A stretch of DNA of 50,360 nt from an uncultured bacterium (lineage in GTDB: Bacteria; Calescibacteriota; Calescibacteriia; Calescibacteriales; Calescibacteriaceae): positions 1 to 50,360 of the forward strand of contig CALHPK010000004.1 of NCBI GenBank assembly GCA_938036315.1. The letters run 5' to 3'. The position numbers and the translations under genes are program-made. Each line of letters starts with the position of its first letter. The first letter of the stretch is position 1. The notes beneath the pieces were generated by a model that was not told the DNA's origin, did not search any database, and worked only from the letters and a program-made list of their open reading frames with translations. Shown one piece after another: positions 1 to 50,360 of this stretch.

Positions 1-597
1 TCAATTGAAATATTTGGTAAATACTCAAAGGTTATGGATTATGAAGGAAACATAATAAGGGCTGATAAACTGCTTGAATTTGTAAGAGAAATCGTAACTG
101 ACTATGCTGTTCGGCAGATTTTACAAAATGGAATTGCTGGAGAACTGTCTCCACTTACAAGATTTTATCTTCTTTGGAGATGGACATATCAGGAAGCAAA
201 AGTTCATTTTGATGATGCAAGAAAACTTGCCCAAAGCACAGGGATTGACATATCAAAAGAGTGGAATAAAGGATTTATAGTAAAAGAGAAAGAGTTCATA
301 AGGGTTTTAGGACCGCATGAGAGGGAGCTTGAAGAACTTGAAAACTCAAACGAACTTATAGATGTTCTGCACAAAGTACTTCTTTTATGGAAAGAAGGAA
401 AGAGAGAGGATATGAAAAAGGTTCTTCAAGAATCTGGTTTTGGTGGCAAAGATGCTTTTTACAGAATAGCACAAGCAATATCTGAAACATTACCTATTGA
501 AAGCAAAGAAAAGAAACTACTTGATGGTTTTCTTGCAGGAAAGGAAAGAATATTAAATGAGATAAAGGAGATAAAGGTACAAGGGAAATTATTTTAA
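1..597 (+). CDS. C-terminal part of DUF1156-type DNA methylase-associated protein (5' end outside window)
   Basis: The reading frame is open from base 1, so this is the C-terminal 198 codons of a longer gene; the ATG at 34 is internal. The stretch containing LSPLTRFYLLWRWTY, FDDARKLAQSTGID and EWNKGFI resembles, from memory, the C-terminal region of DUF1156 proteins. These are large predicted adenine-specific DNA methylases that usually sit beside a DUF499 ATPase, as here. The catalytic half lies outside the window, so methylase motifs cannot be checked. The next gene starts 14 nt downstream behind a good Shine-Dalgarno, suggesting one operon. Family assignment is by recognition of sequence plus the DUF499 neighbour; a completely different function is unlikely. 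Confidence 0.75.
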   Translation, partial: SIEIFGKYSKVMDYEGNIIRADKLLEFVREIVTDYAVRQILQNGIAGELSPLTRFYLLWRWTYQEAKVHFDDARKLAQSTGIDISKEWNKGFIVKEKEFIRVLGPHERELEELENSNELIDVLHKVLLLWKEGKREDMKKVLQESGFGGKDAFYRIAQAISETLPIESKEKKLLDGFLAGKERILNEIKEIKVQGKLF

Positions 598-611
598 CAG
601 GAGGTAGAAAT

Positions 612-3155
612 ATGAAACCGTTTTCAACTATAGCAATACCCCATAAAGACATACTTGAAGGTAGGCTTACAATGGATATTTTTGCTGCGGATCTGTGGGA
701 AGTATTTAAAGGAAGGGCACCAAAGGAATATCAAGACCCTGCCATATTCTTTAGTAAAACATATATCACCGCAGGATTACAGAATCTTTTGAGCATAGCA
801 GAAAAAAGGCTTAAAGGTAAAGGTGGAGATCCAATTATTCAGATTCAAACCCCCTTTGGTGGAGGGAAAACACATTCTTTAATAGCACTTTATCACAAAG
901 CAAAAGAATGGGGTGCAAATGTTGTAGTTTTCTCTGGTGATAAATTTTCGGCAGGCGAAAATGAACCTACACTGTGGGAGGAGATAGAAAGGCAACTTGA
1001 GGGGAAGATAAGCACTCTAAAAGGTAAAGATATGGTATCACCAGGTGGTGAGAAATTAAGAAACCTTCTCCAAAAGCATCAACCTCTTTTAATCTTATTA
1101 GATGAGATTCACGAGTATGTGGCAACTAAGGCACTTGGAATAAAAGTTGGGGATTCAAACCTTGCATCTCAAACCATAGCCTTTCTTCAAGAACTTACTA
1201 ATGAAGTAAGAACCTTAGATAAGACTATCTTATTCGTATCACTTCCTTCAAGTAATCCTTACAGAGATGAAAAGTCCGAAGAACTCCTGCAAGCACTCCA
1301 AAATATTTTAGGTAGATTGGAGAAGATTTACACTCCAGTTCAAGATGAAGAAGTATCTTACGTAATTATTAAAAGACTTTTTAGTGAAGTTAACAAAAGG
1401 GAGGCGGAAAAAACGATAGAAGAATTTTTAGATTATGCTGAAAAAGAAAAGATACTTCCCAAGGGTGTAGAAAAAGCAAGCTATCGTGAAAGGTTCAAAA
1501 GAAGTTTTCCTTTCCAACCAGAGGTAATTGATGTTTTATACAAACGCTGGGGTAGTTTTCCAACCTTCCAAAGAACAAGAGGTGTATTAAGAATCCTTGC
1601 CTTAGTTGTTTATTCACTAAAGGTTTCTAAAATTCCATTTATCAGATTAGGAGATTTTGATTTAAAAAACGATGAGATAAAAAGGGAGCTAATAAAACAT
1701 ATTGGTCAAGAATATGACAGCATTATTTCTGCGGATATTACATCAACAGATTCAGGTGCTAAAAAGGTTGATAAGGAGCTTGGAGAGGCTTATTCTAAAT
1801 TTTCCTTCGGAACAAAATGTGCAACTACTATTTTTATGTACTCATTTTCTGGTGGTCCTGAAAAGGGTGCAACTATTGATGAGATAAAACTTTCATGTTC
1901 TGAACCCTCTGCTCCAAGTAGTATAGTTGTAGAAGCAATATCCAAGCTAAAAGAAAACCTTTTTTATTTGTCAGATGAAGGGCTCTACTTTACAAATCAA
2001 CCAAACTTAAATCGCATACTTTTGATCAAAATGGAGAGCATTCAAGACCAAGACCTTAAAGAAGAAGAAAAAAATCTTTTGGCAATTTTGACAAAAAGCC
2101 CTACAAAAAAATATTTTGATATCTATATCTGGCCTCAGAACTCCAAAGACGTACCTGATACGAAAAATTTAAAACTGGTTATTCTGCCAAACCGGAAGAA
2201 ATGTAAAGATTTCTTAGAAAATTGTGGGGAACGCCCAAGGGTTTACCGCAATACTCTCATATTCCTTTGCCCTTCAGATTCTGAAAGAATACACTTTGAT
2301 AATTTCTTGAAGAAAAAACTCGCATGGCATCTTGTAGAAAAAGACAAAACTCTTCATATCACTGATGAGCAGAGAAAGGAAGTAAGAGATAAAATAAAAA
2401 AAGCCGAAAATGAAGCTAAAGAGCGAATAAGGAATCTTTACCGTCTTATTGTTCTTCCTTCAGGAGAAATTGATTTAGGAATTCCTACATATGGAGAAGA
2501 TGTTAATATAAACGAAGAGATATATGGAAGGCTAAGAAACGATGGTGAAATTCTTGAGAAATTAGCCTCCTCAGTTCTTAAAGAGAAATACCTCAAAGAT
2601 AGTGATTATGTTCAAACAAAAAATATTCTTGAATCATTTTACAAAACCCCAGGAGAGATAAGGATTATAAACGATGATGTGCTTAAAGATTCTATTAGGG
2701 AAGGGGTCAAGCAGGGATTATTTGGGCTTGGCGTGATAGAAAATGATAAGCCTGTCTGCCGTCATTTCAAAGAGGAAATTTTACCTGAAATTGCAGAAGG
2801 AGAAATTATAATTAAGGCGGAATTGTGCTTACCTACAAAGGTGATCTCAGATGAGAAAATTCAACCCCCCGTTACCAAAATTAGCAAAGCAACCAGAAAA
2901 GAAGAGGAATCAGAAGCTATCGTTAAACCAAAAGAAGAGTATAGAAATATTAAGCTTAAATTGAAAGTCCTTCCAGGCAATTTATCTAACATTGTCAAAA
3001 TAGTTAATTTCATAAACGCGAGGTTTAAGCAGGTAAATATAAGAGTCGAGATATCCGCTCAAGATGGAAAAATATCCATTTCTGAATATGAAGATAAGAT
3101 CAAGGAGGCATTTAATCAGGCAGGAATTGAAGTGGAAGATGAGAGTATTGAATAA
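612..3155 (+). CDS. DUF499 family P-loop ATPase
   Basis: An 847-residue protein with a Walker A motif PFGGGKTH (K86, T87) and a Walker B ILLDEIHEY (D164, E165). It opens with a segment typical of DUF499 ATPases (FKGRAPKEYQDP, then FFSKTYIT). The middle has an AAA-like fold with PSSNPY and a lid-like region (FPFQPEVIDVL, FPTFQRTRGVLR). The C-terminal third is charged and probably a flexible or DNA-related region. DUF499 proteins are found next to DUF1156 methylases in predicted DNA-modification or anti-phage islands; the enzymatic role is not well established. Start chosen from the SD AGGAGG about 7 nt before ATG. A methyltransferase remnant follows 2 nt after the stop, so the island looks partly decayed although this gene is intact. 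Confidence 0.85.
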   Translation: MKPFSTIAIPHKDILEGRLTMDIFAADLWEVFKGRAPKEYQDPAIFFSKTYITAGLQNLLSIAEKRLKGKGGDPIIQIQTPFGGGKTHSLIALYHKAKEWGANVVVFSGDKFSAGENEPTLWEEIERQLEGKISTLKGKDMVSPGGEKLRNLLQKHQPLLILLDEIHEYVATKALGIKVGDSNLASQTIAFLQELTNEVRTLDKTILFVSLPSSNPYRDEKSEELLQALQNILGRLEKIYTPVQDEEVSYVIIKRLFSEVNKREAEKTIEEFLDYAEKEKILPKGVEKASYRERFKRSFPFQPEVIDVLYKRWGSFPTFQRTRGVLRILALVVYSLKVSKIPFIRLGDFDLKNDEIKRELIKHIGQEYDSIISADITSTDSGAKKVDKELGEAYSKFSFGTKCATTIFMYSFSGGPEKGATIDEIKLSCSEPSAPSSIVVEAISKLKENLFYLSDEGLYFTNQPNLNRILLIKMESIQDQDLKEEEKNLLAILTKSPTKKYFDIYIWPQNSKDVPDTKNLKLVILPNRKKCKDFLENCGERPRVYRNTLIFLCPSDSERIHFDNFLKKKLAWHLVEKDKTLHITDEQRKEVRDKIKKAENEAKERIRNLYRLIVLPSGEIDLGIPTYGEDVNINEEIYGRLRNDGEILEKLASSVLKEKYLKDSDYVQTKNILESFYKTPGEIRIINDDVLKDSIREGVKQGLFGLGVIENDKPVCRHFKEEILPEIAEGEIIIKAELCLPTKVISDEKIQPPVTKISKATRKEEESEAIVKPKEEYRNIKLKLKVLPGNLSNIVKIVNFINARFKQVNIRVEISAQDGKISISEYEDKIKEAFNQAGIEVEDESIE

Positions 3156-3157
3156 AA

Positions 3158-3584
3158 ATGATAGTGCATCACTTAACACAGCATAAAAGGTTCACCAACA
3201 TCTGGCATACTTACCCAAATTCTGCTAATAGTATATAACTACATTGGCTTGAGAATGGTATCGCTGCATTTTCAGAAGAAATACCATATAGGCTTATAAA
3301 ACTATTTTCGTATGTTGGTGAAACTGTTCTTGATCCATTTATGGGCTCAGGCGCAACAAATAAAGTTGCATCAATGCTGAAAAGAAATAGCATAGGATAT
3401 GAAAGAAATTGATTTGGAACTTTTTGAGATCGTTAAGAAAAAAATGGGATTGAAGCAAACTTCGCTATTTAAAAAAGACCAGCACGAAAAAGTACTTCGT
3501 TATCTGTTATTAAGAGTTTTGATTAACCAAGGTAAGAGCAAAGTTATTCCTTTAATAGAAAACTACACGGTTGTGATAGTGTAA
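3158..3584 (+). pseudogene. broken DNA methyltransferase (N4/N6 type), C-terminal part only
   Basis: Reading from ATG 3158 gives a short N-terminal piece (FTNIWHTYPNSANS), then an in-frame TAA at 3236. The same frame continues with EEIPYRLIKLFSYVGETVLD and then PFMGSG at 3335-3352, the SAM-binding motif of beta-class DNA methyltransferases, and runs to IGYE before hitting TGA at 3410. The expected continuation (IDLELFEIVKKKMGL) is present in the next frame from about 3402 to 3584. So the gene carries at least one nonsense change and one frameshift, and lacks the N-terminal part of a typical enzyme. It follows the DUF499 gene by 2 nt. A sequencing error could explain the frameshift but not easily the stop and the truncation together. 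Confidence 0.8.
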
Positions 3585-3589
3585 CATTG

Positions 3590-4213
3590 CTACAGCATAA
3601 GAAATGGATTGGTGAGCATCTCACGAGCTATGGTTGTTATTGGCCCATGGCCAGGATATACGTATGTTGCTGGATCAAGGGTAAGTAATTTCCTCCTTAT
3701 TCCTGTTATAAGTTGTTCCCAATTCCCTCCCGGTAAATCTGTTCTGCCAACACTACCAGCAAAGAGTATATCTCCTGTGAATAAATGCTTTTCTTTACCT
3801 TTTTCAAAAAGATATGCTACACCCCCTGGAGAGTGACCCGGGACATGAATTACTTTTATCTTTATTTCCCCAAACTCAATCTCATCTTGATCTTCCACAA
3901 ATCTGTCTGGGTGAGGTTGTGGGTCACACTTTAAGCCAAAAAATGCAGCAGTCTTTGGAGCGTTTTCTAACAAAAATAAATCTGCTTTATGCATAATTAT
4001 CTCTCCTCCAAACCTTTCCTTTATATATTTCAACGCTCCTATGTGGTCAAAATGAGCATGAGTCAAAGCAATATATTTTACGGTTCTTGAGCCTATTACT
4101 TCTGCTATCTTATCTCCATCATCTCCCGGATCTATAACTATACATTCCTTCTCAGAGATAATGACATAACAATTCTCTTCAATAGGGCCAGTTATTACTC
4201 TTTCTATTGTCAT
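3590..4213 (-). CDS. MBL-fold metallo-hydrolase (glyoxalase II-like)
   Basis: A 207-residue metallo-beta-lactamase-fold hydrolase. The metal ligands are all visible: THAHFDH (H52, H54, D56, H57), H127 in VPGHSPGG, D148 in FTGDILF and H189 in YPGHG. The GRTDLPGG segment is typical of the small bacterial group often annotated as hydroxyacylglutathione hydrolase-like. It lacks the glutathione-binding C-terminal domain of true glyoxalase II, so the substrate is unknown. It starts 6 nt after the stop of hisIE on the same strand, which suggests cotranscription. It converges with the methylase remnant, whose last base is 5 nt away. Confidence 0.9.
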   Translation of the reverse strand: MTIERVITGPIEENCYVIISEKECIVIDPGDDGDKIAEVIGSRTVKYIALTHAHFDHIGALKYIKERFGGEIIMHKADLFLLENAPKTAAFFGLKCDPQPHPDRFVEDQDEIEFGEIKIKVIHVPGHSPGGVAYLFEKGKEKHLFTGDILFAGSVGRTDLPGGNWEQLITGIRRKLLTLDPATYVYPGHGPITTIAREMLTNPFLML

Positions 4214-4219
4214 TTTTAT

Positions 4220-4921
4220 TTATTGATTTTTTAATTTTTCTTCTCTCCTTCTCTTTAACTCTTTCAAGATTTCTTCTATCGATATATCAAAGTATCTTAG
4301 GGTAAGTAAAATCATAAATATCAGATCAGCGGATTCCCAAACTAAGGAATTTTTTTCTCCTTCTCTTCCTTTTTTGCCTTCAATAGCTGACTCGCAGAAC
4401 TCACCTATCTCCTCAATTAATTTACCCAGAATTGCTCCAAGCCCTTTTTGGAACATCTCAGATGAAAAACTGTTACTTTTGGGGTTGAGTTTTCTATACG
4501 TTAGGACATCTTCTATCTCACTTAGAATTCCCCATGGGGGACTTGTCCGCAAAAGATCATTTGACTCTAATACCTTGATCTCTCCATTCTCAATGTTTTC
4601 AATTTTTCTGAAAAAGCAGGAATCTTTCGATGTATGGCACGTAGGACCTGCTGGTTCTACTACAAATATGAGCGAATCAAAATCACAATCAGTATAAATC
4701 TGAAATACCTTTAGAGTGTTCCCACTTTCTTCACCCTTTTTCCATATTTTTTGCCTTGAGCGAGAAAAAAAATGTGCAAAACCTGTTTTCCATGTAAGTT
4801 CCAAGGATTCAGAAGATGAAAATCCAACCATAAGAATTTTGCCTGTTGTTCTATCGACCACAACTGTGGGTAGCAATCCCTTTGAGAAATTCAATCTGGC
4901 AATGTTTTGATTCACATTCAC
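4220..4921 (-). CDS. hisIE: phosphoribosyl-AMP cyclohydrolase / phosphoribosyl-ATP pyrophosphatase (HisIE)
   Basis: A fused enzyme for the second and third steps of histidine synthesis in the cytoplasm. Residues 15-105 are the HisI cyclohydrolase: HFFSRSRQKIWKKGEESGN, the metal motif TDCDFD (D78, C79, D80, D82), and C95 and C102 in PTCHTSKDSCF. Residues about 145-233 are the HisE pyrophosphohydrolase: LGKLIEEIGEF and WESADLIFMILLTL. The start is a GTG at 4919-4921; no convincing Shine-Dalgarno precedes it. No other his gene is in the window, so the pathway is dispersed here. A linker of about 40 residues joins the two domains. Confidence 0.93.
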   Translation of the reverse strand: MNVNQNIARLNFSKGLLPTVVVDRTTGKILMVGFSSSESLELTWKTGFAHFFSRSRQKIWKKGEESGNTLKVFQIYTDCDFDSLIFVVEPAGPTCHTSKDSCFFRKIENIENGEIKVLESNDLLRTSPPWGILSEIEDVLTYRKLNPKSNSFSSEMFQKGLGAILGKLIEEIGEFCESAIEGKKGREGEKNSLVWESADLIFMILLTLRYFDISIEEILKELKRRREEKLKNQ

Positions 4922-5193
4922 TATCTTTTTATTCTAATCTGCAATTTATTATACGAAATTTTTACAATCATCTTGGATTTAGTATATAAATTATCAAGAA
5001 CCTGATTTTCAACGAGTTAGTAATTCAGCCTATCCTGTTGAGATGTTATCCATTGTACCCTGAATATCATCTACAAAAGTGTTTTACATTGTGATCAAGA
5101 TTGGAACTTCGGATTTATCTGAGTCTGAGATTTTTCAATTGATTATACCTGTAAGTCATCAAACAAGATTTATTCATTACCGAGCCTGTCATT
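4922..5193. other. intergenic, nothing recognised
   Basis: 272 bases between hisIE and the nucleotidyltransferase gene, both on the minus strand. I see no open frame of useful length, no tRNA shape and no strong hairpin. It probably holds the hisIE promoter. Confidence 0.5.
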
Positions 5194-5949
5194 TTAGAAG
5201 ATAAATAACTCTTTCACTTTTTTGAGAATGTTAGCCACTTTCTGTTCTTTGTTTACCAAATTTTTCAGTTCCGATAATCTCTGGGGAGTTCCGATGTCAA
5301 AAAAGAACCCTTTATGTAAGTATGCGGATATTTTCTCGCCATTCCTGAGAGCCGGAATGTATCCGTTTCTTACTATGCAAATTGGGTATCCCTCAGAAGG
5401 AAGGTATTTTATAATTTCTTTTTTGACAATATGTATTCCTGTAAAAAGGAAATCTCCACCTTTACCTTCTCCGATTATATCAGATACGATAAACTTGCCG
5501 TATCTATCTAGATGTGCATATACCCCTCCCTTATTTTGTTCGGTAAGAATCAGGTGAGCGATGGAATCGTCATTTCCCGAACTCTCTATAAATAGTGGTA
5601 TATCAACGTCAATAAAAATATCTGAATTCATAACCAGGAGTTTATCAAATTTAAAGTTTGAAAATATTTCTTTTACTGTGCCACCAGTTCCAAGAAGGAA
5701 TTCTTCTTCAAAGAATGTGAATTTGATTTTGTTTTTTGATCCGAAGGTTTTGAGAAACTCCTTCAAAGTTTCTTTTTTGTAGTGGAGATTAACTATTATT
5801 TCTTTGAATCCGCTTTTGATTAAGTTGTAAAGTGGTATAGATATAATTGGAATTCCTTCTATTTCTACTAGTGGTTTAGGGATAGCTTCAGTTATAGGTT
5901 TTAACCTTTCTCCCTTGCCTGCAGCAAGAAGTAAAACTCCTAGGTTCAT
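5194..5949 (-). CDS. sugar-phosphate nucleotidyltransferase (NDP-sugar pyrophosphorylase)
   Basis: A 251-residue nucleotidyltransferase of the GT-A-like family that couples NTP to a sugar 1-phosphate. The N-terminus has the signature LLLAAGKGERLKPITEAIPK with the following PLVEIEG, GTGGTVKEI for nucleotide binding and VMNSDIF with the metal-binding Asp. It ends without the left-handed beta-helix found in acyltransferase fusions. The base and sugar cannot be decided from sequence; it resembles mannose-1-phosphate guanylyltransferase and MurNAc-1-P uridylyltransferase types. Its ATG overlaps the stop of the upstream barrel-like gene in an ATGA arrangement (5946-5949), so the two are probably translationally coupled. 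Confidence 0.85.
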   Translation of the reverse strand: MNLGVLLLAAGKGERLKPITEAIPKPLVEIEGIPIISIPLYNLIKSGFKEIIVNLHYKKETLKEFLKTFGSKNKIKFTFFEEEFLLGTGGTVKEIFSNFKFDKLLVMNSDIFIDVDIPLFIESSGNDDSIAHLILTEQNKGGVYAHLDRYGKFIVSDIIGEGKGGDFLFTGIHIVKKEIIKYLPSEGYPICIVRNGYIPALRNGEKISAYLHKGFFFDIGTPQRLSELKNLVNKEQKVANILKKVKELFIF

Positions 5950-6773
5950 AAAACAAGTCCAAAGCTTACCATCCCTATTTTTCTAAAGGAATATCCCCCC
6001 CAGATATAGAATCTGGGTGATACAAATCCTGCTCCTGCAATTACTCCTTGAGAATATCCTAAGGAGATTCTGAACCATTCTAGTGCCCTCACGGTCAGTC
6101 CACCAGACAAAATTATTTTCTCTGTGATGAAAAATTGAGTTGATGCGAAGATATCATATGTTAGCACACCAAATCCGAGCCCTCCATATATTTTTTTCAT
6201 ATCTTGAAAGTTAAGGAAGATGCTTGCTCCAGTTGAAAAGTTTATCTCTTTATTTATTTTTGTAGCTAATATGATCCCAGGACCAAGAAAGACATTTTTC
6301 TGTCCAAATATATCCTGAAATTGGTTGTCTAATTTTGCTTTTGCTCCGATACCGAGTCCAACTATGGCACTGCTGATCGAAATCTTATATGATAGATCTC
6401 CTTCCAATATTTTTGAATTGTTCCTTGCGCATATGAATTCTTCGGAAGCGCACTTGAATCCAAACGCGCCACTGAACCTTGATGTAACACTATCGGATAC
6501 CCTTATATATGTTTGCTTTGATGGTTCAGAAGAGGCAAAACCTATCGAAATATTTATGTCATATTTTGTATCAAGCTCAAGCGCTGCAGGATTCGCTGTT
6601 CCGTGGGGAGAAATCATTCCGCCACCAAGATGTCTTATATCAGGAAAACCACCAAATATGAATAAAAATTTATCATCAGCTTCAGCTTCAGAATACATAA
6701 AAGCAAAACCAATCGCAAAGCCAATCAATATCAAAAAAGACACTTTAACAAAAAAAACTAAAAGACCTTTCAT
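5946..6773 (-). CDS. secreted beta-barrel-like outer-membrane protein
   Basis: A 275-residue protein with a long hydrophobic N-terminal segment (FLILIGFAIGFAFM) and a likely signal peptidase site after EAEA. The mature part is rich in alternating beta-strand patterns and glycine. The early segment GGMISPHGTANPAAL resembles the N-terminal plug motif (ending in NPA) of FadL/PorV-like barrels. The strand-like pattern continues to the end, where the last residues (MVSFGLVL) end in a hydrophobic residue, as outer-membrane proteins often do. I cannot name a family; a transport or scaffold role in the outer membrane is inference. It is the first gene of a two-gene unit with the nucleotidyltransferase. 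Confidence 0.6.
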   Translation of the reverse strand: MKGLLVFFVKVSFLILIGFAIGFAFMYSEAEADDKFLFIFGGFPDIRHLGGGMISPHGTANPAALELDTKYDINISIGFASSEPSKQTYIRVSDSVTSRFSGAFGFKCASEEFICARNNSKILEGDLSYKISISSAIVGLGIGAKAKLDNQFQDIFGQKNVFLGPGIILATKINKEINFSTGASIFLNFQDMKKIYGGLGFGVLTYDIFASTQFFITEKIILSGGLTVRALEWFRISLGYSQGVIAGAGFVSPRFYIWGGYSFRKIGMVSFGLVL

Positions 6774-6821
6774 AATAATTCTGTACTTTATGAAATGATT
6801 AGGATATCAAGATTATTTTGC

Positions 6822-6836
6822 GTTTCTTGAAGAAAC
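6822..6836. promoter_or_regulatory. 15-nt palindrome, candidate operator
   Basis: GTTTCTTGAAGAAAC is a perfect inverted repeat (7-nt arms around one base). It lies between divergent genes starting at 6773 and 6924, upstream of the promoter-like elements for the SDR gene. Operator function is inferred only from symmetry and position. Confidence 0.35.
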
Positions 6837-6879
6837 TTGAAAAATTGTGTACTATTGCATATTCTGAGCATTTTTGAAA

Positions 6880-6908
6880 TTGTCCTACTTAATTTATTAG
6901 TTTATAAT
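6880..6908 (+). promoter_or_regulatory. sigma70-like promoter for the SDR gene
   Basis: TTGTCC (6880-6885) and a perfect TATAAT (6903-6908) are spaced by 17 nt. The expected transcription start would be only about 8-10 nt before the ATG at 6924, leaving no space for a Shine-Dalgarno. A second weaker pair (TTGAAA 6837, TATTCT 6860, also 17 nt apart) lies upstream. Confidence 0.5.
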
Positions 6909-6923
6909 TTTTAGCTGATCTGT

Positions 6924-7793
6924 ATGGGATTTTTAGATGGAAAGGTTGTCATAATTACAGGTTCTGGTAGAGGCATAGGTAGGGCTGTAGCTATTTTATG
7001 TGGCAGGGAAGGAGCTTCTGTGGTTGTGAATGACATTGATCCTGAGCCTGCTCTTGAGACTGTGGAGCAAATAAGAAGCGCCGGCGGGAAGGCAACTGCC
7101 TATGTAGGAGATATATCAGAAGAAGATGGCGCCCATGATATAGTTGAACTTGCAAAAAATGCATTCGGAAAAGTAGATGCTCTCGTAAATAACGCAGGTA
7201 TAACTTCCGATTCCTTACTCATTAGGATGGATGCTAAAAAATGGGACGATGTGATCAAAATCCATCTCAGGGGAACTTTTTTGTGCACTAAAAATGCCGT
7301 GCAGGAGATGATAAAGAATAGAAATTCGGGCGTGATTATAAATTTATCATCACCATCTGGGTTAAGAGGAAATATCGGACAAGCAAATTACTCAACTGCA
7401 AAAGCAGGAATTATCGGATTTACTTTAACACTGGCAAAGGAGCTTGAAAAGTTCAAAATAAGGGTAAATTCGGTTGCTCCTATAGCGTGGACACGACTCA
7501 CCCAAGCTATCCCTGAGGATGTCCTAAAAAAGAGAGGAGAGGAGTTTGCCAGAAGATTGAAATCTGCAAGCCCAGATTTTGTAGCACATCTGATAGCATT
7601 CCTTATCTCTGATTCAGCCCAGCATATAACTGGACAAATATTCGGAGTCTTTGGCGATGAGTTTTACATATGGTCTCCACCTAAGATTGTCTTCAGAAAA
7701 AGAAAGGAAGGTGGATTTTCAATCCAAGATTATGTCAATATGCTTGAGGAAATAAATAAGGATCTTCAAAAGCCTGAGGATTCAATTGGTTAA
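6924..7793 (+). CDS. short-chain dehydrogenase/reductase (FabG-like)
   Basis: A 289-residue classical SDR. Cofactor motif TGSGRGIG (12-19), NNAG (89-92) and the catalytic Ser about 142/143, Y156 and K160 (NYSTAKAGIIGF) are intact. ND at the end of beta-2 suggests NAD(H) preference, as often seen when an Asp follows the second strand. Compared with FabG (about 245 residues) it has a C-terminal extension of about 40 residues (PPKIVFRKRKEGGFSIQDYV), similar to SDRs linked to fatty-acyl or sterol metabolism. The substrate is not known. It stands alone on the plus strand and its last four bases overlap the 3' end of mltG. Confidence 0.85.
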   Translation: MGFLDGKVVIITGSGRGIGRAVAILCGREGASVVVNDIDPEPALETVEQIRSAGGKATAYVGDISEEDGAHDIVELAKNAFGKVDALVNNAGITSDSLLIRMDAKKWDDVIKIHLRGTFLCTKNAVQEMIKNRNSGVIINLSSPSGLRGNIGQANYSTAKAGIIGFTLTLAKELEKFKIRVNSVAPIAWTRLTQAIPEDVLKKRGEEFARRLKSASPDFVAHLIAFLISDSAQHITGQIFGVFGDEFYIWSPPKIVFRKRKEGGFSIQDYVNMLEEINKDLQKPEDSIG

Positions 7794-8863
7794 TCTTCTG
7801 TTTGAATCTTTATCATATCATTTCTTTCATATCGTTTCATTTTTAGTCTCATCGCCTCTTTTATATTTTGTAGGTGTTTCTGATAATCTTCTGCAAAGAA
7901 ATGTGTTCCATCTCCCTTTGCGACAAAATACAGCAATTTGGTCTTTGGTGGATTTAGTACGGCATCAATTGATGATATGATTGGATTGCAAATAGGAGTA
8001 GGTGGAAGCCCTGCGTATATGTAAGTGTTGTATGGGCTATCTTTTCGCAAATCCATAGGGGTTGGTGGTCTTTCGAATATCTTGGAACTATTAAGATCAA
8101 ACAGTTTAAGTCCGTACAATATTGTTGGATCAGCCTGAAGCGGCATGCCAATTTTTAATCTGTTGATAAAAACCGAAGCTATCAATGGTTTTTCTGCCTC
8201 ATACGTAGATTCCGATTCAACTATTGATGCCAGAATTAGCTTTTCATAAAATCCTTTTTTCTCCATTTCTTTTAGCCTTTGATGTCCAATTTTCCTATAG
8301 AAATTCTCAACTAATGTTGAGATTACATCCTTTGGATCTGAATTTTTGAAGAAGAAATAGGTATCCGGATACAGGAACCCCTCTGCAGAATCGTAGTTTA
8401 TCCCTATTTTTTCTAGAAATTCTCTATTTTGAGATAGTCTTAAAAACTCATCTTTATCTTCGATTATTTTTTGTTTTTCGAGTTCGTTAGCTATGTGATA
8501 TATAGTCCATCCTGGTACTACTGTTATGCTTCTTCTTACAAATTCACCTTTTATGAACATTTCTATTGCATCTGCTGGAGACACTTTGCCTTCTATGTAA
8601 TATTCTCCCGCTTTCACTTTTTTGAATTTGCCTCTGGCAAATATGAGCAAGGTTAGCTTGTGTTTTAGTATTGATTTTTCCTTTAGAATTTGAGCTACAC
8701 CCCTTATAGATTCTCCCTTTTTTATCTCAATATAAGTATTCTGGATCTCTCTCGGTTTTATAAAATCGAAAAAGTAAAGATAGATAAGCGTTAATGAAAT
8801 CAGTAGTGTAATTATAACTAACGATACTATGAGCGCTCTTAATAAACCAGTAAAATATCGCAT
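7790..8863 (-). CDS. mltG: endolytic transglycosylase MltG
   Basis: A 357-residue membrane-anchored lytic transglycosylase that cuts nascent peptidoglycan strands. One N-terminal transmembrane helix (about 8-34) is followed by a LysM-like segment (KKGESIRGVAQIL). The catalytic YceG domain carries LASIVESES with the probable catalytic E216, then FINRLKIGMPLQADPT and SPYNTYIYAGLPPTPICNP. Length matches the family. It follows rpsP by 58 nt on the same strand, an unusual pairing. The ATG is preceded by TAAAAT with an 8-nt gap and no Shine-Dalgarno. Confidence 0.93.
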   Translation of the reverse strand: MRYFTGLLRALIVSLVIITLLISLTLIYLYFFDFIKPREIQNTYIEIKKGESIRGVAQILKEKSILKHKLTLLIFARGKFKKVKAGEYYIEGKVSPADAIEMFIKGEFVRRSITVVPGWTIYHIANELEKQKIIEDKDEFLRLSQNREFLEKIGINYDSAEGFLYPDTYFFFKNSDPKDVISTLVENFYRKIGHQRLKEMEKKGFYEKLILASIVESESTYEAEKPLIASVFINRLKIGMPLQADPTILYGLKLFDLNSSKIFERPPTPMDLRKDSPYNTYIYAGLPPTPICNPIISSIDAVLNPPKTKLLYFVAKGDGTHFFAEDYQKHLQNIKEAMRLKMKRYERNDMIKIQTED

Positions 8864-8871
8864 ATACTATT

Positions 8872-8877
8872 ATTTTA
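8872..8877 (-). promoter_or_regulatory. -10-like hexamer close to mltG start
   Basis: TAAAAT on the minus strand, 8 nt before the ATG. If used, the mRNA would be leaderless or nearly so. AT-rich background makes chance matches likely. Confidence 0.3.
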
Positions 8878-8921
8878 TTGCATTTTAAATTTTTATTGTT
8901 GATTTGAATTAGATCTCTGAT

Positions 8922-9182
8922 TTAGTTAGTGCGTTCAGTATTTTCTATCTTTTGTTGTTTGAAATTCTTAATTAAAGATTCAACTATATCTGTTGGTTGA
9001 GCACCTCGTTTTATCCATTCATTATATTTTTCAAAGTCTATCTTGAATACTTTCCTTTTTGGTTCCCAATAACCTATTATTTCTATGAATTTCCCATCTC
9101 GGGGAGAGCGGGCATCTGCACAGACAATCCTGTAGAACGGTTGTTTCTTCTTACCAAACCTCTGTAGCCTTATTCTTACCAT
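8922..9182 (-). CDS. rpsP: 30S ribosomal protein S16
   Basis: An 86-residue ribosomal protein with the family signature at the start ([20 protein letters not shown]) and the conserved [20 protein letters not shown]. The C-terminus ([17 protein letters not shown]) is standard. S16 binds 16S rRNA early in 30S assembly. In most bacteria rpsP lies with ffh, rimM and trmD; here the next gene on the strand is mltG and none of those partners is present in the window. A -10-like TACACT lies 7 nt before the ATG. Confidence 0.97.
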
Positions 9183-9189
9183 TCAAAAA

Positions 9190-9195
9190 AGTGTA
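9190..9195 (-). promoter_or_regulatory. -10-like hexamer close to rpsP start
   Basis: TACACT on the minus strand, 7 nt before the rpsP ATG, with no Shine-Dalgarno between them. Weak match on its own. Confidence 0.25.
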
Positions 9196-9267
9196 ATTGT
9201 TAATATCATTCTATACATAAAATCAAAATTTTTTGTTGACTGTGTGGACTCGGTATACAAATTGTAG

Positions 9268-9459
9268 AAATTCGGAGATGTGGGGGATAAGAAAAGAGTT
9301 AAAGTGGGGAAAAGGAAGTTGAAAGCAGTGAAGAAGTTATCAGCACTACAGCAGATAAAGGAAAGGAGATACTGGGAAAAATACACTGATTTTGAAGAAG
9401 TTTACATATCAGAAGTTGAATTCAGTAAGAAAAAAAGAAAAATCTTGAATTTTAAGTGA
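9268..9459 (+). pseudogene. C-terminal remnant of AAA-ATPase-like / PD-(D/E)XK nuclease family protein
   Basis: An open frame of 63 codons that begins after a stop and has no credible start. It encodes ALQQIKERRYWEKY, then VYISEVEFSKKKRKILNF. This resembles the extreme C-terminus of the AAA-ATPase-like/DUF1703 group, where a PD-(D/E)XK-type nuclease domain ends in a pattern like AL.QI..K.Y...Y followed by a strand and F....R.I..F. The ATPase part and the nuclease catalytic residues are absent. It is the only gene-like content in the 468 bases between rpsP and lptB. Confidence 0.55.
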
Positions 9460-9650
9460 GGAAAGATACAATAAGATTACTATTGATACAATGGGATTAT
9501 TTATTGTGTGTCAGGATAAGATGAGGTAGTATAGGACGAGATAGGAGAATACCACTTTAGAAAATTTTGCAATTTCCATAGAAGAGTTTTTACAATCTAT
9601 GGTGTGAGGAGGAAATTACCGGTAGTAATTCAGAGTCATGAGGAGATAGA
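9460..9650. other. intergenic, imperfect repeats only
   Basis: Purine-rich sequence before lptB. It contains imperfect near-repeats (GATACAAT twice, 9475 region) but no gene. It should hold the lptB promoter, though I cannot assign one with confidence. Confidence 0.4.
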
Positions 9651-10388
9651 ATGGAATGTAAAAGTACAGTAAAGCTGGTGGTTTCAGAGATAAAGAAAGT
9701 TATAGGTAAAAGAGAGATTCTGAAGGGAGTTTCATTTGAGTGTTCAGCTGGCGAGATAGTTACATTGCTTGGTCCAAATGGTGCTGGTAAAACTACGACA
9801 TTTCTCATAACAGCTGGCTTTTATAAACCTGATGGTGGTAGGATCTTGATTCAGAGAGATGGGTTGGAAATAGATGTTACATTTTTCCCTACGTATAGAA
9901 AGTCCAAGGAGGGTATAGTGTATCTCCCTCAGGAACGGTCTTTCTTTGATGATATAACTATTTATGAGAATTTTGTCATAGCTTCTGAACTTGCCAGAAT
10001 CGGAAAGGAAAAGATATTTGAGGTTGCAGAAAAGTTTGGGATTACCAATTTGTTAAAGAGGAAACCACCAGAGGTATCTGGGGGAGAAAGAAGGAAGGCG
10101 GAGATAGCCAGAATTTTTTTGCTTTCACCAAAATTTCTGATCTTAGATGAACCGTTTGCAGGAATTGATCCTAAATCTATTCAGAGTATTGCTTCTCTTA
10201 TTAAGGAGTTGTCTCAGCTTCCAATGGGAATAATTGTATCAGATCACAATGTCAGGGATGTTCTTAGAATATCTTCAAGAGTTTATCTTATATCAGATGG
10301 GATCATTTTAGAAAGTGGTTCACCATCTGACATTGTGAAATCTATAAAAGCTCAGAGTACATTCTTTGGAGAAGAGTTTGATATATAA
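9651..10388 (+). CDS. lptB: LPS export ABC transporter ATP-binding protein LptB
   Basis: A 245-residue ABC ATPase that would power lipopolysaccharide extraction with LptFG at the inner membrane. Walker A GPNGAGKTTT, Q-loop YLPQERSFF, signature VSGGERRKAEIAR, Walker B FLILDEPFAGID and the LptB-typical switch MGIIVSDHNVRDVLR are all present. LptF, LptG, LptA and LptC are not in the window. A GAGGAG Shine-Dalgarno lies 7 nt before ATG. It heads a five-gene plus-strand cluster of envelope proteins. A small insertion (QRDGLEIDVTFFPTY) lies between the Walker A region and the Q-loop. Confidence 0.88.
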   Translation: MECKSTVKLVVSEIKKVIGKREILKGVSFECSAGEIVTLLGPNGAGKTTTFLITAGFYKPDGGRILIQRDGLEIDVTFFPTYRKSKEGIVYLPQERSFFDDITIYENFVIASELARIGKEKIFEVAEKFGITNLLKRKPPEVSGGERRKAEIARIFLLSPKFLILDEPFAGIDPKSIQSIASLIKELSQLPMGIIVSDHNVRDVLRISSRVYLISDGIILESGSPSDIVKSIKAQSTFFGEEFDI

Positions 10389-10451
10389 ATCGAAGAAGGT
10401 GAAATGAATTAAAGTGTTATGATATAAATAAGATCAAGTGCATTTATTGGA

Positions 10452-12212
10452 ATGCATGATGCATACAAATATTTTTTAAAATTCGTTCTCAGATATAAGA
10501 AAGAGTATATCGTTGGAGCTTTTTTTACCGTCACATCTGCCGTATTTGGAGTAGCGTCCCCGTACCTTGTGAAAATGGCAATAGAGGCTATTGAAAATGG
10601 TACAACAAAGAATTTTATAATTTATATGGCCTGTGCTGTTGCATCGTTTGGGATATTAAGAGGAATTTTCCTCTATGTTGGCAGGAGAATTATTGTGGGG
10701 ACCTCCCGCCTTATTGAGAGGGACATAAGGGAAAACCTTTACGAAAAAGTAATATTTACCAAAACCGAATTTTTCGACAAAGAAGGAACCGGGAAGATAT
10801 CTTCCAGAGTTATAAACGATGTCGAGAATATAAGATCTATGCTCGGGTTTGGTGGCATGATAGCCTTTCATCTAGCTTTTATTCTGATGTTCGGCATTAT
10901 TTCCGAACTTATATTGAATATTACCTTGACTTTAGTAAGTATTATCCCGCTTGTGATGATATCCATTATTGTTATTGTGTTTGAAGGGAAGATTTTTCGG
11001 GAATCAGAAAATGTTCAGGAGATTCTTTCTGAAATATCAGATTATTCTCAAAATATTTTCTCATCTATAAGACTGATCAAGAGTTTTGTTCTCGAACCAA
11101 AAGTTGGAAATGAGTTTAAAAGCATATCAGGAGTGTATTTGAATAAGAATCTTGAGCTTGCAAAGCTTAGAGCATTGTTTGAAGGTCTGACGATTTTTTT
11201 TGCATCACTATCACTTATAGTCGTTGTTCTTGTGGGGGGGAAGATGGTACTTGATAAGAAAATTCCTTTATCTATTCTAAGTGGATTTATAGCGTATCAG
11301 CTTCTTCTCATCTGGCCAGCGATGGCAATAGGATATTTTGTTATTATAATCCAGCGCGGGCTTGCTTGCGTTAAAAGAATCTACGAACTTATAAGTAACC
11401 CCGTCGAGGTGGATAATCTAAATTCATACTCCAACTATAAAGGATCAAACATTTTTGATAACTTAACTTATGACATTGAAGTATCAAACTTGAATTTCGG
11501 TATTCTTAAAGATATAAATATTTATATACCTGCAGGTAGTAAAGTATGTGTAATCGGAAAAATAGGTTCGGGTAAGACAACCTTGCTTCATTCAATTGGA
11601 GGTCTTTACGATATACCAGAAAACTCTGTGTTTATAGGAGGGTTTGACATCAAAAAGTTCCCAAAATTAAAACTTTACGAGATTATCTCATTTGTTTTTC
11701 AGGAAAATTTCTTCTGGTCATCCACGATAAAAGATAATGTCCTATTGGGAAAGGGTGATAGTTTCTTCATACAAAGCGGTGCTGGCAACGGAGTTGAAGA
11801 TTATGAAATAATAGATGCATTGAGTTTTGCAAAGTTCGACCTGGAAAGTTTCCCGCTATATGAGGTGATCGGTGAAAAGGGAGTAAAGCTTTCCGGTGGG
11901 CAGAAAGAGAGATTGAGCTTGGCTAGAGCAATAATCAAAAAACCAAAAATACTTATTCTTGATGATCCATTTGCCAATATTGATGTTCAGACAGAAAGAA
12001 AAATACTATTAGATCTTTTTGATTACGCAAAAGAAAATAATGTAACTATTATATTTGCTACTCACAGGGTAACTTACCTTGATAGTTTTGATCTTGTGAT
12101 CTTTCTTGAAGATGGAAGAGTAATAGAGGTTGGTTCACCAAAAGAATTGTTGTTTAAGGATACTAAAACAAGGATGGTTTTTGAATTAGCAAATGAAATA
12201 TTGTGGGAGTGA
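10452..12212 (+). CDS. ABC half-exporter, degenerate-site subunit
   Basis: A 586-residue MsbA-type half transporter: six transmembrane helices (about residues 18-310) followed by a nucleotide-binding domain. Walker A GKIGSGKTT (about 369-377), intact signature LSGGQ (480-484) and H-loop His (538, ATHR). The residue after the Walker B Asp is Asp instead of the catalytic Glu (ILILDDPFANID, D504-D505). This is the pattern of the non-catalytic subunit in heterodimeric exporters such as TM287/288, BmrCD or TmrAB. The partner is the next gene, 41 nt downstream. Substrate unknown; lipids or drugs are typical of the family. Confidence 0.9.
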   Translation: MHDAYKYFLKFVLRYKKEYIVGAFFTVTSAVFGVASPYLVKMAIEAIENGTTKNFIIYMACAVASFGILRGIFLYVGRRIIVGTSRLIERDIRENLYEKVIFTKTEFFDKEGTGKISSRVINDVENIRSMLGFGGMIAFHLAFILMFGIISELILNITLTLVSIIPLVMISIIVIVFEGKIFRESENVQEILSEISDYSQNIFSSIRLIKSFVLEPKVGNEFKSISGVYLNKNLELAKLRALFEGLTIFFASLSLIVVVLVGGKMVLDKKIPLSILSGFIAYQLLLIWPAMAIGYFVIIIQRGLACVKRIYELISNPVEVDNLNSYSNYKGSNIFDNLTYDIEVSNLNFGILKDINIYIPAGSKVCVIGKIGSGKTTLLHSIGGLYDIPENSVFIGGFDIKKFPKLKLYEIISFVFQENFFWSSTIKDNVLLGKGDSFFIQSGAGNGVEDYEIIDALSFAKFDLESFPLYEVIGEKGVKLSGGQKERLSLARAIIKKPKILILDDPFANIDVQTERKILLDLFDYAKENNVTIIFATHRVTYLDSFDLVIFLEDGRVIEVGSPKELLFKDTKTRMVFELANEILWE

Positions 12213-12253
12213 ATTTGACAGAACAAAAGAATAAGGCAGGTTTTTAAGGGAGT

Positions 12254-14011
12254 ATGGGAAAGGGTAAAAATGAGTTTGATATTGAAAGCAGATTTAGAGC
12301 TAAGAATGAGCTGAAAATCCTCCTTGAATTTTTGTCCTATGCCCTGAAATTCAAATGGACTTTTATTGCTGCTCTCTTTTTCATTGTGGTTGATATATCT
12401 TCTGAAGTTGCTATTCCATTTGTAATAAGATATGCTGTGGACGTGGGGGTAGGTGGAGAGGATTTGAAGCTTCTTATTATTTCTTCTGGGGGGCTTCTTC
12501 TTGCAGTCACCATTAATTCTTTAGCTCGGGGAGGATCTATATATCTTACAAATAAACTCGGACAGAACGTTCTTTATGAGCTCAGAACTATCGTTCTATC
12601 TCATATTTTGAAATTGCCTTTGAATTTTTTCGATAGGACTCATAGTGGCAAACTTGTTATACGAGTTACCAACGATATAGAGAACCTTAATGAATTTTTA
12701 GTTTCAGGCCTTATAACTTTTTTTGTTGATGCTTTAATCATTGTGGGAGTAATTTTTGCTATGTTTATTCTTAATGTCGAACTTGCTATTTGTGTTCTTT
12801 CAGTTTTCCCTGTTATGTTGTTGATAACTTTATTTTTTAGAAAGCATGCTTCAGAAATATATCTTAAGGTAAGAAAAAAGATTTCCGAGCTTAATTCCTT
12901 TATTGCTGAAAGCATAATCGGTATAAAGACTCTTAAAACTCTTCCAGCATATCTCACTTCGTTAGCAAGATTCAAATCAATAAATAAAGAATATTCTGAT
13001 TATGTGTTTTTGAGTATAAAGATGTTCGCATTCTTTTTCTCATCTATCATTATGCTATCGTCCATCTCGTTATCATTGGCACTGGGATTGGGAGGATTAA
13101 AAATACTTTCCGGTGAAATTTCATTTGGAACATTTTTAGCCTTCTGGTATGCAGTGAACAAACTTTTTGATCCGATTTGGGATTTCAGCGAAAAATATAA
13201 TATTTTCCAATCAGCAGTTGCATCAGCAAAAAGATTGCATGAGATCATGAGCGAAAAAACAGAAGAAAGTATAGTACCCAAAATATCAATTTCAGACAAT
13301 GGATCAAAAAGAGAAATAAGATACGGAAAAATAGATTTCTCCGATGTTCATTTCTCTTACGACGGGATCAGGGAGATAATTAGAGGAGCAAGCTTTAGTA
13401 TAAACCCTGCTGAAACCGTTGCAATTGTTGGACTAACTGGAGCTGGCAAAACAACAATTGCAAACCTCCTCACAAGAATGTATATTCCACAAAAAGGAAA
13501 AATACTCATAGATGATCAAGATATTTCCAATTTCCCGCTTGATGAAATAAGAAGAAAAATCGCATTTGTACAGCAAGATCTGTTCATCCTACCAGGAAAA
13601 GTAATCGATAACATAACACTGGGAGATAAATCTCTCGAAAAGTATGTGTTAGAGATAATAAGGAAAATTGACTTGAAGATCGATCTTTTTAAATTTGTCT
13701 CCAGTGATAGGGGCGGATTATCTTCTGGAGAAAAGCAAATAATTTCTATACTGCGAGCTTTATGTAGAGACCCCAAAATAATAATTTTTGATGAGGCTAC
13801 CGCTTTTATCGACCTTGAAACCGAGAAGCAGATTTTATCTATTTTGGACATCTTCGCTAAAGAAAAGACACTGATTAAGATAGCTCATAGAATCTCTACC
13901 ATAAAAAATTCTGATAAAGTTATTCTTATCAAAAATGGAGTAGCATACGAGTTTCCCCCTGAGTACTTCAGATCCAAGCAAAATTTAGTAAACTTCTTTT
14001 TAAACTACTAG
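12254..14011 (+). CDS. ABC half-exporter, catalytic-site partner subunit
   Basis: A 585-residue MsbA-type half transporter with an N-terminal six-helix domain and a C-terminal ATPase. Walker A GLTGAGKTT (393-401), Walker B IIIFDEATAFID with the catalytic Glu (E514) and H-loop IAHR. Its signature is LSSGE (489-493), diverged from LSGGQ. Paired with the upstream subunit, one composite site would be canonical (this Walker A/B with the partner's LSGGQ) and the other degenerate, as known for heterodimeric exporters. The next gene, an Lgt-like fusion, follows after 26 nt, so the exporter may act on lipids or lipoprotein precursors; this is only context. Confidence 0.9.
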   Translation: MGKGKNEFDIESRFRAKNELKILLEFLSYALKFKWTFIAALFFIVVDISSEVAIPFVIRYAVDVGVGGEDLKLLIISSGGLLLAVTINSLARGGSIYLTNKLGQNVLYELRTIVLSHILKLPLNFFDRTHSGKLVIRVTNDIENLNEFLVSGLITFFVDALIIVGVIFAMFILNVELAICVLSVFPVMLLITLFFRKHASEIYLKVRKKISELNSFIAESIIGIKTLKTLPAYLTSLARFKSINKEYSDYVFLSIKMFAFFFSSIIMLSSISLSLALGLGGLKILSGEISFGTFLAFWYAVNKLFDPIWDFSEKYNIFQSAVASAKRLHEIMSEKTEESIVPKISISDNGSKREIRYGKIDFSDVHFSYDGIREIIRGASFSINPAETVAIVGLTGAGKTTIANLLTRMYIPQKGKILIDDQDISNFPLDEIRRKIAFVQQDLFILPGKVIDNITLGDKSLEKYVLEIIRKIDLKIDLFKFVSSDRGGLSSGEKQIISILRALCRDPKIIIFDEATAFIDLETEKQILSILDIFAKEKTLIKIAHRISTIKNSDKVILIKNGVAYEFPPEYFRSKQNLVNFFLNY

Positions 14012-14037
14012 CATTTTATATATTAGCTCAAAATTTT

Positions 14038-15663
14038 ATGTTCCCAAGATTTTCGATAGGAGATATATCTTTACCTTTCTTTTCAATAGGATTTTCAATA
14101 GCTTCTGTTATATTTCTTATCCTTTCTGTAAAATCTCTCAAAAATAGGGGTATAGATTTTGATGAATCTTCAACCATAGTTCTTTTAATTCTTTTTTCTG
14201 TTATTCTTTTCTCAAAGATACCCTTGGCTCTTTTTCACGGGCTGAGATTTTGGGATATGTTCAAATTTTGGGAAACAGGGCACACTTTATTTGGTGGGCT
14301 TATTATAAGCACACTTGTGGTTTATATTTATTCAAAAGTCAAAAAAATTGATTTTGTTAATATTTTGGCTGGGCTCTCATACCCTGCACTGTTTGCTCTT
14401 GCCGCATATAGATTATTTGTCTGTCTCCCTGTAGGATGTTGCTACGGTTTCCCATATCACCACGGTATACTGTTTACAGAAGAATCTTTTGCTGCTAAAG
14501 AATTCGGCAGAGCAGTGAGACTTTTCCCATCTCAACTTGTGGAAGCCTTTCTATTTTCTATTTTCGGTTTGATACTTTATGAGATTGAATGGAAAAAACT
14601 AAGTAAAAGCCCATCAGTTGAAGATAAAATCAGATATGAGCGTGACTACAATGAGAATATAATCTTACTTTTCCTGCTCTTTCTTACAATAGAAAGGTTT
14701 GTAGCTGAACTTATCAGATATGACATAAAAGAGAAGGTTATAAAAGTTGATAACTATGGATTAAGTGTATGGTTTTTCATCTCTTTGTTTATTTTCTCTG
14801 CGGTCTCATTTTATTTTAAGCTGTTGCGTAGATACATTGATGAGATAAAAGGAATTTTTTATTCAATTTTCCTGCTGATACCATTTGTGTCCTTGATTTC
14901 TCAATTCTCAAGTTGCTCTGGGAAAAATAAAAAGAATTTTGAGTATGTACCAGAAGCTATGAAGTTTATATATTCCTTTTCTCATTCAGTGGTTTTTATA
15001 TCCTATGTATTTATAAAAGTAAAGGGATCCATTGGTTCATGTGTGAAAATTTCGGGGGAAAAAGCAGATATAAATTGCTCATTTGATTTGAGAATTGCTT
15101 CCGGTAGTAGGAGCAATGCCGTGGGGAGTTGCAATGTTCGAGGTGATAAACTTTTAGATTGCAATGTCCGGCTTTATGGAAACAGATTCTATTCAGAAAT
15201 TTATGGTAATGTTGAATTCTATAAAGATTATAGTTTGTACCTTGAAAATATAACGGTAAATATCTTGAATAGCGATTTTTATAGTGGAAGTATTATTCTT
15301 GAGAAAGTAAGTTCGGAGATAGTCCTTATAGAGGGTGGAAGTACAAGGAATTTTAAAATTAAAGGAGAATCCCAGATGGAGGAGAGTAGAATAAAGATAG
15401 ATGGAGATCTTCTGGTCAGAGATGAAGGAGGAGAATCTCTCAAGATTCTACCCCGTGCTTTTGTGAGAATAAAAGGTTGTGTCGAGATAAAATCAAGCAT
15501 AATGTCCGATAACTTTATTATTTTTTCTGATACTGGTTGTGCTTGGCAGGGTAAAGTGGAATTCGACGGGATTCATTTTGACATACTGAATGGCTCATTT
15601 GTGGTTGATTCTGAGTCTTATCAATGTGAAGGAAAAAACCACTGTCCAATGATTTATTTTTGA
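14038..15663 (+). CDS. Lgt-like membrane domain fused to a lipoprotein-like secreted domain
   Basis: A 541-residue protein. Residues 1-265 are polytopic and resemble prolipoprotein diacylglyceryl transferase: FGGLI (85-89), R125 before VGCCYG (132-137), FPSQLVE (163-169) and ERFVAELIR (219-227) match the HGG, GR.GN...CCYG.P, hP.QlYE and YG..RF..E..R motifs. The Tyr of the YG..R motif is Leu (L216). After a charged stretch (RRYIDEIKG) comes a second signal-like helix ending in a lipobox-like FSSC (C293), then about 248 residues rich in beta strand with several Cys, ending in C-x5-C. That half resembles the lipoprotein at 44451. No stop separates the halves. A TTG at residue 263 could in principle start the second half separately. 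Function unknown. Confidence 0.7.
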   Translation: MFPRFSIGDISLPFFSIGFSIASVIFLILSVKSLKNRGIDFDESSTIVLLILFSVILFSKIPLALFHGLRFWDMFKFWETGHTLFGGLIISTLVVYIYSKVKKIDFVNILAGLSYPALFALAAYRLFVCLPVGCCYGFPYHHGILFTEESFAAKEFGRAVRLFPSQLVEAFLFSIFGLILYEIEWKKLSKSPSVEDKIRYERDYNENIILLFLLFLTIERFVAELIRYDIKEKVIKVDNYGLSVWFFISLFIFSAVSFYFKLLRRYIDEIKGIFYSIFLLIPFVSLISQFSSCSGKNKKNFEYVPEAMKFIYSFSHSVVFISYVFIKVKGSIGSCVKISGEKADINCSFDLRIASGSRSNAVGSCNVRGDKLLDCNVRLYGNRFYSEIYGNVEFYKDYSLYLENITVNILNSDFYSGSIILEKVSSEIVLIEGGSTRNFKIKGESQMEESRIKIDGDLLVRDEGGESLKILPRAFVRIKGCVEIKSSIMSDNFIIFSDTGCAWQGKVEFDGIHFDILNGSFVVDSESYQCEGKNHCPMIYF

Positions 15664-15690
15664 ATCAAATATTGAATTATTTAAGAATTG

Positions 15691-16497
15691 ATGGAAATGG
15701 AGAAAGTCAGAGCAAAATTAGAGATTACTCTCCCGATTTTCTTTATAATATTTTTTATTTTAACCTTCCTGTGGAGCAATTCCAAAATCCGTTTTTCAGA
15801 GATTGGACGAGATCTCCATATGTATTACTCATTTTTACTTTTGTTTCTGAAGTACGCCATAAAGTGCCTGATTTATCTTGTGGTAGTAGATGAACTGCTC
15901 AGAAAATACGGACTCCAGAAAATTTTTGTAAGGTTGATCATTATCTCTTCTTTGTTGTTTTTTTCTCTGAAAAGTTATAATGTAAAGGAGCTTTCCATAA
16001 TATTTGTGGTTCTTGTGCTGTGGATCCTGAAGCCCGAATCGATAAACTTTTCTGGTTTGGCTTCTTTCTTAGGATTTGTTATTGGAGCGAGGATGGGACA
16101 TTGGGAGTGGTTCGATAAAGATGCTAAACTCTTCCTGTATATCCCTTTCTTTATTCTATCATTTTCATCGGAGAAGGTATGGAAGGAAATATCCATCATT
16201 ATCTTGAGTGTTTCATTTCTTTTTGTAATGAGGGGATTGGGTATCATTACTGGAACATTCCTGATCTTCTTTAGGTTTCTGAATCTTATTTTTAAGAATG
16301 TGGAGCTGATTTCTATTCTCTTTTTATCATATATAGGGTTTCTATCTGGATATTTTTGGTTTTTGGAATTTCAAGGTGGGGTAGATCCTTTTACTCCATT
16401 TATTTTTACGCGCAAATTATATATCCCATTTCTTATATTCGCCATACTTCTGATTTTACGTTTCTTTTATAGAAAGTTTGAAATTCTTCGATATTAA
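15691..16497 (+). CDS. polytopic membrane protein, unrecognised
   Basis: About 268 residues, nearly all hydrophobic, with roughly eight predicted helices separated by short charged loops and an N-terminal cytoplasmic tail (MEMEKVRAKLE). I recognise no family. ATG at 15691 or 15697 is preferred to the TTG at 15688. It starts 27 nt after the Lgt-like fusion and is the last gene of the cluster, so it is probably part of the same system. Its stop codon lies inside a 12-bp tandem duplication. Confidence 0.7.
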   Translation: MEMEKVRAKLEITLPIFFIIFFILTFLWSNSKIRFSEIGRDLHMYYSFLLLFLKYAIKCLIYLVVVDELLRKYGLQKIFVRLIIISSLLFFSLKSYNVKELSIIFVVLVLWILKPESINFSGLASFLGFVIGARMGHWEWFDKDAKLFLYIPFFILSFSSEKVWKEISIIILSVSFLFVMRGLGIITGTFLIFFRFLNLIFKNVELISILFLSYIGFLSGYFWFLEFQGGVDPFTPFIFTRKLYIPFLIFAILLILRFFYRKFEILRY

Positions 16498-16516
16498 GTA
16501 CAGAATTAAGTACAGA
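16493..16516. repeat. 12-bp exact tandem duplication
   Basis: ATTAAGTACAGA occurs twice head to tail, with a third partial copy (ATTAAGTGTA) at 16521. The first copy contains the stop codon of the membrane protein. Confidence 0.9.
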
Positions 16517-16616
16517 AGAAATTAAGTGTAAAATAAAGAGGTGATGGACCAAAGAGTGTAAATGCCTCAGGTATGAATCTTCCTTTCTCCTATTTTCCGC
16601 AAAAATGTACAATGGA

Positions 16617-16664
16617 GAGGGAAAATATTCAAATCAAAAAGAGGGAAAATATTCAAATCAAAAA
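16617..16664. repeat. 24-bp exact tandem duplication
   Basis: Two identical 24-bp units (16617-16640 and 16641-16664) beginning GAGGGAAAATATTC. They lie in the 283-base spacer between the membrane protein and the first dctP gene, which otherwise shows nothing clear. Confidence 0.95.
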
Positions 16665-16780
16665 AAGATCTATAATTCCACAAATAAGATGTTCAGAATC
16701 CTTTACACTTTTGGGGTAGCTAGAGGGAGAGAATTTTCAATTTGTTGGAAAAAAATTCTTTTAATTATTAAAGTGAAATT

Positions 16781-17755
16781 ATGATGACCTTAGCTATAGC
16801 TACTGTTGCTTTTACGATAAAGCTCGGGGCTTTATCTCCTGAGGGGACTTCGTATATGATTCTGGCAAATCAGGCGAAGGAAGAATTCGAGAAGTTGACC
16901 AATAAAGAAGTAAAGATTGTCTGGTATGCCGGAGGAGTTATGGGCGATGAACCCGAGATGGTCAGAAAGATAAGAATAGGTCAGCTTCATGGTGGGGGGT
17001 TTACCGGATATGGCCTTGGAGTGGTAGAACCATCTGTGAGGATATTTGAGTTGCCAGGGCTTTTCAAAAGCTATGAAGAATTCTTCTATGTTCAGTCAAA
17101 GCTTGAAGATGAGATAAAGAAAAGGTTTGAGGAGAAGGGTTTTGAACTTATCACATTCTTCCCAATAGGTTTTGTGTATATTTTTTCAGATCGGCCAATT
17201 CAGAAGCTTGAGGATTTTAACGGGGTGAAGTTGTGGGTTTGGTCAGGGGATCCCCTCGCTGCAGAAGTTGCCAAATCGTTGCAAGGTTATGCTCAGCTTG
17301 TAAATTTAGCTATTCCGGATGTCCTGACAGGGCTTCAAACTGGTATGATAAACGCCTTTTACAATCTACCATACGGCGCCGCAGCATTGCAGTGGGCAAA
17401 TTACATCAAATATATGATTGATTACCCTATTACTCTTTCTTTGGGAGGTGTAGTTGTAAGTAAGAAGGCTATGGAGAAACTGAAACCTGAATACAGAGCT
17501 GAATTAGTTAAGCTCATAAGGGATAAATTTAAAATAGCCTCAAAATCTTTGGTTGATGAGAATACAAAGTCCGTAGAAGAATTTAAGAAGAAAGGAATAA
17601 AACTTTTGTCACTACCTGAGGACTCTCCAGATTTGAAGAAATTTTTAGATATATTTTTCAAAATTCACGAAAAATTTAAGGGAGAGTTGTATCCTCCTGA
17701 ACTTTACGACAAGCTGTTAAAAATAGTGAACGAATATAGAAAAGAAAACAAATAA
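16781..17755 (+). CDS. TRAP transporter solute-binding protein DctP, first copy
   Basis: A 324-residue TRAP substrate-binding protein. Family landmarks are FTIKLGALSPEGTSY at the start of the mature part, the core GGVMGDEPEMVRKIRIGQLH, the conserved Arg-containing strand KLWVWSGDP and NAFYNLPYGAAALQW. Unlike the second copy it has almost no signal peptide: only about ten residues (MMTLAIATVA) precede the mature fold, and the frame is closed by TAA just upstream. Either export is by an unusual route, the start is damaged, or the frame was altered upstream. It precedes dctP2, dctQ and dctM and may provide a second specificity to the same permease. Confidence 0.9.
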   Translation: MMTLAIATVAFTIKLGALSPEGTSYMILANQAKEEFEKLTNKEVKIVWYAGGVMGDEPEMVRKIRIGQLHGGGFTGYGLGVVEPSVRIFELPGLFKSYEEFFYVQSKLEDEIKKRFEEKGFELITFFPIGFVYIFSDRPIQKLEDFNGVKLWVWSGDPLAAEVAKSLQGYAQLVNLAIPDVLTGLQTGMINAFYNLPYGAAALQWANYIKYMIDYPITLSLGGVVVSKKAMEKLKPEYRAELVKLIRDKFKIASKSLVDENTKSVEEFKKKGIKLLSLPEDSPDLKKFLDIFFKIHEKFKGELYPPELYDKLLKIVNEYRKENK

Positions 17756-17857
17756 GAGGTTAAGAAGAAGATAAATGATAAAGCTGAAGATATTCATTAT
17801 CTATTATATGCTATATATTTACAGTAGTAGGTGCTATGAAAACATAGTGAAACAGAA

Positions 17858-17889
17858 GATGTAAAAAATTGAAGGTGTAAAAAATTGAG
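17858..17889. repeat. 16-bp imperfect tandem duplication
   Basis: Two 16-bp units sharing TGTAAAAAATTGA, matching at 14 of 16 positions. It lies in the 177-nt spacer between the two dctP genes. Confidence 0.85.
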
Positions 17890-17919
17890 AATTATATATA
17901 ATAAAGTGAGAAAAAATTA

Positions 17920-17925
17920 TACAAT
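17920..17925 (+). promoter_or_regulatory. -10-like hexamer close to second dctP start
   Basis: TACAAT, 7 nt before the ATG at 17933, with no Shine-Dalgarno between. Could give a leaderless transcript. Confidence 0.3.
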
Positions 17926-17932
17926 AAATATT

Positions 17933-18943
17933 ATGATGAAGTTGAAGATATCTACCATTTTTATTTTTTTTGCTATATATTCTGTTTTGCTTGAAAGTTC
18001 TCTATTTGCCCAACAGCTCATTATTAAGGTAGGAACTTTGGCACCGGTGGGATCCATATGGTATGACCTTCTGAACACAAATGTTAAGAATATAAATGCT
18101 AAAGTTGGGGATAAAGTTAAAGTGATAATATATCCGGGTGGCGTTATGGGTGATGAAGAGGAGATGATAAAGAAGATAAGAATCGGTCAGCTACATGTCG
18201 GAGCTTTTACAATAAATGGGATAAAAAAGATTGCCCCAGAGCTTGGAGTTTTAGATCTCCCTATACTCTTTAAGAATTATAACGAGATAGATAAAATAAT
18301 AGAAATATTTTACGGAGATTTTGAACGCTTTTTCGAAAAAAGGGGATTCAAGCTCCTTCTCTTTGCAGAACAAGGATTTGTCTACTTTTATTCCAAAAGA
18401 GAAGATGTTTCAGGGTTTAGGGATTTAGGTAAAACTCGGGTCTGGGCCTGGAAAGGCGAGAGAGTGATGACAGAAATTGCAAAATTAGTCGGTACTAGCC
18501 CTATTTTCCTGGCAGTTCCTGATGTTCTTTCTGGGCTTGAATCTGGTATGATCGAATCTTTTCAGACAAGTCCTGTTGCCTGCCTGAGCCTTCAGTGGTG
18601 TAAGCTTGTAAAGGTAATTTTAGATTTCCCTTATAGATATGAACCAGGAGTAATCGTTATGTACAAGAAGATCTGGGATGAATTGCCTTCTGATGTTACG
18701 AAAGCGTTTGAGAGTGAGATGATAAAAGCAAAGCAGGAGTATAACCCTGCTATAAGGAGGACTCAGGAAGAGGCGAAAGCAAAGCTCAAAGAGATGGGGG
18801 TGAAATTTGTTAAACCTCAAGATGTAGACTGGCTTGAAAAGGAAGTAAAAGACAAGCTATGGTTTTCACAGGACAGTGGATACCCACACGATTTTCTAAG
18901 AAAAATTCTCGACGAATTAGAAAAACTTAGAACTAAGAAATGA
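17933..18943 (+). CDS. TRAP transporter solute-binding protein DctP, second copy
   Basis: A 336-residue periplasmic binding protein with a clear signal peptide (MMKLKISTIFIFF, cleavage near SLFA/QQ). The mature part shares the family core with the first copy: IKVGTLAPVGSIWYD, GGVMGDEEEMIKKIRIGQLH, RVWAWKGE and ESFQTSPVACLSLQW. The two copies are clearly paralogous but diverged, so they may bind different carboxylate-type ligands; the ligand is not predictable. Upstream in-frame codons back to a TTG at 17885 exist, but the ATG pair at 17933/17936 gives the proper signal peptide. Its stop overlaps the dctQ start (ATGA). Confidence 0.93.
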   Translation: MMKLKISTIFIFFAIYSVLLESSLFAQQLIIKVGTLAPVGSIWYDLLNTNVKNINAKVGDKVKVIIYPGGVMGDEEEMIKKIRIGQLHVGAFTINGIKKIAPELGVLDLPILFKNYNEIDKIIEIFYGDFERFFEKRGFKLLLFAEQGFVYFYSKREDVSGFRDLGKTRVWAWKGERVMTEIAKLVGTSPIFLAVPDVLSGLESGMIESFQTSPVACLSLQWCKLVKVILDFPYRYEPGVIVMYKKIWDELPSDVTKAFESEMIKAKQEYNPAIRRTQEEAKAKLKEMGVKFVKPQDVDWLEKEVKDKLWFSQDSGYPHDFLRKILDELEKLRTKK

Positions 18944-19452
18944 TCCTGAGGAAGATAAGTAATATCATTGAAAAGATAGAAAATTTCATCGTTTTCTTAC
19001 TCGTTATTTCTATGATAATTCTCTCATTTGTTCAGATAATGCTCAGAAATCTTTTTGCTATAAGTATTTTTTGGATTGATGATCTTACTCGCCATGCGGT
19101 AATATGGGTTGGATTTATTTCTATGTCAATTGTGTCAGCATATGGTAAGCATATAAATATAGATATTCTGTCAAGATTTTTTAGAGGTAAAAGTAGAAGG
19201 GGATTAGATGTATTTAGATATTTTGTTTCGGCCATCATCTCAGCCATTCTTGTATATGCTTCAATCAAGTTTGTTATGTATGAGAAAGAAGGTGGGGATG
19301 TATCTTTGACTTTGAAGATACCGGTTTGGTATCTTGAATTGTTTTTCCCTGTGGTTTTCTCACTCACTACTTTCAGATTTATTCTGCTTGTAGTGGAGAC
19401 AATAAGGGGAGTAAGAAAGGAAGAAGAAAAAGTGGGTGATTTTGCCATCTGA
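18940..19452 (+). CDS. dctQ: TRAP transporter small permease DctQ
   Basis: A 170-residue membrane protein with four predicted helices and the family motif FWIDDLTRHAVIWVGF, followed by SAYGKHINIDIL. DctQ pairs with DctM to form the TRAP membrane domain. It overlaps the upstream dctP stop by four bases and is followed by dctM after 15 nt, so the genes form one operon. Confidence 0.93.
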   Translation: MILRKISNIIEKIENFIVFLLVISMIILSFVQIMLRNLFAISIFWIDDLTRHAVIWVGFISMSIVSAYGKHINIDILSRFFRGKSRRGLDVFRYFVSAIISAILVYASIKFVMYEKEGGDVSLTLKIPVWYLELFFPVVFSLTTFRFILLVVETIRGVRKEEEKVGDFAI

Positions 19453-19467
19453 GAGGGGAGGTATTAT

Positions 19468-21006
19468 ATGGCGGGGGCTGCTGTATTAATCCTGTTAGGT
19501 CTTTTCATTTTGGCTTTCTCTGGTGTCCCATTATTTGCTGTTATGGCGCTGGGAGCTTTGATAGGATTTTATTTTATTGCACAAGTTGATATAGCAGTTA
19601 TAATTCAGGAAGCATATAAGCTTTCATCAGCTCCAGCTCTGATCGCTATCCCACTTTTCACTCTTGCCGGTTATATTCTCGCAGAATCTAAAGCTCCAGA
19701 AAGACTTCTCAGACTTACCAAAGCATATATAGGATGGCTCCCAGGAGGAGTCCCTCTTGTCGTTCTTGTTACAACTTCTTTCTTCACAGCTCTGACAGGA
19801 GCATCAGGAATAACAATAGTCGCTCTAGGAGGGTTACTTATGCCTATACTTGTCAAAGCCGGTTATTCTGAGAAATTCTCCTTAGGTATCGTTACTGCAA
19901 CAGGTGCTATAGGATTGTTACTCCCCCCTTCTCTCCCTATAATTCTTTACGGAGTTATTGCCCAGGTCCCTGTGAATGAGCTATTTATTGCTGGAATAAT
20001 CCCATGTATTGTTATGATATTTATTTTATTTATTTATGCATTTGTGGTTAGCATCTCTGGAAGGTCTAAGTTTCAGAAGGAAAAATTCAGTTTAAGAGAG
20101 ATTTTATCCTCTACAAAAGCGGCAATATTCGAAGTCCCTCTACCACTTTTTATAATTTGGGGAATATATACAGGCAAATTCACAGCTGCTGAAACAGCTA
20201 CTATAGCAGTTGTTTGGGTAATAATTGCAGAGATATTTATTTACAAAGATATTAAAGTGCGTGATTTCCCTAAAGTAGCCAAGGAGAGTATGCTCCTTGT
20301 GGGAGCGATTTTTTCAATTCTCGGTATGGCTATGGGTTTTACAAATTTCTTAATTGACCAAGAAGTTCCTCAGAAGCTTTTTGAAATTTCAAGAAAATTT
20401 ATCGAATCAAAATTGACGTTCTTTATAGTCCTTAATACTTTTCTGCTCGTTGTCGGGATGCTTATGGATATCTTCTCTGCCATCGTAGTTGTTGTTCCTC
20501 TGATAGTTCCAATTGCTGTAAATTACGGAATAGATCCAGTCCACCTTGGAATAGTCTTTCTTGCTAATTTGGAGATAGGATATCTAACTCCACCTGTCGG
20601 ATTGAATCTATTTATCTCTTCGTTCAGATTCGGAAAGCCAATAACATATATCTATAAGCTTATAGTTCCTTACATCTTGCTTTTGATTGTGGCTCTTTTG
20701 ATCATAACTTATGTTCCGCAGTTTTCTTTGAAATTAGTCCGTGGTGAAATCATAGCTGAGGTTACAGACGAGAAGGGAGAATTTATCCCAGCCAAGGTAA
20801 AAGTTCCAGAGGCAGGTATAGAGGTTGAGGGGAAAGGCAAGTTTAAGTTTTTTCTTCCACTTCCTGATTTTACAAAGCCACATAGATACCTTTTTGTATT
20901 CGAGGCTTATGGATATCAAACTGTGGCTCAGGAGATTAAGGTAGAAGCCAGGCGTACGGAAAAATTGAGAATCAGAATGGAAAGGAACCGGCAAAGTGGA
21001 GAATGA
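19468..21006 (+). CDS. dctM: TRAP transporter large permease DctM with extra C-terminal domain
   Basis: The first about 420 residues are a standard 12-helix DctM: FSGVPLFAVMALG, TASFF-like TTSFFTALTGASGITIVALG, GAIGLLLPPSLPIILYG and the late motif PPVGLNLFISS. DctM proteins are normally near 425-435 residues; this one has 512. The added about 85 residues start at GEIIAEVTDEKGEFIPAKV and look like a carboxypeptidase-regulatory-like beta-sandwich (conserved pattern of a variable hydroxyl-rich loop, then RYLFVFEAYGYQT and a closing strand). The tail would follow the last helix. Such extensions are not typical of the family. SD GAGGGGAGG precedes ATG. An initiator tRNA on the other strand lies 7 nt downstream. 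Confidence 0.92.
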   Translation: MAGAAVLILLGLFILAFSGVPLFAVMALGALIGFYFIAQVDIAVIIQEAYKLSSAPALIAIPLFTLAGYILAESKAPERLLRLTKAYIGWLPGGVPLVVLVTTSFFTALTGASGITIVALGGLLMPILVKAGYSEKFSLGIVTATGAIGLLLPPSLPIILYGVIAQVPVNELFIAGIIPCIVMIFILFIYAFVVSISGRSKFQKEKFSLREILSSTKAAIFEVPLPLFIIWGIYTGKFTAAETATIAVVWVIIAEIFIYKDIKVRDFPKVAKESMLLVGAIFSILGMAMGFTNFLIDQEVPQKLFEISRKFIESKLTFFIVLNTFLLVVGMLMDIFSAIVVVVPLIVPIAVNYGIDPVHLGIVFLANLEIGYLTPPVGLNLFISSFRFGKPITYIYKLIVPYILLLIVALLIITYVPQFSLKLVRGEIIAEVTDEKGEFIPAKVKVPEAGIEVEGKGKFKFFLPLPDFTKPHRYLFVFEAYGYQTVAQEIKVEARRTEKLRIRMERNRQSGE

Positions 21007-21012
21007 AGAAAG

Positions 21013-21085
21013 TTGCGGGAGTGGGACTCGAACCCACGACCTCCGGGTTATGAGCCCGGCGAGCTACCAACTGCTCTATCCCGCT
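21013..21085 (-). tRNA. initiator tRNA-fMet (CAT)
   Basis: A 73-nt cloverleaf on the minus strand. The anticodon loop is CTCATAA closed by GGG/CCC (three G-C pairs), D arm and T arm (GTGGG TTCGAGT CCCAC) are intact. The acceptor stem pairs positions 2-7 with 66-71 but A1 and A72 do not pair. Three G-C pairs in the anticodon stem plus the unpaired 1-72 position are the hallmarks of initiator tRNA (usually C1/A72). The CCA end is not encoded. It follows ahbAB on the same strand. Confidence 0.95.
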
Positions 21086-21131
21086 ACCTATATCTATAAA
21101 TATAAATTAAACAATAAAGCTAAATAGAAAA

Positions 21132-22172
21132 TCAGGAATTCTTTTCTTCCCACTCTAACCAATCAGGGGTGAAGTATCTTAACCTTGTTTTTTTATACTC
21201 TTTTGTTGAAACCAACTCTGCCCAGCTTTTTACTCCCTCTGTCTTGGACATTCTCAAGATGATATTGTCAGCTTCTTGTTTATCTTTTGCGTGGATCATT
21301 GTAAATATAGAATATGGCCAGCTTGGGTATGTCGGACGTCTATAGCAATGGCTCACACCGCGAAGCGATGCAAATTCCTCTCCAACTGAATCAACAAGGT
21401 CTTCTGTTATCTCCCACACGGCCATAACATTGTATTTGAACCCAGCTTTTTTATGATATAAGATTGCGGAGAACCTTCTTATCTTCCCCTCCGATCTGAA
21501 CTTATCATAAAAGCTTTTCAGTCTTTCAAATGGAATATGGTATTTTTCAACGATCCTTGCAAAAGGCTCCTTCTCCGGATATATGTTTTCCTGTAGGGCT
21601 AAAATTGCCGGAATTTCTTCTATTGAAACCCCATTTGATCTCCTTTTCTCTTCTGAGTAATAATCATACCTATCTTCCTCTGACAAACTTTCCTGCCCCG
21701 TCATATCGAGAATAACCCCGATTTTATATAGCTTTATTGTTGGAAGAAGTATCATTTCTTCTGCTCCTGACAATCTCTTTAGGATCTCCACTGTCTTTTC
21801 AAGCCCTAATTTAGAGTTTGGTGGGACTGCTATTGTGAACCATATGTTGAATTTATGGTTTCTTCTATAGTTGTGGCTTACACCTGGGTGAGTGTTAATT
21901 ATGGACGCTGCTTTATCTTCTATCTCCTTTTTCACCTTGGCTGCGACAAGGGATGATTTGTAGCCCAAGGCCCTAGTATCGAATATTGCACATATTTGCC
22001 TGATTATCCTTCTTTCGAAATAATCATTTACAACGGATATAACTTCATCTTCATCAAGTCCAACGATTTCACCGACCTTCCTGAATGGTCTCCACTCAAA
22101 CGGCAAATCCGCTTGGATGACATTTATCACCTTCCTTCTTCTTAGTTCCCTATCTTCATTGTTCAAGTTCAT
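21132..22172 (-). CDS. siroheme decarboxylase, AhbA-AhbB fusion (Lrp/AsnC-like)
   Basis: A 346-residue protein with two tandem Lrp/AsnC-like halves. The N-terminal half (about 1-165) has GVSHNYRRNHKFNIWFTI as in AhbA/NirD, and the C-terminal half (about 185-346) has GVSHCYRRPTYPSWPYSIFT as in AhbB/NirL. Each half starts with a winged-helix (for example AIFDTRALGYKSSLVAAKV). AhbAB removes carboxyl groups from siroheme to give 12,18-didecarboxysiroheme, the entry to the alternative haem b pathway; NirDL-type homologues do the same for haem d1. No other haem genes are in the window, so which end product applies cannot be decided. The genes are separate in many organisms; here they are fused. SD CAGGA precedes the ATG. 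Confidence 0.85.
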   Translation of the reverse strand: MNLNNEDRELRRRKVINVIQADLPFEWRPFRKVGEIVGLDEDEVISVVNDYFERRIIRQICAIFDTRALGYKSSLVAAKVKKEIEDKAASIINTHPGVSHNYRRNHKFNIWFTIAVPPNSKLGLEKTVEILKRLSGAEEMILLPTIKLYKIGVILDMTGQESLSEEDRYDYYSEEKRRSNGVSIEEIPAILALQENIYPEKEPFARIVEKYHIPFERLKSFYDKFRSEGKIRRFSAILYHKKAGFKYNVMAVWEITEDLVDSVGEEFASLRGVSHCYRRPTYPSWPYSIFTMIHAKDKQEADNIILRMSKTEGVKSWAELVSTKEYKKTRLRYFTPDWLEWEEKNS

Positions 22173-22258
22173 AATATCCTGAGTAATGTAAAATAATTAT
22201 TCTTCATAATTGATTTTTGCTGTAATGTTTGCTTAATGTGGAAGAAGGAGATCTGCAA

Positions 22259-22264
22259 AGGGAG
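22259..22264 (+). promoter_or_regulatory. Shine-Dalgarno deciding the trpB start
   Basis: AGGGAG lies 12 nt before the ATG at 22277, the start that gives the normal TrpB N-terminus. It argues against the longer frame beginning with TTG at 22229. An out-of-frame ATG at 22270 lies between. Confidence 0.6.
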
Positions 22265-22276
22265 ATATTATGTATT

Positions 22277-23443
22277 ATGTATTTTGGTAAATTTGGGGGT
22301 AGGTTCGTACCTGAGACGCTTCTCCCTGCTCTTGAAGAGCTGGAGAGGGCATTTTACAAGGCGAAGAAAAGTCGGAAGTTTATTTCGCTATGGAAGTATT
22401 ATCTCCGTGAATATGCTGGGAGGCCTACACCTTTGTATTTTGCTGAGAACGCTTCCAGAGTGCTTGGCTTAAAGCTTTACATAAAAAGAGAAGACCTTCT
22501 CCATACAGGTGCACACAAGATAAACAATACAATAGGGCAGTGTCTTCTTGCTAAGATGATTCTTAAAAAAAGAAGGATAATTGCTGAGACTGGAGCTGGT
22601 CAGCATGGTGTTGCTACAGCTACAGCCTGCGCTCTTTTGGGACTCAATTGTGTGGTGTATATGGGACAGAAGGACGTTAGAAGGCAAGAAATAAATGTTC
22701 TAAGGATGAGATTACTCGGTGCGGAGGTTATTCCAGTCAGTTCAGGTTCTCAGACATTAAAGGACGCAATAAATGAAGCACTCCGTGATTGGATAACTAA
22801 TGTTGACACTACGCACTATGTTATTGGTTCTGTTGTGGGACCTCATCCTTTCCCGCAGATGGTTTCGTTTTTTCAATCTATAATAGGTGAGGAAGCCAAG
22901 ATGCAGATATTAAAAGCCGAAGGGAGGTATCCAGACTTTGTTGTGGCATGTGTGGGTGGAGGATCGAATGCTATGGGAATTTTTAAGGCGTTTTGTAAGA
23001 ATAGGAATGTGAAGCTGATCGGGGTTGAAGCTGCCGGAGACGGAAAAACTCATTCAGCAAGTTTAACTTATGGGATGCCCGGTGTATTTCATGGGACTAA
23101 AACATATCTCATACAGGATGAGGATGGGCAGGTTCTTCCTCCTCATTCAATAGCTCCTGGTCTTGATTATCCAGCGGTTGGACCTGAACACTCATTTTTC
23201 AATGATGAAGGTATTGCAAGTTACTATGCAGTTGATGATAATTCTGCAATTGAAGGTTTTGAGTTTCTCGCAAGAACAGAAGGGATAATTCCAGCGCTTG
23301 AGCCCGCGCATGCTATGAGCTGGATTATAAAAAACTCAAAAGAGCTTAAAAATAAAATTGTTGTTTTGAACCTATCAGGAAGAGGAGACAAGGATATGTA
23401 CATCTATAGGGAATATGTTGGTAATTTTAAATCTCAGGTGTAA
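22277..23443 (+). CDS. trpB: tryptophan synthase beta chain TrpB
   Basis: A 388-residue PLP enzyme converting indole and serine to tryptophan. Start [19 protein letters not shown] is the classic TrpB1 N-terminus. The PLP lysine is in HTGAHKINN (K81), with the phosphate-binding loop [10 protein letters not shown] and [15 protein letters not shown]. Family length is about 390-400. The gene lies alone, without trpA, in contrast to the usual trpBA operon. It reads divergently from ahbAB. Confidence 0.95.
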
Positions 23444-23510
23444 TAAAAGAAATGGTAAGGCGAAAATTATAAGGATCCAATCGCATACGAAAAGACGGAG
23501 ATAAAATAAA

Positions 23511-24533
23511 TCAAAAATTCTGTGCATCTGAAGATTTTATCTGCTTTATGATTTCATCTTTTATAACTTCAATAATTTTGAGAATGTTTTCTTTTGCGGT
23601 TTGAGAAGAGCAGGTTATGCTGAAGCCCGCCGCGTTTTTGTGTCCACCACCCCCTCTTTTCCTTGATATTTCAGAAACGTCTATCTCCTTTTCTGATCTT
23701 AGGCTAACTTTGAGGTTACCCGGCGTCTTTTCCCTGACAAATATCACAGCCCTCACTCCGTCAATTGTCCTTACCATATCAATAAAATCTTCTGTATCTT
23801 CGTCTGTTGCACCGATTTTTTCATAGTCTTCGAATAAAAGGTATGAATGCAAGATGCTATCTTCAATCTGAATTCTTGAGATGAACGTTGAGAAAAGCTT
23901 ATATTTTTTAAGTGTAGCGTATCTTATAGCTCGCATTACAATTCCTAAATTAGCCCCTTTTTCTACAATATCATAAGCTATTTTCATAGTTCGCTTGTCA
24001 ACTGTTGGTAGTAAAAAGCACATTGTATCTTTTGCTAAAGCAGCATAAAGATTTGTAGCTATATCTTCGTTTATCTCGACCCCCATCTCGTTGATCAATT
24101 CGTAGATGAGGATCCCGCATGCTGAAGCGTCAGGATCTATATAATTGAAAGTTCCAAACTCGTCGCTACTGCAATGATGATCTATATTTACTATGGTTGT
24201 TCTAATTGCGAAATCGTAAGCCTCTTTCCCAACTCTATCCAGCGTTGCACAGTCAACAGTGCAGAATATATCAGGAATAAAATTGGGGAGATAATTTTTT
24301 ACTTTATCATATCCTGGTAAGAATTTGCAAGATTCCAATCTATCTTTGTTGTATATCCACACCTTTTTATTAAGCTTTTCTAAGGCGATCCCAAGAGCTA
24401 CTGATGATCCTATAGCATCTAGTTCAGGGCTTTCATGTGATGCTATAACTATGTTTTCTGCCTCCAGTAGTGCTCTGACTACCGCTTCTTTACCGTTTTT
24501 TACTCTTTTAGGTCCTTCATCTTGCATTTGCAA
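23511..24533 (-). CDS. DHH family phosphoesterase (NrnA/oligoribonuclease-like)
   Basis: A 340-residue DHH/DHHA1 protein of the NrnA group, which degrades short RNAs and pAp. Visible motifs are SHESPELDAIGS (H33, E37, D39), the VDCAT motif, the DHH motif (VNIDHHCSSDEFG), KDTMCFLLPTVDKRT and the DHHA1 GGGGHKNAAGF. In typical members the first motif is HxxPDxDAIGS; here the first Asp is Glu. Metal binding may be altered or conserved by the similar residue. Substrate assignment is by family only. Confidence 0.88.
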   Translation of the reverse strand: MQMQDEGPKRVKNGKEAVVRALLEAENIVIASHESPELDAIGSSVALGIALEKLNKKVWIYNKDRLESCKFLPGYDKVKNYLPNFIPDIFCTVDCATLDRVGKEAYDFAIRTTIVNIDHHCSSDEFGTFNYIDPDASACGILIYELINEMGVEINEDIATNLYAALAKDTMCFLLPTVDKRTMKIAYDIVEKGANLGIVMRAIRYATLKKYKLFSTFISRIQIEDSILHSYLLFEDYEKIGATDEDTEDFIDMVRTIDGVRAVIFVREKTPGNLKVSLRSEKEIDVSEISRKRGGGGHKNAAGFSITCSSQTAKENILKIIEVIKDEIIKQIKSSDAQNF

Positions 24534-24565
24534 AACGATCAGTTTATCAGCCTATCAAATTCAAA

Positions 24566-24602
24566 CAAAAATTCCAATTAATTTAAGCAAAAATTCCAAT
24601 TA
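24566..24602. repeat. 15-bp exact direct repeat, 22-bp period
   Basis: CAAAAATTCCAATTA occurs at 24566-24580 and 24588-24602. It lies in the spacer between the divergent DHH gene and the FAD oxidoreductase gene. Confidence 0.9.
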
Positions 24603-24643
24603 TAATAATCATATATTCTTAAAGTTGTAAAAAATACGAAAAT

Positions 24644-25894
24644 ATGAGAATTGCAGTTTTGGGACTTGGGACTGCTGGCTTAACTTTTATATCGGAGGCA
24701 AGAAGAATAAAGATTAACGCAGAAATAGTAGCCTTCGAGAAAAGAGGCAGATCTGTGTTTCATCCGTGTTCAATCCCAGAGGCTTTAGATGGGAGAATTC
24801 CTCCTGAGTTTTTACTTGAGCCTCTGCCAGTAAATATGAAGATAGTAAAGGGAGAAGTAAAAGAGGTGGACCCATTTTCAAAAACTGTAATATTTGAATC
24901 CGATGGTTCAATTGGGAAGGAGAAATTCGATTTTATATTTGTGGGAACCGGTGGAGATACCGTATTGCCTTTCCGAGATCCGAGATTATGCAAAGCTACA
25001 AAATACGAAGATGTTGTAAGAATAAAGGAAAAGCTTGTTGATGCTGGTAAGATTGCTGTAGTTGGAGCGGGAGTTTTGGGGCTTGAGATCGCGAGTTCTC
25101 TCTCAAAATACAAAACAGTTCATGTATACGAGCTAGCAAAAAATATACTGCCGGGGTTCTTAGATGAGATGCTTTCTCAGGAGTTGAAGGAAAAGATCGA
25201 GCTTGAGAACAAAAATGTGATCTTTAGTTTAGGGGTGAAAGTAGACAATCCCCAAGATATTGATGCCGATCTTGTTATATTTTGTGTAGGATTTGTTGCA
25301 AATGATCCATTACCTTTCCATATAAAAGTTGATGAGTTTATGAGAGTTTACAATCCTGATACTTTGGAAATTTTTGATAACATTTTTGCCGCTGGGGACT
25401 GTATAGAATATGAATATAAGGTCCCACGTGTGGCGCCTGTTGCCGCAGAGCAAGCTAGAGTATCAGCCAGAAATATAAAGAGTATGATCGAAATAGGAAA
25501 ACCGGTTGAGAAGTACGACAATAGTTTTTTCCCGCCCTGTATTCTGAAGGCATTTGGATATGAGATAGGTAGGGTGGGAAAACTTAAAAACCCAGACCGC
25601 AAGGATACCGAAAAATTTGTATTGGATATAAGAATTCTTCCATTTGCAGATGAGAAACTTAAGGTGGCAATTGAGGTAGATAAAGATGGATTCGTGCAAG
25701 ATGTTCAGGGGATATCAAGATTGAGGTCAGAGGTTCGCCATCTACTTGATATATTTTACATTGCTATCAAAAGATCTATAAAGATTGACCAAATAAGAAG
25801 GTTTGAGCTGTCTTATCAACCTGAGATATGTAAATTCCCCGATCCTATAACTTCTATTGCTGAGATTGTATCAAGAAGAATAGGATTAATGTAG
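24644..25894 (+). CDS. FAD-dependent pyridine nucleotide-disulfide oxidoreductase (CoA-disulfide reductase/NADH oxidase-like)
   Basis: A 416-residue class III-type flavoprotein. FAD motif VLGLGTAGLTFISEAR, NAD motif VVGAGVLGLEIASSL and the second FAD motif IFAAGDCIEY are present. HPCSIPE places a Cys at residue 42, the position of the single redox Cys of CoA-disulfide reductases and NADH oxidases. Substrate (CoA disulfide, persulfide or oxygen) is not decidable from sequence. The C-terminal dimerisation domain is complete. It stands alone; no Shine-Dalgarno precedes the ATG. Confidence 0.88.
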   Translation: MRIAVLGLGTAGLTFISEARRIKINAEIVAFEKRGRSVFHPCSIPEALDGRIPPEFLLEPLPVNMKIVKGEVKEVDPFSKTVIFESDGSIGKEKFDFIFVGTGGDTVLPFRDPRLCKATKYEDVVRIKEKLVDAGKIAVVGAGVLGLEIASSLSKYKTVHVYELAKNILPGFLDEMLSQELKEKIELENKNVIFSLGVKVDNPQDIDADLVIFCVGFVANDPLPFHIKVDEFMRVYNPDTLEIFDNIFAAGDCIEYEYKVPRVAPVAAEQARVSARNIKSMIEIGKPVEKYDNSFFPPCILKAFGYEIGRVGKLKNPDRKDTEKFVLDIRILPFADEKLKVAIEVDKDGFVQDVQGISRLRSEVRHLLDIFYIAIKRSIKIDQIRRFELSYQPEICKFPDPITSIAEIVSRRIGLM

Positions 25895-25979
25895 GAGAAC
25901 TTATAGAATTTACGAATGGACTTGCTGATGAAAGCTTCGTTGAAAGCTCCGTAAAATTCCACAGATATTACTTAGAATT

Positions 25980-25985
25980 TATATT
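25980..25985 (+). promoter_or_regulatory. -10-like hexamer close to GH38-like gene start
   Basis: TATATT, 6 nt before the ATG at 25992, no Shine-Dalgarno between. Weak alone. Confidence 0.3.
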
Positions 25986-25991
25986 TATAGT

Positions 25992-28283
25992 ATGAAATTG
26001 AAAGCTGTCTTCGTGAATTTCCTTCTGCTTTATGCTACTTGCGTATTCCCAAATTGCAAGCCTTCAAAGTCGAAAGTAGAGGACAAATTGAACATCAAAT
26101 TCCCACAAAATGCCTCCCAAATAGTTATATTAGGACAATCAAGTCATCTTGATATCTCTTGGTTCTATTCGTCAGATGAATATTATGAAAAACTTGTAAA
26201 AGGCATATTTATAAAATTTATAGATTTTGTAAAGTCAGATCCTCTCCACACCGGTTTCTTCGCTGAAACATTCTGGATCAGAAGATTTTTATCAGATGAA
26301 ACCGTTGAGAAAAGCATAAAGGATGAGTTCAGAAAATTTTTAGAGAACCAGAATATAAAGATTGAGGGCGGTGGAGTTGGAACAGATGACCACCTTGTGG
26401 TTCCTACTGAGTCCATTATAAGAAATTATCTCCGGGGCAGAGCATATCTGAAAGAACACAGGATCAATCCAACAGATTGTGCATGGATCCCAGATTCTTT
26501 TGGTTTCCTATCTTCTACACCTGATTTGCTATCGATTCTTGGATTCAAAGCTGTAGGGCTTTCACGTATCAATGGCTTCTCTCTTCAGACATCTAATTAC
26601 CTGAGAAGATTAACACAAGGCGATTTTGTTGAGAATTCAGGTGGGTGGGAACTATTCTCCTTGGGACAGCTTGTAAGGTGGAAAGGTCTCCGGTCGGAAA
26701 TTATCTTGTACTGGATGCCAAATTTATATGGTGTAGGTTCTTTCCTTTTCTGCAAGCTTGATGTTCCATCTAATGTCTATATTAACCCTGATATGGAGTG
26801 TATAGGTGACCCAGCAGATGAGGAGATTTTTTCTCAGAAGCTGATAGAGTATCTTAGGTACGTGAAGACCAACTCACGCTTTGTTTTTATACCAATCGGA
26901 TGGGATTTTGAAAAGCCAAAATTTGAGCTTGGAAAATTTATAAGATACTGGAATGAAAAGTACTTCCCAATAACTGGGGTATTTGTTGTAGCAGGTTCTT
27001 TCTGTGACTATATAGACCTTGTGCAGAAGGATAAGAGTGATCTCCCTGTTTTCTCTGGACATCTGGCTCCCTACTGGACTGGATACTTCGGTGCTAGGGC
27101 TTACCTTAAAAAATTTCTGTTCTCTTCCGTATTCTCTCTGCTCTCTGCAGAAACAACAATAGGGATAGCAAAATTAGTAGGTGTAAATATCTATTACAAT
27201 ACAGATGAGCTATGGTGGGAACTTTCTAAAATGTCAAACCATGATACTGGAGCTGGAACCCTTTACAGAAGAGTTGAAAACATTGAAACAAAACCATTGG
27301 TTGAAAAAATAGAAGAGGAGCTGAAAAATCTGTGGAATTTTATAGGGGCTAAACTTTCCAAGAATGTTCCAAAAGGAAAATACTTAGTGGTGAATACTTT
27401 GGGTTTTGAAAGAAGTGGAGTTCCACCATTTGGATTTATTATAAAGGACAAAGTTATTTTTGATCAACCAGTCTATCATCCTTGTCCAAATATTTTCAAA
27501 CCTGTGCTCTGGTATGACGAAGGAGGAGCTTGGAGGATTGGATCTGAAGTTCCACCCGGAAGGTTTGAGGAGGTTGATTTCTATTCTTATCGCATAACTC
27601 ATTCTTGTCATTACTTTGTAAGAGAAGATAATGGTTCCGAGTTTTATTTCCGTGTGGAGTTCATACCTTTGGGGCACTCCTTGACACTGAGATTTACATT
27701 CCCAAGAAAAATATCCAAGATTCTGGTTGAAGGTCACCTTGGAATTTATGAATTTGAAAAACGATATCTTATATACAACCCTACATTTTTGCCATTTTTG
27801 ACTTTCTTCAAAGTTGTTCTTGAGGATGGAAGTTCTGAAACTTTTTCTGTTAAAGGTGCCAGGGGAGTAGCTCAGACATCCGAAAGAACAGTAGATATCT
27901 TTGTCGGAAGGAATGTTAGCTTTGAAAAGCATGATATACTGGGACCTTTAGGTGATATGAGCGAGGATGGTCCATTTGAAATACATTTTGTCACTTTCAG
28001 CAACCTGGATGACATAGATTCATTTAAGAAATCCTACGATTTTCATTTTCCGTTGAAATACATTGAGGGAAGTTCTGAGACGGGAGTTTTACTTTCGAAG
28101 TTCTCAGCCCTTTCGGTGAGGAACAATATAGGAATCTTTTTTTCAGAAGATTTTGTCAGGGTTATAATTCCTGTGGAAAACCTGGAATTTGAAAGTGATG
28201 TTTTCTCATCAGCCGAATCCATATCTGTAATACATCAAAGTAGAATACATTTTTCAAACACTTTCAGATTGAAAAGAAGGTAA
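25992..28283 (+). CDS. GH38-like glycoside hydrolase, probable lipoprotein
   Basis: A 763-residue protein with an N-terminal hydrophobic segment and Cys at 17 and 22 (YATCVFPNC), a loose lipobox. The catalytic region resembles alpha-mannosidase family 38: SSHLDISWF (H52, D54), GGGVGTDDHLVVPTESI and AWIPDSFGFLSSTPDLLSIL, where D168 matches the nucleophile Asp of the family's WLPD.FG motif. The rest includes a mid helical region and a C-terminal beta-rich region, as in GH38. True GH38 motifs such as HLDPGWL and GGW.M.DEA are modified here, so activity on mannosides is inferred. If lipidated, it would act in the periplasm or on the cell surface. It is transcribed alone. Confidence 0.7.
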   Translation: MKLKAVFVNFLLLYATCVFPNCKPSKSKVEDKLNIKFPQNASQIVILGQSSHLDISWFYSSDEYYEKLVKGIFIKFIDFVKSDPLHTGFFAETFWIRRFLSDETVEKSIKDEFRKFLENQNIKIEGGGVGTDDHLVVPTESIIRNYLRGRAYLKEHRINPTDCAWIPDSFGFLSSTPDLLSILGFKAVGLSRINGFSLQTSNYLRRLTQGDFVENSGGWELFSLGQLVRWKGLRSEIILYWMPNLYGVGSFLFCKLDVPSNVYINPDMECIGDPADEEIFSQKLIEYLRYVKTNSRFVFIPIGWDFEKPKFELGKFIRYWNEKYFPITGVFVVAGSFCDYIDLVQKDKSDLPVFSGHLAPYWTGYFGARAYLKKFLFSSVFSLLSAETTIGIAKLVGVNIYYNTDELWWELSKMSNHDTGAGTLYRRVENIETKPLVEKIEEELKNLWNFIGAKLSKNVPKGKYLVVNTLGFERSGVPPFGFIIKDKVIFDQPVYHPCPNIFKPVLWYDEGGAWRIGSEVPPGRFEEVDFYSYRITHSCHYFVREDNGSEFYFRVEFIPLGHSLTLRFTFPRKISKILVEGHLGIYEFEKRYLIYNPTFLPFLTFFKVVLEDGSSETFSVKGARGVAQTSERTVDIFVGRNVSFEKHDILGPLGDMSEDGPFEIHFVTFSNLDDIDSFKKSYDFHFPLKYIEGSSETGVLLSKFSALSVRNNIGIFFSEDFVRVIIPVENLEFESDVFSSAESISVIHQSRIHFSNTFRLKRR

Positions 28284-28297
28284 GAGTTCCTTTCAAG

Positions 28298-28705
28298 CTA
28301 TTCTCCGATTACCTTTATGATAACTTTTCTTTTTCGCGGTCCGTCGAATTCCATAAGGAATATTCCTTGCCATGTTCCGTATGGTATTGAACTATTGCTT
28401 AGTGGTAGGCAAATAGAATTTCCCATGATGGCTGTTTTTATGTGGGAATCAGCATTTCCTTCGGTATGAAGATACTTTTCGTCTGGCGGAGCTATTTTTG
28501 ATAGAGTGCTTTGTATATCTTCTTGGACGGTTCTGTCCCAGTTTTCATTGATTGTTATGCCACAGGTTGTGTGTGGAACAAAGATAATTACTATTCCATC
28601 TTTTACTCCGCTTTCGAGGATTATCTTATTTACTTCTTCAGTTATATCTATGCTGATGTTTCGCTTTGGAGTTCTGAACTCCAGGAGCTTTTCGTAGGAT
28701 TTCAA
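28298..28705 (-). CDS. YjbQ family protein (UPF0047)
   Basis: About 135 residues with the UPF0047/YjbQ pattern: ISIDITEEVNKII, VPHTTCGITINE (conserved His-Thr-Thr), HTEGNADSHIKTAIMG and WQGIFLMEFDGPRKRKV. E. coli YjbQ has been reported to have thiamine-phosphate synthase activity; the true role is unclear. The start is uncertain: TTG codons at 28703-28705 and 28706-28708 both give the family N-terminus (MKSYEKLLEFRT after a TTG). A TTG further upstream lies inside the tRNA-Thr gene and is rejected. Only 6 to 9 nt separate the tRNA 3' end from these starts, with no Shine-Dalgarno. Confidence 0.85.
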   Translation of the reverse strand: MKSYEKLLEFRTPKRNISIDITEEVNKIILESGVKDGIVIIFVPHTTCGITINENWDRTVQEDIQSTLSKIAPPDEKYLHTEGNADSHIKTAIMGNSICLPLSNSSIPYGTWQGIFLMEFDGPRKRKVIIKVIGE

Positions 28706-28714
28706 CAAGGTGGG

Positions 28715-28787
28715 AGCCAAGGACGGGACTCGAACCCGTAACCTGCTGCTTACAAGGCAGCCGCTCTACCGATTGAGCTACCTTGGC
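28715..28787 (-). tRNA. tRNA-Thr (TGT)
   Basis: A 73-nt cloverleaf on the minus strand. Acceptor GCCAAGG pairs with CCTTGGC, the anticodon stem GCTGC/GCAGC encloses CTTGTAA (anticodon TGT) and the T arm is ACGGG TTCGAGT CCCGT. Discriminator is T; the next bases are CCCA, so CCA is not precisely encoded. The yjbQ start lies a few bases downstream on the same strand. Confidence 0.95.
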
Positions 28788-28815
28788 TCTAAAAATCCAA
28801 ATCTAAAAATCCAAA
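28788..28815. repeat. 14-bp exact tandem duplication
   Basis: TCTAAAAATCCAAA occurs at 28788-28801 and 28802-28815, immediately upstream of the tRNA-Thr gene. Confidence 0.9.
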
Positions 28816-29105
28816 AAATTATTTAATCATTCTATATGGTGAGACATCTAATTTTCGGGAAATGCAGGAGGTGGGGGGAGAAAACGGTATCAATTTCTGG
28901 ACTTTTTGCGAAAAAGTGATTAATATATTAATGCTATCTATAAATCATCGGGGCTTACTCAAGACGAGGTTCAGCGAGGACTAAATCTGGCAAAATTTTT
29001 GGAGACTTTACGGAAACGTGGTAAAGACGCGGTTGTGTGAAAGTTGAACGGGGTGAAGATCAGAAACGGAGATCGATCGGGGTGAATCAAAAAAGTTATA
29101 ATTAT
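28816..29105. other. intergenic region with a short degenerate coding-like segment
   Basis: With the repeats on each side this is 375 bases without an intact gene. The frame 28924-29040 (+) encodes AIYKSSGLTQDEVQRGLNLA, continuing KFLETLRKRGKDAVV, after an in-frame stop at 28921. It resembles a helical C-terminus of some larger protein but I cannot name a family. It lacks a start codon and looks like decay debris. Confidence 0.4.
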
Positions 29106-29149
29106 TAACGGGGGAAAATTTACAAAGTAACGGGGGAAAATTTACAAAG
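29106..29149. repeat. 22-bp exact tandem duplication
   Basis: Two identical 22-bp units (29106-29127, 29128-29149) starting TAACGGGGGAAAATTTAC. The second ends just before the Shine-Dalgarno of the gene at 29163, so duplication lies in its leader or promoter. Confidence 0.95.
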
Positions 29150-29162
29150 GAGGAGTTAACCT

Positions 29163-29603
29163 ATGGGTAGCTTGATAGCATATATAAGAAAAACAATTGG
29201 AATCAGCGGTTTTGTGATTGCTTCGTCATTAATTGGAATTTTATTGCCCTTTGCTATCATCGCTATCGGATACTGTATTGAGATATTAGGACAAGTTACT
29301 CCTTTACATTATCTTGAAACACTCGGAAAAGCAACAGTAACTATCGGATTATTCATAAAAAGTGCCATCTTCTCAAGTATCCTACTTGCCCCTTTCAAAG
29401 CGGTGCTCCTTGGAGCTGCTGTTATGTTTATTTTCATATTCTTGAGCTTCACCCTAATGGAAGAAGGAATTGATTCCAAACTACTTGAAAAAATGTACGA
29501 TGAGTATATTCTTGCAAAACTTCGACAAAACGAAGAATTAGCTAAAAATCTATCAAAGAAGATAGCGCAAGTGCAAGTCAAGTATATGAGAAATTTTAGC
29601 TGA
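29163..29603 (+). CDS. small membrane protein, unrecognised
   Basis: 146 residues with two or three hydrophobic helices (about 14-45 and 60-105) and a charged helical C-terminus (LLEKMYDEYILAKLRQ). SD AAAGGAGGAG about 8 nt before ATG. Its stop TGA shares a base with the ATG of the glycosyltransferase, so the two are coupled. I recognise no family; a role in the membrane with the transferase is inference. Confidence 0.6.
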   Translation: MGSLIAYIRKTIGISGFVIASSLIGILLPFAIIAIGYCIEILGQVTPLHYLETLGKATVTIGLFIKSAIFSSILLAPFKAVLLGAAVMFIFIFLSFTLMEEGIDSKLLEKMYDEYILAKLRQNEELAKNLSKKIAQVQVKYMRNFS

Positions 29604-30718
29604 TGAAGATTTTGCTCGTATTCAACCATAAAGATGTAATCGGGGGAGGTGAAATATCTTTTCTAAGGTATATAGACGGATTGCTGAATTATCAAAAAAG
29701 AGGGTCGGGACAGGTAGACAAAATTGAGTTTGCGGTATTTGTTCCAGGTGAAGGTGAGGTAGAGCGGAGTATTCCAAAAGGTATAAAAGTTTTCAAGCAA
29801 GAGGTTCCATCCTTTAAGAGAAATTTAAAGGGATTTGTGAAAGCGGTTAGATACTTTGCGGATGTGTATTCGGAATTTTTACCAGATGTAGTGCATATTA
29901 ATGGTTCGCGAACCGCTCTGTGTGGGGGGATTGCAAAACTACTGGTCAAAGAAAAACCTAAGATCATCTTCCACTCAAGAATTTCTGAATTTGATGTTTT
30001 GGATCCACTTCTTCTACTTCTTTTAGATGGGGTAATTGCAAACTCTCAAAAGACTCTAAAGAGAAGATTTCTGCTTTACAGAGGATTTTTTAAAACTTTT
30101 AAGGTAAGATATACAGTTATATACAATGGGATTGATCCTTTTTCTATAAGAGAAAAAGTATCTTCTGTGGATAGGGCAACCACAAAGAGGAAATATGGCA
30201 TTCCAGAAGGCAAAGTTATTGTATCTTCTGCGGGGAGAATAGAAAAAGGTAAAGGTTTTGAAGTATTTGCTGAACTATCAAAATATAGTTTCAGCAGAGA
30301 TTTGTGTTTTGTTTTAGCTGGAAAGCTTTCTCCTGATGTAGGAATTATTCGCGGTAGTGATAAATTGATACTTCCGGGGTATATTCCTGAATATGAGCTT
30401 TTTGCGGTGACGGATATTTTGGTTTTCCCATCATTTGTAGATTCGTTTGGGAATGTTGTCTTAGAGGCCGGGGCATGTGGAATACCTTGCATAGTTTCGA
30501 AATTCGCTGGGGTTTCCGAGATCCTTGAGAATATGCACGATTCGATAATTGTGGATCCAAGAAACGTTTCAGAGCTTGTCTTAGCAATAGAATCCTTGAT
30601 ACGCTCAGATGAGCTGAGACGGAAAATTTCGGCAAATTTTTATAAAAAATCTGAGCTCTTCTCAATAGATAAGCATACAGAGAAGGTAATAGAGTTCTAT
30701 AGAAATTTACTGAGCTGA
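29603..30718 (+). CDS. glycosyltransferase family 4-type (GT-B)
   Basis: A 371-residue GT-B glycosyltransferase. N-terminal Rossmann with VFNHKDVIGGGEISFLRYI, a central hinge around GIDPFSIREKV, and the C-terminal nucleotide-sugar domain SSAGRIEKGKGFEVFAEL, then FPSFVDSFGNVVLEAGACG with the E-x7-E motif. The donor and acceptor are unknown; the family builds cell-surface glycans. Start is the ATG overlapping the upstream stop. Confidence 0.88.
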   Translation: MKILLVFNHKDVIGGGEISFLRYIDGLLNYQKRGSGQVDKIEFAVFVPGEGEVERSIPKGIKVFKQEVPSFKRNLKGFVKAVRYFADVYSEFLPDVVHINGSRTALCGGIAKLLVKEKPKIIFHSRISEFDVLDPLLLLLLDGVIANSQKTLKRRFLLYRGFFKTFKVRYTVIYNGIDPFSIREKVSSVDRATTKRKYGIPEGKVIVSSAGRIEKGKGFEVFAELSKYSFSRDLCFVLAGKLSPDVGIIRGSDKLILPGYIPEYELFAVTDILVFPSFVDSFGNVVLEAGACGIPCIVSKFAGVSEILENMHDSIIVDPRNVSELVLAIESLIRSDELRRKISANFYKKSELFSIDKHTEKVIEFYRNLLS

Positions 30719-30761
30719 TACTGATTAATTGCAATGGAAAAATCTCTGACATCAGTAGAGT

Positions 30762-31766
30762 TTACTGAGTCTTTTTGTGAAATGGGAATTGCCTTCTGAC
30801 TATTATATACAATCCAAAAGTAACAATTCCTACGGAGATAAAGTGATTCAACGTTATTAAGTTATCTATTATATGACCAGAAAGCCCTGATGGATCTCTT
30901 AGAAATTCAAGGAAAAATCTCAAAATCCCGTATGATATCAGAAAGATAGCAGAAATTATACCTTCAAAATATCTAACTTTTTTGCCAATTGTGATTCCCA
31001 GGTATTTTAGAAAGTAAAATAGGATTGCAAATAGTGGGATAAAAATGAAATCTATAATCAGGTCAAATTTTATATTCTTGGAATACCAAAGGTAGTAAAG
31101 GCGTAGAAGTAAGAGTTCTATCAATAAAAATATATCTGTTTTGAATTCGAACAATTCTTTGACGCGTAGTTTTGTATTTTTTTCTGCTTCTGAAAATTTC
31201 CATCCAACCATAAGCCCTCTTGTTAGAGCAAAAGTGAAGAACATTCCAACTGCTTCGTAAATCTGGGTTGGATGAATTGGTATTCCGGCCAATGCAAGAG
31301 ATTTTTCCTTGAAGACTACAGATGTTGGGAAATCGGTTGGCTTTCCATAGCAACACCCAGCGGAAAAGCAGCCCCATCTCCCTATTGATAAACCGAGAAT
31401 GGTTGCTAAAGAAATAAGATCTAACACTTGAGGGGGATTCTTTTTGTGTTTCTTTGACCATATATAAACTGTTACGGCTGCTACAATTACCCCTCCATAC
31501 CAGGCGAGTCCTCCCTCCCATAATTTGAATATTTTCAATGGGTCGCTCAGGTAATCTCCTATATTCATAATTATGTAAGCGATTCTTGTCCCTATTATTC
31601 CAGATATAAGAACCCAAATTATAAGATCTAGCACATCATAAGACTTGATTCTTAGTTCTTCTGAGACTCTGGCTGCATATTCCGATGACAGAATAAATGC
31701 TAGGGCCAAGAAAACTCCGTATGTGTATAGCTTGATGGGACCTATTTCAGCAAGTATTGGATGCAT
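30762..31766 (-). CDS. lgt: prolipoprotein diacylglyceryl transferase Lgt
   Basis: A 334-residue seven-helix inner-membrane enzyme that transfers diacylglycerol to the lipobox Cys. Motifs are LAWYGGVI, GRWGCFSAGCCYGKPTD (catalytic Arg of the GR motif), IPIHPTQIYEAVG and YGILRFFLEFLRDPSG. It is longer than the usual 260-290 residues because about 60-70 residues with extra hydrophobic sequence (FLLIELLLLRLYYLW) lie before the final motif. Start overlaps the murA 3' end by 25 bases on the same strand. A second, diverged Lgt-like domain occurs at 14038. Confidence 0.93.
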   Translation of the reverse strand: MHPILAEIGPIKLYTYGVFLALAFILSSEYAARVSEELRIKSYDVLDLIIWVLISGIIGTRIAYIIMNIGDYLSDPLKIFKLWEGGLAWYGGVIVAAVTVYIWSKKHKKNPPQVLDLISLATILGLSIGRWGCFSAGCCYGKPTDFPTSVVFKEKSLALAGIPIHPTQIYEAVGMFFTFALTRGLMVGWKFSEAEKNTKLRVKELFEFKTDIFLLIELLLLRLYYLWYSKNIKFDLIIDFIFIPLFAILFYFLKYLGITIGKKVRYFEGIISAIFLISYGILRFFLEFLRDPSGLSGHIIDNLITLNHFISVGIVTFGLYIIVRRQFPFHKKTQ

Positions 31767-33022
31767 TGATGTTCAGCCTCCATAGGTATGCTTATATACC
31801 CTCCTATTTTTCTTAGCTTATAGACGAAATTTTCGTAACCTCTTTCGAGTATTTCGAAATTTTCTATGAATGTAGGGGAGTCTTCAGCTATAAGGCCTGC
31901 GATAACCAGGGCAGCAGAGCTTCTTAGGTCGGTAGCATTGGTTCTACTTCCTCTCAGTCTACTCGGATAGACAATTATTCTGTTATCTTCTGATATTTTT
32001 ATGTTAGCTCCGAGTTTTATTAGCTCGAAGACATGGTTTAATCTTTCTGGGAATACATTGTCTTTCAATATGCTTTTACCCTTGGCTTTTGTGAGAAGTA
32101 CTGTAATTTGTGGTTGAAGATCTGTAGGGAAGGCAGGGTATGAGTCAGCGACTATTTCAGTGGGCTCGTACAAATCTCTTCCTATGACTTCGATTTCATT
32201 TTCGTTTTCGATGATATTTACTCCTATATCTTTAAGTTTATCTATTGTAGATCTCAGGTGATCTATGATAACATTTCTTAACTTTATATGTCCCCCAGTT
32301 GCTGCCCCTGCTATGATGAATGTTCCTGCTTCAATTCTATCTGGAATTAAACGGAACTCTACTGAATCTGGGAAATCTCTATGTTTACCATCTATCAATA
32401 ATTTATTGTTATTGATTTCTATTTTTACGCCGAATTTTTTAAGATTGTTTATAAGCTCAATAACTTCTGGTTCCTTAGCGAAATTTTCTATTTCGACACA
32501 AGAATTAACCGACATCAAAATTGCATTTTCGGTTCCGGTTACCGTTTTTATATCAAATAATATTTTGCCATCCTTGGGAATTCCGTGAGCCTCTACGGTT
32601 TTATTTTCTTCTTTGACATAAAACCCAAGTTGATGAGCGGCTTTTATATGCTGATCTATTGGGCGTTCTCCTATTCTGCACCCACCTGGCATGGGAATTT
32701 TTACTTTGCCAAATCTTCCTAAGAGCGCACCAAAAATTACAATTGCCCCCCTTATCTTTCCAAAAAGTTCCTGAGGTACTTCTTTAGGTTGGATTTTTTC
32801 AGCATCTATTTCTACTGTATCATTATATTTCCTGACAGAGCACCCAAGACTCTTTAAGATTTCCAGCATTATATCTATATCTTTTATCTTGGGAGTGTTG
32901 CTTATTTTTATCCTATTTGCTCCCAGAGCAATTCCAGCACCTACTGCTGGGAAAAAGGCATTTTTTCCTCCTGAAATTTCTACCTCGCCGTAAAGTTTAC
33001 TTTTTTCAACTCTTACTATCAT
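31742..33022 (-). CDS. murA: UDP-N-acetylglucosamine 1-carboxyvinyltransferase MurA
   Basis: A 426-residue enzyme for the first committed step of peptidoglycan synthesis, inhibited by fosfomycin. Substrate-binding GGKNA (K20, N21) and the active-site Cys C115 in PGGCRIGERPIDQHIKA match E. coli numbering. Catalytic region around FPTDLQPQ and RSSAALVIAGL is intact. The ATG is preceded by TAAAAT with a 9-nt gap and no Shine-Dalgarno. Followed by lgt with overlap, so cotranscription is likely. Confidence 0.96.
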   Translation of the reverse strand: MIVRVEKSKLYGEVEISGGKNAFFPAVGAGIALGANRIKISNTPKIKDIDIMLEILKSLGCSVRKYNDTVEIDAEKIQPKEVPQELFGKIRGAIVIFGALLGRFGKVKIPMPGGCRIGERPIDQHIKAAHQLGFYVKEENKTVEAHGIPKDGKILFDIKTVTGTENAILMSVNSCVEIENFAKEPEVIELINNLKKFGVKIEINNNKLLIDGKHRDFPDSVEFRLIPDRIEAGTFIIAGAATGGHIKLRNVIIDHLRSTIDKLKDIGVNIIENENEIEVIGRDLYEPTEIVADSYPAFPTDLQPQITVLLTKAKGKSILKDNVFPERLNHVFELIKLGANIKISEDNRIIVYPSRLRGSRTNATDLRSSAALVIAGLIAEDSPTFIENFEILERGYENFVYKLRKIGGYISIPMEAEHQCIQYLLK

Positions 33023-33031
33023 CTTGATATA

Positions 33032-33037
33032 ATTTTA
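33032..33037 (-). promoter_or_regulatory. -10-like hexamer close to murA start
   Basis: TAAAAT on the minus strand, 9 nt before the murA ATG, with no Shine-Dalgarno between. Confidence 0.3.
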
Positions 33038-33090
33038 TGAAATAATTCTAAGTGACACTCTTTCAGAAAAATAAAAGAATAAAAAAGATA

Positions 33091-33123
33091 GGGAAGTAGA
33101 AATAGTAAATGGGGAAGTAGAAA
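33091..33123. repeat. 12-bp direct repeat, 21-bp period
   Basis: GGGAAGTAGAAA occurs at 33091-33102 and 33112-33123, with imperfect similarity between and after. It lies in the spacer between murA and the gene at 33149. Confidence 0.8.
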
Positions 33124-33148
33124 GTAAAGAAGATGGCAAAGCTAAACG

Positions 33149-33724
33149 ATGATTAAAGTGGTTACTCTGGCATTGCTTATTATACAAAATGATTTATCAA
33201 TCATAGGCAGTATAAAACCCATAGCTAAATATGAAGATGTAACGATAACATCTTTTGATTCTTATATTGAATGCAAAATTTATAAGGTATTACGACTTTC
33301 AACATCAACAAATGATTGTGGAGATCCTGAAACTCTATATCTTTATGCTTTTTTGTATGCCATACGGACGAAGTTTAAGACTTTCGTCGGACTTGAAGAT
33401 GAGATTTCTGAAATTATTTTAAAAGGTTCACTACCACAAATCAGTAGTGAAATATTCATCAAGATGGGGATGGATAGAGAAGAAATCCAGATGAGAGCTA
33501 TATCTATTTACGCCTTCTCTGAGAGGATACGAAATCTATTTATGGTTGCGTTTCCGGAATTTTTAGAAATATCTCGAAGATACCTACGTGAGAAGAGAAA
33601 GTTAAAAATTGGGAAAAAATCGCATACAGATGAAGGAGAAAGGAAAATATTGAGTGAGGCTGAAAGAAAAGTGTTCAGTGGTATGTTGGACATTATAGCA
33701 TCTGGGATAGAATTTATTGATTAG
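33149..33724 (+). CDS. hypothetical protein
   Basis: 191 residues, not recognised. A weakly hydrophobic N-terminus (MIKVVTLALLIIQND) could be a poor signal peptide or just a strand. A central helical region (ETLYLYAFLYAIRTKFKTF, SERIRNLFMVAFPEFLEI) and a charged basic tail (RRYLREKRKLKIGKKSH) follow. No Shine-Dalgarno precedes the ATG. It converges with the epimerase gene. A real gene is likely from its length and lack of a longer frame opposite, but not certain. Confidence 0.5.
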   Translation: MIKVVTLALLIIQNDLSIIGSIKPIAKYEDVTITSFDSYIECKIYKVLRLSTSTNDCGDPETLYLYAFLYAIRTKFKTFVGLEDEISEIILKGSLPQISSEIFIKMGMDREEIQMRAISIYAFSERIRNLFMVAFPEFLEISRRYLREKRKLKIGKKSHTDEGERKILSEAERKVFSGMLDIIASGIEFID

Positions 33725-33802
33725 CTATGATGAATGTTCTTATTTATCTTGGAAATGTGTCGGAACAGGGGGCAGTTTCACAGTAGGATATAAGGTACTG
33801 TT

Positions 33803-34798
33803 TCACAGTTTGGTTTTTATCTTGGCTTTTTTGAGCTTCGCATATCCTGCAAATTCTTCGACACTCTCTTTTGTAGAGTATTTGGATACAAAACCTAAGT
33901 ATTCCTTTGCCTTTTCATTACCCGCTACAAATGTATATCTTATATAGTCAATATGTTGAGGTGGGAAGGGAGCAATTCCAAGCTGTCTGAGAATAAAGCA
34001 TAGTGTATATGCAAAGCTGTAGATCACGGGAAAATTGATCTTTCCCATTAACCGTATTATATATGAAAGAGGTAAAGCTCCTCTGCCAACTATATTGTAT
34101 ATCCCCGAGGGAGCCTCTATTTCATCTGTAACCACTTTCATAAAAGCATCGATCAGATCTTCTTGATGAATGAGCTGGATCATAGGATCAAAGCCAAGTA
34201 TTGTTAAGATCATAGCCCCGGAAAGGTACCAGTGCATAAAACCTCTTGCCCTATCTCCAATTGGAAGGCATTTCCTCAAAATAAAAACTTGAGTACCAGG
34301 GTTCCTTTTTGAGAATTTCTGTGTGAGCTCTTCGGCTTCTAATCTATCTCTCATATATGAGTATCCCATATTTAATCTTATGGGTGATTCTTCGCTTAAG
34401 ATATTTGCATTCATAGGATGAGCCCCGTACACCTCTGTTGTGGACGATAGAATAAATCTCCTCACTTTCTTTCTTGCGCAGGCATTCAGAACATACCAGG
34501 TCCCTATTGTCTGAACTTCGTGAACGTAGGAAGGATTAGGAGGTACGTAGTCTTCAAAAAATTGAAGATGCACAAATGTGTCAACATTTTCTCTCTCTAA
34601 CGCTTCGCATATCATCATATCTGCCTTAGGATCTATAAGATCTATTCTATAGAAGTTAACTCTTTCATTGAGAAATCCTGGTTTGTGTTTATCGATAACT
34701 GTAAGCTTCACATCTGGAATATTCTGTAACCTTATTGCAATATTTGAACCTAAAAAGGTCCTTATTCCAGTTAGGGCTATTGATTTCTGCATGCTCAT
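33803..34798 (-). CDS. NAD-dependent epimerase/dehydratase family protein
   Basis: A 331-residue extended SDR. Cofactor-binding TGIRTFLGSNI near the start, SSTTEVYGAHP with the catalytic Ser/Thr, then SYMRDRLEAEELTQKF. The usual YxxxK is YMRDR here (Y148, R152), so the catalytic Lys is replaced by Arg; in many homologues the segment reads Y.RDK.EAE. Activity may be changed or a different substrate class used. It follows the 3-hydroxyacyl-CoA dehydrogenase gene after 44 nt on the same strand. Confidence 0.82.
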   Translation of the reverse strand: MSMQKSIALTGIRTFLGSNIAIRLQNIPDVKLTVIDKHKPGFLNERVNFYRIDLIDPKADMMICEALERENVDTFVHLQFFEDYVPPNPSYVHEVQTIGTWYVLNACARKKVRRFILSSTTEVYGAHPMNANILSEESPIRLNMGYSYMRDRLEAEELTQKFSKRNPGTQVFILRKCLPIGDRARGFMHWYLSGAMILTILGFDPMIQLIHQEDLIDAFMKVVTDEIEAPSGIYNIVGRGALPLSYIIRLMGKINFPVIYSFAYTLCFILRQLGIAPFPPQHIDYIRYTFVAGNEKAKEYLGFVSKYSTKESVEEFAGYAKLKKAKIKTKL

Positions 34799-34842
34799 AT
34801 ATAAATTAATGTAATCAGAAATGGTGTAGGGATATGGATAAG

Positions 34843-35733
34843 CTATAATTCTACTCCGAAGGGTTTTGGTTTTTGGTAATCATAGAATCCTCTGCCGACT
34901 TTTCTCCCCAAAAAGCCAGCGCTTACTAACTCACGCAGTTTCGCAGGCGCAGAGAATCTGGGATCTCGTGTCCTTTCGAATACATTGTCAGCTATCTGCA
35001 AAACTATATCAAGACCCATAAAGTCAGCAAGTTCGAACGGTCCCATGGGTTGACCTAGACCAAGTTTACAAGCTTTGTCTATATCTTCTGGGGTTGAAAT
35101 TCCTTTTTCATACATTGATACTGCCTCAAGAATAAATGGTATGAGGAGAGCATTTCCTATAAATGCAGGTGTATCCTTAGATACAACAGGGTCTTTATCA
35201 AGTTTCTTGGCAAAATCGATTGCAAATTTTATATATCTTTCATCGGTCTTTAATGATGGGATAATTTCAATGAGTTTCATAACGGGAGGGGGATTAAAAA
35301 AATGGAATCCAAGGAATCTCTCTGGGAATCGCATCTTTGCGGATATTTCTATAACAGGTATTGAAGATGTATTCGTAAAAATAGGGGTATCCTCTTCCAC
35401 AACTTCCTCAACTTTACTTATTACATCTTGCTTTACCGCGATATCTTCGTATACAGCCTCTATAACTATAGAGTTTTCTGGGATGTCTTTGAAATCTGTG
35501 GTTCCCTTGAGCCGAAATAAATTTTCATCAGCTTTTTCCTTTGTTATCTTACCCCTTTTTACAGTTCCTTCATAAAACTTCTTTATGTATTCTAGACCTC
35601 TTTCTAAGGATGGTTTATCTTTTTCAACAACAACAACATTGTATCCTTTGTTAAGAATAACTACCGCTATACCAAATCCCATAACTCCACACCCTATTAT
35701 TGCAGTATTCTGTATTTTCTCAAGTTCCATCAT
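34843..35733 (-). CDS. 3-hydroxyacyl-CoA dehydrogenase (3-hydroxybutyryl-CoA type)
   Basis: A 296-residue NAD-dependent enzyme that oxidises 3-hydroxyacyl-CoA in beta-oxidation or butanoate metabolism. NAD motif IIGCGVMGFGIA, the FTNTSSIPV stretch, catalytic His in FLGFHFFNPPPVMKL and the C-terminal dimerisation part LGLGQPMGPFELADFMGLD. Its length suits the single-domain 3-hydroxybutyryl-CoA dehydrogenase group. Start is the first of two ATGs, with AGGAG immediately upstream; the second is better spaced. Confidence 0.93.
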   Translation of the reverse strand: MMELEKIQNTAIIGCGVMGFGIAVVILNKGYNVVVVEKDKPSLERGLEYIKKFYEGTVKRGKITKEKADENLFRLKGTTDFKDIPENSIVIEAVYEDIAVKQDVISKVEEVVEEDTPIFTNTSSIPVIEISAKMRFPERFLGFHFFNPPPVMKLIEIIPSLKTDERYIKFAIDFAKKLDKDPVVSKDTPAFIGNALLIPFILEAVSMYEKGISTPEDIDKACKLGLGQPMGPFELADFMGLDIVLQIADNVFERTRDPRFSAPAKLRELVSAGFLGRKVGRGFYDYQKPKPFGVEL

Positions 35734-35804
35734 CTCCTATTTTTGATCTCAGATTTTTGATTTAGCTTTATTCAGTTTTTTTTGAATTAATTAGGATTGT
35801 TCAT

Positions 35805-35830
35805 TTCATATCATATCGTATCATATCATA
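35805..35830. repeat. short TCATA-type tandem repeat
   Basis: About five imperfect copies of a 5-bp unit (CATAT/CGTAT) between pheT and the dehydrogenase gene. No coding role seen. Confidence 0.7.
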
Positions 35831-35856
35831 GTATCCATATTGAATAGGTTTTTGGT

Positions 35857-38196
35857 TTACGCTTTTCTTACTTGCAAATTTAATTTTTCAAGCTTTGCTA
35901 TTATTTTATCTGTTATTTCATCTATCTCATCCGAGGTTAGCACTTTGTTCTGCTTTATGATGAGCCTTACCGTCATACTTTTTCTCCCCTGAGTTTTGTC
36001 TTCCCATATGTCGATTAGGAATGCGTCCACAATTTCTGGTTCAAGAAAATTTGGCTTTATATCATTTTGCCAGCTTACTCCTTCTCTTAGGAAAAATGAA
36101 ATATCTCTTTCTACAAAGGGAAGCTCTGAGATGAACTTCATTTGGGGGATATCAAAAAATATATTTTTTTCTATTGAGTCAATGTCTATTTCTGCAATGT
36201 ATATCTCTGTTTTGAATTTTCTATCTAATATGTAGCCTAAAGTTCCGCATTCTGTCTCCCTCTTGAGAATTGAAAAGGAGTAGTTCATCCAGCTTTTTTT
36301 AGGTTGAAACCGGGCTTCTGGGATAAGATATTCGACTATGGCCTTTATGCTGAATATGTCTGAGTTCTTTTTTGGGAGGTTCCATACAGGTGGGTACACG
36401 CTACCGCATATACCGAGGGCTATAACATCTTTTTCTGCCGATGAAAAATTTTTTGCTATCTCAAAGACTCTTATATCTTTCCAGCCCTTCTTAAGAGCGG
36501 ATTCTATTACCGTATAGATGTTCATAGCAAGATCTTCGCATAAATATGCAAAATCAGAGATTATTGGATTCTTTATCTTGATCTTGCCATGACTTGAAAA
36601 TGGATATGTCTTCACTTCATTGAACCCAAGAGAGCTTATAAAATCTCTTACTCTTTCTATTAGGTTTCTTCTTTGTACCTCATCTGTGGATTCATAGTAA
36701 ACTGCTGGGATCTTTGGAATGGTGCAAGTTATCTTATCATAGCCAGATATTCTTATAACTTCCTCCGCTATATCTTCTTTTATCTGTATATCTCCTCTCC
36801 ACAGTGGCGGTACGCATACTATCTTCTCTTTGTTTTTGATAACCTTTATCTTCAATTTTGCAAGGTTTTCTTCAACTTCTTTCTCGCTATAGTGTATCCC
36901 AGCTATGTCGCTCACGAAATCTTTATGTATAGAGACCTCAGGATTTTGTAAAGATTTATGGGGATACTTCAGAACTTTAGTTCCCTTGAATGTGAAACCT
37001 TCAGCTTTTAGGATTTCTATGATTTTGGGGATGACCAGAAACACGAAGGCTGGGTTTACTCTTCGTGCAAATCTGTATGAGGATTCTGTTTCTATGCCGA
37101 GTTTCTTTGCGGTTTTCCTTACGGTGGATGGCACAAAGAAAGCGCTCTCGAGCAGAATTTCAGTTGTATGAATGTCCACTCCCGTTTTTTCTCCTCCTAT
37201 TACTCCTGCTATTGCTATTGAGCCGGCTGTGTCAGCTATAACAAGATCATCTTGATCAAGCTCTCTTTCTTTGCCGTCAAGACAAAGGATTTTTTCTCCT
37301 TTTTCTGCATCCTTTATATATATTTTCCGACCTTTGATCTTTTTCAGATCAAATGCATGTGTAGGTTGTCCGAATTCAAAAAGGCAGTAGTTTGTCGCAT
37401 CAACAATAGGGTTTATAGGTCTTGCTCCGCACAGGTAAAGACGAGAGATAATGAGAGGATGAGATATTGTCTTTTCAATCTTACCAGAAAATATGCTTCC
37501 TATATACAGAGGATTTTTCTCTTTATTCAGAATTTCTATTTCGATTTCTTCTGAGGTATTACATAAATTGAGAAAGTATTCTTCTACTTTATCTAATGAG
37601 TAGAATAGATTGAGTAGATATGGTGCAGAAAGTTCTCTACCGAATATTGCTGAGATTTCGATAGCAACGCCGAATATAGATAATAAATCTCCTCGCTGAG
37701 GTGTGGGAGAAATATCGAGGACTAACTCTGGCAATCCCAATACTTCATTGGCTCTTCTTCCGACTTCAGTATCGGGGGGGACTTCCAGAAGTTTGGTCTC
37801 CTCCCCATATGAGAACCCAATTTCGCGGGGTGAAAGTAGCATTCCATAGGAACTGACATCTTGGATTTTTTTTGTAGAAATTTCGATAATACCTCCATCT
37901 TTTTTTATTTTCCCGCCAGGTGGACACCATAGGAACTTTCCTTTTTTGACATTCTCAGCTCCTGATACAACTTCATATTTGCTTTGTCCATCAAAAATTA
38001 CGCAGATAGGTAATCTTATCCCTTCTTTTCTTTTTACTTCAATCACTTCAACAATCTTGTAATCTGATGAGAATTCTCCTTCTATCTCTATTTTTTCGAC
38101 CTCAATGCCAGCTAAAAGCAATCTTTGTGATAATTCATCTGGTTGAATTCCAGATATATCTACAAATTCCCCTAACCACTTCAGTGGAACTCTCAT
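35857..38196 (-). CDS. pheT: phenylalanine-tRNA ligase beta subunit PheT
   Basis: A 779-residue subunit that charges tRNA-Phe together with PheS. In order: N-terminal tRNA-binding OB domain (about 40-150), B3/B4 editing region (ARPINPIVDATNYCLFEFGQP), B5 domain (KIKVI, LWRGDIQIKEDIAEEVIRI), core synthetase-like domain (RDFISSLGFNEVKTYPF) and C-terminal anticodon-binding domain (ELPFVERDISFFLREGVS). Family length is about 790-800. pheS is not adjacent, unlike the common pheST operon, and is not in the window. Confidence 0.96.
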   Translation of the reverse strand: MRVPLKWLGEFVDISGIQPDELSQRLLLAGIEVEKIEIEGEFSSDYKIVEVIEVKRKEGIRLPICVIFDGQSKYEVVSGAENVKKGKFLWCPPGGKIKKDGGIIEISTKKIQDVSSYGMLLSPREIGFSYGEETKLLEVPPDTEVGRRANEVLGLPELVLDISPTPQRGDLLSIFGVAIEISAIFGRELSAPYLLNLFYSLDKVEEYFLNLCNTSEEIEIEILNKEKNPLYIGSIFSGKIEKTISHPLIISRLYLCGARPINPIVDATNYCLFEFGQPTHAFDLKKIKGRKIYIKDAEKGEKILCLDGKERELDQDDLVIADTAGSIAIAGVIGGEKTGVDIHTTEILLESAFFVPSTVRKTAKKLGIETESSYRFARRVNPAFVFLVIPKIIEILKAEGFTFKGTKVLKYPHKSLQNPEVSIHKDFVSDIAGIHYSEKEVEENLAKLKIKVIKNKEKIVCVPPLWRGDIQIKEDIAEEVIRISGYDKITCTIPKIPAVYYESTDEVQRRNLIERVRDFISSLGFNEVKTYPFSSHGKIKIKNPIISDFAYLCEDLAMNIYTVIESALKKGWKDIRVFEIAKNFSSAEKDVIALGICGSVYPPVWNLPKKNSDIFSIKAIVEYLIPEARFQPKKSWMNYSFSILKRETECGTLGYILDRKFKTEIYIAEIDIDSIEKNIFFDIPQMKFISELPFVERDISFFLREGVSWQNDIKPNFLEPEIVDAFLIDIWEDKTQGRKSMTVRLIIKQNKVLTSDEIDEITDKIIAKLEKLNLQVRKA

Positions 38197-38342
38197 TGCA
38201 TTCTACCTTTTAATTTTGTTCACTGAATATTCATTTTTGCAGAAATCTTTAACTTCTAAAAGAGCTAGATAATCCATCAGATTCTATATCTTCGATAATT
38301 TGTGAATATATATCTTTGTTAATATAAGCTTAATTACTAGGT

Positions 38343-38996
38343 ATGAAGGATTTACTTGATTCAAATCTATCGCATAAGGAATCGAAACCTGTTCCATTAA
38401 CTTGTTCCTATATCCTACTTCCAGTTTACGATTTTATTTGTTCCTTTTTCGGCTTTGGAAAGCGGTTTAGAAAAAAAGTGCTAGATGCTGTTCAAATAAA
38501 GAATGAAGATATCATCCTTGATGTAGGGTGTGGTACTGGACTTTTTCTTTCGGTGCTCAAGCAGGAGTATCCAGATGTTTGTGCGATTGGTATTGATATT
38601 GATGACAAGATGCTGCAAATCGCAAGGAGAAGACTACATAGATATCCTAAATTATTTCTCAGCATAGCCTCCGGGGAGTCTCTACCAATCAAAGAAAATT
38701 CAGTGGATTATGTTTTCAGTACCCTTGTAATTCACCATATACCGGATGACGTTAAGCGAAAAGTAATTTATGAGATGTATTGTGTATTAAAGCAAGGAGG
38801 TAAACTTGTACTTGTTGATTTCGGAAAAACAAGTAATGTATGGCACAGAGTTCTTTTGTATCCTATTAGGAAATTCGAATATCTTGAAGGGAATCTTAAT
38901 GGCTTGGTTGTAAATTATGTTGAAGAAGTGGGATTTAAAAATATCAGGATATCTCGTGAAAAATTTCTTATCGATGTCATTGTCGCTGAGAAGTAG
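38343..38996 (+). CDS. class I SAM-dependent methyltransferase (UbiE-like)
   Basis: A 217-residue methyltransferase. Motif I ILDVGCGTGLFLSVLK, the acidic end of beta-2 (GIDIDDKML), post-I region SIASGESLPIKENSVDYVF and motif III LKQGGKLVLVDFG. It resembles UbiE/MenG-type enzymes but lacks decisive substrate motifs; a quinone or small-molecule substrate is only a guess. It is transcribed alone. Confidence 0.8.
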   Translation: MKDLLDSNLSHKESKPVPLTCSYILLPVYDFICSFFGFGKRFRKKVLDAVQIKNEDIILDVGCGTGLFLSVLKQEYPDVCAIGIDIDDKMLQIARRRLHRYPKLFLSIASGESLPIKENSVDYVFSTLVIHHIPDDVKRKVIYEMYCVLKQGGKLVLVDFGKTSNVWHRVLLYPIRKFEYLEGNLNGLVVNYVEEVGFKNIRISREKFLIDVIVAEK

Positions 38997-39298
38997 ATGG
39001 TTGACTATGAGATTTGATTTGTTTGCAAGCTGAATCTCTATCGGGCTCTTAGTTTTTTCTACCTTTATCACCTTTATTGCACTCACCAAAAAATCAAGCA
39101 CATCCACCACTACATCCACAACCTTCAATATCTTTCCTACTATACCCATACGAAATAATTTAAACAACTCACAATGCAAAAATAAAAAAACTCCCCCCTG
39201 AAAAAGGGGGAGCAAGAAGGAAGTAAAGAAACTATGAACAACATAACAGAACACAACCTGAGACCTCGGCACCGATACCTATCTTCCCTCCAGCTACC
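38997..39298. other. spacer with minus-strand terminator
   Basis: About 300 bases with no protein I trust. A minus-strand frame starting at 39149 (MGIVGKILKVVDVVVDVLDF) runs antisense into the methyltransferase gene, so I do not annotate it. The notable element is the hairpin terminator at 39176-39212. Confidence 0.5.
39176..39212 (-). terminator. Rho-independent terminator for the small minus-strand cluster
   Basis: On the minus strand, CTCCCCC and GGGGGAG (39191-39197 and 39206-39212) form a 7-bp stem with an 8-nt loop, followed by TTTTTTTATTTTT. The plus direction has no T run, so it serves minus-strand transcription from upstream at 39300-39900. Confidence 0.82.
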
Positions 39299-39502
39299 TC
39301 ATTTTTCCAAAAGCTCATCTTCCAACTCCTGCTTAAATAGAAGAAATTCCCTCAAAACAATCAAAAAATCCTTATCCTTCCGAGATGCAACCAAAATTTG
39401 TTGCACCTTCTCATCCAAAACCCCAAGCTCCAAAAACTCCCTCAAAACCCTACGCCTCCTCTCCCTCTCAATATCTTTTTTTTCACTATACATTATCATC
39501 AC
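39299..39502 (-). CDS. small hypothetical protein, charged
   Basis: Up to 67 residues: MYSEKKDIERERRRRVLREF then LELGVLDEKVQQILVASRKD. Highly charged and helical; I recognise no family. A GTG at 39500-39502 and an ATG a few codons inside are possible starts. The next upstream small frame (39499-39570) ends in ATGTGATGATAATG overlapping this start, which suggests coupling. It ends about 90 nt before a good terminator on the same strand. Whether it is a functional gene or debris of a larger one is open. Confidence 0.45.
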   Translation of the reverse strand: MMIMYSEKKDIERERRRRVLREFLELGVLDEKVQQILVASRKDKDFLIVLREFLLFKQELEDELLEK

Positions 39503-39570
39503 ATCAACTTATCCTCCGCCTCTTCTACTTCCCACATCTGCTCATCACTCTTATCTACTATATTAAGCAT
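39499..39570 (-). CDS. very small open frame
   Basis: 23 codons (MLNIVDKSDEQMWEVEEAED plus KLM) starting at ATG 39568-39570 behind AGGA. It overlaps the next downstream start. It could be the frame-shifted N-terminal portion of the charged protein that follows. Too short to be sure. Confidence 0.25.
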   Translation of the reverse strand: MLNIVDKSDEQMWEVEEAEDKLM

Positions 39571-39583
39571 CCTTGCAAAAATT

Positions 39584-39901
39584 TCAAAAAATAGGAGGAA
39601 TTTTCTCAATCTTGACCTTCTTGAAAAAACTCATCTTTTTGAACAAATCTGCTCTTGCCTGTTCAAACTCCCTCCGAGAAATAATCTCATCCTTGAAAGA
39701 TTTCAGAAAAATATTCTCAGAAGTAATAAATGCTAACCTCATCCCCACACCACCCCTTGTATAATACTTGTCCGCAAGCACAATCTTTACCTCCTTTTCA
39801 TAATCCATCACCTTCAAAGATGAAATTGGAACCTGACTTATCCCCGCCTGCTTCATAATATAAGCAGAATCCTGCAACGCCTTTTTCAAAACCAAAATCA
39901 C
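39584..39901 (-). CDS. small hypothetical protein
   Basis: 105 residues: VILVLKKALQDSAYIMKQAG and a central VKIVLADKYYTRGGVGMRLA, then FLKSFKDEIISRREFEQARA. The frame is open upstream to a stop near 39945 but no ATG is there; the start GTG near 39899 is only a guess. No family recognised. It belongs to the same minus-strand run of small frames that ends at the 39176 terminator. Confidence 0.4.
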   Translation of the reverse strand: MILVLKKALQDSAYIMKQAGISQVPISSLKVMDYEKEVKIVLADKYYTRGGVGMRLAFITSENIFLKSFKDEIISRREFEQARADLFKKMSFFKKVKIEKIPPIF

Positions 39902-40039
39902 ATCCTGAACTTCCCCTTCTTCCCCCTCACTATACCTAAAATCTCAAATTTCCTTGCCAAGAGCATTTTAAAGATATTTTCATTTTAGTAAAGAAGGGAA
40001 AAGAAAGAGGGAATATTATAAACTTTGCATAGGAAAAAT

Positions 40040-40045
40040 TATAAC
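40040..40045 (+). promoter_or_regulatory. -10-like hexamer close to yicC start
   Basis: TATAAC, 8 nt before the ATG at 40054, with no Shine-Dalgarno between. Confidence 0.35.
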
Positions 40046-40053
40046 AAATATTT

Positions 40054-40797
40054 ATGGTTAGCATGACAGGGTATGGAATTGATTATGGGAGCTATGGTGG
40101 GAGGAGAATAGTCTGTTGGATAAAATCACTGAACCATAGATTATTGGAGATATTTTTTGACATTCCTCCCGAGATTGTCCAACTTGAGCCGATTATGAGA
40201 GGGGAGATCAGAAGAAGAGTTAAAAGAGGTAGGATCGAAGTTTCCATAAAGATTGAAGGGAGGAAGTTCTGGAGTTCTTTGTTTCCTAAGCACTACGATA
40301 GGCATGTGCTCAATGTTTTTCATTCGGCCTTACGAAAATTCGATGAATCCAGACAAGCCGAGGGAGAAGCGATTAGGGAAGAGATTTCTCAGAGGATAAG
40401 CAGAATAAAGGAGATACTTGCAGAGATACAGAATTTTCATCAAGACTTCCCTGTTAAGGTTAGGGAGATTTTGAAAGGTAGAATTATAGAGATTGCTTCT
40501 GAAATGGGTTTGGGAAGTGTTCCTGAAGATTTGATAGACAAAGCCGGAGTAGTTCATATAATTAGGAAATCGGATATATCTGAAGAGATTTCCAGAGTTA
40601 TGATTCACATTTCGAACTTTGAGTATGAGATTGAAAGAGAAGGAGATGGGAAGAAACTTCTTTTTATACTACAGGAGATTTTTAGGGAGTTCAACACTAT
40701 GGGATCAAAAACGCTTGACATAAGGGTATCTGCGAAGGTTATTGAAGCAAAGCTTGAGATAGAGAGAATAAAAGAACAGCTCAACAATGTTGAATAG
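40054..40797 (+). CDS. YicC family endoribonuclease
   Basis: A 247-residue protein of the YicC/YloC family (endoribonucleases in some bacteria). Start MVSMTGYGIDYGSY and WIKSLNHRLLEIFF match the N-terminal domain; EREGDGKKLLFILQEIFREF and NTMGSKTLDIRVSAKVIE match the C-terminal domain (usual QEI.RE.NT.GSK). Typical members are near 290 residues; the middle is about 40 residues shorter here. The two conserved ends are intact, so function may be kept. Confidence 0.87.
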   Translation: MVSMTGYGIDYGSYGGRRIVCWIKSLNHRLLEIFFDIPPEIVQLEPIMRGEIRRRVKRGRIEVSIKIEGRKFWSSLFPKHYDRHVLNVFHSALRKFDESRQAEGEAIREEISQRISRIKEILAEIQNFHQDFPVKVREILKGRIIEIASEMGLGSVPEDLIDKAGVVHIIRKSDISEEISRVMIHISNFEYEIEREGDGKKLLFILQEIFREFNTMGSKTLDIRVSAKVIEAKLEIERIKEQLNNVE

Positions 40798-41005
40798 TTT
40801 TGTTTCTCGCATTGGTGCTTTTAGCTTGCAGGTTATAGATAATTTACAATAAGGAATCTACAGATTTAATTTTAATTTCCATATAAATAGATGGAAGGCA
40901 ATTTGTTTATAAATTATTATTAATAAATTAAAATGTTTTTATCAAGAATAGCTTTTTGGGGCATTAAACTGATAATCTTTATTTAGCGATTTTATTTTAT
41001 ATGCT

Positions 41006-42925
41006 ATGATATATAGTGACAAAGTTTATGATGTTATAGTTGTTGGTGGTGGTCATGCAGGATGCGAAGCAGCGCTTGCTGCTGCAAGAATGGGATGTAA
41101 AACTCTCCTTATAACCTCGGATATCGAGAAGATAGCTCAGATGTCGTGTAATCCGTCTGTCGGTGGGGTAGGTAAGGGGCATCTTGTCAAAGAAATAGAT
41201 GCTCTGGGGGGACAAATAGCAAAGAATACAGATAAAGCAGGAATACATTTCAAAAGACTTAATACGTCAAAGGGAAAGGCAGTGCAAGGAACACGAGTTC
41301 AGTGCGATAGAAATCTATACAGGATCGAAATGCAAAGGACTCTGTGGGCAACTCCAAATCTTGATATCAGAATGGGAAATGTAACCGATCTACTTATCGA
41401 TGAAAAAAACGGGAAAAAAGTCGTATATGGTGTTACTCTTGATATAGGAATCGCTTACCTCTCAAAGACCGTGGTTCTCTCAACCGGAACATTTCTTAAT
41501 GGTAAAATTTTCATCGGTCATGATACGATGGAAGGTGGAAGGTTAGGTGAAAGATCTTCAACTGGAATTTCCCAAACTCTGCAGAGATTAGGATTTAGAC
41601 TTGGTAGGTTAAAGACCGGTACTCCACCGCGCCTTGATGCCCGAACTATTGATTTTTCTTCTCTTAAAGTAGAAGAATCTGATTTTCCTCCTTGTCCTTT
41701 TTCATTTTCAACCAAGAGAATAGTCCAGAAGCTTGTACCCATATATATTACTTACACTACACCGCAAACACATAAGATTATTCTTGAAAATCTAACGCGC
41801 TCAGCAATGTATGGAGGTCTCATCAGAGGGAGAGGGGTTAGATACTGTCCATCGATCGAAGATAAAGTGGTAAAATTTTCAATGCGTGATAGCCATATTG
41901 TTTTTCTTGAGCCAGATGGATACGATACTAAGGAGGTTTATCCTGCTGGGATATCAACAAGCCTCCCATATGAAGTTCAGCTCAAATTTCTGAGGACCAT
42001 TCCAGGCCTTGAGAAGGTTGAGATCATAAGACCCGCTTATGCTGTGGAATATGACTTTTCGGATCCGACACAGCTAGAACATACCCTTGAGACGAAGATT
42101 GTAGAAAGATTGTTTTTCGCTGGCCAGATCAATGGAACAACCGGTTACGAGGAAGCCGCTGCTCAGGGATTTATTGCTGGTGTGAACGCAGCCCTAAAAT
42201 CAATGGGAGAAGAGCCAATTGTTCTGCCTCGAGAGCTAAGCTACATTGGAATTTTGATAGACGATTTGGTCACAAAAGGTACAGATGAGCCATACAGAAT
42301 GTTCACGTCTCGGTCTGAATTTAGGTTGCTCCTGAGAGAAGATAATGCTGATCTGAGGCTCAGGGAAATCGGGCGCAAACTTAAACTGGTCTCAGATGAA
42401 GAATGGAAAGAATTTATAGAGAAAAAGCAAAAAATCGAAGAACTTATGGTGCTCCTTGAGTCCAAAAAAATAACCCCAAAAAAGGAGATAAACGAAAAAC
42501 TGCAGAGACTTGGAACAGAACAAATAAGTAAACCAATATCTTTGAAGGATCTTCTGAAAAGACCAGAAATGGATTTGAATAAAATAAAAGTTTTTGCTCC
42601 TGAAGTAGATGAGTTCCCAGATGCTGTAAAAGAGGAGGTCGAAATCTCTATAAAGTATGAAGGATACATAAAGCAAGAGCAAGAAAGAGCAAGATACCTT
42701 AAAAATCTTGAGAAATGGAAAATACCAGATGATATAAACTATGACTTGATTCCTACCTTGTCAAATGAAGTAAGAGAAAAATTGAAAAAATATTCACCTA
42801 AGAACCTTCGGGAGGCTTATCACATCCCAGGTATAACACCAGCAGCTATACTAAACCTGCAGATATATATAAAACATCTGAGAGAAGGAAAGCATAAGGA
42901 AAGATTCAGTACGCAAATTAGTTAA
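41006..42925 (+). CDS. mnmG: tRNA uridine-5-carboxymethylaminomethyl modification enzyme MnmG
   Basis: A 639-residue FAD enzyme that, with MnmE, modifies U34 of certain tRNAs. FAD motif [63 protein letters not shown] and the C-terminal helical part ([19 protein letters not shown]) are all typical. Length suits the family. mnmE is not in the window. It converges with the receiver-domain gene 18 nt away. Confidence 0.97.
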
Positions 42926-42943
42926 GGTAACAGATAACCATCA

Positions 42944-44221
42944 CTAAATCTCTGTAAAAGATATAAAATCAGATTCTTCTTCTGTTTTTTTCTCGTCAGA
43001 GAATATGTCATATGCTTCCTCAATATCGTCTACAGATATGAATTCTTCTTTGGGTTTCTCTTTTTCAGTAATAGCTTTTTCGCGTTCAGTTTTTATGATG
43101 TTTATTTCTTCGAGTATTTTTTTGATGTCACCTTTTATGGATTCGAAAATCTGTAATGTTGGGATTTCTGATATAATTTGCTCTTTAACATTACTGATTA
43201 TTCCATTAATGTAATTTAGCAGTTCGGTTTTCAATTTTGATATTTCTTCTTCAGGGGTTTTATTCTGCTGGCTTGACTGAATTGCTTGGAGCTCTCCCTT
43301 GATTTCTGCTGTGTACTTTTTTAATTCATCTTTAAGCTTTGCCAATATTCTGCTTTCTATATCACCATAGACTTCCTCAAGTACTTTTGCTTGTATTATT
43401 TCAGCGATTTCTCCTTTTACTTTTGATATTATCTCTTCAGAATCTGGGATTTCAATTATTTTCCTTTTCAATTCTGTTATAAGGGAGGCCATATCTTTTA
43501 TGTATGATTCAGCTTCCTGTCGCATCTGCTTGACACCCCCGAACATATCCTTTATAGCTTGCATAACTACAAATAACTCCTCGAGTGATTTACTTACAAG
43601 TTCTCCTGTCCAGCTTGATGATATATCCTTCCTTTCCTGTATATCTGTGCCTTCTCTTTCTTCTTCTGAGACTTTTCCTTTGCTCTCTATTCCGCGGATG
43701 CCTTCAACACTGTTTATTTTTTTCTCATATTTTTCTGTTTCAACTTCGTCAATCTCCAAAGTAGGAATTTGACGATCTACCTTATCTTCGAACTCATATG
43801 ATTCAGATATCTCATTCTCTTCGCTCTTTCTTTTCCTTTTTTCTGGCTTAGATTTCTTTGTGCTCTCTTGAATTTCTGATATAACTTGAAAAAGCTTGCG
43901 TGAATCTATAGGTTTTGTGAGGTACCCAAATATGCCGAGTTTATTCATAAGTTCTACATCGGGCTTTTCGAGAGCATTCACGAGGAGAACAAATGTTGTT
44001 TGTGGAGTAAGCTCTTTGATTTCCCGGACGAGTTCGTATCCATCCTTTTCTCTTTCAAATTTCGTATCTACTAAAGCTATGTCTATGCTATTGTTGAGAA
44101 TAATCTGTCTGGTTTCATCAATTGAATTAGCAATAATAGTATTGTACCCCTCTTCTTCCAGAGCTGTTTTCATTATCCTTGTTATAGTCTTATTATTGTC
44201 TGCTACAAGTATTTTCATCAT
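42944..44221 (-). CDS. response regulator: receiver domain plus long coiled coil
   Basis: A 425-residue protein. Residues 2-118 form a CheY-like receiver: MKILVADNN (acidic pocket with D8), phospho-acceptor D52 in IALVDTKF, and the conserved Lys in GYLTKPIDS (K103). Then a Lys/Glu linker and about 230 residues predicted as coiled coil (SLEELFVVMQAIKDMF to INIIKTEREKAITEKE). The C-terminal tail is acidic with EEFISVDDIEEAYDIF and ends SDFISFTEI. The layout recalls myxobacterial FrzS-type polar proteins, but homology is not shown. ATG at 44219 is preferred to the upstream one; TACAAT lies 8 nt before it. Confidence 0.8.
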   Translation of the reverse strand: MMKILVADNNKTITRIMKTALEEEGYNTIIANSIDETRQIILNNSIDIALVDTKFEREKDGYELVREIKELTPQTTFVLLVNALEKPDVELMNKLGIFGYLTKPIDSRKLFQVISEIQESTKKSKPEKRKRKSEENEISESYEFEDKVDRQIPTLEIDEVETEKYEKKINSVEGIRGIESKGKVSEEEREGTDIQERKDISSSWTGELVSKSLEELFVVMQAIKDMFGGVKQMRQEAESYIKDMASLITELKRKIIEIPDSEEIISKVKGEIAEIIQAKVLEEVYGDIESRILAKLKDELKKYTAEIKGELQAIQSSQQNKTPEEEISKLKTELLNYINGIISNVKEQIISEIPTLQIFESIKGDIKKILEEINIIKTEREKAITEKEKPKEEFISVDDIEEAYDIFSDEKKTEEESDFISFTEI

Positions 44222-44229
44222 AACGCTAA

Positions 44230-44235
44230 ATTGTA
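44230..44235 (-). promoter_or_regulatory. -10-like hexamer close to receiver-protein start
   Basis: TACAAT (minus strand), 8 nt before the ATG at 44221, with no Shine-Dalgarno between. Confidence 0.35.
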
Positions 44236-44399
44236 TAAATAATTCAAACTTACTTTTTATTTTAATCATTTTGAAAACGATTTTAATCTATATGAAAAAC
44301 AATAGCGATTTCAGTCGATTTGAATTTAGGAGGCAGTGAGTAAAATCACAATCTGAAGATAAGTATCCCATAATTTGCTAAATTATCAAAAAGAATCGC

Positions 44400-44405
44400 T
44401 ATAAT
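44400..44405 (+). promoter_or_regulatory. -10 box TATAAT for the lipoprotein gene
   Basis: A perfect TATAAT 45 nt before the ATG at 44451. No convincing -35 element at 17 nt. Downstream, a strong Shine-Dalgarno AAGGAGGT (44435-44442) precedes the ATG by 8 nt, so this gene has a normal leader, in contrast to several other first genes here. Confidence 0.45.
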
Positions 44406-44450
44406 TTAATAATAAAGGGAGAAAAAAGTAAATTAAGGAGGTAGAATACT

Positions 44451-46013
44451 ATGGAATTAAGATCAAATTCGGTACTGTTTGGTATGGCAATAATTTTTGT
44501 CTTCTCCATCACAGGTAGTTGTGCTTCTAAAAAATCTGGAGATGCACCAAAGTCGAAGGAGTACATTCCTGGGATATCAAATCAGCAGGTGGAAAGAGCT
44601 TTAGACGTAAGTCGTAACTCTATAATTACAGCCAGAGTTGTCAGTAAGCAAACTCAATCGTTAATCCAGATGCAAACAGGCAGAATACTAACAAGTAGAA
44701 TACTTGTGAGTAGGGCTCCTCAACTACTAAAAGTTGCAACAAAGCAATACCATGACTACCCCTATGACAATAACGATGATCAGTACTATGACTATCCCTA
44801 TGACAATAACAACGGTGACAGTATCCCATCTGGTGAAATCTGCATATGCTCTTTACAGAATCAAAACGGAGATCAGTTGTGTACATATAGTAAATGCGAT
44901 AATGGCCGTTGTGAAATTTACTCGCAGTATAGAGGATATGTTGAGAAATATCAGCGGGATTATGTAGGTTCAGCATCTTATTATTCTGTTACTTCATATA
45001 TTGGTGTCTGTGAAGATATACCATCTGAGATTTGCCCTATAGAAGTTGCGCTTTCCTATGATTGGGGAAAGTGTGATTTCAAATTAAGTGGGTATACCAA
45101 GATTTATGGCGGTGATCTTTATTTTTGTAATATAGAATATGGGGTTCCAGCTACCGTAGCTTTAGGTATTGAAATCGAAGGTTCAGTTTCAATAGATTCA
45201 ATTTCGCCGAATGTATATCTTATTATACATCCAGATAAGGTATCAAAGTTTGCTTGTTCTGAAAATTTTTCTGGAGATTTTTATGATATATCCTGCGATA
45301 TATACTTAGCAAAGTGTTCTTTGGAAAAGCCTTGTTCAGAAGAGGCTTATAATAAACTCAAATCTTCCTGTAGCTATACTAAAGTTGGGGCATGTAGAGG
45401 TGAAAATTGTACTGAAGAATTTATGAATATGATTGGCGATTTATTTGTTGAAAAAATTTCTACTGAATCTTATTGTAGTTTTGGAGATGACGAAAGGTTT
45501 ACTTCTATAGAAAAAGAAGGTGATAAATACATATATACATCTTCGACTTCTTCAGAAGTGAAAGTTCTAACCTGTAGTTCAAGGTCAAAAGTAGATTTCA
45601 ATTCTTGTTCGATGGAAGCTTGCGATAAAATCGAGGAAGATAACTATAAGCTGATTAATTACAACGAAAGTGCGACTGCTATAAGCTATGATGTTGTATC
45701 TGATGAAGCCAATTTACGTATTTTTATTGATAAGTTAGGTGGTAAGGTAAGATTTTCTGGCAAAGTCAAGGTCGTCAAGGATAGTGCGAATGCCTTAGAT
45801 GTTAACATAGAAGGGGTGGTGTCTCTGTTTGGTGATGCAGAGATTAATTTCAGTTCAAAAGAATTTTCAGGTAATATCAATATTTCAGCAAGAGGAGAGA
45901 TATCGGGGAGCATCATTGTACAGGGTAATACATTATCTTTATCAACAACTTCTGATGGTAAGCTTAAGATATGTGATAAAAGCGGGAATTGTTATGTAGA
46001 GGAGTTATTGTAG
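44451..46013 (+). CDS. Cys-rich lipoprotein
   Basis: A 520-residue secreted protein with a signal peptide and lipobox ITGSC (C24). Early mature part has SKEYIPGISNQQVERAL; then an acidic region with two 12-residue repeats (YHDYPYDNNDDQ, YYDYPYDNNNGD) and a first Cys cluster (EICICS, CTYSKCDNGRCEI). Further Cys and a beta-rich C-terminus ending in CDKSGNC-YVEELL follow. No family recognised. The post-lipobox EYIP and terminal C-x5-C resemble the second half of the Lgt-like fusion at 14038. It may be surface-exposed. Strong SD. It reads divergently from the receiver-domain gene. Confidence 0.72.
   Translation: MELRSNSVLFGMAIIFVFSITGSCASKKSGDAPKSKEYIPGISNQQVERALDVSRNSIITARVVSKQTQSLIQMQTGRILTSRILVSRAPQLLKVATKQYHDYPYDNNDDQYYDYPYDNNNGDSIPSGEICICSLQNQNGDQLCTYSKCDNGRCEIYSQYRGYVEKYQRDYVGSASYYSVTSYIGVCEDIPSEICPIEVALSYDWGKCDFKLSGYTKIYGGDLYFCNIEYGVPATVALGIEIEGSVSIDSISPNVYLIIHPDKVSKFACSENFSGDFYDISCDIYLAKCSLEKPCSEEAYNKLKSSCSYTKVGACRGENCTEEFMNMIGDLFVEKISTESYCSFGDDERFTSIEKEGDKYIYTSSTSSEVKVLTCSSRSKVDFNSCSMEACDKIEEDNYKLINYNESATAISYDVVSDEANLRIFIDKLGGKVRFSGKVKVVKDSANALDVNIEGVVSLFGDAEINFSSKEFSGNINISARGEISGSIIVQGNTLSLSTTSDGKLKICDKSGNCYVEELL
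44748..44819 (+). repeat. 36-bp coding tandem repeat
   Basis: Two in-frame 36-bp units inside the lipoprotein encode Y.DYPYDNN..(Q/D). The Asp/Asn-rich loops could bind calcium, but this is only a suggestion. Confidence 0.85.
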
Positions 46014-46046
46014 ATTTGTTGGAAAGGCAAGGTTCTGATGGATTTA

Positions 46047-47093
46047 CTAAGCTTCAATTGCTTTTGATTTCTGTTCTTGTTTACTTTGTATGGCATTATA
46101 TATAAGCTCTAGATTCCCTTCGAGAATTTCTTCTAGTCTATAAATTGTAACATTGAGGCGATGGTCAGTGACTCTGTTTTGCATAAAGTTATATGTTCTG
46201 AGCTTTTCAGAGCGTTCTCCTGTACCTATTTGCTGTTTCCTCTGCGATGATATCTTTCTCTCTTCTTCTTCTTTTTTCATCTGGTATAATCTAGCTCGAA
46301 GAAGCCTCAGAGCTTTTTCTTTATTAGCATGCTGGGAGCGTTCATCTTGGCATACTATTGTTATGCCTGTTGGGATATGTCTGATGCGAACTGCTGAATC
46401 TGTCTTATTTACATACTGGCCTCCCGGACCAGATGCTCTGAATGTCTCTAACTCTATATCTTTTGGATCTATTTTTATATCTATTTCGGTTGGTTCTTCA
46501 AGGACTGCGACAGTTGCTGTTGACGTGTGAATCCTTCCACTGGCTTCTGTTATAGGAACTCTTTGAACTCTATGAACTCCCGCTTCCCATTTCAAAATGT
46601 TGTATACATCATCTCCTTCAACTACGAATGAAACTTCTTTAATGCCTTTCAGATCTGATTCTCTTTCATATATCAATCTGACTTTCCATCCTTTTTTTTC
46701 AGCAAATTTCAGATACATCCTGAGTAAATCTCCAGCAAAAAGTGCAGCTTCTTCTCCTCCGACTCCTGCTCTTATCTCGACTATGCAGGAGTTCTTTTTA
46801 TTTTCACCCTCAAGTGCGGACTCAATTTCTCTGAGTTCTTTTTCTATTTTTTCTTTTTCTTCTATAGCTAATGAAATGAGATCTGGATCGTTTTCTGATG
46901 CTATTATTTCATTTACATTTTCTAACTCTTTCAGAAATTTTTCGATTTTCTGAGCAATTTCCAATTTTTCTTGTAATTTTGCTCTTCTTACGTATAGTTC
47001 TTGATTAAATTCTCCTGAAAGTTGTTCGTCTAATTTTTTAATCTCGAGTTTAAGTTTGGGGATCTGTGAAACTACTTCTTCGAATTTTTTCAT
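46047..47093 (-). CDS. prfA: peptide chain release factor 1
   Basis: A 348-residue class I release factor. GGQ motif in [20 protein letters not shown] and the usual [18 protein letters not shown] near residue 110. [12 protein letters not shown] is as in RF1. Upstream helical domain (1-100) is normal. The tRNA-Cys gene ends just 9 nt before the ATG on the same strand and no Shine-Dalgarno fits in the gap. Confidence 0.96.
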
Positions 47094-47102
47094 GTTCGGG
47101 AG

Positions 47103-47176
47103 AGGCGACGCCGGGATTTGAACCCGGGAATGAGGGATTTGCAGTCCCCTGCCTTAGACCGCTTGGCTACGTCGCC
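47103..47176 (-). tRNA. tRNA-Cys (GCA)
   Basis: A 74-nt cloverleaf on the minus strand. Acceptor GGCGACG pairs with CGTCGCC, anticodon loop CTGCAAA with anticodon GCA, T arm CCGGG TTCAAAT CCCGG. Discriminator T; CCA is not encoded. prfA begins 9 nt after its 3' end. Confidence 0.95.
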
Positions 47177-47229
47177 ATCTCCTCTCCAATAATTAATAAT
47201 AATAAGGCAAATTCCATAGCTCTAAAATA

Positions 47230-47682
47230 TCAATTAATTACCTCCCACGAATCTCCATCAAAGATGCAATGAGTTACACCACCCGTTGGCGATAAAACTG
47301 AAAAGGCTAAAAATCTGCTCCCGCATCTTATATATATTGTTCCAGATAGATCCTTTAGTCCTTTTGACGAGAACCTAAAAGTTGTCTTGCTTGTAGGGAT
47401 CCCAGGAGTATTAGAACAAGCTTTCTTTGAAACTGGAGGGGGCTCTATTGGATGTGTAAATCTGTATACCTTTTTGGTGAGTCCTCTAACGACTATTCTA
47501 ATTTCACCTTGGGAGAATATCAATTGGGATTCTCCGTATTCCAATGCGGTATTCTTTGATTCTAAAAATACTGACTTAATTATCTCAGTAACGGAATTTA
47601 TAGAGCAAAATTCCTTGGGTTTGATCGATGAGAATACTAAGATCCCAGCAACCAGAGATATGAAAATTTTTAGAATGAACAC
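47230..47682 (-). CDS. pseudopilin-like protein (GspH/FimT-like), uncertain
   Basis: 150 residues from a GTG. A hydrophobic N-terminal helix (FILKIFISLVAGILVF) precedes a domain with ALEYGESQLIFSQGEIRI, FRFSSKGL, TIYIRCGSRFLAFSVLSPTG and a C-terminal strand. This pattern is like GspH/FimT minor pseudopilins. The usual prepilin peptidase site and Glu5 are not visible; the in-frame codons upstream include KGENTTVF but no start. SD GGAAGGGAG lies near the GTG. It could be a divergent pseudopilin or an unrelated secreted protein. Confidence 0.45.
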   Translation of the reverse strand: MFILKIFISLVAGILVFSSIKPKEFCSINSVTEIIKSVFLESKNTALEYGESQLIFSQGEIRIVVRGLTKKVYRFTHPIEPPPVSKKACSNTPGIPTSKTTFRFSSKGLKDLSGTIYIRCGSRFLAFSVLSPTGGVTHCIFDGDSWEVIN

Positions 47683-47741
47683 TGTTGTATTTTCTCCCTT
47701 CCGATTACTTTCACAATTTCTTTTTTATTTTTTATAAGAGA

Positions 47742-49424
47742 TTAGAAGAAAGTAAATCCTTTAAATCTCCCAAAGATTTTTTCAAAGGTATGGGATATTT
47801 CCCCTAAGGTTGCCCCATCGCTTAGGCACTCTATAATTGGTTCCATAAGGTTGATGGAGCTATCCCTAGCATAATCTTCTAACCTCTTCAGAGCTATTTT
47901 AACTTTCTCGTTATCTCTTTCTGCTTTGAATTTTCTGAGTTTATCAATTTTCTTTTTGACACTCTCTTCATTTAATCTGAATATTTTTGTTTTTTGGCTT
48001 TTGCCGTCCTCACGAAATTCATTTACACCCACAACTATGATCTTTTTTTCTTCTATAAGTTTTTGATATTCCCAAGAGCTTTTTGCTATTTCTTTTTGGA
48101 TAAATCCTGTTTCTACGGCTTTTAGCATTCCTCCAAGTTCATCCACAGCTTTTATATATTCCCAAATTCTCTTTTCTATCTCATCGGTCAGGTACTCTAC
48201 GTAATATGAACCTCCGAGCGGATCTACCGTATCTGTTATGAATGATTCGAATGCAAGTATTTGTTGTGTTCTCAGGGCTATTTTTACTGACTCTTCTGTT
48301 GGTAGAGCTAGTGCTTCATCGTATGAGTTTGTGTGTATGCTTTGGGCTCCTCCAAGAGCTGCCGCCATAGCCTGGTATGCAACTCTGATAATGTTGTTTA
48401 TGGGTTCTTGAGCCACAAGAGAAACCCCTGAGGTTTGGGTATGAAACTTCAATTTCATAGCTTCTGGATTTTTGACTCCGAATCTATCTTTCAGCACTTT
48501 TGCCCATACTCTTCTTGCTGCTCTGAATTTTGCAATCTCTTCGAAGAAGTTATTGTGTACCGAAAAGAAGAACGTGATTCTTTTGCCGAACTCATTTATA
48601 TCCAGTCCTCTTTCGCTAGCGCGTGTCACGTATTCTATTCCTGAGCATATTGCAAATGCTGCCTCCTGAACTGCTGTTGCTCCCGCCTCTCTTATGTGGT
48701 AACCAGAGACAGAGATCGGGTTGAAATCTCTCATCTTTTTTGTGCAGAACTCTATTACATCTATTGCTAATTTTAGCGAAAATTCAGGGGGATAGATATA
48801 TGTTCCTCTGGCAGCGTATTCCTTTAAGATGTCATTCTGAGTTGTTCCCCTTAATTTTTCTGGTGGGACGCCCTGATCTTTTCCGACAAGAAAAAACATT
48901 CCCAAAATTATCGGAGCTGTTGCATTTATGGTAAAGGATACGGAAACATCTGATAAAGGTATATCTTTGAAAACTACTTTCATATCCTCAGTGGTATCTA
49001 TTGCAACTCCAACTTTGCCGACCTCGGGATATGCTACCTCTTCATCTGAATCATATCCCATCTGTGTCGGAAGGTCAAAAGCTAGTGAGAGACCTGTCTG
49101 TCCTTCCTTTATAAGGTACTTAAATCTTTGATTAGTTTCCTCAGGAGTCCCAAATCCAGAATATTGTCTCATGGTCCATATTCGAGATCTGTACATTGTG
49201 GGCTGAACTCCTCTGGTAAATGGGAATTCTCCTGGGAAAGAAAGTTCGCCATTGGGTTCTCCTTTGGGAGTATAGTGAGGAAGGAAACGAGGAATCTCAA
49301 TCCCGCTTGTTGTCATAAATTTTTCGGCGCGCTCAGGAAACCTTTTTATTGATGGAATAAGAACCTTTTCTTCCCACTCTTTCAATCTTCTTTCTATCTC
49401 GCTCTCTCCTTCCCATTTCCTCAT
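47742..49424 (-). CDS. methylmalonyl-CoA mutase large (N-terminal) subunit
   Basis: A 560-residue acyl-CoA mutase catalytic subunit that interconverts methylmalonyl-CoA and succinyl-CoA using B12. TMRQYSGFGTPEETN (Y88 of the RQY motif), FDLPTQMGYDSD, EKLRGTTQNDILKEYAARGT, SISGYHIREAG-like ISVSGYHIREAGAT, FHTQTSGVSL and GGSYYVEYLTDEIEK are typical. It lacks the C-terminal cobalamin-binding domain, so it belongs to the split-subunit type and needs a separate B12-binding subunit, which is not in the window. YAARGTYIYPP suggests mutase rather than isobutyryl-type, but this needs a structural alignment. Confidence 0.93.
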   Translation of the reverse strand: MRKWEGESEIERRLKEWEEKVLIPSIKRFPERAEKFMTTSGIEIPRFLPHYTPKGEPNGELSFPGEFPFTRGVQPTMYRSRIWTMRQYSGFGTPEETNQRFKYLIKEGQTGLSLAFDLPTQMGYDSDEEVAYPEVGKVGVAIDTTEDMKVVFKDIPLSDVSVSFTINATAPIILGMFFLVGKDQGVPPEKLRGTTQNDILKEYAARGTYIYPPEFSLKLAIDVIEFCTKKMRDFNPISVSGYHIREAGATAVQEAAFAICSGIEYVTRASERGLDINEFGKRITFFFSVHNNFFEEIAKFRAARRVWAKVLKDRFGVKNPEAMKLKFHTQTSGVSLVAQEPINNIIRVAYQAMAAALGGAQSIHTNSYDEALALPTEESVKIALRTQQILAFESFITDTVDPLGGSYYVEYLTDEIEKRIWEYIKAVDELGGMLKAVETGFIQKEIAKSSWEYQKLIEEKKIIVVGVNEFREDGKSQKTKIFRLNEESVKKKIDKLRKFKAERDNEKVKIALKRLEDYARDSSINLMEPIIECLSDGATLGEISHTFEKIFGRFKGFTFF

Positions 49425-49543
49425 AGTTTAATTAATATTATGAATTTCTCTGGATAGCTTATAAAATTCCAAAAATGGGAATATAGTAAGAAAAGATTTA
49501 AAAAATGCGCAGATACATTTTGTAATTGTAAATTGGTGGGGGA

Positions 49544-50311
49544 TTACAAGCTATCTCTGATGATTTTTTCAAGGTGATTTTTTAGGAAATTTGATATAAA
49601 AGCTCTTCTTTCTTTGTGATTTTTGGGGGCTTCAGATATGATTCCGGTTGGTTCAAGTCTGTTCCCGATTATTACTTTGATTTTTCCACTTCTGGGAATT
49701 ACTGCAGAGACTGGGAAAACTTTTTGTGTGCCAGTTATCCCTACCGGATATACAGGAAGGTTAAGATTTTCAATCAGAAATGTTACTCCTTCTTTAAATT
49801 GCATAAGTTCTTTCAGATCTCCTAAGATTTTTTGTCGAGTCCCTTCTGGGAATATGCAAATAGCATCTATGCTATCCTTGTTTATGATATCTAAGGTTTT
49901 TCTTATTGAGCTGATTTTTGATATATCGATATGTCCCTGAATTCTCATACCCCATCCGATTATCGGCATAGAGAAAATCTCTTCTTTTGCTAAGAATTTT
50001 ATTCTTTTCCCTGCAAATGCTAGGGTTATAGCTGGTATGTCAAGAAAGCTCAGATGATTTGCGTAGATTATGAATTTTCTGTCTTCATCAAAATTACCTT
50101 CAACTTCAAGCTTGATTCCAAAGATAAAAAATAGTAATCTGTACCACATTTTGGTAAAAGTTTCAGAAAGTACTTCTCTTTTTCCTTTCTTTACAGTCAA
50201 GGGGATTACTATTATGAGAAAAAATAGAGGAATGGATAACAAGATAAAAATAGCAGATCTTAGTAATCTATCAATATAGTAGAGTAGTATATTAAATATT
50301 TTCATTGCCAT
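49544..50311 (-). CDS. plsC: 1-acyl-sn-glycerol-3-phosphate acyltransferase (PlsC-like)
   Basis: A 255-residue membrane-associated acyltransferase that makes phosphatidic acid. Two N-terminal hydrophobic stretches, the catalytic NHLSFLD (H86, D91), GKRIKFLAKEEIF, and the FPEGTR motif (154-159), then YPVGITGTQKVFPV. Length is as usual. It is followed on the same strand by the mutase gene only after 120 nt, so cotranscription is possible but not shown. Confidence 0.9.
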   Translation of the reverse strand: MAMKIFNILLYYIDRLLRSAIFILLSIPLFFLIIVIPLTVKKGKREVLSETFTKMWYRLLFFIFGIKLEVEGNFDEDRKFIIYANHLSFLDIPAITLAFAGKRIKFLAKEEIFSMPIIGWGMRIQGHIDISKISSIRKTLDIINKDSIDAICIFPEGTRQKILGDLKELMQFKEGVTFLIENLNLPVYPVGITGTQKVFPVSAVIPRSGKIKVIIGNRLEPTGIISEAPKNHKERRAFISNFLKNHLEKIIRDSL

Positions 50312-50360
50312 TGTAAATTTTAGGTATTCTTGAATGTGTGAAAGTTTTGTAATAATACTC

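What the first reader, a model, noticed from the sequence alone, without database searches (positions are those of the whole stretch)
14038..15663. Lgt-like domain fused to a lipoprotein-like secreted domain
One uninterrupted frame joins a diverged Lgt-type membrane domain (R125, VGCCYG, ERFVAELIR; the usual motif Tyr is Leu) to a second signal-like helix with a lipobox-like FSSC (C293) and about 248 secreted residues. I know no described architecture that joins an Lgt-like enzyme to its potential substrate type. A canonical Lgt is encoded separately at 30762, so this copy is extra and may have a new role.
Basis: partly seen in the sequence, partly recalled or inferred. Interest (0 to 1): 0.7.

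Follow-up and report, generated by a model that had tools for sequence, protein, structure and literature searches.

The report
Lipid-transferase-like enzyme fused to a lipoprotein
In a little-known group of hot-spring bacteria, one protein joins a diverged copy of the enzyme that puts lipid anchors on proteins to a protein of the kind that receives such anchors; the join is real and conserved, but what it does has not been tested.

Summary
Window 14038-15663 is one 541-codon frame. Residues 5-255 match Lgt (PF01790, 3e-20). A hydrophobic helix ending at Cys293 and about 248 residues of a beta-rich, cysteine-rich domain follow. The genome belongs to Ca. Calescibacteriota, a hot-spring lineage. 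All five held genomes have the locus plus a separate canonical Lgt. Four carry it fused; in one (G002) it is two overlapping genes, and there the second half is a stand-alone lipoprotein-like protein with its own signal peptide. G002 is the window's sister, so fusion looks ancestral and the split secondary. dN/dS is low across the whole frame, junction included. Cys293 is invariant. The relaxed residue before it is normal here: BamD orthologues show the same. The beta domain resembles, over its last 61 residues, stand-alone lipoproteins found in all five genomes. The Lgt half keeps the phosphate-binding arginines (R143, R239), but Y26, H103, D129, G142, G145 and Y235 have changed and a histidine three residues before H103 is new and invariant. 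Best reading: a diverged Lgt paralogue fused to a lineage-specific lipoprotein precursor, probably lipidated at Cys293 and perhaps cut free by LspA. Lipidation in cis is possible, unproven. New architecture of a known enzyme family.

The parts
14038..14832 (+). Lgt-like 7-TM domain (residues 1-265), diverged paralogue of prolipoprotein diacylglyceryl transferase
   Evidence: PF01790 E 3e-20; E. coli Lgt 5azb is the only Foldseek match under 0.001, E 4.5e-4; residue map
14281..14283 (+). codon of His82, invariant in the five extra copies, at the position of E. coli residue 100; the H103 position holds Phe (Val in G002)
14833..14916 (+). cytoplasmic positive linker, eighth hydrophobic helix and lipobox-like FSSC ending at Cys293 (codon 14914-14916)
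   Evidence: hydrophobicity and charges; Cys invariant in 5 of 5
14917..15660 (+). beta-rich C-terminal domain (residues 294-541): one helix then about 15 strands; 8 further cysteines conserved in all five
   Evidence: AlphaFold model, pLDDT 83, pTM 0.84; alignment; stand-alone lipoprotein-like relatives
30762..31766 (-). canonical Lgt of the same genome
   Evidence: TIGR00544 130.5 bits, cut-off 118.9
9651..10388 (+). LptB-like ABC ATPase; also near the locus in G002, on the other strand
   Evidence: TIGR04406 234.6 bits, just under the cut-off of 240
10452..12212 (+). ABC exporter half, MsbA/Smd-like
12254..14011 (+). ABC exporter half, MsbA-like, directly upstream of the fusion; also upstream of it in L047, L048 and L049
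15688..16497 (+). 269-aa membrane protein directly downstream; its relative directly follows the split pair in G002
   Evidence: 35% identity, E 7e-30

Best explanation
The locus encodes one membrane polyprotein made of a diverged Lgt paralogue (7 TM, N-out, C-in) followed by a lineage-specific lipoprotein precursor. The eighth helix acts as an internal signal peptide. It carries the beta-rich domain across the inner membrane and puts Cys293 at the outer leaflet, where diacylglycerol is attached. LspA then probably cuts before Cys293 and frees a lipoprotein of about 249 residues from the Lgt-like half. The split gene pair in G002 would give the same two products. Shown by sequence: the conserved fused frame, the invariant Cys, purifying selection on both halves, LspA genes in all five genomes, relaxed lipoboxes as normal for the lineage. 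Inferred: topology, lipidation, cleavage. Open: whether the canonical Lgt in trans or the fused Lgt-like domain in cis modifies Cys293.
For: The same fusion in four genomes of two genera, from separate assemblies. In G002 a 4-base overlap (ATGA) separates the genes, and the second starts with MRTKKKTTNKKIAILMILLTLTQNC behind a strong Shine-Dalgarno sequence, -8.5 kcal/mol. The Cys is invariant in 5 of 5. The residue before it is S, M, R, N, N; BamD orthologues of the same five genomes have S, A, H, H, D. Stand-alone relatives of the beta domain have a signal helix ending in Cys, at least one such protein in each genome (hhalign 88% over the last 61 residues). LspA in 5 of 5. dN/dS 0.094 Lgt part, 0.106 linker and helix, 0.206 beta domain. 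Loop charges are compatible with E. coli Lgt topology, with the eighth helix leading out. R143, G154, E202, R239, E243 and R246 equivalents are kept.
Against: The lipobox is non-classical (F at -3 in the window; M or R at -1 in relatives). The signal is internal, and no case of LspA releasing a domain from an eight-helix precursor was found in the papers searched. Y26 and H103 equivalents, essential in E. coli (PMC13251419), are changed. Residues 310-336 are also fairly hydrophobic and could be a further TM helix, which would turn the beta domain inward.
Confidence: 0.55

Rival explanations
1. The fusion stays intact as an inner-membrane protein. The Lgt-like half no longer does ordinary diacylglyceryl transfer but binds phospholipid, or transfers from it to another acceptor. 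The beta domain is its fixed periplasmic part, and Cys293 is not processed. The upstream MsbA-like exporter supplies or removes the lipid.
For: Y26, H103, D129, G142, G145 and Y235 are changed while the phosphate-binding arginines stay; -1 residues M and R; MsbA-like gene directly upstream in four genomes and LptB nearby in two; the helix 300-330 before the beta sheet is missing from the stand-alone lipoproteins.
Against: In G002 the second half is a free protein with its own signal-like N-terminus and the same Cys. BamD shows equally odd lipoboxes here.
Confidence: 0.27
2. The halves are also, or mainly, made as two proteins through an internal start near residue 258-263, as in G002.
For: L049 has in-frame ATG M258, 24 residues before the Cys, with a fair Shine-Dalgarno sequence (-6.6); L048 has the same ATG with a weak one.
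Against: The window has only TTG L263 at a fitting distance and L047 only a TTG 31 residues before the Cys, both without a Shine-Dalgarno sequence. The frame is kept open and under purifying selection through the junction, which separate starts would not require. The fused genes' own starts also lack a Shine-Dalgarno sequence, so its absence is weak evidence.
Confidence: 0.13
3. The fusion is an assembly or sequencing error.
For: All genomes are draft assemblies; one relative is split.
Against: Four separate assemblies carry the fused frame at 42-44% protein identity to the window, and L048 and L049 have equal length with low dN/dS.
Confidence: 0.02

Closest known systems
Lgt, phosphatidylglycerol-prolipoprotein diacylglyceryl transferase (E. 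coli, PDB 5azb/5azc)
   Same: Fold, 7 helices, R143/G154/E202/R239/E243/R246 equivalents
   Different: Y26 to F, H103 to F or V, D129 lost, G142 to Y, G145 to V, Y235 to L; a new invariant His at position 100; one residue inserted after R143; an extra helix and a lipoprotein domain at the C-terminus
Second Lgt homologue MSMEG_5408 of M. smegmatis, with Y26H and N146C and presumed low activity (PMC13251419)
   Same: An extra, diverged copy beside the main Lgt, with a changed Y26 and N146 replaced by Cys
   Different: No fused lipoprotein reported in that paper
M. tuberculosis Lgt with a long C-terminal extension (PMC13251419)
   Same: Lgt with a large extra C-terminal part
   Different: That extension is on the species' own Lgt and is said there to have no homology with known proteins; no internal signal helix with Cys was seen described for it in the passages read
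Lineage-specific lipoprotein-like family of Calescibacteriaceae (L147-L151)
   Same: C-terminal beta-rich part, conserved Cys pattern, Cys after a signal helix
   Different: No Lgt domain; no hydrophobic helix before the beta part

Membership tests
PF01790 LGT superfamily | Profile score above the curated cut-off | tested here: met
   73 bits against 24.9
PF01790 LGT superfamily | Lgt fold with seven helices | tested here: met
   Foldseek best match 5azb, E 4.5e-4 (mean pLDDT only 69); helices
Lgt equivalog (true diacylglyceryl transferase) | TIGR00544 equivalog cut-off | tested here: not met
   32.8 bits against 118.9
Lgt equivalog (true diacylglyceryl transferase) | The six residues essential in E. 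coli: Y26, H103, R143, N146, G154, R239 (PMC13251419) | tested here: not met
   R143, G154 and R239 kept; Y26 to F; H103 to F or V; N146 to C, as in the canonical copy here and most Lgts compared
Lgt equivalog (true diacylglyceryl transferase) | Diacylglyceryl transfer from PG to a prolipoprotein Cys | not testable with these tools
   Needs biochemistry
Bacterial lipoprotein (C-terminal half) | Hydrophobic signal helix followed by an invariant Cys | tested here: met
   Cys invariant in 5 of 5; helix 270-288
Bacterial lipoprotein (C-terminal half) | Classical lipobox [LVI][ASTVI][GAS]C | tested here: inconclusive
   FSSC in the window, M/R/N at -1 in relatives; BamD orthologues of the lineage are equally relaxed
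Bacterial lipoprotein (C-terminal half) | Signal at the N-terminus of the precursor | tested here: not met
   Internal at residue 270 in four genomes; N-terminal only in split G002
Bacterial lipoprotein (C-terminal half) | LspA encoded in the genome | tested here: met
   PF01252 in 5 of 5 genomes
LptA/LptC or LolA/LolB-type periplasmic lipid carriers (C-terminal half) | Fold match | tested here: inconclusive
   Best Z 7.6 among unrelated beta proteins; LptG/LptC/LolA rows weak

The most novel reading that the evidence does not exclude
A self-lipidating protein: the fused Lgt-like domain, with its catalytic histidine moved from position 103 to 100, attaches diacylglycerol only to the Cys of its own covalently joined lipoprotein, which LspA then releases. 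This would be a dedicated enzyme-substrate pair in one chain.
Probability: 0.18. Interest if true: 0.8.

Novelty: new variant of a known kind. Interest (0 to 1): 0.55.

Why it matters
Lgt is described as a general enzyme that serves all lipoproteins of a cell. A conserved paralogue tied to one lipoprotein would suggest that lipidation can be dedicated to a single partner, and a natural enzyme-substrate fusion would help to catch Lgt with its protein substrate, a complex which PMC13251419 indicates still lacks a high-resolution structure. The relaxed lipobox seen in BamD of this lineage also warns that standard lipoprotein predictors may miss many of its lipoproteins.

Tried and rejected
Artefact: rejected by four independent assemblies. 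Lgt fusions elsewhere: PF01790 and the subfamily profile were run over 386 genomes. Only the best matches are listed, so this survey is partial. Nine of the listed long frames (366-695 aa) were read: they are Lgts with read-through upstream sequence or modest extensions, with no lipoprotein domain. Fold of the C-terminal half: no convincing PDB match; porin, OccK, apoB, LolA, LptG and LptC rows are all weak. Pfam and PDB sequence searches of it were empty or chance. LptC or LptA identity was considered because LptB lies nearby; not supported. LptF/LptG was found only as a fragment in one of the five genomes. Internal start: no Shine-Dalgarno-backed candidate in the window. A paper search for Lgt gene fusions found none.

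Full report
The reading frame. Window 14038-15663 encodes 541 aa without a stop. Residues 5-255 match PF01790 at 73 bits, cut-off 24.9, and no other domain is recognised. The window is a contig of a 1.87-Mb draft genome. Named relatives found with the fusion are Ca. Calescibacterium nevadense, bacterium HR19 and MAG BF2.bins.44, so the lineage is Ca. Calescibacteriota, hot-spring bacteria judged likely Gram-negative in PMC4791363.

Conservation. Of 60 genomes first searched, the four of the same family have the full-length relative. Three carry it as one frame (537, 537 and 531 aa, 42-44% identity). G002 carries it as two genes with an ATGA overlap, 265 and 278 aa. Every genome also has a separate, higher-scoring Lgt. 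The second G002 protein begins with a charged, hydrophobic signal-like stretch that ends in a Cys at the place of Cys293. Its start has a strong Shine-Dalgarno sequence, whereas the fused genes' own starts have none. In the tree the extra copies form one group (100/100) on a long branch. X_G002 is sister to X_window (97/91), and the canonical Lgt gives the same pairing (100/95). One split in G002 is therefore simpler than two fusions, though a five-genome sample cannot settle it. Where the paralogue came from, old duplication or transfer, is unresolved.

Selection. Between L048 and L049, dN/dS is 0.094 in the Lgt part, 0.106 in the linker and helix, 0.206 in the C-terminal part, without indels. 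The whole frame, junction included, behaves as coding sequence. Identities of extra copies between genomes (50-58%) lie below those of the canonical Lgt (58-71%).

The Lgt-like half. On an alignment of about 50 sequences with E. coli Lgt, all five extra copies keep G99, R143, G154, E202, R239, E243 and R246. They change Y26 to F, G98 to T, H103 to F or V, D129 to S, V or A, G142 to Y, G145 to V and Y235 to L. D129 is Asp in every other sequence of that set, and the Y at 142 and V at 145 occur in no other. N146 to C and E151 to C are shared with the canonical copy and most Lgts of the set. PMC13251419 lists Y26, H103, R143, N146, G154 and R239 as required in E. coli, with H103 replaced by Y, W or F and N146 by C in some lineages. 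H82, at E. coli position 100, is invariant in the five and His in no other sequence of the set. A histidine one helical turn from H103 may take over its role; this is a guess. The half is a PF01790 member but fails the Lgt equivalog cut-off, so it is filed as a diverged paralogue, not as an Lgt.

The junction. Hydrophobic peaks and loop charges are compatible with the E. coli topology, with KLLRRYIDEIK inside and the eighth helix leading out to Cys293. The residue before the Cys is S, M, R, N and N in the five, outside the classical lipobox in four of them. As a control, BamD (PF13525), a conserved lipoprotein, was read in the same five genomes: its Cys is kept and the residue before it is S, A, H, H and D. 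A relaxed position is thus normal in this family and does not speak against lipidation. LspA is present in all five. The residue statistics (12 candidates) point the same way but are small.

The C-terminal half. Five-sequence searches give no Pfam or PDB relative. Alone it models well (pLDDT 83, pTM 0.84) as a helix and a long beta meander, with no convincing structural match. Eight cysteines after Cys293 are invariant in all five. A profile of fused and split copies finds a weak relative in G001 (E 3e-4). A profile widened with it finds further members in all five genomes, single-domain proteins whose readable N-termini end a signal helix with Cys (LNK|C, LSK|C, IFT|C, LS|C, LG|C). hhalign links the two groups over the last 61 residues (88%, E 3e-6). 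The relation is sound for that stretch and only likely for the rest. The hydrophobic helix at 300-330 is absent from these relatives; it could pack against the Lgt half or be another TM helix.

Surroundings. An MsbA-like ABC half-transporter lies directly upstream in four genomes. An LptB-like ATPase lies near the locus in the window and G002, and a 269-aa membrane protein follows it in both. This hints at envelope lipid traffic but proves no joint function.

Verdict. The fusion is real, conserved and, as far as searched, confined to this family. It is most likely a lipoprotein precursor behind a diverged Lgt paralogue (0.55). An intact membrane protein with a changed lipid role is the main rival (0.27). 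Self-lipidation in cis is the most novel reading left open (0.18).

Noticed in passing
L131-L135 (G004, G003, G000:C7:17725-18288, G002, G001): BamD orthologues keep the lipid-attachment Cys but the residue before it is H, A, S, H, D: the lipobox is relaxed in this lineage, so standard predictors may miss lipoproteins.
   Followed up: partly
L147, L148, L149, L150, L151: Lineage-specific family of stand-alone lipoprotein-like proteins sharing the C-terminal Cys pattern of the fusion's beta domain; in G001 two copies lie in tandem (L058), in G004 two lie close together.
   Followed up: partly
window 30762-31766: The canonical Lgt is long (334 aa): the profile matches in two stretches with extra sequence between them, also in relatives; it has Tyr at the H103 position.
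   Followed up: no
five genomes; L125: LptB-like ATPases are present but LptF/LptG (PF03739) is found only as a fragment in G001; the LPS exporter may be diverged or missed in these drafts.
   Followed up: partly
window 16781-21006: TRAP transporter operon with two successive DctP binding proteins; the DctM protein carries a C-terminal stretch weakly like a carboxypeptidase regulatory domain (E 0.005).
   Followed up: no
window 25992-28283: 763-aa protein with a signal helix ending in FPNC, another lipobox-like site with Asn before the Cys.
   Followed up: no
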